Source of the DNA: Candidatus Desulfatibia profunda
Lineage (GTDB): Bacteria; Desulfobacterota; Desulfobacteria; Desulfobacterales; UBA11574
Reading direction: 5' to 3'
NCBI GenBank assembly: GCA_014382665.1
Contig: JACNJH010000099.1
Location: forward strand, 1-46,097
Length of the DNA: 46,097 nucleotides
Positions 1-46,097 of this stretch are shown piece by piece. The notes below the pieces were generated by a model. The model saw only the letters and a list, made by a program, of their open reading frames with translations. It was not told where the DNA came from and searched no databases. The position numbers and the translations under genes are program-made. Within the stretch, counting starts at the first letter, position 1; every line of letters begins with the position of its first letter.

Positions 1-174
1 ACAGGCTCTTCTACCCCTTGAAAAAAATTAAAATATGACAGTTCAATTCTAAACGTACGATATCACAACCACTGAATTGACGTTAACATGCAAGATACAT
101 AGCAGTAAAACATGCACCGGTTTGCTGTTGACTTCGTATCGGAATCAAGCACTGATCGATCCAGATTTGGCTTT

Positions 175-1407
175 CTAAATAAAAAACTTCGAGCGTGACT
201 TTGTTTTGTTCCGACTCTTTTTCACTCTGGATAATTTCCGTTGCGGTTTTCCTATCCACTGCGAGCGGCCTTCACGATTAGGCGCTGGTAAACCGTAGTC
301 AAAAGCAGATAAGGTGCGTTGCTCGATCTCAGAACCGATGATTCGATTGATAGCACAAACCATATCCCTGTCGTCTCCGGTAATAAACGTGAACGCTTCA
401 CCGCTGCGAGTTGCCCGTCCGGTCCGTCCGATGCGGTGAATGTATGCCTCGGGGGTGGAAGGGATATCGTAGTTGATGACATGAGAAATCCGGGTAACGT
501 CAATGCCGCGAGCGGCGATATCGGTGGCCACCAGGATCTGAAAAGTCCCGTTGCGAAAGCCGTCCAGTGCGGCTTGGCGGCGTGCCTGGGAAAGGTTTCC
601 CTGCAGCGAAGCCGATCGGTATCCTGCGGCAACAAGCTTTTGCCCCAAGCTCTTGGCGCGATGTTTGGTTCGGGTAAAGACCAGCACCGACTGGGTATTG
701 GTGTTTCCCAGCAGCTTTAACAGCAGCGCCGTTTTTAAATGCTGGGCTACCGGGTAGAGTGCGTGACTGACAGTATCAGCAGGTGCGGTGATTCCCACCT
801 GGACGGTGGCCGGATCTCGCAGGATATCCCCGGCCAAGCGACGGATTTCGGGGGGCATGGTAGCCGAGAAGAGCAGCGTCTGGCGCTTCATTGGAAGATG
901 TTTTAAAATTCGCCGGATATCAGGAATAAATCCCATGTCGAACATCTGGTCGGCCTCATCTATAACCAGCACTTCCAGTTGGGAAAGATCGATGCTATGA
1001 CGTCCGATATGGTCAAGAAGCCGGCCAGGGCAGGCAACAACAATATCGGCATGCTTCAGTTTCTGAATCTGCGGATTAATTCCCACGCCACCGTAAACAC
1101 TAACGCTTCTTATGCGCGTCTTACGACCCAGGGTTTCGATAGCCTGATGAATCTGTTCGGCCAATTCACGGGTGGGGGCGATTATCAGGGCGCGAACGCA
1201 TCCGTATTTACTCCCCACCAGTCGATTGAGTATCGGCAGAACGAATGCCGCCGTTTTACCGGTGCCGGTTTGGGCCAGACCCATTACATCACGACCATTA
1301 GATACCTGCGGGATTGCCCGAGCCTGAATCGGGGTCGGGGTTTCATAACCCGCCGCTGCAACGCCTGCGGCAACGGAGGGATGAAAATTAAATGTTTCAA
1401 AGTTCAA
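175..1407 (-). CDS. rhlE: DEAD-box ATP-dependent RNA helicase, RhlE-like
   Basis: This 410-residue protein has all the hallmarks of a DEAD-box helicase, which unwinds short RNA duplexes using ATP, typically in ribosome assembly or RNA decay. A Q motif lies near residues 20-33, the Walker A motif AQTGTGKT at 45-52, DEAD at 150-153, SAT at 181-183, and the motif VI stretch HRIGRTGRA in the second RecA domain. The C-terminus is a short lysine/arginine-rich tail, as in RhlE-type enzymes. The start is a TTG preceded by AGAAGG at good spacing; no in-frame ATG fits the N-terminal homology better. The gene is monocistronic, and a terminator-like hairpin sits just upstream in its leader, which suggests expression control by leader RNA. 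RhlE is the closest-looking subfamily, but DEAD-box subfamily assignment by eye is uncertain. Confidence 0.93.
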   Translation of the reverse strand: MNFETFNFHPSVAAGVAAAGYETPTPIQARAIPQVSNGRDVMGLAQTGTGKTAAFVLPILNRLVGSKYGCVRALIIAPTRELAEQIHQAIETLGRKTRIRSVSVYGGVGINPQIQKLKHADIVVACPGRLLDHIGRHSIDLSQLEVLVIDEADQMFDMGFIPDIRRILKHLPMKRQTLLFSATMPPEIRRLAGDILRDPATVQVGITAPADTVSHALYPVAQHLKTALLLKLLGNTNTQSVLVFTRTKHRAKSLGQKLVAAGYRSASLQGNLSQARRQAALDGFRNGTFQILVATDIAARGIDVTRISHVINYDIPSTPEAYIHRIGRTGRATRSGEAFTFITGDDRDMVCAINRIIGSEIEQRTLSAFDYGLPAPNREGRSQWIGKPQRKLSRVKKSRNKTKSRSKFFI

Positions 1408-1431
1408 TAAATACCTTCTTTCTGTGTTCCA

Positions 1432-1463
1432 ATAAAAAAAGCCCCGGAGTTATTCCGGGGCTT
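1432..1463 (-). terminator. Terminator-like hairpin in the helicase 5' leader
   Basis: Perfect 10-bp arms at 1439-1448 and 1454-1463 enclose a 5-nt loop. On the minus strand the hairpin is followed directly by a run of seven T residues, so it is a canonical intrinsic terminator oriented towards the helicase gene. Its U-tract ends about 25 nt before the TTG start codon. No minus-strand gene lies immediately upstream for it to terminate, so it more likely acts as an attenuator of the helicase transcript. That role is inference. Confidence 0.7.
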
Positions 1464-1613
1464 ACGTGATTTTTAGTTACAACCAGGAACACTGTTAATT
1501 TTGGGGGATTGTACAGGTAGTTGGAATTGCTGTCAAGTTAATTATCTAATATTTTTAATAAAAATAAAATGTCCGTTCTTAACGAAGATTCCGCATATCT
1601 CCTTTTTAAAAAA

Positions 1614-1653
1614 TGCACAGAAAAATGTGCAAAGATGCACAGAAAAATGTGCA
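1614..1653. promoter_or_regulatory. Two tandem 18-bp palindromes (putative operator pair)
   Basis: The sequence TGCACAGAAAAATGTGCA occurs at 1614-1631 and again, identically, at 1636-1653. Each copy has inverted TGCACA/TGTGCA half-sites around an A/T-rich centre. The copies are 22 bp apart centre to centre, about two helical turns, so two dimers would bind the same DNA face. They lie 120-160 bp upstream of the preferred start of the YiiX-like gene. The regulator is unknown. Confidence 0.55.
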
Positions 1654-1772
1654 TACCTATTCGGGTAAAAACTAATTCTCTTAAAAATCAGTATCTTATT
1701 TTTGGTACAGTCTTTGCAACTTATAAATGGTGGCGATTATTAGGACAGGATAAAATTGCACAGGAAAAAGCG

Positions 1773-2345
1773 ATGATCCACAAGCATTCAATCAACGGAC
1801 TACCCCTCACAACGGGCGATCTCATCTGCACAACTGACGGAGGAGAGGCGCTGATATCCGGACAATTCTGGCGGCTGATCGGAAAGCTCATACCGGGAGA
1901 TGTGGATCACATTGTCATCTACGTCGGCCCGGGAGGCCGCTGTGTGGAAGCCGGCGCCAGAGGTCGCGTTATCACTTTTGAAATGACCGGCGACCGTTGG
2001 GATGCCCAAAAAATGTACGAGCAGCGCCATCTGATAGACACTTTGTACGGGGTTGCCTATCCGCTTAAATATAAAGATCTGCCGGAGGATCTGGAAACAA
2101 GGATTCGAAACAGTGTGGCGCAGTACTGCATCGCTCAGGCAGAAGCCGGAAAACCTTACAACCTTAATTTCTTTAACTCGCAAACCGAAAACGCTTTCTA
2201 TTGCAGCCAGCTTGCTTACAAGGCCTATCTGCCCCATGGCATCGATCTGAATAGCGCTAAAGGCGTCCCGAATATTCCGGGCACAAGCAGCATTGTTTTC
2301 CCCCAGGAAATTTGGGCGGGCTGTCCCAGCCTGAGAGCATTATAA
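1773..2345 (+). CDS. YiiX/YaeF-type permuted papain-like cysteine hydrolase
   Basis: The 190-residue product resembles the circularly permuted NlpC/P60 superfamily (YiiX/YaeF, peptidase family C92), whose members cleave amide or lipid-linked bonds. The likely catalytic His is H46 in DHIVIYVG, followed by a family-typical Glu (E59), and the nucleophile is C144 in FYCSQLAYKAY; the His-before-Cys order is the permuted arrangement. No signal peptide is visible. A longer frame opens at 1569, but its first 68 codons read through two perfect DNA palindromes and give a low-complexity Lys/Cys-rich peptide, so I prefer the ATG at 1773, preceded by AGGA. The gene stands between divergent rhlE and the hybrid kinase. 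The substrate is unknown. Confidence 0.75.
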   Translation: MIHKHSINGLPLTTGDLICTTDGGEALISGQFWRLIGKLIPGDVDHIVIYVGPGGRCVEAGARGRVITFEMTGDRWDAQKMYEQRHLIDTLYGVAYPLKYKDLPEDLETRIRNSVAQYCIAQAEAGKPYNLNFFNSQTENAFYCSQLAYKAYLPHGIDLNSAKGVPNIPGTSSIVFPQEIWAGCPSLRAL

Positions 2346-2431
2346 CAGATAAGCGAGTGCATATGCAGATTGAAAAATCGAATTGCCCGTTATCAGCGTC
2401 GAAAAAACTTGAGCTTCAAAAGGAGCTTTCT

Positions 2432-4384
2432 ATGTTTCCCGTACCCAAGATTCTAATTGTTGATGATGAGCCGCGCATGTGCGACAGCCTCCGGATTTTA
2501 TTAAGCGGTCAGGATTATGAAGTTGTCACGGCCACCTCCGGCCATGAAGCCTTGGCGTTTTTATCCGAAGATGCGTTTGATATCGTCCTTATGGATATTG
2601 TAATGCCCGATATGAACGGTTACCAGTTGATGGATCACATCAACTCCCGGAGACCTGACACTTTCGTGATCGTTATCACCGGACACGCCACCCTGGACTC
2701 AGCCGTAAGAGCCTTGCGAAAAGGTGCTTATGATTATCTTAAAAAGCCGTTTGAGTATGACGAACTTCTGAAAACGGTCCAGAATGCCATTAACCAAAAA
2801 AAGCTGATGAGTGAAAATGCGATCCTTAATGGCAAACTGGCGATATCCGAAGATCGTTACAGGTACCTGGTTCAGAATTCTCCTGATATGATTTACACCC
2901 TGGACAAGCACGGCAACTTTACGTTTGTCAACTCTGCCGCCGAGCGTTTGATCGGTTATAAAACAAATGAGCTCATCGGAAAGCACTATACTTCCGTCAT
3001 CTATGATGAAGATCTGGAAAAAGCGCGATGGTTTTTCAACGAAAAAAGAACCGGCGACCGTACGGCCGCCGGTGTTAAAATCCGTTTGAATGTTTACAAC
3101 GGCAATCAGAATACGGGGTGTGAAAAGAAGTATCGGACCGTTGAATTAAAATCCACCGGCATGTACGACAAGCCGACCGCGGAAAAAAACACGAACTACC
3201 TCGGAACGCACGGAGTCGCAAGAGACATCAGCGATAGGCTCCTGCTTGAATCCCAACTCCAGCAGGCACAGAAAATGGAAGCCTTAGGAACCCTGGCCGG
3301 CGGCATCGCTCATGACTTTAATAATCTGCTGATGGGCATAGAGGGCAACGCAGCCTTAATGCTTTTGGATATCGATTACAGCCATCCGCATTACGATAAG
3401 TTAAAAAAGATTGAGCAGTGTGTAAAAAACGGCGCCGACCTTACCCAGCAGCTTTTAGGGTTTGCCAGGAGCGGGAAATATCAGGCCAAACCCACGAACC
3501 TGAATGATCTGGTTTATCGGAGTTCAGAGATGTTCGGCCGCACCAAAAAAGAGATACGGATTCACACCAAATTTCAGCCCGATCTCTGGACGGCAGAAGT
3601 CGATCAGGTTCAGATTGAGCAGGTTTTGCTGAACCTGTACATCAATGCCTGGCAGGCAATGCCGATGGGCGGCGAGCTGTTTCTGCAAACGGAAAATGTT
3701 ACCCTCGATGACCTTCAGGTAAAACCATATGGCATTCATTCAGGAAGATACGTGAAGGTTGCGGTTACGGATACGGGCACAGGGATGGACAAAGCGACTT
3801 TAGGAAAAATTTTCGATCCTTTCTTTACCACCAAGGAACCGGGAAGAGGAACGGGGCTGGGTTTGGCGTCGGCTTATGGAATTATCAAAAATCATTTCGG
3901 CGTTATCAATGTTTATAGCGAAAAAGGTTTAGGTTCCACATTTCAATTTTATCTGCCGGCATCCGAAGCAAAGGTAATAGACAAAACGGAATCGGAAAAA
4001 GACATCTTAAGAGGACAAGAAACGATTCTGATCATCGATGATGAAAAGATGATTATCGATGTTGGTAAAGAGATTATGGAAAACCTGGGTTATGAGGTAT
4101 TAATCGCCGGTTGCGGCAAAGAAGCCGTCGAAGTCTACCGCTACTATCAGGATAAAATAGCCATGGTCATTCTGGATATGATCATGCCGGATATGGGAGG
4201 AAAGGAAACCTATGACCAGTTAAAAGCGCTCGATGCTGATATCAAGGTGTTGCTTGCCAGCGGATACAGCTTAAACGGCCAGGCCAAGGAGATATTGGCG
4301 CACGGTTGTGACAGTTTCATCCAGAAGCCGTTTAACATCAGGGAACTGTCACACAAGCTCAGGGAGATTTTAGACAAAAAATAG
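2432..4384 (+). CDS. Hybrid sensor: REC-PAS-histidine kinase-REC
   Basis: This 650-residue cytoplasmic signalling protein starts with a receiver domain (residues about 6-120) with acidic pair D11/D12, phospho-acceptor D55 and lysine in KKPF. A PAS domain follows at about 140-265, then a HisKA domain with H294 in [11 protein letters not shown], an HATPase region with N- and G-box motifs at roughly 385-525, and a second receiver (about 535-650, acceptor in LDMIMPD). There are no membrane segments, so it senses a cytoplasmic cue or is driven through its N-terminal receiver. The frame is open from 2312, but the ATG at 2432 has AGGAG six bases upstream and begins exactly at the receiver. The architecture is common in Desulfobacterota; the input and the output partner are unknown. 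No DNA-binding response regulator is adjacent. Confidence 0.9.
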
Positions 4385-4424
4385 TGCGGATTTTCGATAA
4401 CAACCTGAGGCAAGTATACCCGGA

Positions 4425-5237
4425 TTATGATAGGTCCTGCTTGAGCGTTTTGCTTAACGACACCAGTTCAGGCGAAATTTTTGGTTTCGTCAGAATAACA
4501 ATCAGATCAAACGTTTCCTGCTTTTGCTCGCCGTTTTGCGAATATTTAAGGATCAGGGGTTCCGCACCCTGACCTTTTTCAACGGCATCCGGTAATCCCG
4601 GAATAATCTTAAGGCCCGGGATCTTCTCTGCTTCGGGAAAGAACTTCTCCTGAAAGGCTTCACAGATGGGAGAAACGAGAGCCACCTCGAGATCTTCTGC
4701 TCTGTCAAGGGCCAGGACCGATTCGTTCACCCCCAGAACCAAACTGGAAAAGAGATGGGCTTCATCGTCCTTCGGATGACCCTGAATAACGGCGATGCGC
4801 CTGGGAATATCACCATCCAACGGTGAAAGCACCATTCCGTTGGTCGGGCCGTCAGGGGAAAGCATACGTTCAAACTGCAGGTCCGTAATGACATCCGGAA
4901 AACTCCCATAACCCAACTGAGAATTGAAAGGGTGGAATGCGTTGTCCTGCCCCTTGGTAATAATAACCTCGTCAAATTCCAATTCCAGTTCTTCATCCGG
5001 AATGTCAAAATCGATGGCCTCCGGTTTGCATTCCGCCCAGCACAGGGCACAGCCCAGGCACCGACGGCAGCTGAGGCAACGTTTGGCCTCTTTTACCGCC
5101 ACTATCTCGGGGAAACCGGTCTCGACTTCCGTAAAATTTCCTCTTCTTTCATCGATCGACATCTCCGGCATTTCCGCCCGGGGAGTCGGCACATCACCGA
5201 ATGGTATAATATAGCGCTTTTGTTTTTCGTAGATCAT
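4425..5237 (-). CDS. HdrA-like C-terminal module with Fe-S cysteines, partner of the GltD-type gene
   Basis: The 270-residue protein begins directly after the stop of the GltD-type gene (TAAATG), so the two are translationally coupled. Near residues 53-68 is a cysteine-rich ferredoxin-like cluster (CLSCRRCLGCALCWAEC). The following stretch, VITDLQFERMLSPDGPTNG, aligns with the same part of both HdrA proteins in this operon (for example [17 protein letters not shown]). However, the downstream HdrA cysteines are gone: CVGSRD has become GHPKDD, and PYCSAVCC has become HLFSSLVL. I read it as the C-terminal half of an HdrA-derived scaffold that has lost one cluster site. It probably forms one functional unit with the preceding gene. 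It is the last gene of the operon. Confidence 0.72.
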   Translation of the reverse strand: MIYEKQKRYIIPFGDVPTPRAEMPEMSIDERRGNFTEVETGFPEIVAVKEAKRCLSCRRCLGCALCWAECKPEAIDFDIPDEELELEFDEVIITKGQDNAFHPFNSQLGYGSFPDVITDLQFERMLSPDGPTNGMVLSPLDGDIPRRIAVIQGHPKDDEAHLFSSLVLGVNESVLALDRAEDLEVALVSPICEAFQEKFFPEAEKIPGLKIIPGLPDAVEKGQGAEPLILKYSQNGEQKQETFDLIVILTKPKISPELVSLSKTLKQDLS

Positions 5238-6905
5238 TTACTTGCTCCTCAGATACGCATGAATCCCCGCAGCCGCCCGTTTACCGCCGGCAACCGCCCG
5301 AATGGCGATATCCGGGCCGGTCACCACGTCACCGCCTGCGAACACGCCCGGCACATTGGTCATACCGGTTTCCTCATCGATCTCGAATGTTTGCCAGCGT
5401 GAAAGTTTGAGGTTATGCTCTTGGGGAAGAAAGCTCAAATCGGTGCCCTGGCTGATGGCGGGCACAATGGTTTGGGCATCGATGACATATTCAGAACCCT
5501 CCATGGGAACCGGCCGCCTGCGTCCCGAGGCATCCGGTGCACCCAGCTCCATCTTGATGCACTTCATTCCCGTAACTTTGCCGTTTTCACCCAGGATTTC
5601 CACCGGAGCCGCCAGGTACTGAAGAATGACGCCCTCATGCTCGGCAGCATCAATTTCCCAGGGGTTGGCCGGCATCTCTTTTTTGGTCCGGCGATAGAGA
5701 ATATAGACCTCATCAAAGCCCATGCGCCAGCCCACACGAGCCGAGTCAATGGCCGCATTGCCCCCGCCGATCACGATAAGCTTCCCTTTGGCTTCCGGAA
5801 GACCGCCAAGGGCCTGATTCCTCAAAAAGGTCACACAGTCTATGATTCCCTCGTATTCATCTTCCCCGGGAATGTGCAGCTTGAGGCCGATGTGGCAACC
5901 GATGCCGATAAACACGGCATCATAATCGTTTTTAAGGTCTTCAAAAGCAATATCTTTGCCGATGCGCGTATTGTATTGAATCTCCACGCCCATATTGCAG
6001 ATGAGGTCCACTTCACGCTGCAAAAGTTTTTTGGGCAGCCGGTATTCCGGAATCCCCACCCACAGGTAGCCTCCGGGGACCGGAAGCGCTTCAAAAATTT
6101 TGATATGCTGATACCCCAGCTTTGCCAGGTCATGCGCACAGGTCAAACCGGCCGGGCCCGCGCCGATAATCGCAATCTTCTCCGGAAATTTTTTCTCGGG
6201 AGTCGCATAGACCGGTTCAATCCCCTGGTGCAGCTCTACATCTGCAACGTAGCGTTTTAGAAAACAGATACTGATCGGTTCATCCAGGTACTGCCGGTTG
6301 CAGGCCGTCTCACAGGGATGCGGGCAGATACGACCGATACTGCCGGGTAGCGGGAGGCGCTCTCTGATCGTCGCCAGGGAGTCAAGGTGCCGGCCGTCGG
6401 CGATTAAACCAACGTAAGAACGAATATCCAGATTAACGGGGCAGGTCTGCTGGCAGATCGGCATGTCTTCCTTATAGACATTGTATTCGCCGGTATTCGG
6501 ATTGCAGTAGTCCACGGCGGTACGAAAACCGAGGCCCTGATTAAAGTCGTCAAACATGTTCACCGGGCAGACCTTGATGCAGGCTTTGCAGTCGTTGCAT
6601 TTGCTGTTATCCACCCTCAGGCTGCGCTTCAAAATTCGTGTCCGCACCCTCCCATTTTCCCGGGTGACCTTCTTGAGATCACTGTAAGTCAAAATCCTTA
6701 TATTAGGACAGCTGCGGACCTTGTCCAGATCGCGGTTCGCAAAGGCCTCAGCCGGTTTAATCAGCCGGTCCCTGGGAATTCTTTCCCCGCCCAGCGTGGG
6801 AAACTTTTCAAGAAGGGTTACCTGCACCCCTTGATCGGCCTTCTCCAGCGCTGCCCGGATGCCTTCAGGACCTCCGCCGACAACTAAAACACTTTTATTT
6901 TCCAC
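5238..6905 (-). CDS. HdrA N-terminal domain fused to GltD-type NAD(P)H:flavin oxidoreductase
   Basis: The 555-residue product is a mosaic. Residues 1-135 follow the HdrA plan: VLVVGGGPEGIRAALEKADQG, then a ferredoxin cluster CNDCKACIKVCP and the HdrA-like stretch FNQGLGFRTAVDY. The HdrA NDCxxC/U segment is replaced, so that ligand is absent. From about residue 150 it becomes the small subunit of glutamate synthase/NfnB type: CQQTCPVNLDIRSYV and CPHPCETACNR (Fe-S), GAGPAGL (FAD), GGGNAAIDSARVG (NAD(P)) and the closing GGDVVTGPDIAIRAV. No GltB is nearby, so the role is probably NAD(P)H entry or exit for the Hdr complex. The gene lies 50 nt after mvhD2 and abuts the next gene. NADH versus NADPH preference cannot be told from sequence alone. 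Confidence 0.85.
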   Translation of the reverse strand: MENKSVLVVGGGPEGIRAALEKADQGVQVTLLEKFPTLGGERIPRDRLIKPAEAFANRDLDKVRSCPNIRILTYSDLKKVTRENGRVRTRILKRSLRVDNSKCNDCKACIKVCPVNMFDDFNQGLGFRTAVDYCNPNTGEYNVYKEDMPICQQTCPVNLDIRSYVGLIADGRHLDSLATIRERLPLPGSIGRICPHPCETACNRQYLDEPISICFLKRYVADVELHQGIEPVYATPEKKFPEKIAIIGAGPAGLTCAHDLAKLGYQHIKIFEALPVPGGYLWVGIPEYRLPKKLLQREVDLICNMGVEIQYNTRIGKDIAFEDLKNDYDAVFIGIGCHIGLKLHIPGEDEYEGIIDCVTFLRNQALGGLPEAKGKLIVIGGGNAAIDSARVGWRMGFDEVYILYRRTKKEMPANPWEIDAAEHEGVILQYLAAPVEILGENGKVTGMKCIKMELGAPDASGRRRPVPMEGSEYVIDAQTIVPAISQGTDLSFLPQEHNLKLSRWQTFEIDEETGMTNVPGVFAGGDVVTGPDIAIRAVAGGKRAAAGIHAYLRSK

Positions 6906-6955
6906 CGTGTTACACCTCTATATGCTTTTAATGGAAATTATTTTCTCTCCGGATG

Positions 6956-7741
6956 CTACATATCCGAGCTTGGAGCTATCTGGTACACTGGTGTTCGCCC
7001 AGACACCGTTTCCAGCCGGATCATCTCTCTCCGGTTCAAGGCGGTTATGTATCGAAAGACTCTATCTGAAGGAATGTCCAGAGCATCGGACAGCCCCTTC
7101 ACGGATTGAGACCCCTCGTTTAACTTGCCGAGTATTTCCTGGACCTCGAACTCTTCCACAATGATCATGTCAATGACCCGATCAAATTCATGCTCAGTGA
7201 AGCTTTCACCATATTTATTTCCAGACTCCATAAATTCGGTTTTTTTGCCGATGACCCACCGCATCTTTTCACCGGCCAGCACTGCCTGGGCAGCTTCCAG
7301 TTTTTTAAAGATCTCCGGGGCTTTCAGCAAGTCGCCTTCGCTTCCAAGCGGCCCTAAGCTTCGGATCTTTTCATCAAATTCTGTAACCAGTTTAACAAAG
7401 ACGGCAGCCTCGCCGGAAGAGCATTGCCGAAAAGCAAGACGTTCTTCATTCACTCCAATGTGTTTGAATAATCGGCGGGCCATTTCTATTTTGATCTTGG
7501 CCTGGACATTCCCAGTGATATAATGGCAGTCGCCAAAGTAGCACCCCACCACCATAAGGCCGTCAAGCCCCTTTTTAAAAGCCTTTGCCACCATGGCCGG
7601 ATCCACCCGGCCGGTGCACATAATTCGAATCGTCTTGATCTCCGGGGTATATTGTAGTCTGGAAACTCCAGCTAAATCAGCAGCCGAGTACCCTCACCAG
7701 GTACAGCAAAACGCAAGAATTTTTGGAGTAAATTGGGCCAA
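6956..7741 (-). CDS. mvhD: MvhD-like [2Fe-2S] subunit 2, selenoprotein (Sec16), with C-terminal extension
   Basis: MvhD-type proteins carry a [2Fe-2S] cluster that passes electrons to or from HdrA. The frame conserved from MCTGRVDP onward continues upstream through an in-frame TGA (7694-7696) into a perfect MvhD N-terminus: KILAFCCTW[15 protein letters not shown], matching [17 protein letters not shown] of the other copy. The TGA replaces the second Cys of the CxxC motif, and a SECIS-like hairpin follows. The proposed start is TTG at 7741 with AAGGGGG upstream, giving 261 residues. The GCYFGDCHY motif keeps its Cys. Residues about 140-261 form an extension with a C-terminal helix-turn-helix-like part (LSDALDIPSDRVFRYI), beyond the roughly 140 residues of ordinary MvhD. 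Standard-code ORF calling would start at the internal ATG at 7621 and lose 40 residues. Confidence 0.85.
7655..7674 (-). promoter_or_regulatory. Putative SECIS hairpin of mvhD2
   Basis: Beginning 19 nt after the TGA at 7694-7696 on the minus strand is a hairpin of eight pairs with one bulged A. Arms CTGGA/TCCAG are extended by TAG/CTA, and the loop is GTT. Position and size fit a bacterial SelB-binding element. It is the weakest of the four in this operon because of the bulge and the three-base loop. Confidence 0.5.
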
Positions 7742-7850
7742 TGGAACCCCCTTCTGGATTTTTGATTTTGGATTTTCGATTGAAGCTTGAAGCTTGAAAA
7801 TTTATGGTAAAAAGTAAATACACCGATAGGTTTCCTCCATTATTCAATCT

Positions 7851-9548
7851 TCATTCAATCTTCAATTCTAAGAACGCATCGATCTGGGCTTCAATTTGCT
7901 CGCTCGTATATGAGTTAATGCTCAACGCGTGTTGATAGCAGGTGGCAGCGCACACGCCGCATCCTTTGCAAGTCACATCGATCACATGAACCTTTTTCCC
8001 CTTTTCAGTTCGGTGAATCTCCAGAGCACCATAAGGGCAAAGCACAACGCAGAGCCCGCAGCCCCGGCAGGCGTCTTCATCCGCCAAAACCGAAATGATC
8101 GGCTCCACAACGATGGAACCCCGGGACAAGGGGATCGAGGCCCGGGAGGCCGAACCCAAACCCTGGGCAATCACTTCGCGAATATTGGCCGGAAAACGCG
8201 CGCTGCCGCAAAGATAGACGCCGTCGGTGGCAAAATCGAGCGGTTTTAATTTCACATGTCCTTCCAAGAAAAACCCGTTCTCGTCAATCGGGACCCTGAG
8301 AAGCTGGGAGGTCCTCTCGGCATCTTCCTGGGCGACCACCGGCGTGGAAAGGACGACAAGGTCTGCAGGCAGGTTGATTTCGCGGCCAAGTAAGGAATGG
8401 TAAACCTGCACCTGATCGGCTTCTACCTGGGGCGGCTTATCCGGATCGTAGTGCATGTACCGGACGCCCTTGGCCTTGGAATCCCGAAACATCTCCTCAT
8501 TCTCGACGCCGTACATCTGCATATCCCGATAGAGGATAGATACCCTGGCATCGGCAATTTGATCCTTGATCAGCATGGCGTTTTTAACAGCCGTTTGGCA
8601 GCAGATCCTCGAACAGTAAGCTCTCTTTTGATTGCGGCTGCCTACGCACTGGATCATGACAACGTTTTTGATATCCGCAGCCAGCCCTTCTTTGAGAAGC
8701 TGCTCCATTTCAAGCTGGGTAATCACCCGCTCGCCGTCATAGCCATAGAGCCCCTTGGGGACAAAGACACGCCCGCCGGTGGCAACCAGGATAACCCCAA
8801 TGTCGATGTTCTTCTGGCCGGATTCCGTCTCGATATCGGCTTGGAATTTGCCGATAAATCCCTGTACAGCGCTGACCCTTGTCCCGGTGAAGACGGTAAT
8901 CTTGTCATGCTGCGTGACTTCCTGGATTTTTGCCTCAATCAGTTCGCTTGCATCCATCATGGTGGGACCAAGCTTATTCAGCCTATTTAGCATACCGCCA
9001 AGAGTTTTTTCCTTTTCAACCAGGACCACTTCGTATCCGCGTTTGGCCAGCGCCGTCGAGGCCGTCATCCCGGCCAAGCCCCCGCCGATGACAAGGGCAC
9101 GGGCCTGAACAAGGGACATAATCGACTTCTGGGGCTTTAACAAAGCGGCCTTGGCAAGCCCCATACGGATCAGGTCCTTGGCTTTGGCGGTTGCATCCTC
9201 CTTCTGTTGCATGTGCACCCAGGAGCATTGATCGCGGATATTGACCATCTCGAAAAGGTAGGGGTTCAGCCCGGCTTCTTCACAGGAACTTCGAAAAAGG
9301 GGTTCATGGGTCCTCGGCGTACAGGAAGCGACCACAACGCGATTGAGGTGTTGCTCCTTGATTCCCTTTTTGATCTCGTTAATGCCGCCTTCCGAACACG
9401 AATACAGATTCCTTTGCACGAAAGCCACACGGGGAAGCGTTTCGGCATAATCGGCCAAAGCTTCCATATCCAGGTAGCCGGCAATATTGGACCCGCAATG
9501 GCAAAGAAACACTCCGATCCTGATGTCATTGTCTTTATTCTCAGGCAA
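7851..9548 (-). CDS. hdrA: HdrA2 C-terminal module (FAD / 4Fe-4S electron-transfer subunit)
   Basis: The 565 residues align end to end with roughly residues 460-1009 of the fused HdrA1 in this operon, so this is the second half of a split HdrA. It opens with IGVFLCHCGSNIAGYLD, has an FAD-binding GGGLAGMTAS near residue 155, the HdrA cysteine set QCVGSRNQKRAYCSRICC near 300-320, and ends in two ferredoxin motifs, CRGCGLCVVLCP and CKGCGVCAATC. HdrA is the flavin-bifurcating core of heterodisulfide reductase complexes. The start codon lies inside the 3' end of the preceding HdrA2 N-terminal gene (8-bp overlap), so the two halves are translationally coupled. The split looks native, because both halves are intact and contain no stop codons beyond the Sec TGA in the partner. 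Confidence 0.9.
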   Translation of the reverse strand: MPENKDNDIRIGVFLCHCGSNIAGYLDMEALADYAETLPRVAFVQRNLYSCSEGGINEIKKGIKEQHLNRVVVASCTPRTHEPLFRSSCEEAGLNPYLFEMVNIRDQCSWVHMQQKEDATAKAKDLIRMGLAKAALLKPQKSIMSLVQARALVIGGGLAGMTASTALAKRGYEVVLVEKEKTLGGMLNRLNKLGPTMMDASELIEAKIQEVTQHDKITVFTGTRVSAVQGFIGKFQADIETESGQKNIDIGVILVATGGRVFVPKGLYGYDGERVITQLEMEQLLKEGLAADIKNVVMIQCVGSRNQKRAYCSRICCQTAVKNAMLIKDQIADARVSILYRDMQMYGVENEEMFRDSKAKGVRYMHYDPDKPPQVEADQVQVYHSLLGREINLPADLVVLSTPVVAQEDAERTSQLLRVPIDENGFFLEGHVKLKPLDFATDGVYLCGSARFPANIREVIAQGLGSASRASIPLSRGSIVVEPIISVLADEDACRGCGLCVVLCPYGALEIHRTEKGKKVHVIDVTCKGCGVCAATCYQHALSINSYTSEQIEAQIDAFLELKIE

Positions 9549-11082
9549 CGGCTTTCTCCTTTTCTGATTTCAATTGAATCGCAACTTCCGCGGCGCGTTC
9601 AGCAGCACTGGAGGCCTGGGCCACGGATTCGGGAACATCCATGGGCGATTCTGCGCAGCCGCAGACAAAAATCCCCGGCACACTTGTGTCAACCGGAGAC
9701 AGGGCGCTGGTCTTTATGAAATGATATTCATCCAGTTCGACTCCGAAAATCTTGGCCAGCGCACCAATCCCCTTTGACGGCGCACAGGCGGTGGCCAGGA
9801 TCACCATGTCGAACTCCTGGCTTTTTACCTGCCGCTGCTGGGTATCTTCATAAATCACAACCGGGTTATGATTGGCCCCTTCCATGATCTCACTGACCCG
9901 CCCGCGAACATAGGTAATATTGGATTTTTTACCGCCGCGCAGTTTGTACTCTTCAAACCCTTTGCTGACAGCCCGGATGTCCATGCCAAAGATCGTGGAT
10001 GTCGTCTCCGGGCCATGCTCGTGGGCGATAACGGCCTCTTTAATAGAGTGCATGCAGCAGTATCCTGAACAAAACGGATAAAACCGAAAATCCCGGGACC
10101 CCACACACTGGACAAAGGCCAGCCTTTTGGCCACGGTAAAGCCCTCGGCCTTTTTTTTCAGGGCTTCCAGAGACTCTATGATTGCCAAATACGCGGCATA
10201 CTTTTCGGCCCACTTCTTGCGATCCTCGTCGTCCTGATAGTGGTTCTGCCGGTATTTTTCATAAACGTCGGCAGAAGCTTCACCATATTTCTCTTCGAAT
10301 TTTTCCAGCACCCGCTGGGATTTCTTAACATCCTTTTCAAGCGCTTGGATTTCAGCTTCAACGGCACGATCCGAAGGACGGACCAGGTGACCATGCGTTG
10401 GCCCGCTGGCACTCAAGAGTCTTTCGAACTCGATGGCGGTGACCACATTGGCAATTTCCCGGTAGCGGTATTCAGGAATCTGTGAAGGATCAAAAACGTC
10501 GTATCCAACGGCGATGATAATGGCCCCGACATTGAGTGTGATGATCCGGTCTTCTTGATCAAAATTTATGGCGTCGGCCTGACAGGCCTTTTTGCAGATA
10601 CCGCATTTTTTCCCATTTAACTCTCGGCAGTAGTCCGGGTCAATCGTATGGGTCGAGGGGATGCCCTGGGCAAAGTAGCTGTAAATCGCACTGCGACTTC
10701 CCAGCCCTTCGTTGAAAGCATCCGGTACCACCGTCGGGCATTTTTCAGCACAGGCACCGCAGCCGGTACACTTGTCTTCCTCGACATAGCGTCTCTTTCT
10801 GCGAACGGTGACAGTAAAGTCTCCGGCCGCGCCCTCCACCTTCTCGACTTCGCTGTAAGCCAGCAGCTCTATATTGGGATGTCGACCGACATCCAGCATC
10901 TTGGGCGAAAGGATTCAGATGGCACAGTCGTTGGTGGGAAACGTCTTGTCCAGCTGGGCCATTTTGCCGCCGATGCTGGGCAGCTTCTCCACCAGATGGA
11001 CCTTAATTCCCATATCGGCAAGATCCAGGGAGGCCTGGATTCCGGCAATCCCCCCACCGACAACCAGCATGTCTTTACTCAT
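9541..11082 (-). CDS. hdrA: HdrA2 N-terminal module, selenoprotein (Sec56)
   Basis: The reading frame runs from ATG 11082 through an in-frame TGA (10915-10917) to 9541, giving 513 residues. N-terminal to the TGA is the FAD fold ([17 protein letters not shown]) and TFPTNDCAI. The TGA replaces the Cys that normally follows (NDCxxC), and [15 protein letters not shown] continues in frame, so Sec substitutes a cluster ligand. Fe-S motifs [12 protein letters not shown] and [13 protein letters not shown] follow, then [19 protein letters not shown]. Between them is a charged insert of about 80 residues, probably coiled coil ([20 protein letters not shown] onward), absent from HdrA1. A hairpin 20 nt past the TGA supports Sec insertion. 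It overlaps the C-terminal module gene. With the standard code it would be annotated only from the internal ATG at 10899. Confidence 0.9.
10877..10894 (-). promoter_or_regulatory. Putative SECIS hairpin of hdrA2
   Basis: Twenty nucleotides after the TGA at 10915-10917 is a perfect 7-bp stem (GGATGTC/GACATCC) with the loop GGTC. The loop resembles the G-U-bearing apical loop that SelB recognises in E. coli fdhF, and the distance is within the bacterial range. Both the stem and the codons around it are part of the coding frame. Confidence 0.72.
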
Positions 11083-11144
11083 GATCAATTTCCTTATTGT
11101 CTTGAATATCCTGTTGATCCTGTCAAAATTCCGCCCGAAGGGCA

Positions 11145-12272
11145 CTATGTTTTTTTTATTCGCTCGGACACTAAATCATATAAATCCGTAATCTCTATCT
11201 CCAGACCAAAAGCCTGCTTGGCACACCGGAAATGAATCTGGCATTTGGGGCAGGCGGTGACAACGCTCCCGGCGCCGGTATTGCCGGCTTCGCTGAGGCG
11301 CTGCAGCTGGATTTCTTTGGAGCAGCTGGAACAGTTCATCCAGCCGGAAGTTCCGCAGCAAACCCCGTTTTCTCTGGAGCGGGGCATCTCTTTGAGTTCA
11401 ATGCCGGGAATCGCTGCCAAAAGCCTGCGGGGGGCATCGTAGATGCCTGCCAGGCGTCCAAGCCGGCAGGGATCGTGATAGGTCACGATTTGGCCATTGG
11501 ATTGGGCAAGCTGAATAACCCCTTCGCTGAGCTTGTCCGCCAGAAAATCAAGGATATGGATCGGCTCAAAATCGAGTTTGCCGAAAAACTTTGGATAGTA
11601 TTCCTTAAATGTATGATACCCTTCCGGGCAGCTGAAAATCACCTGCTTGGCGCCTGAAGAACGGATCAGGTCCAGGTTCAGGCGTGCAAGTTGTTTGAAC
11701 TTTTCTTCGTTCCCATTCCAAAGCGCATCATGGCCGCAACACCTTTCATTATTGCTGACCACCGGTTCGACCCCGCAAACGTTCAGAATTTTCAGCACAT
11801 TCCGAGCCCCTTGAATTGATCCGGCATCGATATCCCGAAAAATGACGTCAAAATAGGGCCGGCAGCCCACAAAATAAAACACATCCCCCGTCTCTTGTAT
11901 TTTTCCGTCTTCGATCCAGGATGTACGATTTTGCTGAATACCCTTTGTCTGGATGGCCATGATGGTTTGAAACATTCCGTTATGGGCCGGTACTCCATCG
12001 TATCCCAGCAAGTGGGCTTTATCGCGCATCAGGCGGATGAATTCAGGAAAATTGATGTCGGCCGGACAGCGGACACTGCACTGGGCGCAGGTCAGGCAGT
12101 TCCAGATGGTATCGTCGGAAAACTCCTCCAGTTCGTAAAGAGAGCGCTCTATAATCTGCCTAGGTGAAAATTCAGGGAAAACCCTGGAAACCGGACAGCT
12201 TCCGGTACATACCCCGCAGTCGAGACAGAAATAAGTTTTTGTGGTGTTTACCAGTTCATCGATCGCATTCAT
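11145..12272 (-). CDS. HdrC-HdrB fusion (HdrD-like) Fe-S oxidoreductase
   Basis: This 375-residue protein joins an HdrC-like ferredoxin domain to an HdrB-like CCG domain, the same order as methanogen HdrD. Cubane motifs are C16-C19-C22-C26 and C59-C62-C65-C69. The first CCG motif has C137, C178-C179 and C215 but reads CPEGYH where the last Cys is expected. The second is complete (C269, C305-C306, C341, C344), so one noncubane cluster is well supported. Proteins of this type reduce disulfide or other two-electron substrates at the CCG site. The substrate here is unknown; CoM-CoB heterodisulfide is unlikely in a bacterium. The gene lies 39 nt after mvhD1 and 62 nt before hdrA2, so it probably docks to HdrA2. 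Confidence 0.88.
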
Positions 12273-12311
12273 TTCAATCCCTCAATCTTTCTAACCCAGG
12301 CTAAGCCTTTG

Positions 12312-12731
12312 TCAGGCCGCCTGCTTCAAGGTTGACGGTCCCAAAGATTTGATCTGCTCGGTAAATTCTCTGGCAACCTCAGCAAAACGCACGCCTTCTG
12401 CCGAAGAGATCCATTCCAGGCGCAGTCTGGCAGGCTCAATGCCGAGGATTTTGACCAACTCCTGGGTTATTTGGAATATCTTTTCGGCCTTAACATTACC
12501 ATCCAGGTAATGGCAGTCGCCCATATGTCACCCGGACACCAGAACCCCGTCGACACCCATTTGAAACGCCTTGAGGATGAAATTGGGATTCACCCGGCCG
12601 GAACACATCAAGCGGATGATGCGCATATTGGGCGGATATTGAAGACGGCTGACACCTGCCAGGTCGGCGGCCGAATAGGCGCACCAGTTGCAGGCAAATG
12701 TAATGATCTTTGGATTGAATTCTTCAGCCAT
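12312..12731 (-). CDS. mvhD: MvhD-like [2Fe-2S] subunit 1, selenoprotein (Sec68)
   Basis: A single frame from ATG 12731 to 12312 encodes 139 residues if the TGA at 12528-12530 is read as Sec. The upstream half carries [17 protein letters not shown] and [11 protein letters not shown]; the downstream half starts [11 protein letters not shown]. The TGA falls exactly at the first Cys of the conserved GCHxGDCHY motif, giving GUHMGDCHY. The methanogen protein VhuD is a known MvhD homologue with selenocysteine. The length matches ordinary MvhD. A perfect 7-bp hairpin begins 15 nt after the TGA. The gene sits between hdrA1 and the HdrCB fusion and probably links an electron donor to HdrA1. No hydrogenase large or small subunit occurs in the window, so the partner may be the NAD(P)H module further downstream. 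Confidence 0.92.
12494..12512 (-). promoter_or_regulatory. Putative SECIS hairpin of mvhD1
   Basis: Fifteen nucleotides after the TGA at 12528-12530 lies a perfect 7-bp stem, CATTACC/GGTAATG, with the loop TGGAT. The loop contains a GG, and the spacing matches a bacterial SECIS. It is the cleanest of the four hairpins together with that of hdrA2. Confidence 0.75.
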
Positions 12732-12904
12732 ATATAGAGCTCCCTCAAATTGTAAGCAGTTGGCACTATTCTCTTATAAAGAAATTTGGCCTTTTATTAC
12801 AGTTGGTGTTGTTTCGAATTTCGGTTTTTGAATTTCGAATTTCAAAGCAGCAGAACTCGATTTTACTACAAAAATCTGACAATTAATCTAATTGTTTTAG
12901 ATGT

Positions 12905-15900
12905 TCAGCCGCCAAATGCCGCTTCCACCATCGCCAGCACTTTCTGGTCATCGAAGTGGAAAATAGAGGCGGCGCCGGTCGGACAGGCCACGGCACATGA
13001 GCCGCAGCCCGTGCAAATTGCCTGATTTACCTCGCAAACAACACGGTCTTCATGAAAATCGATGGCCTGATAGGGACAGACCTTCAGGCACTGCTGACAA
13101 CCCCTGCAAAACTGGGCATTAATATTGGAGACGATGGCGTTGCCGAGAACCTTCTCATGGGATAAAAATGTAACCGCTCGTGAAGCCGCCCCGAGTCCTT
13201 GCGCAACGGCTTCGTCAACAGGCTTGGGCGAATGGGCCAGACCACAGACAAACACCCCTTTGGTGGCAAAATCTATGGGCTGGAGTTTGACATGGGCTTC
13301 GACAAAAAAGCCGTCGGCATTCACCGGCACCTTGAACAACCGGGCTACGGGATTTTCCCGCGGTGCTACCATCGCAGTGGCCAGAACCAGCAGGTCCGGT
13401 CTGATCTCGATTTCACGTTGCAGCACATAACTGGTGCACCGGACATTCAGACCGTTTTGATCTTTGGAAACGGTTAAGCCTTGGTCAACGTCATACCGAA
13501 TAAAGACGACGCCCTTGGCCCGGGCCTCACGGTACAGTTCCTCACGCAATCCGTAGGTGCGTATGTCCCTGTATATAATGAAGACATCCATTTCGGGCTT
13601 TAACTCTTTTAATTTGAGAGCATTCTTGACCGAGTGCGTACAGCACACTTTGGAACAGTAAGGTCTTTCTTTGATCCGTGAGCCGACGCACTGGATAAAG
13701 ACCGCCGATTTGATTTCATTTAAGGGCAGATTATCATCGATAAATTTCCGATCCAGCTCCAGCCCCGTTAGAACCCCTGGATCTTCACCGTAAAGATACG
13801 CGTCCGGTTTGAACTCTTCAGCACCTGTAGCAAGGAGCGCCACACCGTGTTCGATCACCCGCTCCTTACCGGCAGTTTCAACGGTGGTTTGAAAATTACC
13901 GACAAACCCATCCACTTTCTTTACTTCGGTGCCGGTCATGATTTTGATGTTCTGGTCGGATTTTACTTCACTGATGAGCCTGGCCAGGTTCTTTTGAACA
14001 TCTTCGCCCCGCCAGGTTTCATGGAGGTTCAGCGCCTGCCCGCCCAGGACATCGCTCTTTTCAACGAGATAGGTGAGATAGCCCTGCTGGGCCAGGTTCC
14101 TGGCCGCGGTAATGCCGGAAAGACCGCCGCCGACGATTAGGGCAGACCGGTTCATTGTTATTTCAGGATCGGAAAGCGGCTCAAGCAGGTTCACTTTGGA
14201 TACGGCCATGCGTACAAGGTCTTTGGCCTTTTCGGTGGCTTCTGGCTTTTGACTGCTGTGCACCCAGGAGCATTGGTTGCGAATGTTGGCCATTTCAAAA
14301 AGATATTTATTGATACCCGCATTGCGTACCGTTTCTTGAAAGAGCGGCTCATGGGTGCGCGGCGAGCAGGCCGCCACCACAAGCCGGTTCAATTTCTGCG
14401 CTTTAATTATCTGGGTTATCTGTTCATGGGTGTCCTGGGAGCAGCTGAACAGATTGTCAGCGGCATAAACCACATTCGGCAGGGTTTTGGCATATTCGAC
14501 CACATCCGGAACCTCTAAAAAACCGCCGATATTGGTCCCGCAATGACAGACAAATACACCGATCCGCGGGAGCTCTCCCCGCACATCAATCTCTTCGGGG
14601 GTTTCTTTGGTATGTATCAAGGACCCGCGGGATTCGGCCAGCGTGCTTTCCGCCGCCGCCGCCGAAGCACTCGACTCGATAACCGACTGGGGAATGTCCT
14701 TGGGGCTTTCAAAGGTGCCGCACACAAAAACGCCGGGTTTGGACGTGCGTACAGGTTCAAAGCTGCCGGTCAAGGCATGCTGATATTGATCAAGCTCAAC
14801 ACCCAGTTTTTGGGCCAAATCCAGGGCATCCTCCGACACCCCAAAACCGACCGACAGAACCACGATATCGAATGTTTCTTCAATCCGCCGGCCGGCTTCG
14901 TTGGTATAGCGGATGAGCAGATTGCCCGTATCGCCGTCCGCGAGAACCGTGCTGATTTTTGATTTAACAAAACGTACGCCCGCTTCTTGCGCCCGGTTGT
15001 AGTAGCGCTCAAAATCTTTTCCATGGGTGCGGATATCAATATAAAATATGGCGGTATCCAGCTGCCCCTTCTGGTGCTCTTTGGCGATGATGGCCTCTTT
15101 GATGGCATAGGTACAGCAAACCGCCGAACAGTAAGGCTGTGATCCCGGGTGCATGTCTCTGGAACCCACACACTGAATCCAGGCAATCTTCCGGGGTTCA
15201 ACGTGATCCGACGGTCTAATCAGGTGACCGCTGAAAGGTCCGGTTGCAGCCAGTATGCGCTCAAATTCCAGGCTGGTTACAATATTAGGAGATTTTTTAT
15301 AGCCATAGGTATCGTAAGCGGCGGGATCGTACACCTTGCAGCCGGGGGCGATCAGCACCGCACCGACAGTGATGGTGCGTTCTTTTGGCTGGTCCTCAAA
15401 ATTGATGGCATCGGCCGGACAGAACTTCTGACAGGCCTTGCACTTGCCCTTTTTAATAAAATAGATACAATTTTTTTCATCGATGGCGTACTTTAAGGGG
15501 ACCGCCTGGGCGTATTTGACATAGGCCGCCTTGCGTTTGCCCAGACCGGCGTCGTATTCATTGGTTACCTTTTTCGGACACTTCTCGGCACACACGCCGC
15601 AGGCGATACACTTTTCCATGTCGACATAGCGGGGATGCTGCAGGATCTGGATTTCAAAATTGCCTTCCTCGCCGGAGATGTTCACCACCTCTGACAAGGT
15701 TAAAAGCTCTATGTTAAGATGCCGGCCGACCTCGACCAGTTTGGGCGAGATAATTCACATGGAGCAGTCATTGGTGGGAAAGGTCTTGTCCAGCTGGGCC
15801 ATGACGCCGCCTATGGAAGGGGACCTTTCCACAAGGTAGACATAAAAGCCGGAGTCGGCAAGATCCAGGGCCGCCTGCATTCCGGCTATCCCGCCACCGA

Positions 15901-15934
15901 CCACCATTACCGAACCTGTTTTTGTTTGAGTCAT
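12905..15934 (-). CDS. hdrA: Full-length fused HdrA1, selenoprotein (Sec60), flavin-bifurcating core
   Basis: Read through the TGA at 15755-15757, the frame gives 1009 residues from ATG 15934, 12 nt after hdrB. It opens with [20 protein letters not shown] (FAD) and TFPTNDCSM, then Sec60 in place of the usual Cys, then [12 protein letters not shown]. Ferredoxin cysteines follow at about 109-119 and in [13 protein letters not shown], then [22 protein letters not shown] second half starts near residue 460 ([17 protein letters not shown]) with its own [14 protein letters not shown] flavin site, another QCVGSR/CCTH cysteine set, and two C-terminal ferredoxin motifs ([24 protein letters not shown]). 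Thus it contains two HdrA-type modules in one chain, whereas HdrA2 nearby is split. HdrA bifurcates electron pairs at FAD. Standard ORF calling starts at 15697 and loses the first 79 residues. Confidence 0.93.
15722..15739 (-). promoter_or_regulatory. Putative SECIS hairpin of hdrA1
   Basis: Fifteen nucleotides after the TGA at 15755-15757 is a 7-bp stem including two G-T (G-U in RNA) pairs, CTGGTCG/CGGCCGG, with loop AGGT. The spacer TCGCCCAA is shared with the hdrA2 copy, but the stems differ in sequence, as expected when structure rather than sequence is kept. Confidence 0.65.
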
Positions 15935-15946
15935 TTACTCTTTTCC

Positions 15947-16837
15947 TTAAGTTTCCACCGCTTCCGGTACCCTAACGAAATCTTCTATACCCTGAAGTGA
16001 TAACCGATTCATTTCCAGCCCCAGCAGATCCCGGTCAATCCCCAAACTCAGTCCCAGAAGCTGGGGATAGAGTACGGAGGGCAGCTGAAGGTCCGTACTC
16101 CGGCCGGAGCGCATCATCTGTTGAACCGTATCGAACTGCATCTGACAGAATGGGCAGGCCGTGCACAGATAGTCTGCACCGGCTTTATCCCCGTCCGCCA
16201 GTTTCTTTTCGGTCAAGCGCATGGACAGATCGTCATTTATGCCCCACACCGGGGCGCCGCAACATTCCAGCTTCATCGGCCAGTCGATGCTTCTGGCACC
16301 GGTAACTTCCACGAGTTGATCAAAAATGGAAGGCACCACCGGATCATCGAATTGAACGATCTTGCTCGGCCTGAGCACGTGACAACCGTAATGCGTGGCG
16401 ATCTTTAAGTCTGAAAAGGGTTTTTCTATCTTCTCTTTGAGCGTTTTAATACCGATGTCATGAAAGAGAACAGAGAGAAAATGTTTCACCTCGATATCTC
16501 CATCATATTTCAGGCCTTCCTTTTCAAGAATCCTGTTGATTTCTGCACGCAAAGCGGCATTCTCCTTGATAAGATGGTCCGCCTTCTTGAGGCTGCCGAA
16601 GCAGCATTTACACAGGCTGATCACGCTTAAATTCTCTCTGGCCGCCAGAGCAAGGTTTCTGGCCGAAGCCAAAACAAATGCCGTATGATCCATATTTCTT
16701 ACAGGGTAACCGCAACAATTGAACTCCCTGATATCTGTCACCCCTACATCAAATTTACGTAAAACCGCTCTTGCCGATGATTCGTACTGCTTGAGACGGG
16801 CCGGGATGTTACATCCTATATACAGCGCAAACTTCAT
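15947..16837 (-). CDS. hdrB: HdrB-like heterodisulfide reductase subunit (two CCG domains)
   Basis: The 296-residue protein has two full cysteine-rich CCG repeats: C9, C41-C42, C76/C79 in the first (CKCC adds C78), and C152, C192-C193, C228/C231 in the second (C225 adds another). In HdrB such repeats bind noncubane [4Fe-4S] clusters where disulfide substrates are reduced. The protein is cytoplasmic with no signal or membrane segment. It lies between the membrane HdrC-type fusion (60 nt upstream) and HdrA1 (12 nt downstream), giving the classical B, A and C set. The bacterial substrate is unknown; candidates are a cellular disulfide, or simply electron relay to the quinone-reactive membrane subunit. 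Confidence 0.92.
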   Translation of the reverse strand: MKFALYIGCNIPARLKQYESSARAVLRKFDVGVTDIREFNCCGYPVRNMDHTAFVLASARNLALAARENLSVISLCKCCFGSLKKADHLIKENAALRAEINRILEKEGLKYDGDIEVKHFLSVLFHDIGIKTLKEKIEKPFSDLKIATHYGCHVLRPSKIVQFDDPVVPSIFDQLVEVTGARSIDWPMKLECCGAPVWGINDDLSMRLTEKKLADGDKAGADYLCTACPFCQMQFDTVQQMMRSGRSTDLQLPSVLYPQLLGLSLGIDRDLLGLEMNRLSLQGIEDFVRVPEAVET

Positions 16838-16897
16838 GATTTCTTCCAGTCTTATGTCTATCCAGGATTCTTCACGTACCTGATTTATTGTATGGCT

Positions 16898-18667
16898 TTA
16901 TTTCGGCTTTTCCTGATTCGACCTTTCTTTTACCTGTTCGACCGCCGCATTTTTAAGTTCATACAGTATGTCCGTGACACTTACGCCTTGGGGACAACGC
17001 TCCTGGCACTGGTAACAGGTCAGACAGTACCACAGCATATTTGAACCCAGGGCCAAATCCTTTAAGCCCAGTCCGCAGGAGTGCATGATCTGATGCGGCA
17101 AAAGCCCCAGTGCTGCCCGGGGATTGTCGTAGCTGGCGACGACCGGGCATACCGTGCTGCAGGTTTCACAACCAAAGCAAGCCAGGAAGGTGTCTGCCTG
17201 ATCCGACCGGCTCAAACCGGCTTTGAACCCCGGATCAATACCGGACAGTGATAAGATCTTGTCCTGTATTTTCATGAGCTCACATGTATCGGCAATCGCT
17301 TCCCGGGCCTGATCCAGCGGTTTTTGGTAAGTGTCCTTATCGGCATCTTCTTTCATCAGGCCGCGATAAAAGGACAGGGGAGACAACGCAAAAAATTCCG
17401 GATAACCCTTTTGCAGGAGCGACTCTCTAACATTAAACCACAAGTCCTGCAAGTTAATGCCGGCCGGGCAGGCTACCGTACAGCGACTACAGTTAGTACA
17501 AAGATAGACGCCTTCCTGAATGTGCCTGAGTTCGTCCGCACTCAGCGGTTTGCCTGCCGCCAGATATTTTATCGACAAAATCTTTTCAGAAGGAAGAATG
17601 TTGGTATTGGGAAAATGCTCAAAAAATACCGCCGCCGAGCAGTTCAGGGTGCAGGTGCAGCAGTGGGTGCAGGCGTCCAGCTCCATAATCTGCCGGGTGG
17701 CAATGTTGGCGGGGTCTGATTTCCCTTTCTGCATAACTGCATTGGCAAGCAGGCTCAATGGGCTGGCAAAGATATGAAACATCTTACTCAAAGGCAGATA
17801 GGCCAGGCCGATAAAACACGCCAGGAAATGAATATACCAAAGTATGGTGGCACTTTGCGCCCGATCCAGCGCCAAAGCGATCGGTTTTGAAATTTTAGCA
17901 ACCGCATAACCTGCAAAGGCCCACTGAGGTCGTGAATGGCAGTCCATACAACTCTCCTCGTGGATCTCCTGGCCCTGAGACAAAACGTCCTCATCAAAGG
18001 GGGCCTTTACATTCGGGGAGACCACTCCAAAATACTCGGCCCAGTAGCTTTCCAGGGCCTCAATGGCCGCTTCATCATCCAGACCGGCATAATCTTCCAT
18101 CATGATCTGAAATTCGGTGTAAGAAGTGATTTTCGCGCCTTCCAGCAGAACTCCTGAAATCATGATCACTGCCAGAATAATGATCGCATAGTAATCCATG
18201 GCATTGGTTTCCAGACGGGGCACCTTTAAAATAAAGCGCCTGTAAACGGCAATGGCGACTCCCAGGATGACCATAGCGCCGAACAGATCCCTTAAAAACA
18301 TAAACGGGTTGATTGTTGAATAATAATCCGTAAAAAGTGCGGAACTAACGAAATTATCGAGGGCATGCATCAGAAGAAGCAGTATAAAACCGATATATAT
18401 ACAGATGTGCATAAGCCATCTGAGAAAATCCTGCCGCAATATCTTAATCTGCAAAATGACATCGAGTACAAAAACCTTTATCAGCGTTGCTATTTTTGCG
18501 CTGAACACGCTCGCAGCAATCCCTTTAATGGCTGCGGAAATCCGTACCGAGGTGGGAATTTTTTCGGCTTCTATGCCAATGCTGTAGCGAAACCAGGTTG
18601 ATGTTTTATAGACCAGACCCAATCCGAAAACTGCCAAGGCAACATACAACGAAACAGTGAAAAACAT
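16898..18667 (-). CDS. Membrane cytochrome b (NarI/HdrE-like) with c-heme motif fused to two HdrC domains
   Basis: The 589-residue product begins with five predicted membrane helices (about 3-20, 84-101, 126-143, 158-176, 276-295). His residues at 87, 101, 280 and 298 could ligate two b hemes. The loop between helices 4 and 5 (about 180-272) contains CMDCH at 240-244, a c-type heme site that implies this loop faces the periplasm. The C-terminal half carries four ferredoxin-type cysteine groups: CTHCCTCTLNC (333-343), CTNCSRCTVACP (390-401), CFGCETCSTVCP (497-508) and CLTCYQCQERCP (548-559), equal to two HdrC domains in tandem. It would connect cytoplasmic HdrB/HdrA to menaquinone and possibly to a periplasmic cytochrome. 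It is the first gene of the operon. The fusion resembles QmoC/HdrE-type subunits but carries an additional HdrC unit and a c heme. Confidence 0.88.
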   Translation of the reverse strand: MFFTVSLYVALAVFGLGLVYKTSTWFRYSIGIEAEKIPTSVRISAAIKGIAASVFSAKIATLIKVFVLDVILQIKILRQDFLRWLMHICIYIGFILLLLMHALDNFVSSALFTDYYSTINPFMFLRDLFGAMVILGVAIAVYRRFILKVPRLETNAMDYYAIIILAVIMISGVLLEGAKITSYTEFQIMMEDYAGLDDEAAIEALESYWAEYFGVVSPNVKAPFDEDVLSQGQEIHEESCMDCHSRPQWAFAGYAVAKISKPIALALDRAQSATILWYIHFLACFIGLAYLPLSKMFHIFASPLSLLANAVMQKGKSDPANIATRQIMELDACTHCCTCTLNCSAAVFFEHFPNTNILPSEKILSIKYLAAGKPLSADELRHIQEGVYLCTNCSRCTVACPAGINLQDLWFNVRESLLQKGYPEFFALSPLSFYRGLMKEDADKDTYQKPLDQAREAIADTCELMKIQDKILSLSGIDPGFKAGLSRSDQADTFLACFGCETCSTVCPVVASYDNPRAALGLLPHQIMHSCGLGLKDLALGSNMLWYCLTCYQCQERCPQGVSVTDILYELKNAAVEQVKERSNQEKPK

Positions 18668-19189
18668 AGGCTCGCTTCCCCAAATTAGTTACTCAAGTTT
18701 CATGTCCATTACCATAGTACTGCTTTCTTTCGGAAGGCGGGCTAACCCCAATATTTCCTAAAAAATATCAAGAATTGAAAAAGATAACATCGCAAACCGT
18801 AAAATTTGACATATAGGTAATGCTTTGTTTATATTCAAGAAATATTGCCGATTGCTAACTCTTACGAAAAAAACACTCTTTATCGGCAACCGCAGGAGCA
18901 TCAACAACCCCACGGGCTTCATAGCATCAAATATTGCAAATGACAAGTACGCATGAAAAAAAATCCATGCGGAAAGGTTGATCATAATGGTCATCAGTGG
19001 TAAACGGCATTCTGCTGGTTGCGGATTGCAAGTTGCAGGTTTTTAAATCCGAAATCCAAAATCTCAATTCCGAAATCCTTTGCTGCGGGTTACTCGTTAT
19101 TGGGTACCAGGTTAGGTTTCATCTAGCGCGCATTCTGGGTCAGGCATCCTGGAACATACATCATGTATCCTGAAACGTGAGGCTTGTTT
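18668..19189. other. Divergent intergenic region between the Hdr operon and the TatD-like gene
   Basis: These 522 bp must hold the promoter of the minus-strand Hdr operon and that of the plus-strand TatD-like gene, but I see no convincing -35/-10 pair. Around 19045-19078 is a low-complexity tract of the form GAAATCCAAAATC that recurs, in either orientation, in other gaps of the window. A 78-codon minus-strand frame at 18758-18994 shows no recognisable feature and is not called. Confidence 0.4.
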
Positions 19190-19996
19190 ATGAAGCTGTT
19201 TGACAGCCACTGCCATCTTGACGACCAAACCTTTGACGCCGATATCGATGCGGTTATTCAACGCATGCAGGCAGCGGGCGTTGCCGCAGCGATGATCGTC
19301 GGAACCACCCAAGAGCGTTCCATCAGAGCCGTTTCCATAGCCGAATCCTATCCGGGTTGCTATGCGTCGGTCGGCATTCATCCTCACGATGCCAAGGAGG
19401 GCAGTGAAGAAACCCTTAAATTTCTTGTCAACCTTGCCAAGAACCCCAAGGTAAGAGCTTGGGGAGAGATCGGTCTTGATTTCAACCGCATGTTCTCCCC
19501 CAGAAAAGATCAGGAAATGTGGCTGGTGCGGCAGCTTGAGATCGCCGCAGAATTGGATCTTGCGGTAATATTCCATGAACGGGACAGCAGCGGTCGCCTG
19601 ATCGAAATCCTGAAAACCTGCCATAAAACGTTTCACGCAGGGGTCATACACTGCTTCAGTGGCGAAAAAAGTGAGTTGAAACAGTATCTTGATCTTGGTC
19701 TTTATATCGGCATCACCGGTATTGTAACCATCAAAAACCGCGGCGCCGAATTGCGCAAGCTTGCCCCTCTTATCCCGGCAGACCGCATCCTGGTGGAAAC
19801 CGACGCCCCCTACCTGACGCCTGTTCCTGAAAAAAATCACACCCGGCGCAATGAACCGGCCTTTGTACGCTCGGTCCTTTTAAAACTGGCGGAGGTGCGC
19901 CGGGAAGATCCCGAGCATTTCTCGGCACAGGTATGGAAAAATACCTGCCGCTTGTTCAATATCCAAATTAACCAGCGCGTCCAGACTCTGCTTTAA
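19190..19996 (+). CDS. TatD-family metal-dependent deoxyribonuclease
   Basis: The 268-residue protein is a typical TatD/YcfH hydrolase: DSHCHLDD at the N-terminus supplies metal-binding His residues, GEIGLDFNR carries the Glu, ViHCFSG and HERD segments supply further His, and VETDAPYLTP supplies the conserved Asp. TatD enzymes cleave DNA 3'-5' and help in repair and DNA turnover. The ATG at 19190 is preceded by GTGAGG; a TTG two codons earlier is less likely. The gene faces the DUF47 gene convergently with no obvious terminator between them. Subfamily (TatD, YcfH or YjjV) is not resolved by eye. Confidence 0.92.
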   Translation: MKLFDSHCHLDDQTFDADIDAVIQRMQAAGVAAAMIVGTTQERSIRAVSIAESYPGCYASVGIHPHDAKEGSEETLKFLVNLAKNPKVRAWGEIGLDFNRMFSPRKDQEMWLVRQLEIAAELDLAVIFHERDSSGRLIEILKTCHKTFHAGVIHCFSGEKSELKQYLDLGLYIGITGIVTIKNRGAELRKLAPLIPADRILVETDAPYLTPVPEKNHTRRNEPAFVRSVLLKLAEVRREDPEHFSAQVWKNTCRLFNIQINQRVQTLL

Positions 19997-20069
19997 CATG
20001 GCTTCGGCTTTTTGTGCCATTTGAGAATAATCGAAAAAAAATGACGGTAAAAAAGAAAATTGTCTTGGG

Positions 20070-20738
20070 CTATTTTGCAATCATGGCCCGCATCACGTCT
20101 CCGGCATTTTCGGCGTGATCGGCTACGGATCCGATGATTTCAGCCAGCCTGACCATGTGAAATACGGTCACCGGGTCGGTTTTCAGATTAAAAGCTTTGC
20201 GCTTGACCATATCTTCTATTTTGTCGGCTTCGTGTTCCTGCCGGCGCAGCTTGCGGATAATCTCCTTGACGACAACGCGCTGTGACTCGGAATAACTTTT
20301 AAAGTACTCTCTGGCTGCTTTGACCATTTCACTCAGTTCATCGATTGGATCGATGACGACATCGACCAGTTGCAGGAAATCCTTTTCCAGTTCTTGCGGG
20401 ATGCCGGGATCGGTGCGATAGGATATCCAGTCGAGAACATCTTCGACTGCATCCAGCACGGAATCCTGCTCTCTTAAATAGAGGAACAGTTGAAATTTAG
20501 CGACAGGCATCACCGTCCCCATGGGAATATGGCCGCGGATGCGCCGCTTGATCGCATCGGCCTGGCTTTCCATCGCGATAATTTCCGCGCGGAAGTCTTC
20601 GAATCGTATGCAGCGGTCGGCAATGTGACACTCCACGGCCTGCTGAAATGTCCAGGCGCATTCTTTAACTTTTTCAGCATGCTCCTGCAGGCCTTCAAAT
20701 GGCGAGGTCATGAACATGGAAATAAACGGGATGCGCAT
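20070..20738 (-). CDS. DUF47 / PhoU-like phosphate transport regulator
   Basis: The 222-residue, mostly helical protein matches the DUF47 (TIGR00153-type) family, relatives of PhoU that accompany Pit phosphate permeases. Features include the acidic/His helix FEDFRAEIIAMESQADAIKRRI and the later repeat LRRQEHEADKIEDMVKRKAF, both with the E-x-x-AD pattern used for metal binding in PhoU-like proteins. The gene starts 11 nt after the stop of the pit gene, so the two form an operon and the protein probably modulates that transporter. There is no signal peptide. Confidence 0.88.
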   Translation of the reverse strand: MRIPFISMFMTSPFEGLQEHAEKVKECAWTFQQAVECHIADRCIRFEDFRAEIIAMESQADAIKRRIRGHIPMGTVMPVAKFQLFLYLREQDSVLDAVEDVLDWISYRTDPGIPQELEKDFLQLVDVVIDPIDELSEMVKAAREYFKSYSESQRVVVKEIIRKLRRQEHEADKIEDMVKRKAFNLKTDPVTVFHMVRLAEIIGSVADHAENAGDVMRAMIAK

Positions 20739-20749
20739 TAATGCCTCCT

Positions 20750-21976
20750 TTATAAAATGAATAGTTGAAGTATTTTGAAAATAAGCATGCTGGTCAGGGC
20801 CGCAACCGGTACGGTTAGAAGCCAGTATAACATAATTCTAAATACAATGCTAAAATTTACGGCTTCAATTCCACGGGCAAGGCCCACTCCCAGGACACCG
20901 CCGACGGCCGCATGGGTGGTCGAGACCGGCAGGCCCATTTTTGAGGCGACCAGGACTGTTGTAGCCGCGGCAAATTCCACCGAAAAACCGCGAGTATTGC
21001 TCAATAAGGTAATTTTTCTACCCATGGTGTCCATGACCCGATGACCTGCCATGGCAATGCCGCAGGCGATGCCGATGCCCCCAAAAACCAGGAGAAAACC
21101 GGGCACCGGCACCTTGGCGCCGACGGTACCGGTTTTAACCAGAAAATAAATTACCGCCAGGGGACCGATGGCATTGGCCACATCATTGGCGCCCTGTGCC
21201 AGGGCTACATAGCAGGCGGTTCCAACCTGGATATACTTAAAGATTGCCTCTGCGCCATCTTTCTTATTTTTAACAACATTTTTCAAAACATACATACCGG
21301 CAAATCCGGAAAAAACGGCCATAAGCGCAGCCGCGACCAGTGCTGCCCAGGATTCGAGGGCCAGGCTTGTGCCCAAAGGTGTTTTGAACAGAAAAGACAA
21401 TACAACCACAAAGACAGTTAAGCCGATAAAAAAAGGCGACAACTTCAGCGCCCAGGAAAATGGATCCTTTCGTGAAAGTACAACCAGAACGATAAACTTA
21501 AACATAACATAGGCAATGATAATACTAAAAAGAGGCGAAATGATCCAGCTCAGCACCACGGCGCCGAATTTCCCCCAGTTGATGACCGAAAATCCGCCGG
21601 CCATAATGCCAAAGCCGATCATGGCCCCGACAATCGAATGGGTGGTCGAGACCGGCAGGGCCATTAAGGTGGAAAAGCTCACCCACAGGGCCGCCGCCAG
21701 CAGGGCTGAAAGTGCGCCGATAAGGGCCATATGCGGGTCGGACAGAATCTCGGTGGAAACAATCCCTTTACGGATCGTATCGGTAACATGGGAGCCGATA
21801 AACATAGCGCCAAGAAGATTCAAAACTCCGGCAAGAAATATGGCCTGGCGGATGGTAATCGCCTTGGCGCCGACAGATGTTGCCATGGCATTGGCCACAT
21901 CATTGGCGCCGATGTTCCAGGCCATGTAGAAGCCGAAAACGTAGCCAATAATCAGTATATAGTATTCAGGGGCCAA
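20750..21976 (-). CDS. pit: PiT-family inorganic phosphate transporter
   Basis: This 408-residue membrane protein carries the two signature repeats of PiT transporters: GANDVANAMATSVGAKAIT near residue 23 and QGANDVANAIGPLAVIY near residue 260. It also has the paired PVSTTHSIVGAMIGFG and PVSTTHAAVGGVLGVG motifs. About ten hydrophobic helices are visible. It imports phosphate (or metal phosphate) using an ion gradient. It is the first gene of a two-gene operon with the DUF47 partner. I see no clear Pho-box in the 360 bp upstream. Sulfate permeases of the same superfamily are an alternative substrate class, but the DUF47 neighbour favours phosphate. Confidence 0.92.
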   Translation of the reverse strand: MAPEYYILIIGYVFGFYMAWNIGANDVANAMATSVGAKAITIRQAIFLAGVLNLLGAMFIGSHVTDTIRKGIVSTEILSDPHMALIGALSALLAAALWVSFSTLMALPVSTTHSIVGAMIGFGIMAGGFSVINWGKFGAVVLSWIISPLFSIIIAYVMFKFIVLVVLSRKDPFSWALKLSPFFIGLTVFVVVLSFLFKTPLGTSLALESWAALVAAALMAVFSGFAGMYVLKNVVKNKKDGAEAIFKYIQVGTACYVALAQGANDVANAIGPLAVIYFLVKTGTVGAKVPVPGFLLVFGGIGIACGIAMAGHRVMDTMGRKITLLSNTRGFSVEFAAATTVLVASKMGLPVSTTHAAVGGVLGVGLARGIEAVNFSIVFRIMLYWLLTVPVAALTSMLIFKILQLFIL

Positions 21977-22339
21977 AATTTTTGCTGGATTATTTTTGAA
22001 CCGTCGGCAAAACCGAAGGCAGCTAATTTTGATTTAGGGATTTTTTTAAATGCTGACTGCGATTAGCATATGCGCCCGGGGAATACAAATACAATGTTTG
22101 CAGCCGGCCGCGAAAAAAAGATGTGGATAGGAAACAACCGTATTGAAAGAAAATATATAATAATCAAAATGTTGCAAGATATTTGTTATACGTTACACGT
22201 TATTTAAGACGTCATTAAATGCTCGCTGAGTTGATTGGTAACGCGGCGTCGAAGTTGACAATCAGCCTGGTCTTCTATATTTGATAAATTAGTAAAGTCA
22301 AAGGCCAAGTTCATCACGTTCGCAAAAAGGGGGGGGAAA
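21977..22339. other. Divergent intergenic region, pit / response regulator
   Basis: This 363-bp gap separates the minus-strand pit operon from the plus-strand response-regulator gene and must contain both promoters. It is AT-rich, with a GTTATACGTTACACGTTATT stretch near 22183-22202. I see no RNA gene, strong hairpin or recognisable operator. A very G-rich ribosome-binding site (AAGGGGGGGG, 22327-22336) immediately precedes the response-regulator ATG. Confidence 0.4.
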
Positions 22340-22957
22340 ATGAAAACAATCCTGCATCTGGATGACAGCATTATCGCCTTAAAGCTTGTTGAGAAGGCCT
22401 TGAGCGGGTTTGCCCGTTTGATCTCGGTAACCACCATTGCGGACGCTTTAACAGCCATGGCGAAACATGATATTGATTGTTTTTTGATTGATAACGTTTT
22501 GGCGGACGGCAATGGGTTGGATTTTGCCAAAGCAATCCGCAGCAAAGAAAAACATCATAACACCCCGATTTTATTGATAACCGCAGGCTTATCAGAAAAT
22601 GTTGCTTATCATTCCATGAAAGCCGGCATCAATCAGTGCGTATCCAAACCGGTTCAGCCGGCCACGATAAAACACATTATCGCCCAACAAATAGCCAAAC
22701 CAATCATACAAAAAATTGAAAGAACAAGAATCGACGCCTGCGGCGTTCGCTGGGAAAGTTTAAATCAGGTTTTTGAGTATTCCCTGGATACCGGCCAATT
22801 GGTGCAAGGTTATAATTCCGAGGAAACCCGTGAAAAGATGCGAACCGTGCTGAAAGCGAAGATTGCCGACGACATAAAGAACTTTGAAGGCGTCACCAAC
22901 GTTCAAATCGTCAATTACCTGTTGGAAATTATGGGAGGACCGCCTGACGATCTTTGA
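22340..22957 (+). CDS. Single-receiver response regulator with uncharacterised C-terminal region
   Basis: Residues 1-120 form a receiver domain with D8/D9, a phospho-acceptor at D51 in FLIDNVLADGNG, and the conserved lysine in VSKPVQPA near 112. The remaining 85 residues (RTRIDACGVRWESLNQVFEY onward) match no output domain I recognise; they are predicted helical and contain no helix-turn-helix signature. The ATG follows a very strong AAGGGGGGGG site. No kinase is adjacent; the hybrid kinase at 2432-4384 is far away. Its last codons overlap the start of an aldehyde ferredoxin oxidoreductase remnant in another frame, so the C-terminus may have been shaped by the insertion or deletion that created that junction. 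Confidence 0.8.
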   Translation: MKTILHLDDSIIALKLVEKALSGFARLISVTTIADALTAMAKHDIDCFLIDNVLADGNGLDFAKAIRSKEKHHNTPILLITAGLSENVAYHSMKAGINQCVSKPVQPATIKHIIAQQIAKPIIQKIERTRIDACGVRWESLNQVFEYSLDTGQLVQGYNSEETREKMRTVLKAKIADDIKNFEGVTNVQIVNYLLEIMGGPPDDL

Positions 22958-23249
22958 TGCCCTGATCCTGTGCCGGTTTTATCGAGATCTTTACCAGTGG
23001 GAGGAACTGGCGGTCATGATTCAAGCCGCAACAGGCATGGACCTTGACAGGGAAAACATGCGAGCCGTTGCCGCCGTGATTACGGATAATACCCGGCGCT
23101 TTAATTTAAGGGAAGGCCTGACGCCTGAAGATGATCGTCTTCCCGGGCGTTTTTTCCGCGAAGCTTTACCTGAAACCGGCAAAATTATTACCGAAAAACA
23201 AATGCAGCAGCTTATCAACGATTATTATGGAGTCGCTTTGCTCCGCTAA
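22935..23249 (+). pseudogene. Remnant of tungsten aldehyde:ferredoxin oxidoreductase (C-terminal end only)
   Basis: The last ~104 codons match the C-terminal end of AOR-family enzymes: EDRLTIFDALILCRFYRD, then WEELAVMIQAATGMDL, FNLREGLTPEDDRLPGRFF and the closing QLINDYYGVALLR. Whole AOR proteins are about 600 residues; everything upstream, including the N-terminal pterin and the cubane-cluster regions, is missing. The homologous part begins abruptly inside the last codons of the response-regulator gene, in a different frame. There is no start codon with a good ribosome-binding site. It is a truncated relic left by a deletion or rearrangement. Confidence 0.8.
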
Positions 23250-23303
23250 ATTTATATATAATTTACAGAATTCCTAAACTTTAGCTCACTTTAGCTCACT
23301 TCA

Positions 23304-23324
23304 AACTTAAGGCACTCTTAAGTT
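23304..23324. terminator. Short hairpin after the AOR remnant
   Basis: Arms AACTTAAG (23304-23311) and CTTAAGTT (23317-23324) form an 8-bp stem with a 5-nt loop, followed by ATTTTGCCTTTT. It may terminate plus-strand transcription, but the stem is AT-rich and the U-tract interrupted. Just upstream is a short direct repeat, TTTAGCTCAC, twice in tandem (23280-23300). Confidence 0.3.
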
Positions 23325-23404
23325 ATTTTGCCTTTTAAAAAACACCATCCAACCTTAACCAATAAAGAGCATTGTTAAAGTACGGGGTGCGAAACTTGTA
23401 AAGC

Positions 23405-24595
23405 CTATTTGGCCATGAGATGCTTAACCGCCCCTTCCAGGCCGTCCAGCGTAAGTTCAAACATGGGGAAAATCTGGCGGATCGTGACGATGGTGCGGGT
23501 GTAATTCCACATCTGCGAGGGTATGGGATTCAGCCAGACGCAATGGGGAAAGCTTTGCGCCAAAAATTTCAGTTGCTCGATGCCGGGCCTGCCGCTGCGT
23601 TCATCCACATAAATCGACCCGTCCGCAGCCGTGAGTTCATAGGGAGCCATGCTGGCATCCCCCACCATGATCAGGCGGGTTCCAGGATCTTTTGCTGCAA
23701 AATCCCTTACCTTTTGAGGCTTATGGGTTCTGGTTGGATCCTTCCAGAGGACGTCATAAACGGTGTTGTGGAAATAATAGGTTTTCAGATCCTTGAATTG
23801 GGCCCGGGCATAATCAAAAAGGGTTTGAACAACCGGGATGAAAGGATCCATGGACCATCCGCCGTTGTCGATGGCCAGAATCACCTTGAGGCGGTCTTTT
23901 AAACTTCTTGAAAAAACAATTTCGATTTCTCCCGCGTTTTTCATGGTCTGGTAAACGGTTTTATCGATGTTTACCTGATCCATGGGACCGGCAGGGATCA
24001 GGTTGCGAAGCCTTTTTAAGGCCTCACCGATCATGTTTTGAGTAAGGAGACCGCTGCGGGAATAATCCCTGTATCTTCTTTCCAGGGCGACTTTGACGGC
24101 GGACTTGTCGCGGGAAACACCGCCTACGCGCATTCCATTAGGATGATGCCCGGAATGGCCCACCGGAGACATTCCGCCGGTACCGATCCAGGTCCTGCCC
24201 CCGTAATGGCGTCCTCTCTGATCTTGAAGGCGCGCCTTAAAGTATTCGAGCAGCTCCGCCGGCGTCAGTTTGATAAGCTCCGACTCATCGATGTCAAGGG
24301 CATCGGCAAGGGTCTGGGGATCTTGCAGCCATTCATCCAGCATGGCCCTGGCAACCTCGTCAAGATCAATCCCATCATATTCGGGCCAGTCAGCCCCTTC
24401 GAAGCGCTGGGCGAAAACCCGGTCATAAAGATCAAAATAGCGCTCGCTTTTGACAAGAATCGCCCGGGCGGAGGTGTAGAAATCGTCCACGCAATCGATC
24501 AGCCCCATATTCAGCGCTTTTTGCAGGATCAGAAACGACGTCGGGCTGACCGGTATTCCGGCGGTCTTTAAATTGTAGAAAAAATCGATGAACAT
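23405..24595 (-). CDS. VWA-domain (CoxE-like) protein, partner of MoxR ATPase
   Basis: The 396-residue protein has the CoxE/VWA plan: an N-terminal helical part (FYNLKTAGIPVSPTSFLILQKAL), a central basic linker with GGRTWIGTGGMSPVGHSG, and a C-terminal von Willebrand-like fold. The MIDAS motif is unusual, AIDNGGWSMDP rather than DxSxS, though the later Asp in MVGDASMAPYE is kept. Such proteins work with MoxR-type AAA+ ATPases to insert metals into, or activate, enzymes. The ATPase gene is upstream in the same direction, 184 bp away across a palindromic element. The enzyme they serve is unknown. Cytoplasmic; no membrane segment. Confidence 0.82.
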   Translation of the reverse strand: MFIDFFYNLKTAGIPVSPTSFLILQKALNMGLIDCVDDFYTSARAILVKSERYFDLYDRVFAQRFEGADWPEYDGIDLDEVARAMLDEWLQDPQTLADALDIDESELIKLTPAELLEYFKARLQDQRGRHYGGRTWIGTGGMSPVGHSGHHPNGMRVGGVSRDKSAVKVALERRYRDYSRSGLLTQNMIGEALKRLRNLIPAGPMDQVNIDKTVYQTMKNAGEIEIVFSRSLKDRLKVILAIDNGGWSMDPFIPVVQTLFDYARAQFKDLKTYYFHNTVYDVLWKDPTRTHKPQKVRDFAAKDPGTRLIMVGDASMAPYELTAADGSIYVDERSGRPGIEQLKFLAQSFPHCVWLNPIPSQMWNYTRTIVTIRQIFPMFELTLDGLEGAVKHLMAK

Positions 24596-24638
24596 CTTTC
24601 AAACATCCTGCCCTGAGTCTGCTTATCTTCACCGCAGA

Positions 24639-24747
24639 GCCGCAAAGAACGCAGAGATAAAATTTTTTCTTTGCAAAATTATATCTTTTGGCTTTCCGCC
24701 AATAGGGCTGAAAGCCAAAGAACTAAAACCTTTGCGGTCTTTGCGCC
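24639..24747. repeat. Nested inverted-repeat element between moxR and the VWA gene
   Basis: Outer imperfect arms (GCCGCAAAGAACGCAGAG near 24639-24656, and the reverse complement of GGCGCAAAGACCGCAAAG near 24730-24747) enclose an inner perfect 10-bp stem, TTTGGCTTTC (24688-24697) with GAAAGCCAAA (24711-24720). The unit is about 110 bp and non-coding. It may be a miniature mobile palindrome or a processing site within the operon transcript. Confidence 0.4.
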
Positions 24748-24779
24748 TTTAGCGAAGCGCGCGGCAAAAACTAACCCGG

Positions 24780-25634
24780 TTAGAAGAGTCTGCGGCTGCC
24801 GGTAGCCTCCAAGGCCCTCTCATAATCCTGGCTCTTTTTAAACACAACGCCCAGAAAGGGGAGGTCGCCTTTCCCCAGCCTTTTGGGTTTAAAGTCCGGA
24901 TCGGTTTTCAGAGCCCGGATCCAGTTGAGCAGCTCCCGGGTTGCCGGTTTCTTTTCAACGGCATCAATTTTTCTTAAGTTGTAAAACGTTGTAACGGCGT
25001 GTTCCATCAGGTTCGAATCGATATCCGGAAAGTGAACCGCCACGATCTTGCGCATCATTTTGGGATCCGGAAAGGCAATGTGATGGAAATTGCATCTGCC
25101 CAGAAACGGATCCGACAGGTCTTTCTTGGCATTGGAAGTAATCACGATGACCGGACGATGCCTGGTCCGAATGGTCCTGTCAATCTCGATGATGTCAAAC
25201 TCCATCTGGTCCAGGACATCCAGCATGTCATCCTGGAAATCGGTGTCGGCCTTGTCGATCTCGTCGATCAAAAGAACGGTCCTTGTTTCCGATGTAAAGG
25301 CCTGGCCGATTTTCCCCATTTTGATATACTCTTCAATATTGCTGACATCCCGGCTGGAATCACCGAAACGGCTGTCGTTCAGACGCGTCAGGGTGTCATA
25401 CTGATACAGCGCTTCAATCAGCTTCATGCTGGATTTTACATTCAGCACGATCAGGGGCATCCGCAAATTCTCGGCGATGGCATGCGCCAGCATGGTTTTG
25501 CCGGTACCCGGCTCACCTTTTAGAAGCAGCGGCATTTCAAGGGCCATGGAGACATTCACGATGCTGGCCAGTTCATCATCGAGAACGTACCGGGTGGCCC
25601 CGATAAATTTTTGATTGATAGCCTTGTCGTCCAT
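24780..25634 (-). CDS. MoxR-family AAA+ ATPase
   Basis: This 284-residue AAA+ protein has Walker A GEPGTGKT (about 42-49), Walker B VLLIDEIDKAD (about 119-129), sensor-1 VIVITSNAKKDLSDPFLGRC with the arginine finger region, and the KKPATRELLNWIRAL lid typical of MoxR/CoxD ATPases. MoxR ATPases act as chaperones that remodel metalloenzymes together with a VWA partner, here the downstream gene. The ATG at 25634 has GAGG six bases upstream; an ATG four codons earlier is less well placed. Start and context support a two-gene operon. Confidence 0.9.
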   Translation of the reverse strand: MDDKAINQKFIGATRYVLDDELASIVNVSMALEMPLLLKGEPGTGKTMLAHAIAENLRMPLIVLNVKSSMKLIEALYQYDTLTRLNDSRFGDSSRDVSNIEEYIKMGKIGQAFTSETRTVLLIDEIDKADTDFQDDMLDVLDQMEFDIIEIDRTIRTRHRPVIVITSNAKKDLSDPFLGRCNFHHIAFPDPKMMRKIVAVHFPDIDSNLMEHAVTTFYNLRKIDAVEKKPATRELLNWIRALKTDPDFKPKRLGKGDLPFLGVVFKKSQDYERALEATGSRRLF

Positions 25635-25729
25635 GAAAAACCTCATAAAAGATATTTATGTCATAAAAATAATTTGTAACTAATCACGCGCGAAGCACCC
25701 GACGAGGGAAAAACACAAAATCCGGCAAA

Positions 25730-26797
25730 CTAACTCAAACTTCTAATGGTATCCGACACTTTTCTTGTCAACATAAGCACCCTTGTTGCCAGGTCAAGAC
25801 TCAGCGAACCTGTACCGCAACTCGGAGTAATCAATGACTGGGACAATAGCTTTAACGGTTCGATGCCGAGTTTCGCAACCGCCCCGGCCTGATCCTGCCA
25901 CGCAGACGCCAGTGAATGGGCAGTTTCTTTTTTGATATCGTCGGGACTCGACGTCGGCACGATCCCCCAAGCCAGGATCCCACCGGATTCCAAAAATTTC
26001 TTAATATGATCCGGATAAAGTATGAACTTGTCAAAATAGGAATAGGCATCAAAACTGACAATATCGGTATTCGACTCCAATATCAGGGACCAGTCGGCAT
26101 TGGCGCAAACATGGATCCCTGCCAGGCCGCCTTCGGCTTGAACCGCACCAATCACCTCGTTTAAGCAGGCTGCAACCTCATCTTGGGAAATGCTGATAAA
26201 TGCAGACGACCCGAAACCGGCCAGGGCGGGCTCGTCAATAAACACAATGACCGGGCAGCCGAATTTTGAAAGTGTTCTGACCTGCCATCCGGCCTTCAGA
26301 GCCAGAAGCTTCACGGCCGCATCTCTGACCTGTTCGTTATAAAAAATGGCCCTGCGATCCTGATCGGTTACTCCCAGCCCGAAGGTCACGGGACCGGTGA
26401 TTTGACCTTTGAGCGCCACCGGAGTTTCATCCAGGGTCCCGATACTTTCCAGCAGCGTAAAAAAGCCCCTGGCAGTATCGGATTTCAAAACGAATCGGGA
26501 ATCCTCACAAGCTGTCGCCCCTGCGGTCACTGCCATATATTCCTCGTAAAATTTTACAAGTTGATCACCAAAATCAGCACCGGCGGTATCAATAAAGGTC
26601 CTGCCTTTTTCCGTTGTCAGGCCTGGAAGTCCCGGCAGAAATTGAGCAATCATCCCTTCTTCCTCATAAACCGGAAGCTGAACCCATAAAGGGATGCGGG
26701 GCGTATGCTCGAAAACAAGTTTAATGGCTTCGTCATGATCGCCCATGGGAAGACTTCCGATCAGGACCGGAAGACCGTTTGGTCTAAATTTTTTCAT
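25730..26797 (-). CDS. MetE-like (cobalamin-independent) methyltransferase, core domain only
   Basis: The 355-residue protein resembles the C-terminal catalytic barrel of MetE and related UROD-like methyltransferases. Candidate zinc ligands are H and C in GIHVCANADW and the Cys in TPSCGTGSL near the C-terminus; FIDEPALAGFG is another family motif. Full MetE is about 750 residues, so this is a short 'core MetE' that cannot bind folate in the usual way and may use a corrinoid protein or another methyl donor. The start at 26797 is chosen at the Met just before the homology; a Met six codons earlier is possible. No corrinoid-protein gene is adjacent. Confidence 0.75.
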   Translation of the reverse strand: MKKFRPNGLPVLIGSLPMGDHDEAIKLVFEHTPRIPLWVQLPVYEEEGMIAQFLPGLPGLTTEKGRTFIDTAGADFGDQLVKFYEEYMAVTAGATACEDSRFVLKSDTARGFFTLLESIGTLDETPVALKGQITGPVTFGLGVTDQDRRAIFYNEQVRDAAVKLLALKAGWQVRTLSKFGCPVIVFIDEPALAGFGSSAFISISQDEVAACLNEVIGAVQAEGGLAGIHVCANADWSLILESNTDIVSFDAYSYFDKFILYPDHIKKFLESGGILAWGIVPTSSPDDIKKETAHSLASAWQDQAGAVAKLGIEPLKLLSQSLITPSCGTGSLSLDLATRVLMLTRKVSDTIRSLS

Positions 26798-27191
26798 CAA
26801 TCCACACCCTTTCATTTGGCGCTTAGCCCGGATATTTCATGAAAATTTTTAAGAAGATTCTATTTCTTACTAATAAAGCAGTGTGTTATCTAAATGTTTG
26901 TCTAAAATGATAAGGTTACACTTTGTCTAACGAAATTTATTTATTATTTCTCAAAAATTTTAGGGCTAGATTCGCCGGTGAGGGCAAAGATTACCATGAG
27001 TTATAATCTATTACAAGACTTTACCCGGATAAATTCTTCACCGGCGGTGAAGAATTTATAGAGATTGACTCTTAACATACCTGATGTTATATTAAATCAA
27101 TCGGAAATGCTGTCCCGCCGCTTGTAAACTGTATTTCCGGATGGACAAGCGTTCTTTTTTCGTGTTTGCTTTCAGCATGATAAGGTTTACC
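26798..27191. other. Divergent intergenic region, MetE-like gene / zinc-ribbon gene
   Basis: About 390 bp, AT-rich, with no gene. It holds the long perfect hairpin at 27029-27059 and a weak duplication of the zinc-ribbon gene's leader (ATGATAAGGTT near 26907 and again near 27175). I see no convincing promoter pair. Confidence 0.4.
27029..27059. repeat. Perfect 14-bp inverted repeat with 3-nt loop
   Basis: Arms 27029-27042 and 27046-27059 are exact reverse complements (core AAATTCTTCACC / GGTGAAGAATTT) around a GGC loop. It is not followed by a T-run, so it is not a typical terminator. It may be an operator, a processed RNA hairpin or a cruciform. Confidence 0.6.
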
Positions 27192-27605
27192 ATGTCTAAC
27201 ATTATCCACCTGGGCAATAAGCTGCAGCACTCTAAAGATAAAAAAGCTGCATTAAGCAGAAAGCGTAAGCTTTTGGCTGTTCAGAAGGTTTTTCAGTGCA
27301 CCCACTGCGCCTTCAAGTGTGAGAAGTGCGGCACGCAGATTAATCCGGAGGAGCGCGATACGATGGCTGCAAGCGGCAATGTAAGAGTCCCCTATCGTTT
27401 TTGTGAGAGCTGCTGCGAAGAATATATCGACTACATTGAACGCCTGAAGGGAAAGGGAGATCCTGACCGTTACTGGCACAACGATGTCTGGCTTGAAGCC
27501 TGGCGGAAATGGATCGATTATCAGGGTATCGTTGGCCGCTATTTAAAATCAAAAGAATTTGTGCAGCTTTTGCAAGAGCTCAAAGAGACCAGATCCGATG
27601 AATAG
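27192..27605 (+). CDS. Conserved zinc-ribbon protein of unknown function
   Basis: The 137-residue basic protein has cysteine pairs CTHCAFKCEKCGTQI (near residues 35-50) and CESCCEEYIDYIERLKGKG (near 75), likely one or two zinc ribbons. An aromatic, helical C-terminal part follows (WHNDVWLEAWRKWIDYQ). The ATG at 27192 has AAGG upstream; a Met 17 codons earlier would add a hydrophobic stretch that does not look like a conserved start. tatA begins 9 nt after its stop, so both are probably co-transcribed. I do not recognise the family and do not assign a function. Confidence 0.7.
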   Translation: MSNIIHLGNKLQHSKDKKAALSRKRKLLAVQKVFQCTHCAFKCEKCGTQINPEERDTMAASGNVRVPYRFCESCCEEYIDYIERLKGKGDPDRYWHNDVWLEAWRKWIDYQGIVGRYLKSKEFVQLLQELKETRSDE

Positions 27606-27614
27606 GAGGAATAT

Positions 27615-27788
27615 ATGTTTGGAATCGGAATGCCGGAACTAATTATCATTCTTGTAATTATCTTAATAATTTTTGGAGCCGGCAAACTCCCGGAAATAGG
27701 CGCAGGGCTGGGCAAGGCCATCCGGAATTTTAAAGGCGCTACCGCCGAGCCTGAGAAAAAAGAGTCTGAAAAGCTTGAAGAAAAATAA
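27615..27788 (+). CDS. tatA: TatA/TatE-type Sec-independent translocase subunit
   Basis: This 57-residue protein is a classical TatA: a short N-terminus MFGIGMPE, one membrane helix ([20 protein letters not shown]), the FG motif, an amphipathic helix [13 protein letters not shown], and a charged tail rich in Glu and Lys. TatA oligomers form the pore through which folded proteins, often cofactor-containing periplasmic oxidoreductases, are exported. It is preceded by a strong TAGGAGGA site and followed by a terminator. tatB and tatC are not in the window. Confidence 0.93.
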
Positions 27789-27826
27789 AGGGGCTACAGG
27801 GTCGGCGAGTTAATAACCTTATAATG

Positions 27827-27856
27827 AAGATCCCTGCAGAAAACTGCAGGGATCTT
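27827..27856. terminator. Intrinsic terminator between tatA and ssb
   Basis: Thirteen-base arms (27827-27839 and 27844-27856; core GATCCCTGCAG / CTGCAGGGATC) surround the loop AAAA. The hairpin is followed by TTTCATTTTTT on the plus strand. It lies between the convergent tatA and ssb genes, 38 nt after the tatA stop. Confidence 0.85.
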
Positions 27857-27880
27857 TCATTTTTTCATGAACCCTTCGGG

Positions 27881-28303
27881 CTAAAAAGGAATATCATCAT
27901 CCGGCCCTTCCGGAAACGACGGCCCCGGCATCTCCGGTGCCCGTGCTTCCACGGACGGGCTGACGGCTGCGGCAGTATCCTTGATACCAAGAAACTGAAC
28001 ATCGGAGGCAACAATTTCGGTTGTGTATCTTGTAACACCGTCTTTTTCCCATGATCTCGTCTGGAGTTTACCTTCGACGTAAACCTGCCTCCCCTTTGAC
28101 AAGTATTCACCGCAGATTTCTCCCAGTCTGCGCCAGGCTACAACGCGATGCCATTCGGTTCGCTCTTTCCGCTCTCCGCTTTCTTTGTCCGTCCATCTCT
28201 CAGATGTTGCAATGCTGAATTTTGCAACCGCCACGCCGCTCGCTGTATAACTCACTTCAGGATCTCTTCCAAGGTTGCCGACTAAAATTACTTTGTTAAT
28301 CAT
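27881..28303 (-). CDS. ssb: Single-stranded DNA-binding protein
   Basis: The 140-residue protein has the OB-fold start [17 protein letters not shown], the DNA-binding stretch [35 protein letters not shown], and the acidic tail ending PDDDIPF that recruits repair and replication proteins. SSB coats single-stranded DNA in replication, repair and recombination. It is monocistronic, with a terminator shared with convergent tatA. Confidence 0.96.
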
Positions 28304-28394
28304 AGGTTACCCCCCTTACGTTAAGCAGATGTTTATTAGCAAACAGATACATAAAAGCACCATTGATGTCAATCGGCCCGACCTCTTTTACTAA

Positions 28395-29504
28395 TTATTT
28401 CAGGATCGACAGTTTGCGTAACACCTTGCCGGGCATGGTTTCGGTGGCACGCAGGGCTCCATAGGGGCAAATTTCGATACAGCAGTAACACCGGATGCAA
28501 CCGTCATAATCAAAATTGATGGCTTTATTGTCTTGAGTGATGGCCTTTGCCGGGCAATATTGCCGGCACTCCCCGCATAATCGACAAAGAAGACCGTCGA
28601 CTTCCGGCCTCTGGAGCAAATGCTTTCGCATGAATCTGTGAAACGGTTTAGGCCCCAGGGTCAAAGGCCCTGTATCCGGCAACCTGAAATTGTCGACAAT
28701 GTTGAAGTCCCCGTTGATACTCACCGCATTGCCGAACAATCCTAAGTCTTTAGCCGCCTTATGAGTGAAAAGTTCATCCGGATCTATCCCTAACATGCTG
28801 CAGATTGCCATATCGACGGCAACAGCATTTCTGCCGCCCGCAAGTATTCCCAAATGCCGCGGGACACCCCCTTTCCCCGGCCCCTGTCCCTCGAGGGCCA
28901 AGATACCGTCAACAATGGTAATTGACGGGTCGATGGCATGATAAATTTGAACCAGCAACCTTGCAAACATATCCCTGTCCAACCCGATCCTGAGGTGCCA
29001 CTTTGGTTTTCTTAAACCGACAATGCATCCGAAAAGATTCTTGACCCCCAGCGTAAGGAGCATGCCCACGTGGGTTTTCAGCTTGGGCAGATTGATAACG
29101 ATATCTGCTTCAACCGCTTCCCTGGCAATCTCAATATGTCCGAAAGGCTTGCCGATATCTACCTTTACCGATGTCTTAAATGCTTTAAAATCGACATCCA
29201 GATCTTTAAGAGCTTGATAATACCCGCCATCTTTTCGTATTTTTTCAAGTGATCCCATGGCCGGGCTGTCCGAAATCAAAGGTCTGCCACCTTTACCGAC
29301 CACATATTCGGCCACAGCCCTGATCACATGGGGGTGGGTAAGGATTGCGGTTTCAGGCTGAGCAGGTAAAAGCAAGTTTGGTTTGATTAGTACTCGGGAT
29401 CTTTCCGGGATCAGATCTGCTCCCATGGCGTCGAGCATTTCAAAGATGGTCGGCTTCAGCGTATCATAGTCGTATGTAGCGGTTTTAATAAAAACTTTGG
29501 ACAT
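28395..29504 (-). CDS. DUF362 protein with C-terminal 2[4Fe-4S] ferredoxin domain
   Basis: The 369-residue protein starts with a DUF362 domain (KPNLLLPAQPETAILTHPHVI, NLPKLKTHVGMLLTLGVKNLFGC, VDGILALEGQGPG) and ends in a ferredoxin domain with CRLCGECRQYCP and CIRCYCCIEICP. DUF362 proteins are common in anaerobes and of uncertain biochemical role. The gene starts 6 nt after the methyltransferase stop, as the last member of the 33004-28395 operon, so it may supply electrons for a step in that pathway. That link is inference. Confidence 0.88.
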   Translation of the reverse strand: MSKVFIKTATYDYDTLKPTIFEMLDAMGADLIPERSRVLIKPNLLLPAQPETAILTHPHVIRAVAEYVVGKGGRPLISDSPAMGSLEKIRKDGGYYQALKDLDVDFKAFKTSVKVDIGKPFGHIEIAREAVEADIVINLPKLKTHVGMLLTLGVKNLFGCIVGLRKPKWHLRIGLDRDMFARLLVQIYHAIDPSITIVDGILALEGQGPGKGGVPRHLGILAGGRNAVAVDMAICSMLGIDPDELFTHKAAKDLGLFGNAVSINGDFNIVDNFRLPDTGPLTLGPKPFHRFMRKHLLQRPEVDGLLCRLCGECRQYCPAKAITQDNKAINFDYDGCIRCYCCIEICPYGALRATETMPGKVLRKLSILK

Positions 29505-29510
29505 TTTACC

Positions 29511-30128
29511 TTAATTCTTTAATAAACGATTGCGATTGTCTTTGGCAGCCACGCCCAATATTCCCATTTTTTTTATTTCAAAGGCATCCTTGAGGATTAA
29601 GCCCGTTTGATCCAACCCATTGCGCAGATCATGGCTGGAAAAACGATCGTGTTCAGGATGAAGGACAATGTGTTTGGTGACAAAGTTTTGGTAAAGCTGG
29701 GGATAAAGCTCTTCGAAATAATAGATGCCGCCGGTCTTTAAAACCCTGGCGACTTCTGAAAGGCCGCTGCGCCAAGCCGGAACATGATGCAAAAAGCCGA
29801 AACCGAAAACAGCGTCCAGAGTGCCGGTCTTAAAGGGCAGGCAAACAGCATCCCCCACAGACAGGGATGTCTTTTCGAGTTCGATCATGGAGAGGTATTG
29901 CCGGGCCTTTAAAACCATCTCTATGTCCAGATCCTGAATATGAAGCCGGGCCGGCCGGAATGTTCTGAGGATAAGTTTCGCTCCGGCTCCCCGGCCGCAG
30001 CCCACCTCAAGGACGGCGGCGCCCGGCGCCAGCGTCATCATTCGTTTGAGCCATTTTATTTCAATCTGCTGCTGGCAAACCCTCAAAGGGTTGTTGACCA
30101 CCCAGCGTTCGGCCCAGTTCAGTTTCAT
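29511..30128 (-). CDS. Class I SAM-dependent methyltransferase
   Basis: The 205-residue enzyme has the SAM-binding motif I VLEVGCGRGAGAKLI, motif II-like ARLHIQDLDIEMV, and the FGFGFLHHVPAWRSGLSEVARVLKTGG stretch of class I methyltransferases. The ATG at 30128 has AGGA upstream; the open frame reaches 30230 but overlaps the ubiE end. It follows ubiE by 34 nt and precedes the DUF362 gene by 6 nt. The substrate is unknown; with a quinone-type methyltransferase next door, a lipid or quinone precursor is plausible. Confidence 0.87.
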   Translation of the reverse strand: MKLNWAERWVVNNPLRVCQQQIEIKWLKRMMTLAPGAAVLEVGCGRGAGAKLILRTFRPARLHIQDLDIEMVLKARQYLSMIELEKTSLSVGDAVCLPFKTGTLDAVFGFGFLHHVPAWRSGLSEVARVLKTGGIYYFEELYPQLYQNFVTKHIVLHPEHDRFSSHDLRNGLDQTGLILKDAFEIKKMGILGVAAKDNRNRLLKN

Positions 30129-30162
30129 TGGCAGTCCTGATGTGTTTAGGCACTTTTCCGGT

Positions 30163-30969
30163 TCAATCTTTCGTACCCATATGAATAACCGCAATGCCGT
30201 TGGTAAGCTTGTGGGTTTTAATCCGTGCAAAACCGGCCTGCTCTATTATCGCCGTCAACTCGTCGGGCGTAGCGAAAGTCCGTATCGATTCGGGAAGATG
30301 CGTGTATGCCTTTCTGGATCCCACAATAATCTCGCCCAGCAAGGGCATGATATAAAACGAGTAGAAATCATAGAGCCACCGGAACAGAGGCGCCGTCGGC
30401 TTTGAAAATTCCAGGCACAGCATTTTACCCCCGGGTTTCAGAATGCGATACATCTCTCTGAAGCCCTGATCCATACGGGGTACGTTGCGGATGCCGAAAC
30501 CCACCATGGCCGCATCAAAATATCCGTCCGCATACGAAAGATGTTCGGCATTTCCCTGGACAAACCAGATGCGTTTTCCGGAAGCAAAGCCGGTTAGCTT
30601 GCCCCTGCCCGCATCGATCATGGCCCGGTTGATGTCATACACGATCACCAGACCCGACGGCCCAACAGCTCTGCCGGCCAGAACAGCAAGATCACCGGTC
30701 CCGCCGCAAACGTCAAGGACCCGGTCCCCTGAATTCAAACCCAGCATTTTTATGGCGGCCTGTTTCCACAGGTGATGAATACCAAAGCTCAAAAGGGTGT
30801 TCATCAAATCGTATCTGCGGGCAACCGTATTGAAATGCCGCAAAACATACCGGGCTTTTTCATCCGGAGTAACTTGGCGATATCCTAAAAAGGCCGTTTC
30901 CCGGCGGCCCTGAAGCCCATCGAGTTGATAACGCCGGTCGTGTTCGTCAAGCCATCTTGATTTTTTCAT
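30163..30969 (-). CDS. ubiE: UbiE/MenG-type demethylmenaquinone methyltransferase
   Basis: The 268-residue protein matches UbiE/MenG: VARRYDLMNTLLSFGIHHLWKQ, SAM motif VLDVCGGTGDLAVL, FDAAMVGFGIRNVPRMDQGFREMYRILKPGG and the SFYIMPLLGEIIVGSRKAYTHLPESIRTF region. It methylates the last intermediate of menaquinone or ubiquinone synthesis. The frame is open back to 31218, but the ATG at 30969 overlaps the preceding stop as ATGA, and homology begins there. An extra ~45 residues precede the family core. Because its neighbours are not menaquinone genes, it may act on a related polyprenyl or lipid substrate. Confidence 0.85.
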   Translation of the reverse strand: MKKSRWLDEHDRRYQLDGLQGRRETAFLGYRQVTPDEKARYVLRHFNTVARRYDLMNTLLSFGIHHLWKQAAIKMLGLNSGDRVLDVCGGTGDLAVLAGRAVGPSGLVIVYDINRAMIDAGRGKLTGFASGKRIWFVQGNAEHLSYADGYFDAAMVGFGIRNVPRMDQGFREMYRILKPGGKMLCLEFSKPTAPLFRWLYDFYSFYIMPLLGEIIVGSRKAYTHLPESIRTFATPDELTAIIEQAGFARIKTHKLTNGIAVIHMGTKD

Positions 30970-31826
30970 AATGTTGAGAGCCCTTTTATTTTTAAACCGG
31001 CTTCTTCGAAAAGCGGCTTCAGAAAATCGAGGCTTTCCCGGCCGGCAGACTCGGGAGTATCCACATACGGATAAAGCTCCAGGCTGATATCTTGTTTGTA
31101 TCCCAGTTTTACCATGGCCTTGAAGATATCGAGAAATTGAATCGCCCCGAGTCCTGGAATCAGATGGTTGTGAGTCCTGCTGGCGGCAATATCTTCCAGG
31201 TGAACGTGCCCCACCCATTCGAAAAGTTCTTCCAAGGCCGCCGGAGGATCTTCACCGGCACAGAAAAAGTGTCCGATATCAAAGTTTAATCCCACAGCGG
31301 TTGATTCGACCTCCTTAATAAAAGACTTGAACTGGGCGGTATTTTCCATCAACAGGCCCGGCTCGGGCTCAACCAAGATTTTTACTCCCAGGTCTTCTGC
31401 CAGCGGAATTACCCTTTCCAGGCCCCGGTGAAACAGCGCCATGGCCGCATCCCGTGACATACCATCTAAAGGTCCCCCGGGAGGAACGGAGATGTTCTTA
31501 CATCCAAGTGCGTCCGCCGTTTTCAGACATTCAAGGGTATGTTGAATCCGAATTTCACGTCTTGCTTTTTCCGGTTCGATCCAGGAGGGAAGATAGGTAT
31601 CCCCGACCGCAAAAAGGGTAAAGCTGTTGAGGTTGGTCACCTTCAGGTTGTGTCTTTGGAGCCTCTCTTTAAGCCGGGTCATTTTTTCGGCTCCAAAGTC
31701 AGGGGGATAAAGATGAGGCCGGTCACACATGATTTCAACACCTCGGAAACCAAGGGCGGCGATTTTCTCTATGGATTCAAAAAGGAAAAACTTGACAAAG
31801 GCATTGGTGCTGTATCCGAAAATCAT
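30966..31826 (-). CDS. Sugar phosphate isomerase/epimerase (xylose isomerase-like TIM barrel)
   Basis: This 286-residue protein has the AP-endonuclease-2 / xylose-isomerase-like barrel: FRGVEIMCDRPHLYPPDF at the start, VEPEPGLLMEN, LNFDIGHFFCAGEDP and HVHLEDI supply the expected acidic and His metal ligands. The ATG at 31826 has GAGGAG upstream and overlaps the Ino1-like stop as ATGA; its own stop overlaps ubiE. Tight coupling with Ino1 and ubiE suggests a single pathway starting from a sugar phosphate. The exact substrate is unknown. Confidence 0.86.
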   Translation of the reverse strand: MIFGYSTNAFVKFFLFESIEKIAALGFRGVEIMCDRPHLYPPDFGAEKMTRLKERLQRHNLKVTNLNSFTLFAVGDTYLPSWIEPEKARREIRIQHTLECLKTADALGCKNISVPPGGPLDGMSRDAAMALFHRGLERVIPLAEDLGVKILVEPEPGLLMENTAQFKSFIKEVESTAVGLNFDIGHFFCAGEDPPAALEELFEWVGHVHLEDIAASRTHNHLIPGLGAIQFLDIFKAMVKLGYKQDISLELYPYVDTPESAGRESLDFLKPLFEEAGLKIKGLSTL

Positions 31827-33004
31827 GGTTCGCTCCTCAGTTTTCGGCACTTTTGATCACATTCTTTTTCAAGCTTCCGAAGGCAATAGATCTGATCTTC
31901 AAAGCTTAAGGGCGGGTTGGTCCCGGCCGGTTTCTTAAAATAAAACCCCAGTTCCGGGATCGGTCCGCAGCGCCCCGACATTTGCAAAACCGCCATCCAG
32001 CGAGCCAAATCCAGAATCAGGGGGGCGGCCAGAATCGAGTCACGGCCTTGAAGATTCAAGCGGATACTCATAGGAAGCCCGAACATGCCCTGAAAATCGA
32101 TGACATCCCAGGCCTCCTTGGCATCACCGCGAGGCGGATAATAATCGATGTGAACCTTGTGACAAGGCTCGCCGTAGCGCTTGCCCACGGGGTATCCTAA
32201 AATCTCATCCAGAAGTTCGGTTTTGTTGGCTAATTTTTCGGCAGCCCGCCGGGGATCCATGAGATTTTTCCCGTCGCTGTTTCCCAAAAGATTGAGGCTG
32301 TACCATCCGTCCACATTAAGCTTTCGGGCTTTCAGCGCCGAGGCCAGGACAACTTTAAGATAGGTCTGGCCGGTTTTGCCGTCGCATCCGGATATGGGGA
32401 CGTTTTGTTTAACCGCTTCCCGAACAATCGCGGAAACTTCCAACTGGTTCGGCGTAAAGTTCACTACCGGAATTTTTGAAAATATGGCTGCCAGGGCATA
32501 TGCCAGGTCCGGAAAAACCCGGGGAGCAATTTCCGAACAGAGTGCTGCAACACTTTCAAAACGTTCCAGATCCACTTGAACACCGGCCGGCAGAAGGTTG
32601 ATCAGGACCGGCAAGGAGTTGGGATACTGTTGCTTTAAAGTCCGGATGTCCTTTATCAGATGCCCGATCTGACCGCTAAGGTCCAGATCCAAAAGCGGTG
32701 CCTCGAATATGGTGGTAGCGTCGAGGTCGGACCGGTACGGTTCCCATAAATTTTCAGGCAGCACGCCATGTGCTTTAACACAACCGGAAAGTTCTGTAGG
32801 CTGGTTGTCCCAGCCCGTCATGTAGATTGCCTGGGGAGGACCTATATAGGGAAAGCTATGGCCCGTTGTCAGACTGGGTAATATGGCTTCGGGTTCCTTT
32901 CGCAATACTGCGGCAGCGACTGCCACGGTAGACGCCACAGCGCCTTTGGCCCCGGCAACCATTAATAGAAGTGATCGAGATTTGGAATTATCCGAAGTTA
33001 TCAT
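31823..33004 (-). CDS. ino1: myo-Inositol-3-phosphate synthase-like protein
   Basis: The 393-residue protein has an N-terminal nucleotide-binding GAKGAVASTVAVAA and the Ino1 hallmarks FTPNQLEVSAIVREAVKQN, SGCDGKTGQTYLK and WYSLNLLGNSDGKNL. These belong to the NAD-dependent enzyme that cyclises glucose-6-phosphate. Bacterial Ino1 feeds inositol lipids or compatible solutes such as di-inositol phosphate. It is the first gene of a five-gene operon with translationally overlapping partners. The ATG at 33004 follows AAAGAGG. It could be a divergent family member making a different cyclitol. Confidence 0.85.
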   Translation of the reverse strand: MITSDNSKSRSLLLMVAGAKGAVASTVAVAAAVLRKEPEAILPSLTTGHSFPYIGPPQAIYMTGWDNQPTELSGCVKAHGVLPENLWEPYRSDLDATTIFEAPLLDLDLSGQIGHLIKDIRTLKQQYPNSLPVLINLLPAGVQVDLERFESVAALCSEIAPRVFPDLAYALAAIFSKIPVVNFTPNQLEVSAIVREAVKQNVPISGCDGKTGQTYLKVVLASALKARKLNVDGWYSLNLLGNSDGKNLMDPRRAAEKLANKTELLDEILGYPVGKRYGEPCHKVHIDYYPPRGDAKEAWDVIDFQGMFGLPMSIRLNLQGRDSILAAPLILDLARWMAVLQMSGRCGPIPELGFYFKKPAGTNPPLSFEDQIYCLRKLEKECDQKCRKLRSEP

Positions 33005-33039
33005 GGGAAAAGGCCTCTTTGCATGGTTTGATAGTAGGC

Positions 33040-33175
33040 GTTCACAGGTTCAGCGTTCACCGTTCAAGGTTACATTAATATTGGGCACGATTCAGACTTG
33101 CCCGCCCGATGGCAGGCGGGTTTTCGGTAGACCTTTAAACCTCTGAAACCTGAACCTCTGAACCTCTGAACCTTT
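33040..33175. repeat. Intergenic short repeats and a GC-rich hairpin
   Basis: Between the DnaJ and Ino1-like genes are a hairpin at 33101-33120 (CCCGCC/GGCGGG arms) and tandem copies of an AACCTCTG-type unit at about 33136-33174, with related TTCA-rich copies at 33040-33066. On the plus strand the hairpin is followed by TTTTC, but no plus-strand gene precedes it. I take this as repeat DNA. Confidence 0.45.
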
Positions 33176-33179
33176 TGTA

Positions 33180-33497
33180 TTACTTCGGCTTTTGTTCGCG
33201 GCCCCACAGGGGATTGTTTCCGAAACGCTCCAGCCACCACTCCTCGGCCGAAAGGTATCTTTTAACCTCTTCTTTGGAAAAGGAGAATTTGTAGTTTTTA
33301 CAGTAGTCGTTGATGATCCTGTAGGCAGCAATAATCCGCGTTGTCATTTGCTTGCACGTTTCTTGGTCATCTTCACATCGGTCCGGATGCCATCTTCGGA
33401 TGAGAGCTCTATAGCTGGACTTTATTTCTTCCATGGTTGCGCGTTCGGGTAACTCCAAAAGCTTTCTGGCCGCATTGATTTCTTTAAACAGGCTCAT
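33180..33497 (-). CDS. DnaJ-domain protein
   Basis: The 105-residue protein is little more than a J domain: ARKLLELPERATMEEIKSSY, the HPD tripeptide in RRWHPDRCED, and the final helix AYRIINDYC. The J domain stimulates Hsp70 (DnaK) ATPase. There is no G/F region, zinc domain or substrate domain, so it is a minimal type III J protein with a short C-terminal tail. The ATG at 33497 begins the homology; an upstream Met adds seven residues. The client is unknown. Confidence 0.88.
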   Translation of the reverse strand: MSLFKEINAARKLLELPERATMEEIKSSYRALIRRWHPDRCEDDQETCKQMTTRIIAAYRIINDYCKNYKFSFSKEEVKRYLSAEEWWLERFGNNPLWGREQKPK

Positions 33498-33682
33498 TTG
33501 AAATAACCTTTCCCCCATCGAGCGCTAAGGCTCAATTGAAAGTTATTTGTTAAAACGGATAACACCCAATTGAGGTTTAACTCAATTAGCCCGGAAATTT
33601 CATGAAATTTCCGGGTTGGGGCTCTACTTATAGTCGGATTGAAACGCTTCGATTATTTTCCCTTTTGCGATATATGCTTCAA

Positions 33683-34118
33683 CAGTAGTGTCCGGTTAAC
33701 AAATGAAAACGAAAGTTCTATTTTTTTCAGCATCAAAATATTTTATGCGACGTAGCTTATCCGGGTAATCCTTTTTGGTATAAAACCCAGTTGGCAAAAC
33801 TGTTTGATCGTATCTAACGCCGGTGGTTTTATCCACTTTATGTGAATATAGACGACGGAGCCCTGTGTTGGATTTGGAACGAATCACAAATATAGCCAAG
33901 CATCGGTGCAGATGAAAGAGCCGCTGAAAATCCATAACCTGAGAAAAGATAGTTTGTCCTTGGTTCACTGTCACACTCCTTCCGCTGTTTGTAATTTGTC
34001 GCGGAAGGGGTATCAGTCATGTAAACCAATTTCAAATCGATTCCACCCAATATCGTCAATAACTATAATTATTTTAATCTATTATAAAGATTCTTAAATT
34101 TTTAACCGGACAGCAGTG
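33683..34118. mobile_element. Internally deleted IS4-family element (436 bp)
   Basis: Terminal inverted repeats CAGTAGTGTCCGGTTAA (33683-33699) and TTAACCGGACAGCAGTG (34102-34118) match at 14 of 17 positions and enclose a rearranged IS4-family transposase fragment. Complete relatives are about 1.2-1.4 kb, so over half is missing. I see no clear target duplication. It is non-autonomous and lies in the DnaJ / ppiD gap. Confidence 0.75.
33696..33974 (-). pseudogene. IS4-family transposase remnant
   Basis: The 92-codon frame joins the typical N-terminus NQGQTIFSQVMDFQRLFHLH to a stretch from the catalytic domain, FVIRSKSNTGLRRLYSHKVD with VLPTGFYTKKDYPDKLRRIKYFDAE. The intervening ~150 residues and the C-terminal third are absent. 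The join is in frame. It cannot catalyse transposition because the DDE triad is incomplete. Confidence 0.8.
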
Positions 34119-34143
34119 ACTTCTGGCCGACAAAAAATACCTG

Positions 34144-36033
34144 TTATAGGAACTCCTCCTTAATGGTAATCTTGCTTTTGCTTTTGATTTGCTCCAGATA
34201 AGCATTGAAAATCCTGGCTTTTTTCTGTTCCAGCAAGCTTAGCTTTATGTTTTGTTCTTCTGAACCGAATCCAAGGGGATCAGGGGATTTTCTCTCTTTG
34301 AATTGAATAACATAATACCTTTGTCCATTTTTGATGACTTCTTCCGGAAATTTCTTATCATCAGAAAGCTTAAAAGCGGTTTCGGCGATCTTGCGCTGGA
34401 ATCCGATTTCCGGAATCGAATCATCGCGCTTAAAAAAACCGGTGGACTTGGTTTCCAGTTTATAGTTTTTGGCTTCAGAACCCAAGGCTTTGCCGCTTTT
34501 TAGCGCCGCCAGCAGGGTATTGGCATCTGCGCGTGCTTTCTGATCCTGCTTTTCCTTGATCAAATCAGCACGCGCCCTATCCTTGACGGCTTCGAATTCA
34601 GGAATTTTGGAAGGTATCTTCTCGACAACCTGAAGGATATAATACCCGTCTCCGAAATCCTGGATGTCACTGATTGCCATTATCTGAAGATCAAAAGCAG
34701 CGGATGCAAATTTAACAGGGTTGCCGACACCTTGCTTGGGCCCGCTTTTGGTAAAAAAGTCCGTCGTAAGCACCTTAAGATTACGCTCCTTGGCCACCCG
34801 GACCAAATCCTCATCCCCAAAAGAAACATCGGAAACCGCCTCGGCCTCATCGTACGCCAGACTTCGGGCTTTTTCATCCCTAAGTTTCTTAAAAATTTTG
34901 TCTTTCGCCGCGCTCAGCGAAAGGATTGCGGCCGGAGATACCTTTTCAACCTTGATGATGTGCCATCCGAACTGGGTGCGCACCGGCCCGCCGACCTCAC
35001 CGGGGTTCATGGCAAACGCCCTGTCCGCAAAGGGTTTTACCATGTCGTCTTTTTGGAATTCACCCAGGTATCCGCCCCTGTCTTTGCTGGGTCCTTCCGA
35101 ATACTGTTTCGCCAGTTCGGCAAAATCCTGGCCGTCTTGAGCCATCTTAAGGATCTTGAGAGCTTTTTCTCTTTGCTTCTCAACAGCTTCCGGGCTGGCA
35201 TCCCGGTCAAGTTTTAACAGGATATGTCGGGCCTCAACCGTTTTGGGTTTTTTAAATTCCTCCTGCTTGGTATTATAATAATTCCGGATTTCGTCAGCGC
35301 TAACCGTCACCTTCGACCAGTAAGCATCCGGTGTGAACTGTAAGTAGCGTACCTTTACCATCGGCTCGGTTTTATAGGATGTTTTGTGATCTTCAAAATA
35401 CGCTTTGATCTCTTCAGGTGCCGGATTGATGTTGGTATAGCGGTCAGGTTCAAACGTTACGAAATCGATATTCACCGATGCATTCTGCCAATTGTACCAT
35501 TCCCGGGCTTCCTGATCCGAAACCTTAACGCTTTCGGTCACCAGCAATCTTAATTTCCCGGCCAGCATTGACTCTCTCTGGACAACCTCGAATTCTTCAG
35601 GGGTCAGCCGCAGTCGATTAAGCACATTCTGATACAGGCGGCTGTTAAATGCACCGGCACTCTGAAAGGCACCGAAATGCATGATCGCCTCGGCAAGCTC
35701 CTCGTCGGGAACTCTCAATTTCAGCCGCTGCGCTTCCTGAACCAAAAGCCGGTTATCGATAAGCAGGTTTAAGGCCTGTTCCTTAACCCGCAGGGTTTTT
35801 AACATATCTTCATTCAAACGGTTTCCAAAATTTTGACGTAATCGTTCGACAAGGTTGTTGTACGCCTCTTTATAATCCGCCAAGGTAATGACGTCGCCGT
35901 TAACCGTCGCAACCCTGTCGCCTTTCTGAGCCCGAAAGCTGCCGACACCCCAAAAAACAAATACAACCACTATAGCGCCTAACAGTACCTTGATTAACCA
36001 ACTCGTGGCTTTTTCCCGCATTAACTTGAGCAT
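34144..36033 (-). CDS. ppiD: PpiD/SurA-type periplasmic peptidyl-prolyl isomerase
   Basis: The 629-residue protein has one N-terminal membrane anchor (about 12-31, WLIKVLLGAIVVVFVFWGVGSF), a SurA_N-like chaperone domain (VNGDVITLADYKEAYNNLVERL), a parvulin domain in the middle (VEARHILLKLDRD onward to FGWHIIKVEKV) and a long C-terminal region. It helps fold exported proteins at the outer face of the inner membrane. PpiD is the best match by length and anchor. The gene follows the small cysteine protein in the same direction, 45 nt downstream of it. Confidence 0.88.
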   Translation of the reverse strand: MLKLMREKATSWLIKVLLGAIVVVFVFWGVGSFRAQKGDRVATVNGDVITLADYKEAYNNLVERLRQNFGNRLNEDMLKTLRVKEQALNLLIDNRLLVQEAQRLKLRVPDEELAEAIMHFGAFQSAGAFNSRLYQNVLNRLRLTPEEFEVVQRESMLAGKLRLLVTESVKVSDQEAREWYNWQNASVNIDFVTFEPDRYTNINPAPEEIKAYFEDHKTSYKTEPMVKVRYLQFTPDAYWSKVTVSADEIRNYYNTKQEEFKKPKTVEARHILLKLDRDASPEAVEKQREKALKILKMAQDGQDFAELAKQYSEGPSKDRGGYLGEFQKDDMVKPFADRAFAMNPGEVGGPVRTQFGWHIIKVEKVSPAAILSLSAAKDKIFKKLRDEKARSLAYDEAEAVSDVSFGDEDLVRVAKERNLKVLTTDFFTKSGPKQGVGNPVKFASAAFDLQIMAISDIQDFGDGYYILQVVEKIPSKIPEFEAVKDRARADLIKEKQDQKARADANTLLAALKSGKALGSEAKNYKLETKSTGFFKRDDSIPEIGFQRKIAETAFKLSDDKKFPEEVIKNGQRYYVIQFKERKSPDPLGFGSEEQNIKLSLLEQKKARIFNAYLEQIKSKSKITIKEEFL

Positions 36034-36078
36034 ACAATTTCCTTTCGATACACCTATCCTTTTCGGTACGGAAACTAA

Positions 36079-36327
36079 TTAAATAATAATCGACATGGGC
36101 TTCTGCTGCCGGTCCATTTTAAATCCAACACTTTCTGAACAGAATGCACACAGATATTCATATTTGTCGCCTTCAGGAAGAACAAGGAGCAGGCGCTGGC
36201 GAACAGGAACCGAACGTCGGCATCGGGGGCAATACAGCTCCGTGGCATCAAACTCCTTGAAACTTCCGGGACGTTTTTGTCGCCGGGTAAATCCACCTGG
36301 TTGTTTTACATAGTTTTTGGGGTCCAT
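36079..36327 (-). CDS. Small zinc-ribbon-like conserved protein
   Basis: The 82-residue product has two CxxC pairs, LYCPRCRRSVPV and EYLCAFCSESVGF, spaced like a zinc ribbon. The ATG at 36327 has AGGTG upstream. It lies just upstream of the ppiD gene and on the same strand, so they may be co-transcribed. I do not recognise a named family and give no function. Confidence 0.65.
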   Translation of the reverse strand: MDPKNYVKQPGGFTRRQKRPGSFKEFDATELYCPRCRRSVPVRQRLLLVLPEGDKYEYLCAFCSESVGFKMDRQQKPMSIII

Positions 36328-36518
36328 AGCCGCACCTGTGGCATATGCATCTATTCTCTGCAATAATTTTTATAATTTAAAAAACTGCATTTAATCAGCA
36401 TGTTGTTAATCATAAGGCTATTGATAATATTTATTCTCTAAAGTTTTGTCAACCCATTCTGCCTTTAAAACAGCACCCTGAAATACCGATGTCGGTTTTT
36501 TCAGCTCGCCAATCTGAT

Positions 36519-36572
36519 CCCGTCCCGCTGAAAGCGGGACGGGAGTTTCATAAAATCGTAACACGATTTTAT
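36519..36572. repeat. Palindromic repeat, copy A
   Basis: A perfect 11-bp GC-rich hairpin (36519-36543) is followed by AGTTTC and a perfect 10-bp palindrome ATAAAATCGT-AAC-ACGATTTTAT (36550-36572). The AT-rich part is shared with the repeats at 36947, 37373 (inverted) and 42266 (partial). This copy lies just upstream of the tRNA-Ala promoter. Confidence 0.7.
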
Positions 36573-36585
36573 TCTCAAAAACATA

Positions 36586-36614
36586 TTGACACATTTCCCA
36601 TGGTTTGTTAACTT
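36586..36614 (+). promoter_or_regulatory. Likely sigma-70 promoter of tRNA-Ala
   Basis: A perfect TTGACA (36586-36591) is followed by 17 bp and TAACTT (36609-36614). The tRNA begins 18 nt later. The -10 is a weak match but the -35 and spacing are ideal. Confidence 0.55.
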
Positions 36615-36632
36615 TCATTTTTATTTTCAATT

Positions 36633-36708
36633 GGGGCTGTAGCTCAGTTGGGAGAGCGCATGACTGGCAGTCATGAGGTCAGGGGTTCGACCCCCCTCAG
36701 CTCCACCA
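36633..36708 (+). tRNA. tRNA-Ala (anticodon GGC)
   Basis: The 76-nt cloverleaf folds fully: acceptor GGGGCTG/CAGCTCC, D-arm GCTC...GAGC, anticodon stem CATGA/TCATG with loop CTGGCAG (anticodon GGC), T-arm AGGGG TTCGACC CCCCT, and an encoded CCA end. It is a lone tRNA with its own promoter and terminator and no sign of an integrated element at its 3' end. Confidence 0.97.
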
Positions 36709-36724
36709 TTTTTCTCAACAAAAA

Positions 36725-36752
36725 CGGCGGCTTTACAGCCGCCGCTTTTGTT
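36725..36752 (+). terminator. Terminator of tRNA-Ala
   Basis: Arms CGGCGGC (36725-36731) and GCCGCCG (36738-36744) with a 6-nt loop are followed by CTTTTGTTT. It lies 17 nt after the tRNA 3' end. Confidence 0.8.
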
Positions 36753-36822
36753 TCGTGCTATCACTTTTTGGTATCAACAATGCCAATAATGATCTCTATG
36801 GGTGAAGGCTCAACCGAACAGG

Positions 36823-36855
36823 AAAAGGCAGGGTTTATTGCCCTGCCTTTTCTTA
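36823..36855. terminator. Bidirectional terminator-like hairpin
   Basis: Eleven-base arms AAAAGGCAGGG (36823-36833) and CCCTGCCTTTT (36841-36851) form a strong stem with T-runs on the 3' side in both directions. No gene lies between it and the tRNA terminator, so it may act as a backup or end a transcript from the other strand. Confidence 0.7.
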
Positions 36856-36873
36856 TTTGATCATCCAATATTT

Positions 36874-36969
36874 AAATTTGAATTCCCCGCTGCTTGCAGC
36901 GCGGGATGAATTCAAATCGCCAATCAGAGCGGCGTAGCCGCGTTTCATAAAATCGTAACACGATTTTAT
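36874..36969. repeat. Palindromic repeat, copy B (composite)
   Basis: An outer palindrome, TTTGAATTC (36877-36885) to GAATTCAAA (36908-36916) around GC-rich inner arms, is joined to a GCGGC/GCCGC hairpin and the shared AT-rich palindrome (36947-36969). The first half recurs inverted at 42278-42317 and the second at 36550 and 37373. Its end overlaps the last codon and stop of the 36966-37319 gene. Confidence 0.7.
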
Positions 36970-37319
36970 TTCTCATGCATCATCGACTGCCAGCGATACA
37001 GGGCAATCCATACCTGATAATAGACATCTTTGCGCAAGTCATCCTTAGCCGGGACGATATTATCCTTAACGCTGGCATAATCGATATCCATGGCGCAATT
37101 GGTCAAATAGTTGGACCACATGTGCTTTTTAATCTTCATGCGAAATCGATAATCGGCATACTCCATTTCCACAATCTTAGTTTCGTCACAATAACCGTAC
37201 AGCTTTTTGGATAACCGGATAAGATCATCCTTGCAGCGTGACCGGATCATCAGCTCGCCGCGATTGCAATACTTGTCAAAAACCGCTGAGAAAAAACCGT
37301 CTTTGGTAAAAATCCACAT
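36966..37319 (-). CDS. Conserved hypothetical protein, 117 residues
   Basis: The small basic protein begins MWIFTKDGFFSAVFDKYCN, a start I associate with a widespread uncharacterised family. The remainder is rich in Tyr and Lys with no membrane or signal segment. Its stop codon lies inside repeat copy B and another repeat copy is ~54 bp upstream of its start, so it sits in a repeat-flanked island with a NUDIX remnant. No function is assigned. Confidence 0.6.
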   Translation of the reverse strand: MWIFTKDGFFSAVFDKYCNRGELMIRSRCKDDLIRLSKKLYGYCDETKIVEMEYADYRFRMKIKKHMWSNYLTNCAMDIDYASVKDNIVPAKDDLRKDVYYQVWIALYRWQSMMHEK

Positions 37320-37372
37320 TGTTCGGTATCCGTTCCTTAGGCGTTGGATTTTGATTGAACATTTTGATAGGA

Positions 37373-37410
37373 ATAAAATCGTGTTACGATTTTATGAAAC
37401 TCCCGTCCCG
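37373..37410. repeat. Palindromic repeat, copy C (inverted)
   Basis: ATAAAATCGT (37373-37382), loop GTT, ACGATTTTAT (37386-37395), then GAAACTCCCGTCCCG, is the reverse complement of copy A's shared core with its GGGACGGGAGTTTC flank. It forms the 3' end of the NUDIX remnant frame. Confidence 0.7.
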
Positions 37411-37652
37411 ATTTCGCCACTTTTTAATTTCTCAACAAAGGCTGTGTCGGCCGGTGCAAAATCAAACTGGTCAAGCTCGTGTGTAAAAACCCATCTGATT
37501 TCTTCATGATCCAATAATTTAAAATCACCGCTGTTCCAGGACGTTTTAAAGGCCATTAAGTCTATTGTACCAAAATCGTAAGTGTGTATAATAGAAAAAT
37601 AACTTTGGCCTAAAAGGATTGACATGTTATCCAAATTTAATAAGGAAGCCAA
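37392..37652 (-). pseudogene. NUDIX (MutT-like) hydrolase remnant
   Basis: The 86-codon frame has the C-terminal signature of MutT-type 8-oxo-dGTP hydrolases: DHEEIRWVFTHELDQFDFAPADTAFVEKL. The first ~60 residues, including the catalytic NUDIX box GX5EX7REUXEEXGU, are absent, and there is no good start. Its stop lies within repeat copy C. Without the NUDIX box it cannot be an active hydrolase. Confidence 0.75.
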
Positions 37653-37751
37653 AAAGAATCTTTAGGATACGAGGCGTGAAGATGGCAGAAAAGCTCAATC
37701 CAAACAAAATAGATGATATTGAGAAAGTGTTCATGAAGCCTTGGTGACAGA

Positions 37752-38423
37752 TTATTTCTTATCTTTATCCTGCTTTGATTCAGCATTTATCAATTCTTCA
37801 CACAGAATAATATACTGCAGCGCCTTTTGGTGAACACCAACATCCGGGTAGTTGGTAAGCACGGACTTGAAACGCTCCAGGGCGGCTTTGTAGTGCTTGC
37901 TTTTGTAATAAAAAAGGCCCACATAGAAATCATTGCCGGACAGGCTTCTTTGGCATTTTTTGATAAGTTCTTCAGCCTTGATTGAATATGGATCTTTCGG
38001 GAACTGCTTTCTTAGACGTTCAAACGTCTCCACAGCCTTTTGGGCTGAGCTTTGGTCCCTGTCGATGGTGTCGATACGTTCGAAATAACAGAGCCCGATT
38101 TGGTAGATTACATAAGGTATCGCTTCATTACGGGGATGAAGGCTTTCAAAATTTTCATACGCAGCGACGGCATCTTCATACTCTTCCAAACGATAATGGG
38201 CATCGCCGATTTTAAGCTCTGCAAGGATTGCATATTTGCTGAACGGATACCAGTCTTTTAACTTTTCAAAAGATTTTATGGCGTCTTTATAATTTTCGCT
38301 GTTGTATTGATCCATACCATCGCTTGCAAGTTCCTGGGCGGTCTTTTCCTCTTTGGATCCGAACCACGCACATCCCGAAACAGCAAGCAGGACAATCAGA
38401 CTTAAGAATATGAGACGTTTCAT
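37752..38423 (-). CDS. bamD: Outer membrane assembly lipoprotein BamD
   Basis: The 223-residue protein has a lipoprotein signal with lipobox LAVSGC (Cys18) and five TPR-like helical repeats, beginning LASDGMDQYNSENYKDAIKSF and including IGLCYFERIDTIDRDQSSA. BamD is the essential lipoprotein of the BAM machine that inserts beta-barrel proteins in the outer membrane. Its ATG overlaps the trxB stop (ATGA), so it is co-transcribed with trxB and trxA. Confidence 0.93.
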   Translation of the reverse strand: MKRLIFLSLIVLLAVSGCAWFGSKEEKTAQELASDGMDQYNSENYKDAIKSFEKLKDWYPFSKYAILAELKIGDAHYRLEEYEDAVAAYENFESLHPRNEAIPYVIYQIGLCYFERIDTIDRDQSSAQKAVETFERLRKQFPKDPYSIKAEELIKKCQRSLSGNDFYVGLFYYKSKHYKAALERFKSVLTNYPDVGVHQKALQYIILCEELINAESKQDKDKK

Positions 38424-39349
38424 TGTTTTAAATTTTGAATATAGTGCTCTGCTGAAAAGGCAGCGATGGCGCCATCACCAACGGCGGTTGCAATCTGGCG
38501 CAAGGGCGTGCTCCTCACATCACCGGCGGCATAAACACCCGTAACCGAAGTCTGCATGTTTGCATCCACCACAATAAAGCCGTATTCGTCCACTTTAACA
38601 ATTTCCGGTAAAAAGGCCGTATTGGCAAGAATGCCGACCCAAATAAAACACCCGTCGACGGCAAGTTTTTGGGTATCGCCGCTTTTTACATTCCGAACCG
38701 AAATTGTTTCAACATTGGTCAGGCCTTGAATTCCGGTTAATTCAGAGTCCCATAAAATTTCGATTTTAGCGCTGGCCAGCGCCCGCTCCTGAAGAATCGC
38801 TTCAGCCCGAAGCCGGTCCCTTCGGTGAATCAGATAGACCTTCCGGGCGAATTTTGTCAAGAAAAGACTTTCCTGGACGGCGGTATCTCCGCCACCGACG
38901 GCCGCAACAATACGATCCTTGAAAAACGGACCGTCACAGGTTGCACAAGAAGATACACCCCGGCCGTAAAACATATCTTCACCCGGGATCCCAAGTTTCC
39001 TGGGAGAGGCACCCGCAGCGATAATGAGCGCGTGGGTTGCGATCATTCTGTTGCTGAGAGTGATTTTTTTGATCGGTTCGGACACATCCAGAGCGGTGAC
39101 CTCGTCGGTTGCAATATTGAGCTCAAACTTTTGGGCCTGCGCGGTCATCTTCTGCACCAGATCAAAACCGGTAATACCCTCCGGAAAGCCCGGATAGTTT
39201 TCGACCCAGTCGGTTGTGACAACCTGTCCGCCGGGCACGGCTTTTTCGATCAGAATGACATTCAAACGGGCGCGCGCCGCATAAAGACCAGTAGTAAGCC
39301 CGGCAGGGCCACCGCCAATAATAACAAGGTCATAATCAACGTTTTTCAT
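38420..39349 (-). CDS. trxB: Thioredoxin reductase
   Basis: The 309-residue flavoprotein has the FAD motif IIGGGPAGLTTGLYAAR, the redox-active SSCATCDG near residue 130, NADPH-binding GGGDTAVQESL, and the C-terminal YAAGDVR. It reduces thioredoxin with NADPH. The ATG at 39349 has AGGA nine bases upstream; a GTG two codons earlier is possible. The partner trxA lies just upstream. Confidence 0.95.
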   Translation of the reverse strand: MKNVDYDLVIIGGGPAGLTTGLYAARARLNVILIEKAVPGGQVVTTDWVENYPGFPEGITGFDLVQKMTAQAQKFELNIATDEVTALDVSEPIKKITLSNRMIATHALIIAAGASPRKLGIPGEDMFYGRGVSSCATCDGPFFKDRIVAAVGGGDTAVQESLFLTKFARKVYLIHRRDRLRAEAILQERALASAKIEILWDSELTGIQGLTNVETISVRNVKSGDTQKLAVDGCFIWVGILANTAFLPEIVKVDEYGFIVVDANMQTSVTGVYAAGDVRSTPLRQIATAVGDGAIAAFSAEHYIQNLKQ

Positions 39350-39363
39350 TGCCACAATTCCTA

Positions 39364-39687
39364 TTAAACTTTGTTTAACATTTCCTCGAGTTTGGACTTG
39401 GCAACGATACCGATAACCTTGTCGACGATTTCTCCGTTGTTATACAAAATAAGGGTAGGTATAGATTTAATCCCGTATTTTCCAGGTGTGATCGGATTGT
39501 TATCAACATTGCATTTGGCAAATTTGATTTTGTCGCCAAAGGCAGCGGCCAGTTCTCCGACAACAGGTGCGATTGCCCGGCAGGGGCCACACCAGGGGGC
39601 CCAGAAATCGACCAGGACCGGTTTTTCCGACTGCAACACTTCGGCCTCAAAACTGCTGTCTTCAATTTCCATAACACCTTCTGCCAT
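39364..39687 (-). CDS. trxA: Thioredoxin
   Basis: The 107-residue protein has the thioredoxin fold with the active site WCGPC at 32-36 (DFWAPWCGPCRAIAP) and the cis-Pro loop KSIPTLILYNNGE. It is a general disulfide reductant. It lies 14 nt before trxB, giving trxA-trxB-bamD. Confidence 0.96.
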   Translation of the reverse strand: MAEGVMEIEDSSFEAEVLQSEKPVLVDFWAPWCGPCRAIAPVVGELAAAFGDKIKFAKCNVDNNPITPGKYGIKSIPTLILYNNGEIVDKVIGIVAKSKLEEMLNKV

Positions 39688-39971
39688 AATATAAATCCTT
39701 TCTGAAAATATTTGATCTCCCTTTAAAATTTGAAACGCTCAGTTTAGGTGAAATTTAACTATAATAGTGATATGGATCGGTATTGTCAACCTTCGAACTT
39801 TTTGTAAAATGGTCAGGATTTCCGGCGCGAAGGTTCGAACAATTTATGATCTTGCGGTCAGAGATTTTTATGTATTTGATCTCTTGCTAAAGTACAAGAA
39901 CAAATTAATATGTTTGAAAACGGCACATTTTTGGTTTAAGAAATGCCTATAAAATTAAGGAGGCGAACACC

Positions 39972-40781
39972 ATGGGCACTAAAATCCGTATCGGGGCGCT
40001 GATATCAGGGAGCGGCAGCAATCTTCAAGCCATCATGGATGCCAGCAATACGGGCAAAATTAACGCTGAAATTGTCTTTGTGGGCACGGATAATCCGGCG
40101 GCCGGTGGCCTGGAAAGAGTTCGCAGCAGCGAAATCCCGACATTTGTGGTAGATTACGGATCGATCATTCAACGTTTCAGAAAAAAACCGGATTCGGTTG
40201 CACTACCGGATGATTTTGACCTGGCTGAGATCCTGGCCAAGCAGTCTCTTTTCCCGGCGGATTCCGACCACAAAAAAATCAAAAACTTTTTAAAGACCCG
40301 GGCTGTGGCCGAAGCCAACCTGCTTGCAGCCATGGAACCATATCCCTTCGACCTGCTGATATTGGCCGGCTTTATGAGAAATTTAACGCCGTATTTTATC
40401 GACCGGGTAAATACGATCCCCGGCAGTTTTCGCATCATGAACATCCATCCGGCCCTGCTGCCTGCATTTCCCGGGACCGACGGCTATGGTGACACCTTCC
40501 GATACGGCTGCAAGGTCGGGGGCTGTACGGTACACTTTGTCGATTACGGTGAGGATTCCGGACCGATTATCGGCCAGAAGGCTTATGAAATCCGGCAAAA
40601 CGATACCATCGATAGTATTCGCGCAAAAGGTCTCAAGCTGGAGTGGTCTCTCTACGCGGAGTGTGTCCGGCTGTTTGCCGAGGGGCGCCTCAAAACAATG
40701 CGGATGACCTATAAATTAAAAAACGGCAAAACATACGAACGAACCGTGGTAAAAATCCTACCGCCAGCACCAAAAGGCTAA
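39972..40781 (+). CDS. purN: Phosphoribosylglycinamide formyltransferase-like
   Basis: The 269-residue protein has the PurN substrate loop ISGSGSNLQAIMDA, catalytic Asn/His in MNIHPALLPAFPG and the Asp in VDYGEDSGPIIGQ. PurN formylates GAR in purine synthesis using 10-formyl-THF. E. coli PurN is 212 residues; the extra length is a charged insert at about residues 65-110 (FRKKPDSVALPDDFDLAEIL) plus a short C-terminal tail. A perfect AAGGAGG site precedes the ATG. It is monocistronic; no other pur gene is adjacent. Confidence 0.9.
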   Translation: MGTKIRIGALISGSGSNLQAIMDASNTGKINAEIVFVGTDNPAAGGLERVRSSEIPTFVVDYGSIIQRFRKKPDSVALPDDFDLAEILAKQSLFPADSDHKKIKNFLKTRAVAEANLLAAMEPYPFDLLILAGFMRNLTPYFIDRVNTIPGSFRIMNIHPALLPAFPGTDGYGDTFRYGCKVGGCTVHFVDYGEDSGPIIGQKAYEIRQNDTIDSIRAKGLKLEWSLYAECVRLFAEGRLKTMRMTYKLKNGKTYERTVVKILPPAPKG

Positions 40782-40878
40782 GCCGGACTAACCTAATTTT
40801 TCAATAAGTTAAGTGGGCGTAAACGACAACTTCGACCCGTCCGCTGATAATAAAATGTAAAATATCTTTTCCAATTCA

Positions 40879-41005
40879 CAAATGAGAGATTTTTTCGGTG
40901 AGCAATGCCGCACAAGGGTTTTTGCCCGAGGCGTACATTTAGTACGTCGAGGGCGGAAACCCGCGGAGAACGCCGCACATCGGAAAAAGAACCATTTGTG
41001 GATGG
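40879..41005. repeat. Structured intergenic repeat (~125 bp), copy 1
   Basis: The unit folds on itself: GGGTTT/AAACCC outer arms, GCCC/GGGC, a tandem G-A/A-G mismatch, then CGTAC (40932-40936) and GTACG (40942-40946) around ATTTA. The CCGCGGAGAACGCCG part and the TTTTTCCG/CCATCC flank recur, inverted, at the right edge of the window (46029-46097). It sits in the 3' gap between purN and the TraB-family gene. Confidence 0.7.
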
Positions 41006-41010
41006 AAAAG

Positions 41011-42174
41011 TTATAGAACTTTAACCATTAGGGGTATCGCCACAAACGTGCCCAGGGAGCTGCCCAGGTTTGTAAATACGACCACCAGGAGGATGCGGGT
41101 GATTTTGTTTTTCCAGAAGCCCCTGAAGGAGAGGATGTCTTCCGGCAAATCCTCGAAATCTTTGACCTTCGGTTTGCGTGAAAACGCCTCCACCAGTCCG
41201 GAGACCCAGCCGGCCGCAATCATGGGATTCAGGGACGTTATGGGAGCCGCCAGAACCGAAGACAGGATCGTCAGGGGGTGAGCCAGGGCGAGGACGGCGC
41301 CCAGACCGGCCAGAACACCGTTAGCCAGAACCCATAAGGTAATCATATCGGTCCCGGCATGGGTCCCGCCATAATAAAAGCCCGACATCATCAGCGCCAC
41401 GATAGCCAGGGGAATCAGCCATTTTATAATTCGGAAAGCGTTACTTTTGGGCGGAATCTGTTCAAGAGTTTCAATATCGATAGCTTCGTTCCAGCAGGTT
41501 TTTATACCCGGCACATGACCGGCTCCGATAACCGCAACGATTTTATGGCCGGGAGCCGTGCGGATTCTATGGGCCAAATAGCGGTCCCTCTCATCAATCA
41601 GGATATCCTTTATGACCGGAAGTGATTTGCCGACATCGGCAAGCAGCGTTTGGAGCACATCCTCCTGTTTCATCTTTTCAATGTCTTCTGCGCTGATTTC
41701 CTCGATTTGTCCCAGTGATAAAATGAGTTGAAAAAGAAGCTTGAATTTGTCCCACAGGCCCATGAGACGCCAGGCTTTCGACAGAGTGATCCGAATGTCT
41801 CTGTCGGCAAGGTGGATTGAGGCGCCCACGGCCTCTCCGGCTTCAATGGCTTTTATCATTTCCTGGCCCGGCTGGATGTCGAATTTTTGGGCGATGCGTT
41901 TCTGAAACGATGCCAGCAAGAGATTCGAGAGCAGCAGGAATGATTTTTTCTCCTTAATGACCTTGACGATATCCATTTCCAGCCACAGATCTTTCTGGCG
42001 GATCGACTGGTAACGGGATTCGCACAGTTCAACACAGACCGTGTCCGGCTTTTCTTTTTCGATGACTTCGGTCGCGAGCCGGGCACTTTCCCAGGATACG
42101 TGGGCGGTGCCCACAAGTATGACCTCTTTGTCCTCAAAGGCAAGGCGATGGATGTTATGGGTATTGTTTATCAA
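41011..42174 (-). CDS. TraB/PrgY-family membrane protein
   Basis: The 387-residue protein has the TraB/PrgY/GumN-type motifs LVGTAHVSWESA (two conserved residues G and H), CVELCESRYQSI (Glu/Arg) and VIGAGHVPGIKTC. Four or so hydrophobic helices fill residues ~245-387. Such proteins are putative membrane metalloproteases; in enterococci a relative limits peptide pheromone activity. The substrate here is unknown. No mobilisation genes are near. Confidence 0.88.
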   Translation of the reverse strand: MINNTHNIHRLAFEDKEVILVGTAHVSWESARLATEVIEKEKPDTVCVELCESRYQSIRQKDLWLEMDIVKVIKEKKSFLLLSNLLLASFQKRIAQKFDIQPGQEMIKAIEAGEAVGASIHLADRDIRITLSKAWRLMGLWDKFKLLFQLILSLGQIEEISAEDIEKMKQEDVLQTLLADVGKSLPVIKDILIDERDRYLAHRIRTAPGHKIVAVIGAGHVPGIKTCWNEAIDIETLEQIPPKSNAFRIIKWLIPLAIVALMMSGFYYGGTHAGTDMITLWVLANGVLAGLGAVLALAHPLTILSSVLAAPITSLNPMIAAGWVSGLVEAFSRKPKVKDFEDLPEDILSFRGFWKNKITRILLVVVFTNLGSSLGTFVAIPLMVKVL

Positions 42175-42265
42175 CAGAATTCGGTATATGTAAGATTAAT
42201 TGTTTTTATAAAACCATTATCATGTTAGGAAATAATCATAACGATTCCAGCGGCCAAGTCAATCA

Positions 42266-42320
42266 ATAAAATCGTGTTTTGAATTCATCCCGCGCTGCAA
42301 GCAGCGGGGAATTCAAATTT
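42266..42320. repeat. Palindromic repeat, copy D (partial, inverted)
   Basis: ATAAAATCGT (42266-42275) continues into TTTGAATTC (42278-42286) and, after a GC-rich hairpin, GAATTCAAATTT (42309-42320). It is the reverse complement of the first half of copy B with only one arm of the AT-rich palindrome. It lies in the TraB-family / cbbQ gap. Confidence 0.65.
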
Positions 42321-42351
42321 AACAAAACAAATGACCAGTGACAAATGACCG

Positions 42352-43170
42352 ATGCGCAGTGACAAAATTCAACTCGATACCGACAGATATTTAATAAAAA
42401 CGGAGCCCTATTATTTGCCGGCCGGCGATGAAATCAGCATCTTTGAGGCGGCCTATGACGGCAGGCTTCCGCTGATGCTGAAAGGGCCGACGGGCTGCGG
42501 CAAGACCCGCTTTGTCGAGTACATGTCGTACCGGTTAAAGCGCCCCCTGATTACCGTGGCCTGCCATGAAGACCTGTTTGCATCCGACCTTTTGGGGCGC
42601 TATCTTTTGAAAAAGGATGAAACCGTGTGGGTGGACGGACCCTTAACCCGTTCCGTACGCATGGGGGCCGTCTGTTACCTAGACGAGATCGTGGAAGCCC
42701 GCAAGGACACCACCGTGGTAATCCATCCCCTGACCGATACCCGCCGGACCCTGTCCATCGACAAAAAGGGCGAAATCATCCAGGCTCATCCCGATTTTAT
42801 GATGGTGATATCCTATAACCCGGGATATCAATCCGTGTTGAAGGATCTAAAGCAGAGCACGCGCCAGCGGTTTGTTTCCATCGAATTCGATTATCCCGAA
42901 GCCGAGAAAGAAGCCGAGATCGTTGCCCACGAAGGCCATATCGACATGGAAACCGCCCTGAAGCTGGTGGCGCTGGCACGTAAAATCCGCAACATCCGGG
43001 AGCATGGTCTGACCGAAGGGGCCAGTACCCGGCTGCTGATTTATGCCGGACAGATGATCCGGCGCGGCATTCCGGCCCACGATGCCTGCCGCTGTGCCGT
43101 CTGCCTGCCGCTGACCGATGACGCCCGGCTGCAGGAAACGCTCAATGATCTGATTGAAGACATTTTCTAA
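42352..43170 (+). CDS. cbbQ: CbbQ/NirQ-type AAA+ ATPase
   Basis: The 272-residue AAA+ protein has Walker A GPTGCGKT (about 45-52), Walker [12 protein letters not shown], sensor-1 [10 protein letters not shown], and the CbbQ-like [18 protein letters not shown] region. CbbQ works with the VWA protein CbbO to reactivate RuBisCO or nitric-oxide-reductase-type enzymes. The cbbO-like gene follows at 16 nt. No RuBisCO or nor gene is in the window, so the client is unknown. Confidence 0.9.
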
Positions 43171-43186
43171 TTTTGGATTTTAGATT

Positions 43187-46024
43187 TTGGATTCGGGAAT
43201 TAAAGAAAAACCCTTAAAACAGCTGGCGATTGCCGATCCGGATTTGGCCGTAGCGGTATCAAAATCGCTGGCTCAAAAAGCCGGCCCGGTTTCTTCCGAA
43301 GATATCGCCCTGCTGGTGGACGAAACACTCTGGGCGCTGTCTGCGGAGATCTCATTCGGCCGGGCTGTGGCCGAGGGGTATGCCGAGCTTATCGGCCAAA
43401 CAAGCCCCCCAATGATCGAGCGCTACCGGTACCTGGTCCGCGAGTTCGGTCAAAAGGGACCCACCCTGGGCCGGATCCTGGCGATGTATTTATCGCCGCT
43501 GTGCAAACACGGCGACGAACGCCTTCTGGGCCATTTTTTAGACACCCTTGACATCATGTTGGCGAAGGGGTCCTATACGCTCCCGGATCCGCTTGAAGGC
43601 TTGGCGGCCCTCTTAAACGCCGGAGACTTCGAATCCGCATCTGTGTATTTGGATCTGCTGGGCCACACCTTTGCCCAAGACTTGTCCTATGTGCAGTGCC
43701 AGCATTTTGCCCATATCCTGCCCAGGGCCGTACTGGGCTTGGCGCCCTCAAGACGGATCTGGCAAATCCAACAGCTTGATCGTGTCATCCGGGCCGGTAG
43801 TCATCTGGCCGATTCCTTGCTGGACGGTCTTGAAGAAGGACTATCCCTGCTCTCTAAAGAATCTTTAGACCGCTTTGTAACCCTGGGTCTTGAAAAGCTG
43901 GCTCGCAGCCGCAAACTGGCGGCCAAGTTTCTGTCCCTGAAATCGAAATTAGGCCGCGACACATTTGCCGGGATGCAGGTAACCGTTCCGCTTTCACAGG
44001 TTCGGGGACAACTGAACCGCTACCTGCGTGCCCGCACCGGTCTTGCGATCTCCGTGCGCCCGCTGTCGGAGATCCCGGACGTCTTGATGCAAGCGGACAA
44101 CCGCAAAACCTTGGTGTGCTCGGACGGTAAATCTATTTATCTGCCGGCTGAGATCAGTGAATTTTCCCAAAAAGAAGAAAACATAAACCTGTATAAATGC
44201 CTGACCCGATTGGAAGCCGGGCACTATGAATTCAACACCTTTGACTTTGACCTGGAAAAAGCCCTGGAACGCTGCCGGAGGGTTCCGGGTTCCGGGTCCC
44301 GGGTTCCGGGTTTTGAAGGTTCCAATTTCGAGTCCGATTCAGTCCGAGAGCTAACATCCACAATCCAAAATCAGAAAGATCTTTCCGACCTGGAGCGCTT
44401 TTCCCAAATATTCCCGGTTGCGGCCCTGGCGACCGACCTGTTTACCGTTTTCGAGCACGGCCGCATACGCTTGCTGCTCAGCAGGCATTATCCGGGTCTT
44501 GTTCGACAGGCCATGCCTCTGCTTCAGCGGGAAGCCGTGCGCATGCTGAGAAATATTAAACCTAACCAGGCTTTACTTGTTCTGTATCTTAAGATCGCAC
44601 TCGGTATCGCGGCCGGCGGGCATCTTGATATTGATACTAAAATCAGGGATCATACCCGCAAAGTTGCCCAACACTTTGAAAATATGATCAAAATTGATCA
44701 TACGGTTGAAACCTGCGCTGAGCTGGTTGCCGCAAACTACGCCGATTTAGCACAACTTTTAAAACAGACCGCACCGTCCCAACGGCTCGAAGAAATTTAC
44801 AAACCCATGGCAACGCCTTATGGCCGTACAATCCGGCCGGATCTTTTTTTATCGGCATATCGAGGATTCGAACAGATTGCCGCAAAACTGAAAGAGCTGC
44901 TTAATGCCAAAGGAATCAGGGTTTACAAATCACAGATCAGGCGACACCTGATCGCCGCAAGCGGCGCCATTTCTCACGATGACCTTCAAACCATGATTTT
45001 CAGCCCTCCCCAAAACGGCCCAGCCGGCGTTTTGCATGCTCAACAGCCCATAGATCTGTCCTGGCTCGATCTTGCAAAACTTCTCGGCCGGGACACGGCT
45101 GCTCCACGGTTAAGCGATGATGCCACCGGACCGGTTTTCCGGTACCCCGAATGGGACTGTAACCTTCAGGATTATCTTTCAGATCACGTGCGGGTACTTG
45201 AAAGAACGATTGCGGGATTTGAGAGCGATTTTTACGGCAAAACCCTGCAACGGCACAGCGGCCTGGTCAAGAATATTCGCTATGCCTTCGAACTCTTGAA
45301 ACCCGAGGGGCTTGTGCGCTTAAGACCGTGGATTGAAGGAGATGAGTTCGATTACCGGGCGCTGCTTGATTTCGCCGTGGATAAAAAGGCGGGGAAAATC
45401 CCTTCGGACCGGCTCTATATTAAACACATCAAGCAGATTAGGGACGTAGCCGTGCTGCTGCTGGTCGATCTTTCGCGCTCAACCGCCAACACCGTCAACG
45501 GTTCGCAGATGACGGTGCTGGACGTTGAAAAAGAGGCTATCGTACTGTTTTGTGAAGCCCTTGACGTTGTCGGAGACGCCTTTGCCATCGCCGGATTCTC
45601 AGGAACCGGTCGCCTGGGTGTCGATTACTTCGGCATCAAGAATTTTGATGAAACCTTGAATGATGCCGTCAGGCAGCGCATCAATGCCATGGCCCCGCAG
45701 CGCAGCACCCGGATGGGGGCCGCCATCCGGCATGCGACCAGCCGGCTTGAAAAGGTATCGGCAAAAGTCCGCCTGCTGATTCTTTTGGGTGACGGATTCC
45801 CCAATGATCTGGATTACAAACAGGATTATGCCATTAAAGATACCGGCAAGGCCATCTTCGAGGCGCGATCCAAAAACATTTACGCCCAGGCCATCACCGT
45901 AAATATGGCCTCGGATCCGAAGCTGGACGATCTTTACGGAACGGTTCGGCACCATGTCATAACCGATGTCCGTGAGCTGCCCGACAAGCTGTTGCGTATA
46001 TACGGAGGGCTGACCCGCAATTAA
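43187..46024 (+). CDS. cbbO: CbbO-like VWA protein (945 residues) with intragenic repeat insertion
   Basis: The protein has an N-terminal alpha-helical region and a C-terminal von Willebrand domain (about 745-940) with an intact MIDAS: VDLSRST, then GFSGTGR and LLGDGFPND. CbbO uses its VWA site to bind an acidic client residue while CbbQ pulls. The start is uncertain: TTG 43187 sits in a GATTTTGG tract with no good ribosome-binding site. Residues about 365-396 are an in-frame insertion encoded by a repeat (see 44280). The C-terminus ends a few bases before the window-edge repeat. The pair is separate from the MoxR/VWA pair at 23405-25634. Confidence 0.85.
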   Translation: MDSGIKEKPLKQLAIADPDLAVAVSKSLAQKAGPVSSEDIALLVDETLWALSAEISFGRAVAEGYAELIGQTSPPMIERYRYLVREFGQKGPTLGRILAMYLSPLCKHGDERLLGHFLDTLDIMLAKGSYTLPDPLEGLAALLNAGDFESASVYLDLLGHTFAQDLSYVQCQHFAHILPRAVLGLAPSRRIWQIQQLDRVIRAGSHLADSLLDGLEEGLSLLSKESLDRFVTLGLEKLARSRKLAAKFLSLKSKLGRDTFAGMQVTVPLSQVRGQLNRYLRARTGLAISVRPLSEIPDVLMQADNRKTLVCSDGKSIYLPAEISEFSQKEENINLYKCLTRLEAGHYEFNTFDFDLEKALERCRRVPGSGSRVPGFEGSNFESDSVRELTSTIQNQKDLSDLERFSQIFPVAALATDLFTVFEHGRIRLLLSRHYPGLVRQAMPLLQREAVRMLRNIKPNQALLVLYLKIALGIAAGGHLDIDTKIRDHTRKVAQHFENMIKIDHTVETCAELVAANYADLAQLLKQTAPSQRLEEIYKPMATPYGRTIRPDLFLSAYRGFEQIAAKLKELLNAKGIRVYKSQIRRHLIAASGAISHDDLQTMIFSPPQNGPAGVLHAQQPIDLSWLDLAKLLGRDTAAPRLSDDATGPVFRYPEWDCNLQDYLSDHVRVLERTIAGFESDFYGKTLQRHSGLVKNIRYAFELLKPEGLVRLRPWIEGDEFDYRALLDFAVDKKAGKIPSDRLYIKHIKQIRDVAVLLLVDLSRSTANTVNGSQMTVLDVEKEAIVLFCEALDVVGDAFAIAGFSGTGRLGVDYFGIKNFDETLNDAVRQRINAMAPQRSTRMGAAIRHATSRLEKVSAKVRLLILLGDGFPNDLDYKQDYAIKDTGKAIFEARSKNIYAQAITVNMASDPKLDDLYGTVRHHVITDVRELPDKLLRIYGGLTRN
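44280..44375. repeat. In-frame repeat insertion inside cbbO
   Basis: Tandem GGGTTCC / GGGTCCC units (44280-44322) are followed by a tract with ATCCACAATCCAAAATC (44356-44372), the type of low-complexity DNA otherwise seen between genes in this window. They encode RRVPGSGSRVPGF and a linker before the conserved ERFSQIFPVAALATDL. The frame stays open through ~95 bp. Confidence 0.65.
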
Positions 46025-46028
46025 TTAG

Positions 46029-46097
46029 TGTCCATCCAGAAACGGCCCTTTTTGCCCTGCTCGGCGTTCTCCGCGGGTTTCCGGCTGCGGCGTACAG
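46029..46097. repeat. Structured intergenic repeat, copy 2 (cut by window edge)
   Basis: From TGTCCATCC through CTCCGCGGGTTTCCG this matches the reverse complement of copy 1 (40879-41005). It begins a few bases after the cbbO stop and runs off the window. Confidence 0.65.

What the first reader, a model, noticed from the sequence alone, without database searches (positions are those of the whole stretch)
6956..7741. An MvhD with selenocysteine in the N-terminal CxxC motif
In mvhD2 the TGA replaces the second Cys of the CNWC-type motif (CTW-Sec), while its GCYFGDCHY keeps Cys. In mvhD1 it is the reverse: CNWC is intact and Sec is in GUHMGDCHY. Each paralogue therefore has Sec on a different ligand position of the presumed [2Fe-2S] site. 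The known VhuD Sec is, to my knowledge, not in the CxxC motif, so the CxxU variant may be undescribed. Different placement could tune two clusters to different potentials.
Basis: partly seen in the sequence, partly recalled or inferred. Interest (0 to 1): 0.85.

Follow-up and report, generated by a model that had tools for sequence, protein, structure and literature searches.

The report
Selenocysteine MvhD, CxxU form, common

Summary
Window 6956-7741(-) is an MvhD (PF02662, E 2e-47) whose only in-frame UGA (7694-7696) replaces the second Cys of CxxC (CCTW-U). Its operon neighbour mvhD1 (12312-12731) keeps CNWC and has UGA at GUHMGDCHY. The genome has tRNA-Sec, SelB and 13 MvhD domains: three CxxU, five GU, none both.

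TAA/TAG at that codon: 0 of 395. A 2026 review already tabulates MvhD/VhuD as "CxxU, 2 Sec".

Sec reading is well supported: codons before the UGA are under strong purifying selection (ratio 0.03), all 7 unselected orthologues keep the UGA, and synonymous codons 16-38 nt downstream are frozen in a hairpin.

New here: Sec lies at only two of five conserved thiols (C2 or C4; 31 and 25 of 56 unselected places; both in 8 pattern loci), clade-linked. C2 alone is replaceable (Asp in 18 of 20 long-protein domains), so whether CxxU is a cluster ligand is open. "Different potentials" is untested.

The parts
6956..7741 (-). mvhD2: Sec-containing MvhD (CCTW-U), 261 aa, with a winged-helix-like C-terminal extension
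   Evidence: PF02662 E 2.1e-47; TGA conserved in 7/7 unselected orthologues; model residues 3-143 match 7bkb_F at Z 19.7
7694..7696 (-). UGA codon read as Sec, second position of CxxC
   Evidence: sequence; 143/395 genomes TGA, 0/395 TAA or TAG
7659..7671 (-). candidate in-gene bacterial SECIS hairpin CUGGA-GUU-UCCAG, 25-37 nt from the U of the UGA
   Evidence: hairpin scan (z 0.76 for this copy alone); near-invariant bases in 16 orthologues; frozen synonymous codons
12312..12731 (-). mvhD1: Sec-containing MvhD (CNWC, GUHMGDCHY), 139 aa
   Evidence: PF02662 E 1.2e-54; reading
12528..12530 (-). UGA codon read as Sec in mvhD1 (GU position)
12494..12512 (-). candidate SECIS hairpin of mvhD1, CAUUACC-UGGAU-GGUAAUG
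   Evidence: z 1.73; GU class mean 2.16 against 0.01 for Cys genes at the same place
5238..6905 (-). HdrL part 1: HdrA-like N-terminal piece followed by a GltD-like NAD(P)H oxidoreductase
   Evidence: follows mvhD2 in 11 of 11 resolvable relatives of its class
4425..5237 (-). HdrL part 2: continues the HdrA profile (positions 283-488) where part 1 stops (279)
7851..9548 (-). HdrA-like FAD/ferredoxin protein directly upstream of mvhD2
9541..11082 (-). HdrA with Sec at CAIU (UGA 10915-10917)
11145..12272 (-). HdrC/HdrB-like protein (Fer4 plus CCG cysteine-rich domains)
12905..15934 (-). long HdrA with Sec at CSMU (UGA 15755-15757)
15947..16837 (-). HdrB
   Evidence: CoB_CoM_SS_B E 5e-73, below its cut-off
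16898..18667 (-). HdrC-like ferredoxin fused to a nitrate-reductase-gamma-like membrane domain

Best explanation
mvhD2 encodes a selenoprotein form of MvhD, the small iron-sulfur subunit that passes electrons to the FAD of HdrA. Its UGA is decoded as selenocysteine by SelB and tRNA-Sec, directed by a hairpin inside the coding sequence about 28 nt downstream. The protein belongs to a conserved subfamily (CCTWU plus a winged-helix-like tail) encoded between an HdrA-like protein and a split HdrL (HdrA with an inserted NAD(P)H-oxidoreductase domain), so it most likely carries electrons between an NAD(P)H-linked HdrL module and HdrA. Sec replaces one of two redox-sensitive thiols near the [2Fe-2S] cluster (C2 here, C4 in mvhD1). 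Shown by sequence: UGA, conservation, codon freezing, operon. Inferred: decoding as Sec, electron route, chemical role of Sec.
For: Family and fold. UGA, not UAA/UAG, at the Cys codon. N-terminus translated: approximate nonsynonymous/synonymous ratio 0.03 over the 11 codons before the UGA, and a conserved TTG/ATG start with upstream GGAGG-like sequences. SECIS: hairpin score z 1.22 +- 0.06 for CxxU against 0.42 +- 0.11 for CxxC, and 2.16 +- 0.10 for GU against 0.01 +- 0.08 for Cys; frozen codons (CxYU: GCG 62/63, GAC 63/63, CTG 63/63, GCA 61/63, GGT 60/63; CxWU: TCC 47/57 against 11/44 in CxxC). Sec machinery. Conserved twin-MvhD operon in L082 and L117, with L061 similar. Literature: Sec-MvhD (FrhD) in deltaproteobacteria since 2006 (PMC1794560), beside HdrA/HdrL in Desulfobacterium autotrophicum (PMC2702500).
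Against: No protein data. The hairpin of this copy alone is not significant (z 0.76), and plain folding energy shows no excess for the CxxU class as a whole (z +0.17). The electron route and the partner are inferred from gene order only. Whether Sec touches the cluster is unknown.
Confidence: 0.88

Rival explanations
1. The UGA is a true stop and the functional protein starts at the internal ATG (7621, residue 41), without CxxC.
For: Standard ORF calling gives exactly this 221-aa frame.
Against: Codons before the UGA are the most constrained of the three stretches tested (ratio 0.03); start and ribosome-binding region conserved upstream; TGA but never TAA/TAG at this codon in 395 genomes; frozen hairpin codons.
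Confidence: 0.03
2. Sec at CxxU and Sec at GU are both direct ligands of the [2Fe-2S] cluster, and their placement tunes two clusters to different potentials.
For: Both are among five conserved thiols; the cluster is known in solved MvhD relatives (PMC12350162).
Against: Five thiols, four ligand places; C2 is replaced by Asp in 18 of 20 MvhD-like domains of long proteins, and by Ser or His elsewhere, while C1, C3, C4 and C5 stay. No potential has been measured.
Confidence: 0.25
3. C2 is not a cluster ligand but a nearby thiol or selenol that pairs with C4 or gates electron transfer; Sec at either place speeds or protects the same step.
For: Sec occurs only at C2 or C4 and never at C1, C3 or C5 (56 unselected places); both at once in 8 proteins; C2 alone is replaceable.
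Against: Asp, Ser and His can also bind iron, so replacement does not prove a non-ligand. No coordinates were available to measure distances.
Confidence: 0.4

Closest known systems
VhuD/MvhD selenoproteins of methanogens and Asgard archaea (PF02662; PMC13188914, PMC11227280)
   Same: Same family, beside HdrA, Sec at CxxU; some have two Sec
   Different: Bacterial in-gene SECIS; C-terminal extension; no hydrogenase genes seen in the mvhD2-HdrL group
Sec-containing FrhD of Syntrophobacter, Syntrophus, Desulfotalea and others (PMC1794560)
   Same: Bacterial Sec-MvhD paralogues beside HdrA in selenoprotein operons
   Different: The passages read do not state which Cys is replaced; the HdrL-linked CTWU subfamily is not singled out
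HdrL/MvhD clusters of Desulfobacterium autotrophicum HRM2 (PMC2702500)
   Same: HdrA with a glutamate-synthase-like NAD(P)H domain next to mvhD; Sec in mvhD1, 2, 3 and 5
   Different: Here HdrL is split into two genes and two MvhDs with different Sec places share one operon
MvhD of HdrABC-MvhAGD and relatives (PDB 5odc, 7bkb, 8rvu)
   Same: Fold (Z 18.8-19.7, 41-44% identity)
   Different: All-Cys in the alignments shown; no C-terminal extension

Membership tests
PF02662 MvhD/FlpD | Profile match over the curated cut-off along the whole domain | tested here: met
   160.6 bits against a cut-off of 22.3, profile 1-123/123
PF02662 MvhD/FlpD | MvhD fold | tested here: met
   model residues 3-143 against 7bkb_F Z 19.7, rmsd 2.2, 133 aligned
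PF02662 MvhD/FlpD | Binds a [2Fe-2S] cluster | not testable with these tools
   five conserved thiol positions present (C1, U, C3, C4, C5); no spectra or coordinates
Bacterial selenoprotein | In-frame UGA at a position that is Cys in homologues | tested here: met
Bacterial selenoprotein | SelB and tRNA-Sec in the genome | tested here: met
Bacterial selenoprotein | SECIS hairpin just downstream of the UGA | tested here: met
   class-level hairpin excess and frozen codons; this single copy alone not significant
Bacterial selenoprotein | Selenium shown in the protein | not testable with these tools
   needs mass spectrometry or 75Se labelling
VhuD (NCBIfam NF045873) | Score over the curated cut-off | tested here: not met
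   126 bits against 215

The most novel reading that the evidence does not exclude
Sec in MvhD is restricted to exactly two of five conserved thiols (C2, C4), alternates between paralogues in one complex, and marks a thiol/selenol pair, not just cluster ligands, that takes part in the unexplained electron transfer from the MvhD [2Fe-2S] cluster to the bifurcating flavin.
Probability: 0.15. Interest if true: 0.75.

Novelty: new member of a known kind. Interest (0 to 1): 0.33.

Why it matters
How electrons cross from the MvhD [2Fe-2S] cluster to the bifurcating FAD is described as unknown (PMC12350162), with more than 30 A between them in one crystal structure (PMC6019823). A natural series of MvhDs with Sec at C2, at C4, at both or at neither points to the two side chains worth mutating. 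Practically, gene callers that do not read UGA will cut such genes down to a fragment without the CxxC motif.

Tried and rejected
Plain folding energy of the stretch after the UGA gave no excess structure for the CxxU class; a loop-and-stem scan and codon freezing did. Rfam found no known RNA near the gene. Ligand assignment from papers failed: the held full texts searched do not name the MvhD cluster ligands in the passages found, and the model tool gives no coordinates. The paper on VhuD function (PMC3811579) is not held. Considered and dropped: recoding of TGA to another amino acid (SelB and tRNA-Sec present; the TGA sits exactly on a Cys codon); pseudogene; assembly error (same codon in many independent genomes). 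Comparing C-terminally extended hits at 37-45% identity showed that L243, L244 and L246 are CNWC with a TGA further downstream, and L245 has Cys at both places; they are paralogues, so they were not counted as CTWU orthologues.

Full report
What was checked. The frame 6956..7741 on the minus strand, read with TGA as Sec, gives [36 protein letters not shown]... with a single TGA at 7694-7696. It is a full-length PF02662 domain (residues 8-130) followed by an extension to residue 261. The paralogue mvhD1 has CNWC and a TGA at GUHMGDCHY, and ends at its own TGA stop, so it is 12312..12731.

Is it Sec? The genome has a tRNA-Sec (75.3 bits) and SelB. Across 395 genomes of the phylum, the same motif with TGA at the second Cys codon occurs in 143 genomes, with a Cys codon in 314, and with TAA or TAG in none. 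In the class-wide protein search, which did not select on TGA, all seven CTWU orthologues (own and L237-L242, 53-80% identity) have the TGA. In 16 orthologues, 10 of them from the TGA pattern scan, the 11 codons before the TGA show an approximate nonsynonymous-to-synonymous ratio of 0.03, against 0.10 after it and 0.14 in the extension (single-base codon differences over pairs of related sequences, so a rough figure). The start codon (TTG or ATG) and an upstream purine-rich ribosome site are conserved.

SECIS. Plain minimum free energy against synonymous-codon shuffles showed excess structure for GU genes but not for CxxU genes. A scan for a short hairpin with G in the first two loop positions, 16-37 nt after the UGA, gave z 2.16 +- 0.10 for GU genes (Cys genes at the same place 0.01) and 1.22 +- 0.06 for CxxU genes (CxxC 0.42). 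I tried the second test after the first, and its rules follow the bacterial SECIS description as I remember it. Independent of folding, synonymous codons are frozen at the expected distance: in CxYU genes A-D-L-A-G is GCG-GAC-CTG-GCA-GGT in 60 to 63 of 63 sequences, while the same residues in CxxC genes use their codons freely; in CxWU genes, the type of the window, A-G-V-S-R tends to GCT-GGA-GTT-TCC-AGA. The search pattern fixed no third codon position in that stretch except the pyrimidine of the Asp codon. In the window the candidate is CUGGA-GUU-UCCAG (7659-7671); this single copy is not significant alone (z 0.76).

How common is it? In a sample of 39 phylum genomes I fetched every listed PF02662 match with a TGA: after removing two places fetched twice, 56 places, 31 with Sec at C2 (CxxU), 25 at C4 (GU), none at C1, C3 or C5. 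Cys copies were fetched only in part, so no Sec-to-Cys ratio is claimed. Eight of the named loci have Sec at both places. On a tree of 222 domains built without the C2 and C4 columns, the states (CxxU, GU, both, Cys, degenerate) need 27 changes against a mean of 81 for shuffled labels, and CxxU against GU only 5: placement is a property of subfamilies. In the window's genome three copies are CxxU and five GU.

Known already? Yes. A 2026 review lists MvhD/VhuD, PF02662, as 'CxxU, 2 Sec' (PMC13188914), Sec-containing FrhD (the same family) was counted in deltaproteobacteria in 2006 (PMC1794560), and D. autotrophicum has four Sec MvhDs beside HdrA and HdrL (PMC2702500). I did not find a text that contrasts the two placements; supplements could not be read.

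Ligands. There are five conserved thiols: C1xxC2, C3, C4, C5. A [2Fe-2S] cluster normally takes four. MvhD-like domains at the end of long proteins (the QmoB type, by my recollection of its motif) have Asp at C2 in 18 of 20 cases with the other four kept; single cases have Ser (L012) and His (L124). So C2, the residue that is Sec here, is the one most easily replaced. That could mean a non-ligand, or a ligand that Asp, Ser or His can stand in for. The tools gave no coordinates, and the passages found in held papers did not name the ligands.

Setting. Upstream of mvhD2 is an HdrA-like protein and downstream a two-gene HdrL: the first gene matches HdrA profile positions 139-279 and then a GltD-like domain, and the second resumes at HdrA position 283. 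The order HdrA, MvhD1, HdrC/B-like, HdrA, HdrA-like, MvhD2 recurs in L082 and, from MvhD1 on, in L117 (whose contig ends there), and more distantly in L061 (where mvhD1 is Cys); mvhD2 is followed by the GltD-like gene in 11 of 11 resolvable relatives of its class. Four UGA-Sec genes lie in this one operon. The AlphaFold model (pLDDT 86.7) shows the MvhD fold in residues 3-143 (Z 19.7 to 7bkb_F) and a winged-helix-like tail, residues about 157-260 (Z about 11-12 to ArsR-type and Z-alpha domains, a common fold that does not show DNA binding).

Verdict. A real, well-supported CxxU selenoprotein MvhD of a conserved HdrL-linked subfamily; a new member of a known kind. The most interesting outcome of the work is the rule that Sec sits only at C2 or C4. 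No measured property supports tuned potentials.

Noticed in passing
window 10915-10917 and 15755-15757 (-): Both HdrA genes of the operon carry their own Sec UGA at CxxU (CAIU and CSMU), making four UGA-Sec genes in one operon; CxxU in HdrA is already listed in the literature.
   Followed up: partly
L247-L266, L011: MvhD-like domains at the end of long proteins have Asp at C2 in 18 of 20 fetched cases; C1, C3, C4 and C5 kept.
   Followed up: partly
window 4425-6905 (-): HdrL appears split into two genes at the end of the inserted GltD-like domain.
   Followed up: partly
window 6962-7273 (-), mvhD2 residues about 157-260: The extension folds like a winged helix in the model; its role in an electron-transfer subunit is unknown.
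   Followed up: partly
G465:C1:4419458-4419745: Three CxxC MvhD motif matches spaced 125 bases apart, two of them identical, suggesting a local tandem duplication.
   Followed up: no
L038, L039, L067, L086, L103, L112, L119, L129: MvhDs with Sec at both C2 and C4; seven of the eight follow a gene most like the HdrA-like protein at 7851-9548.
   Followed up: no
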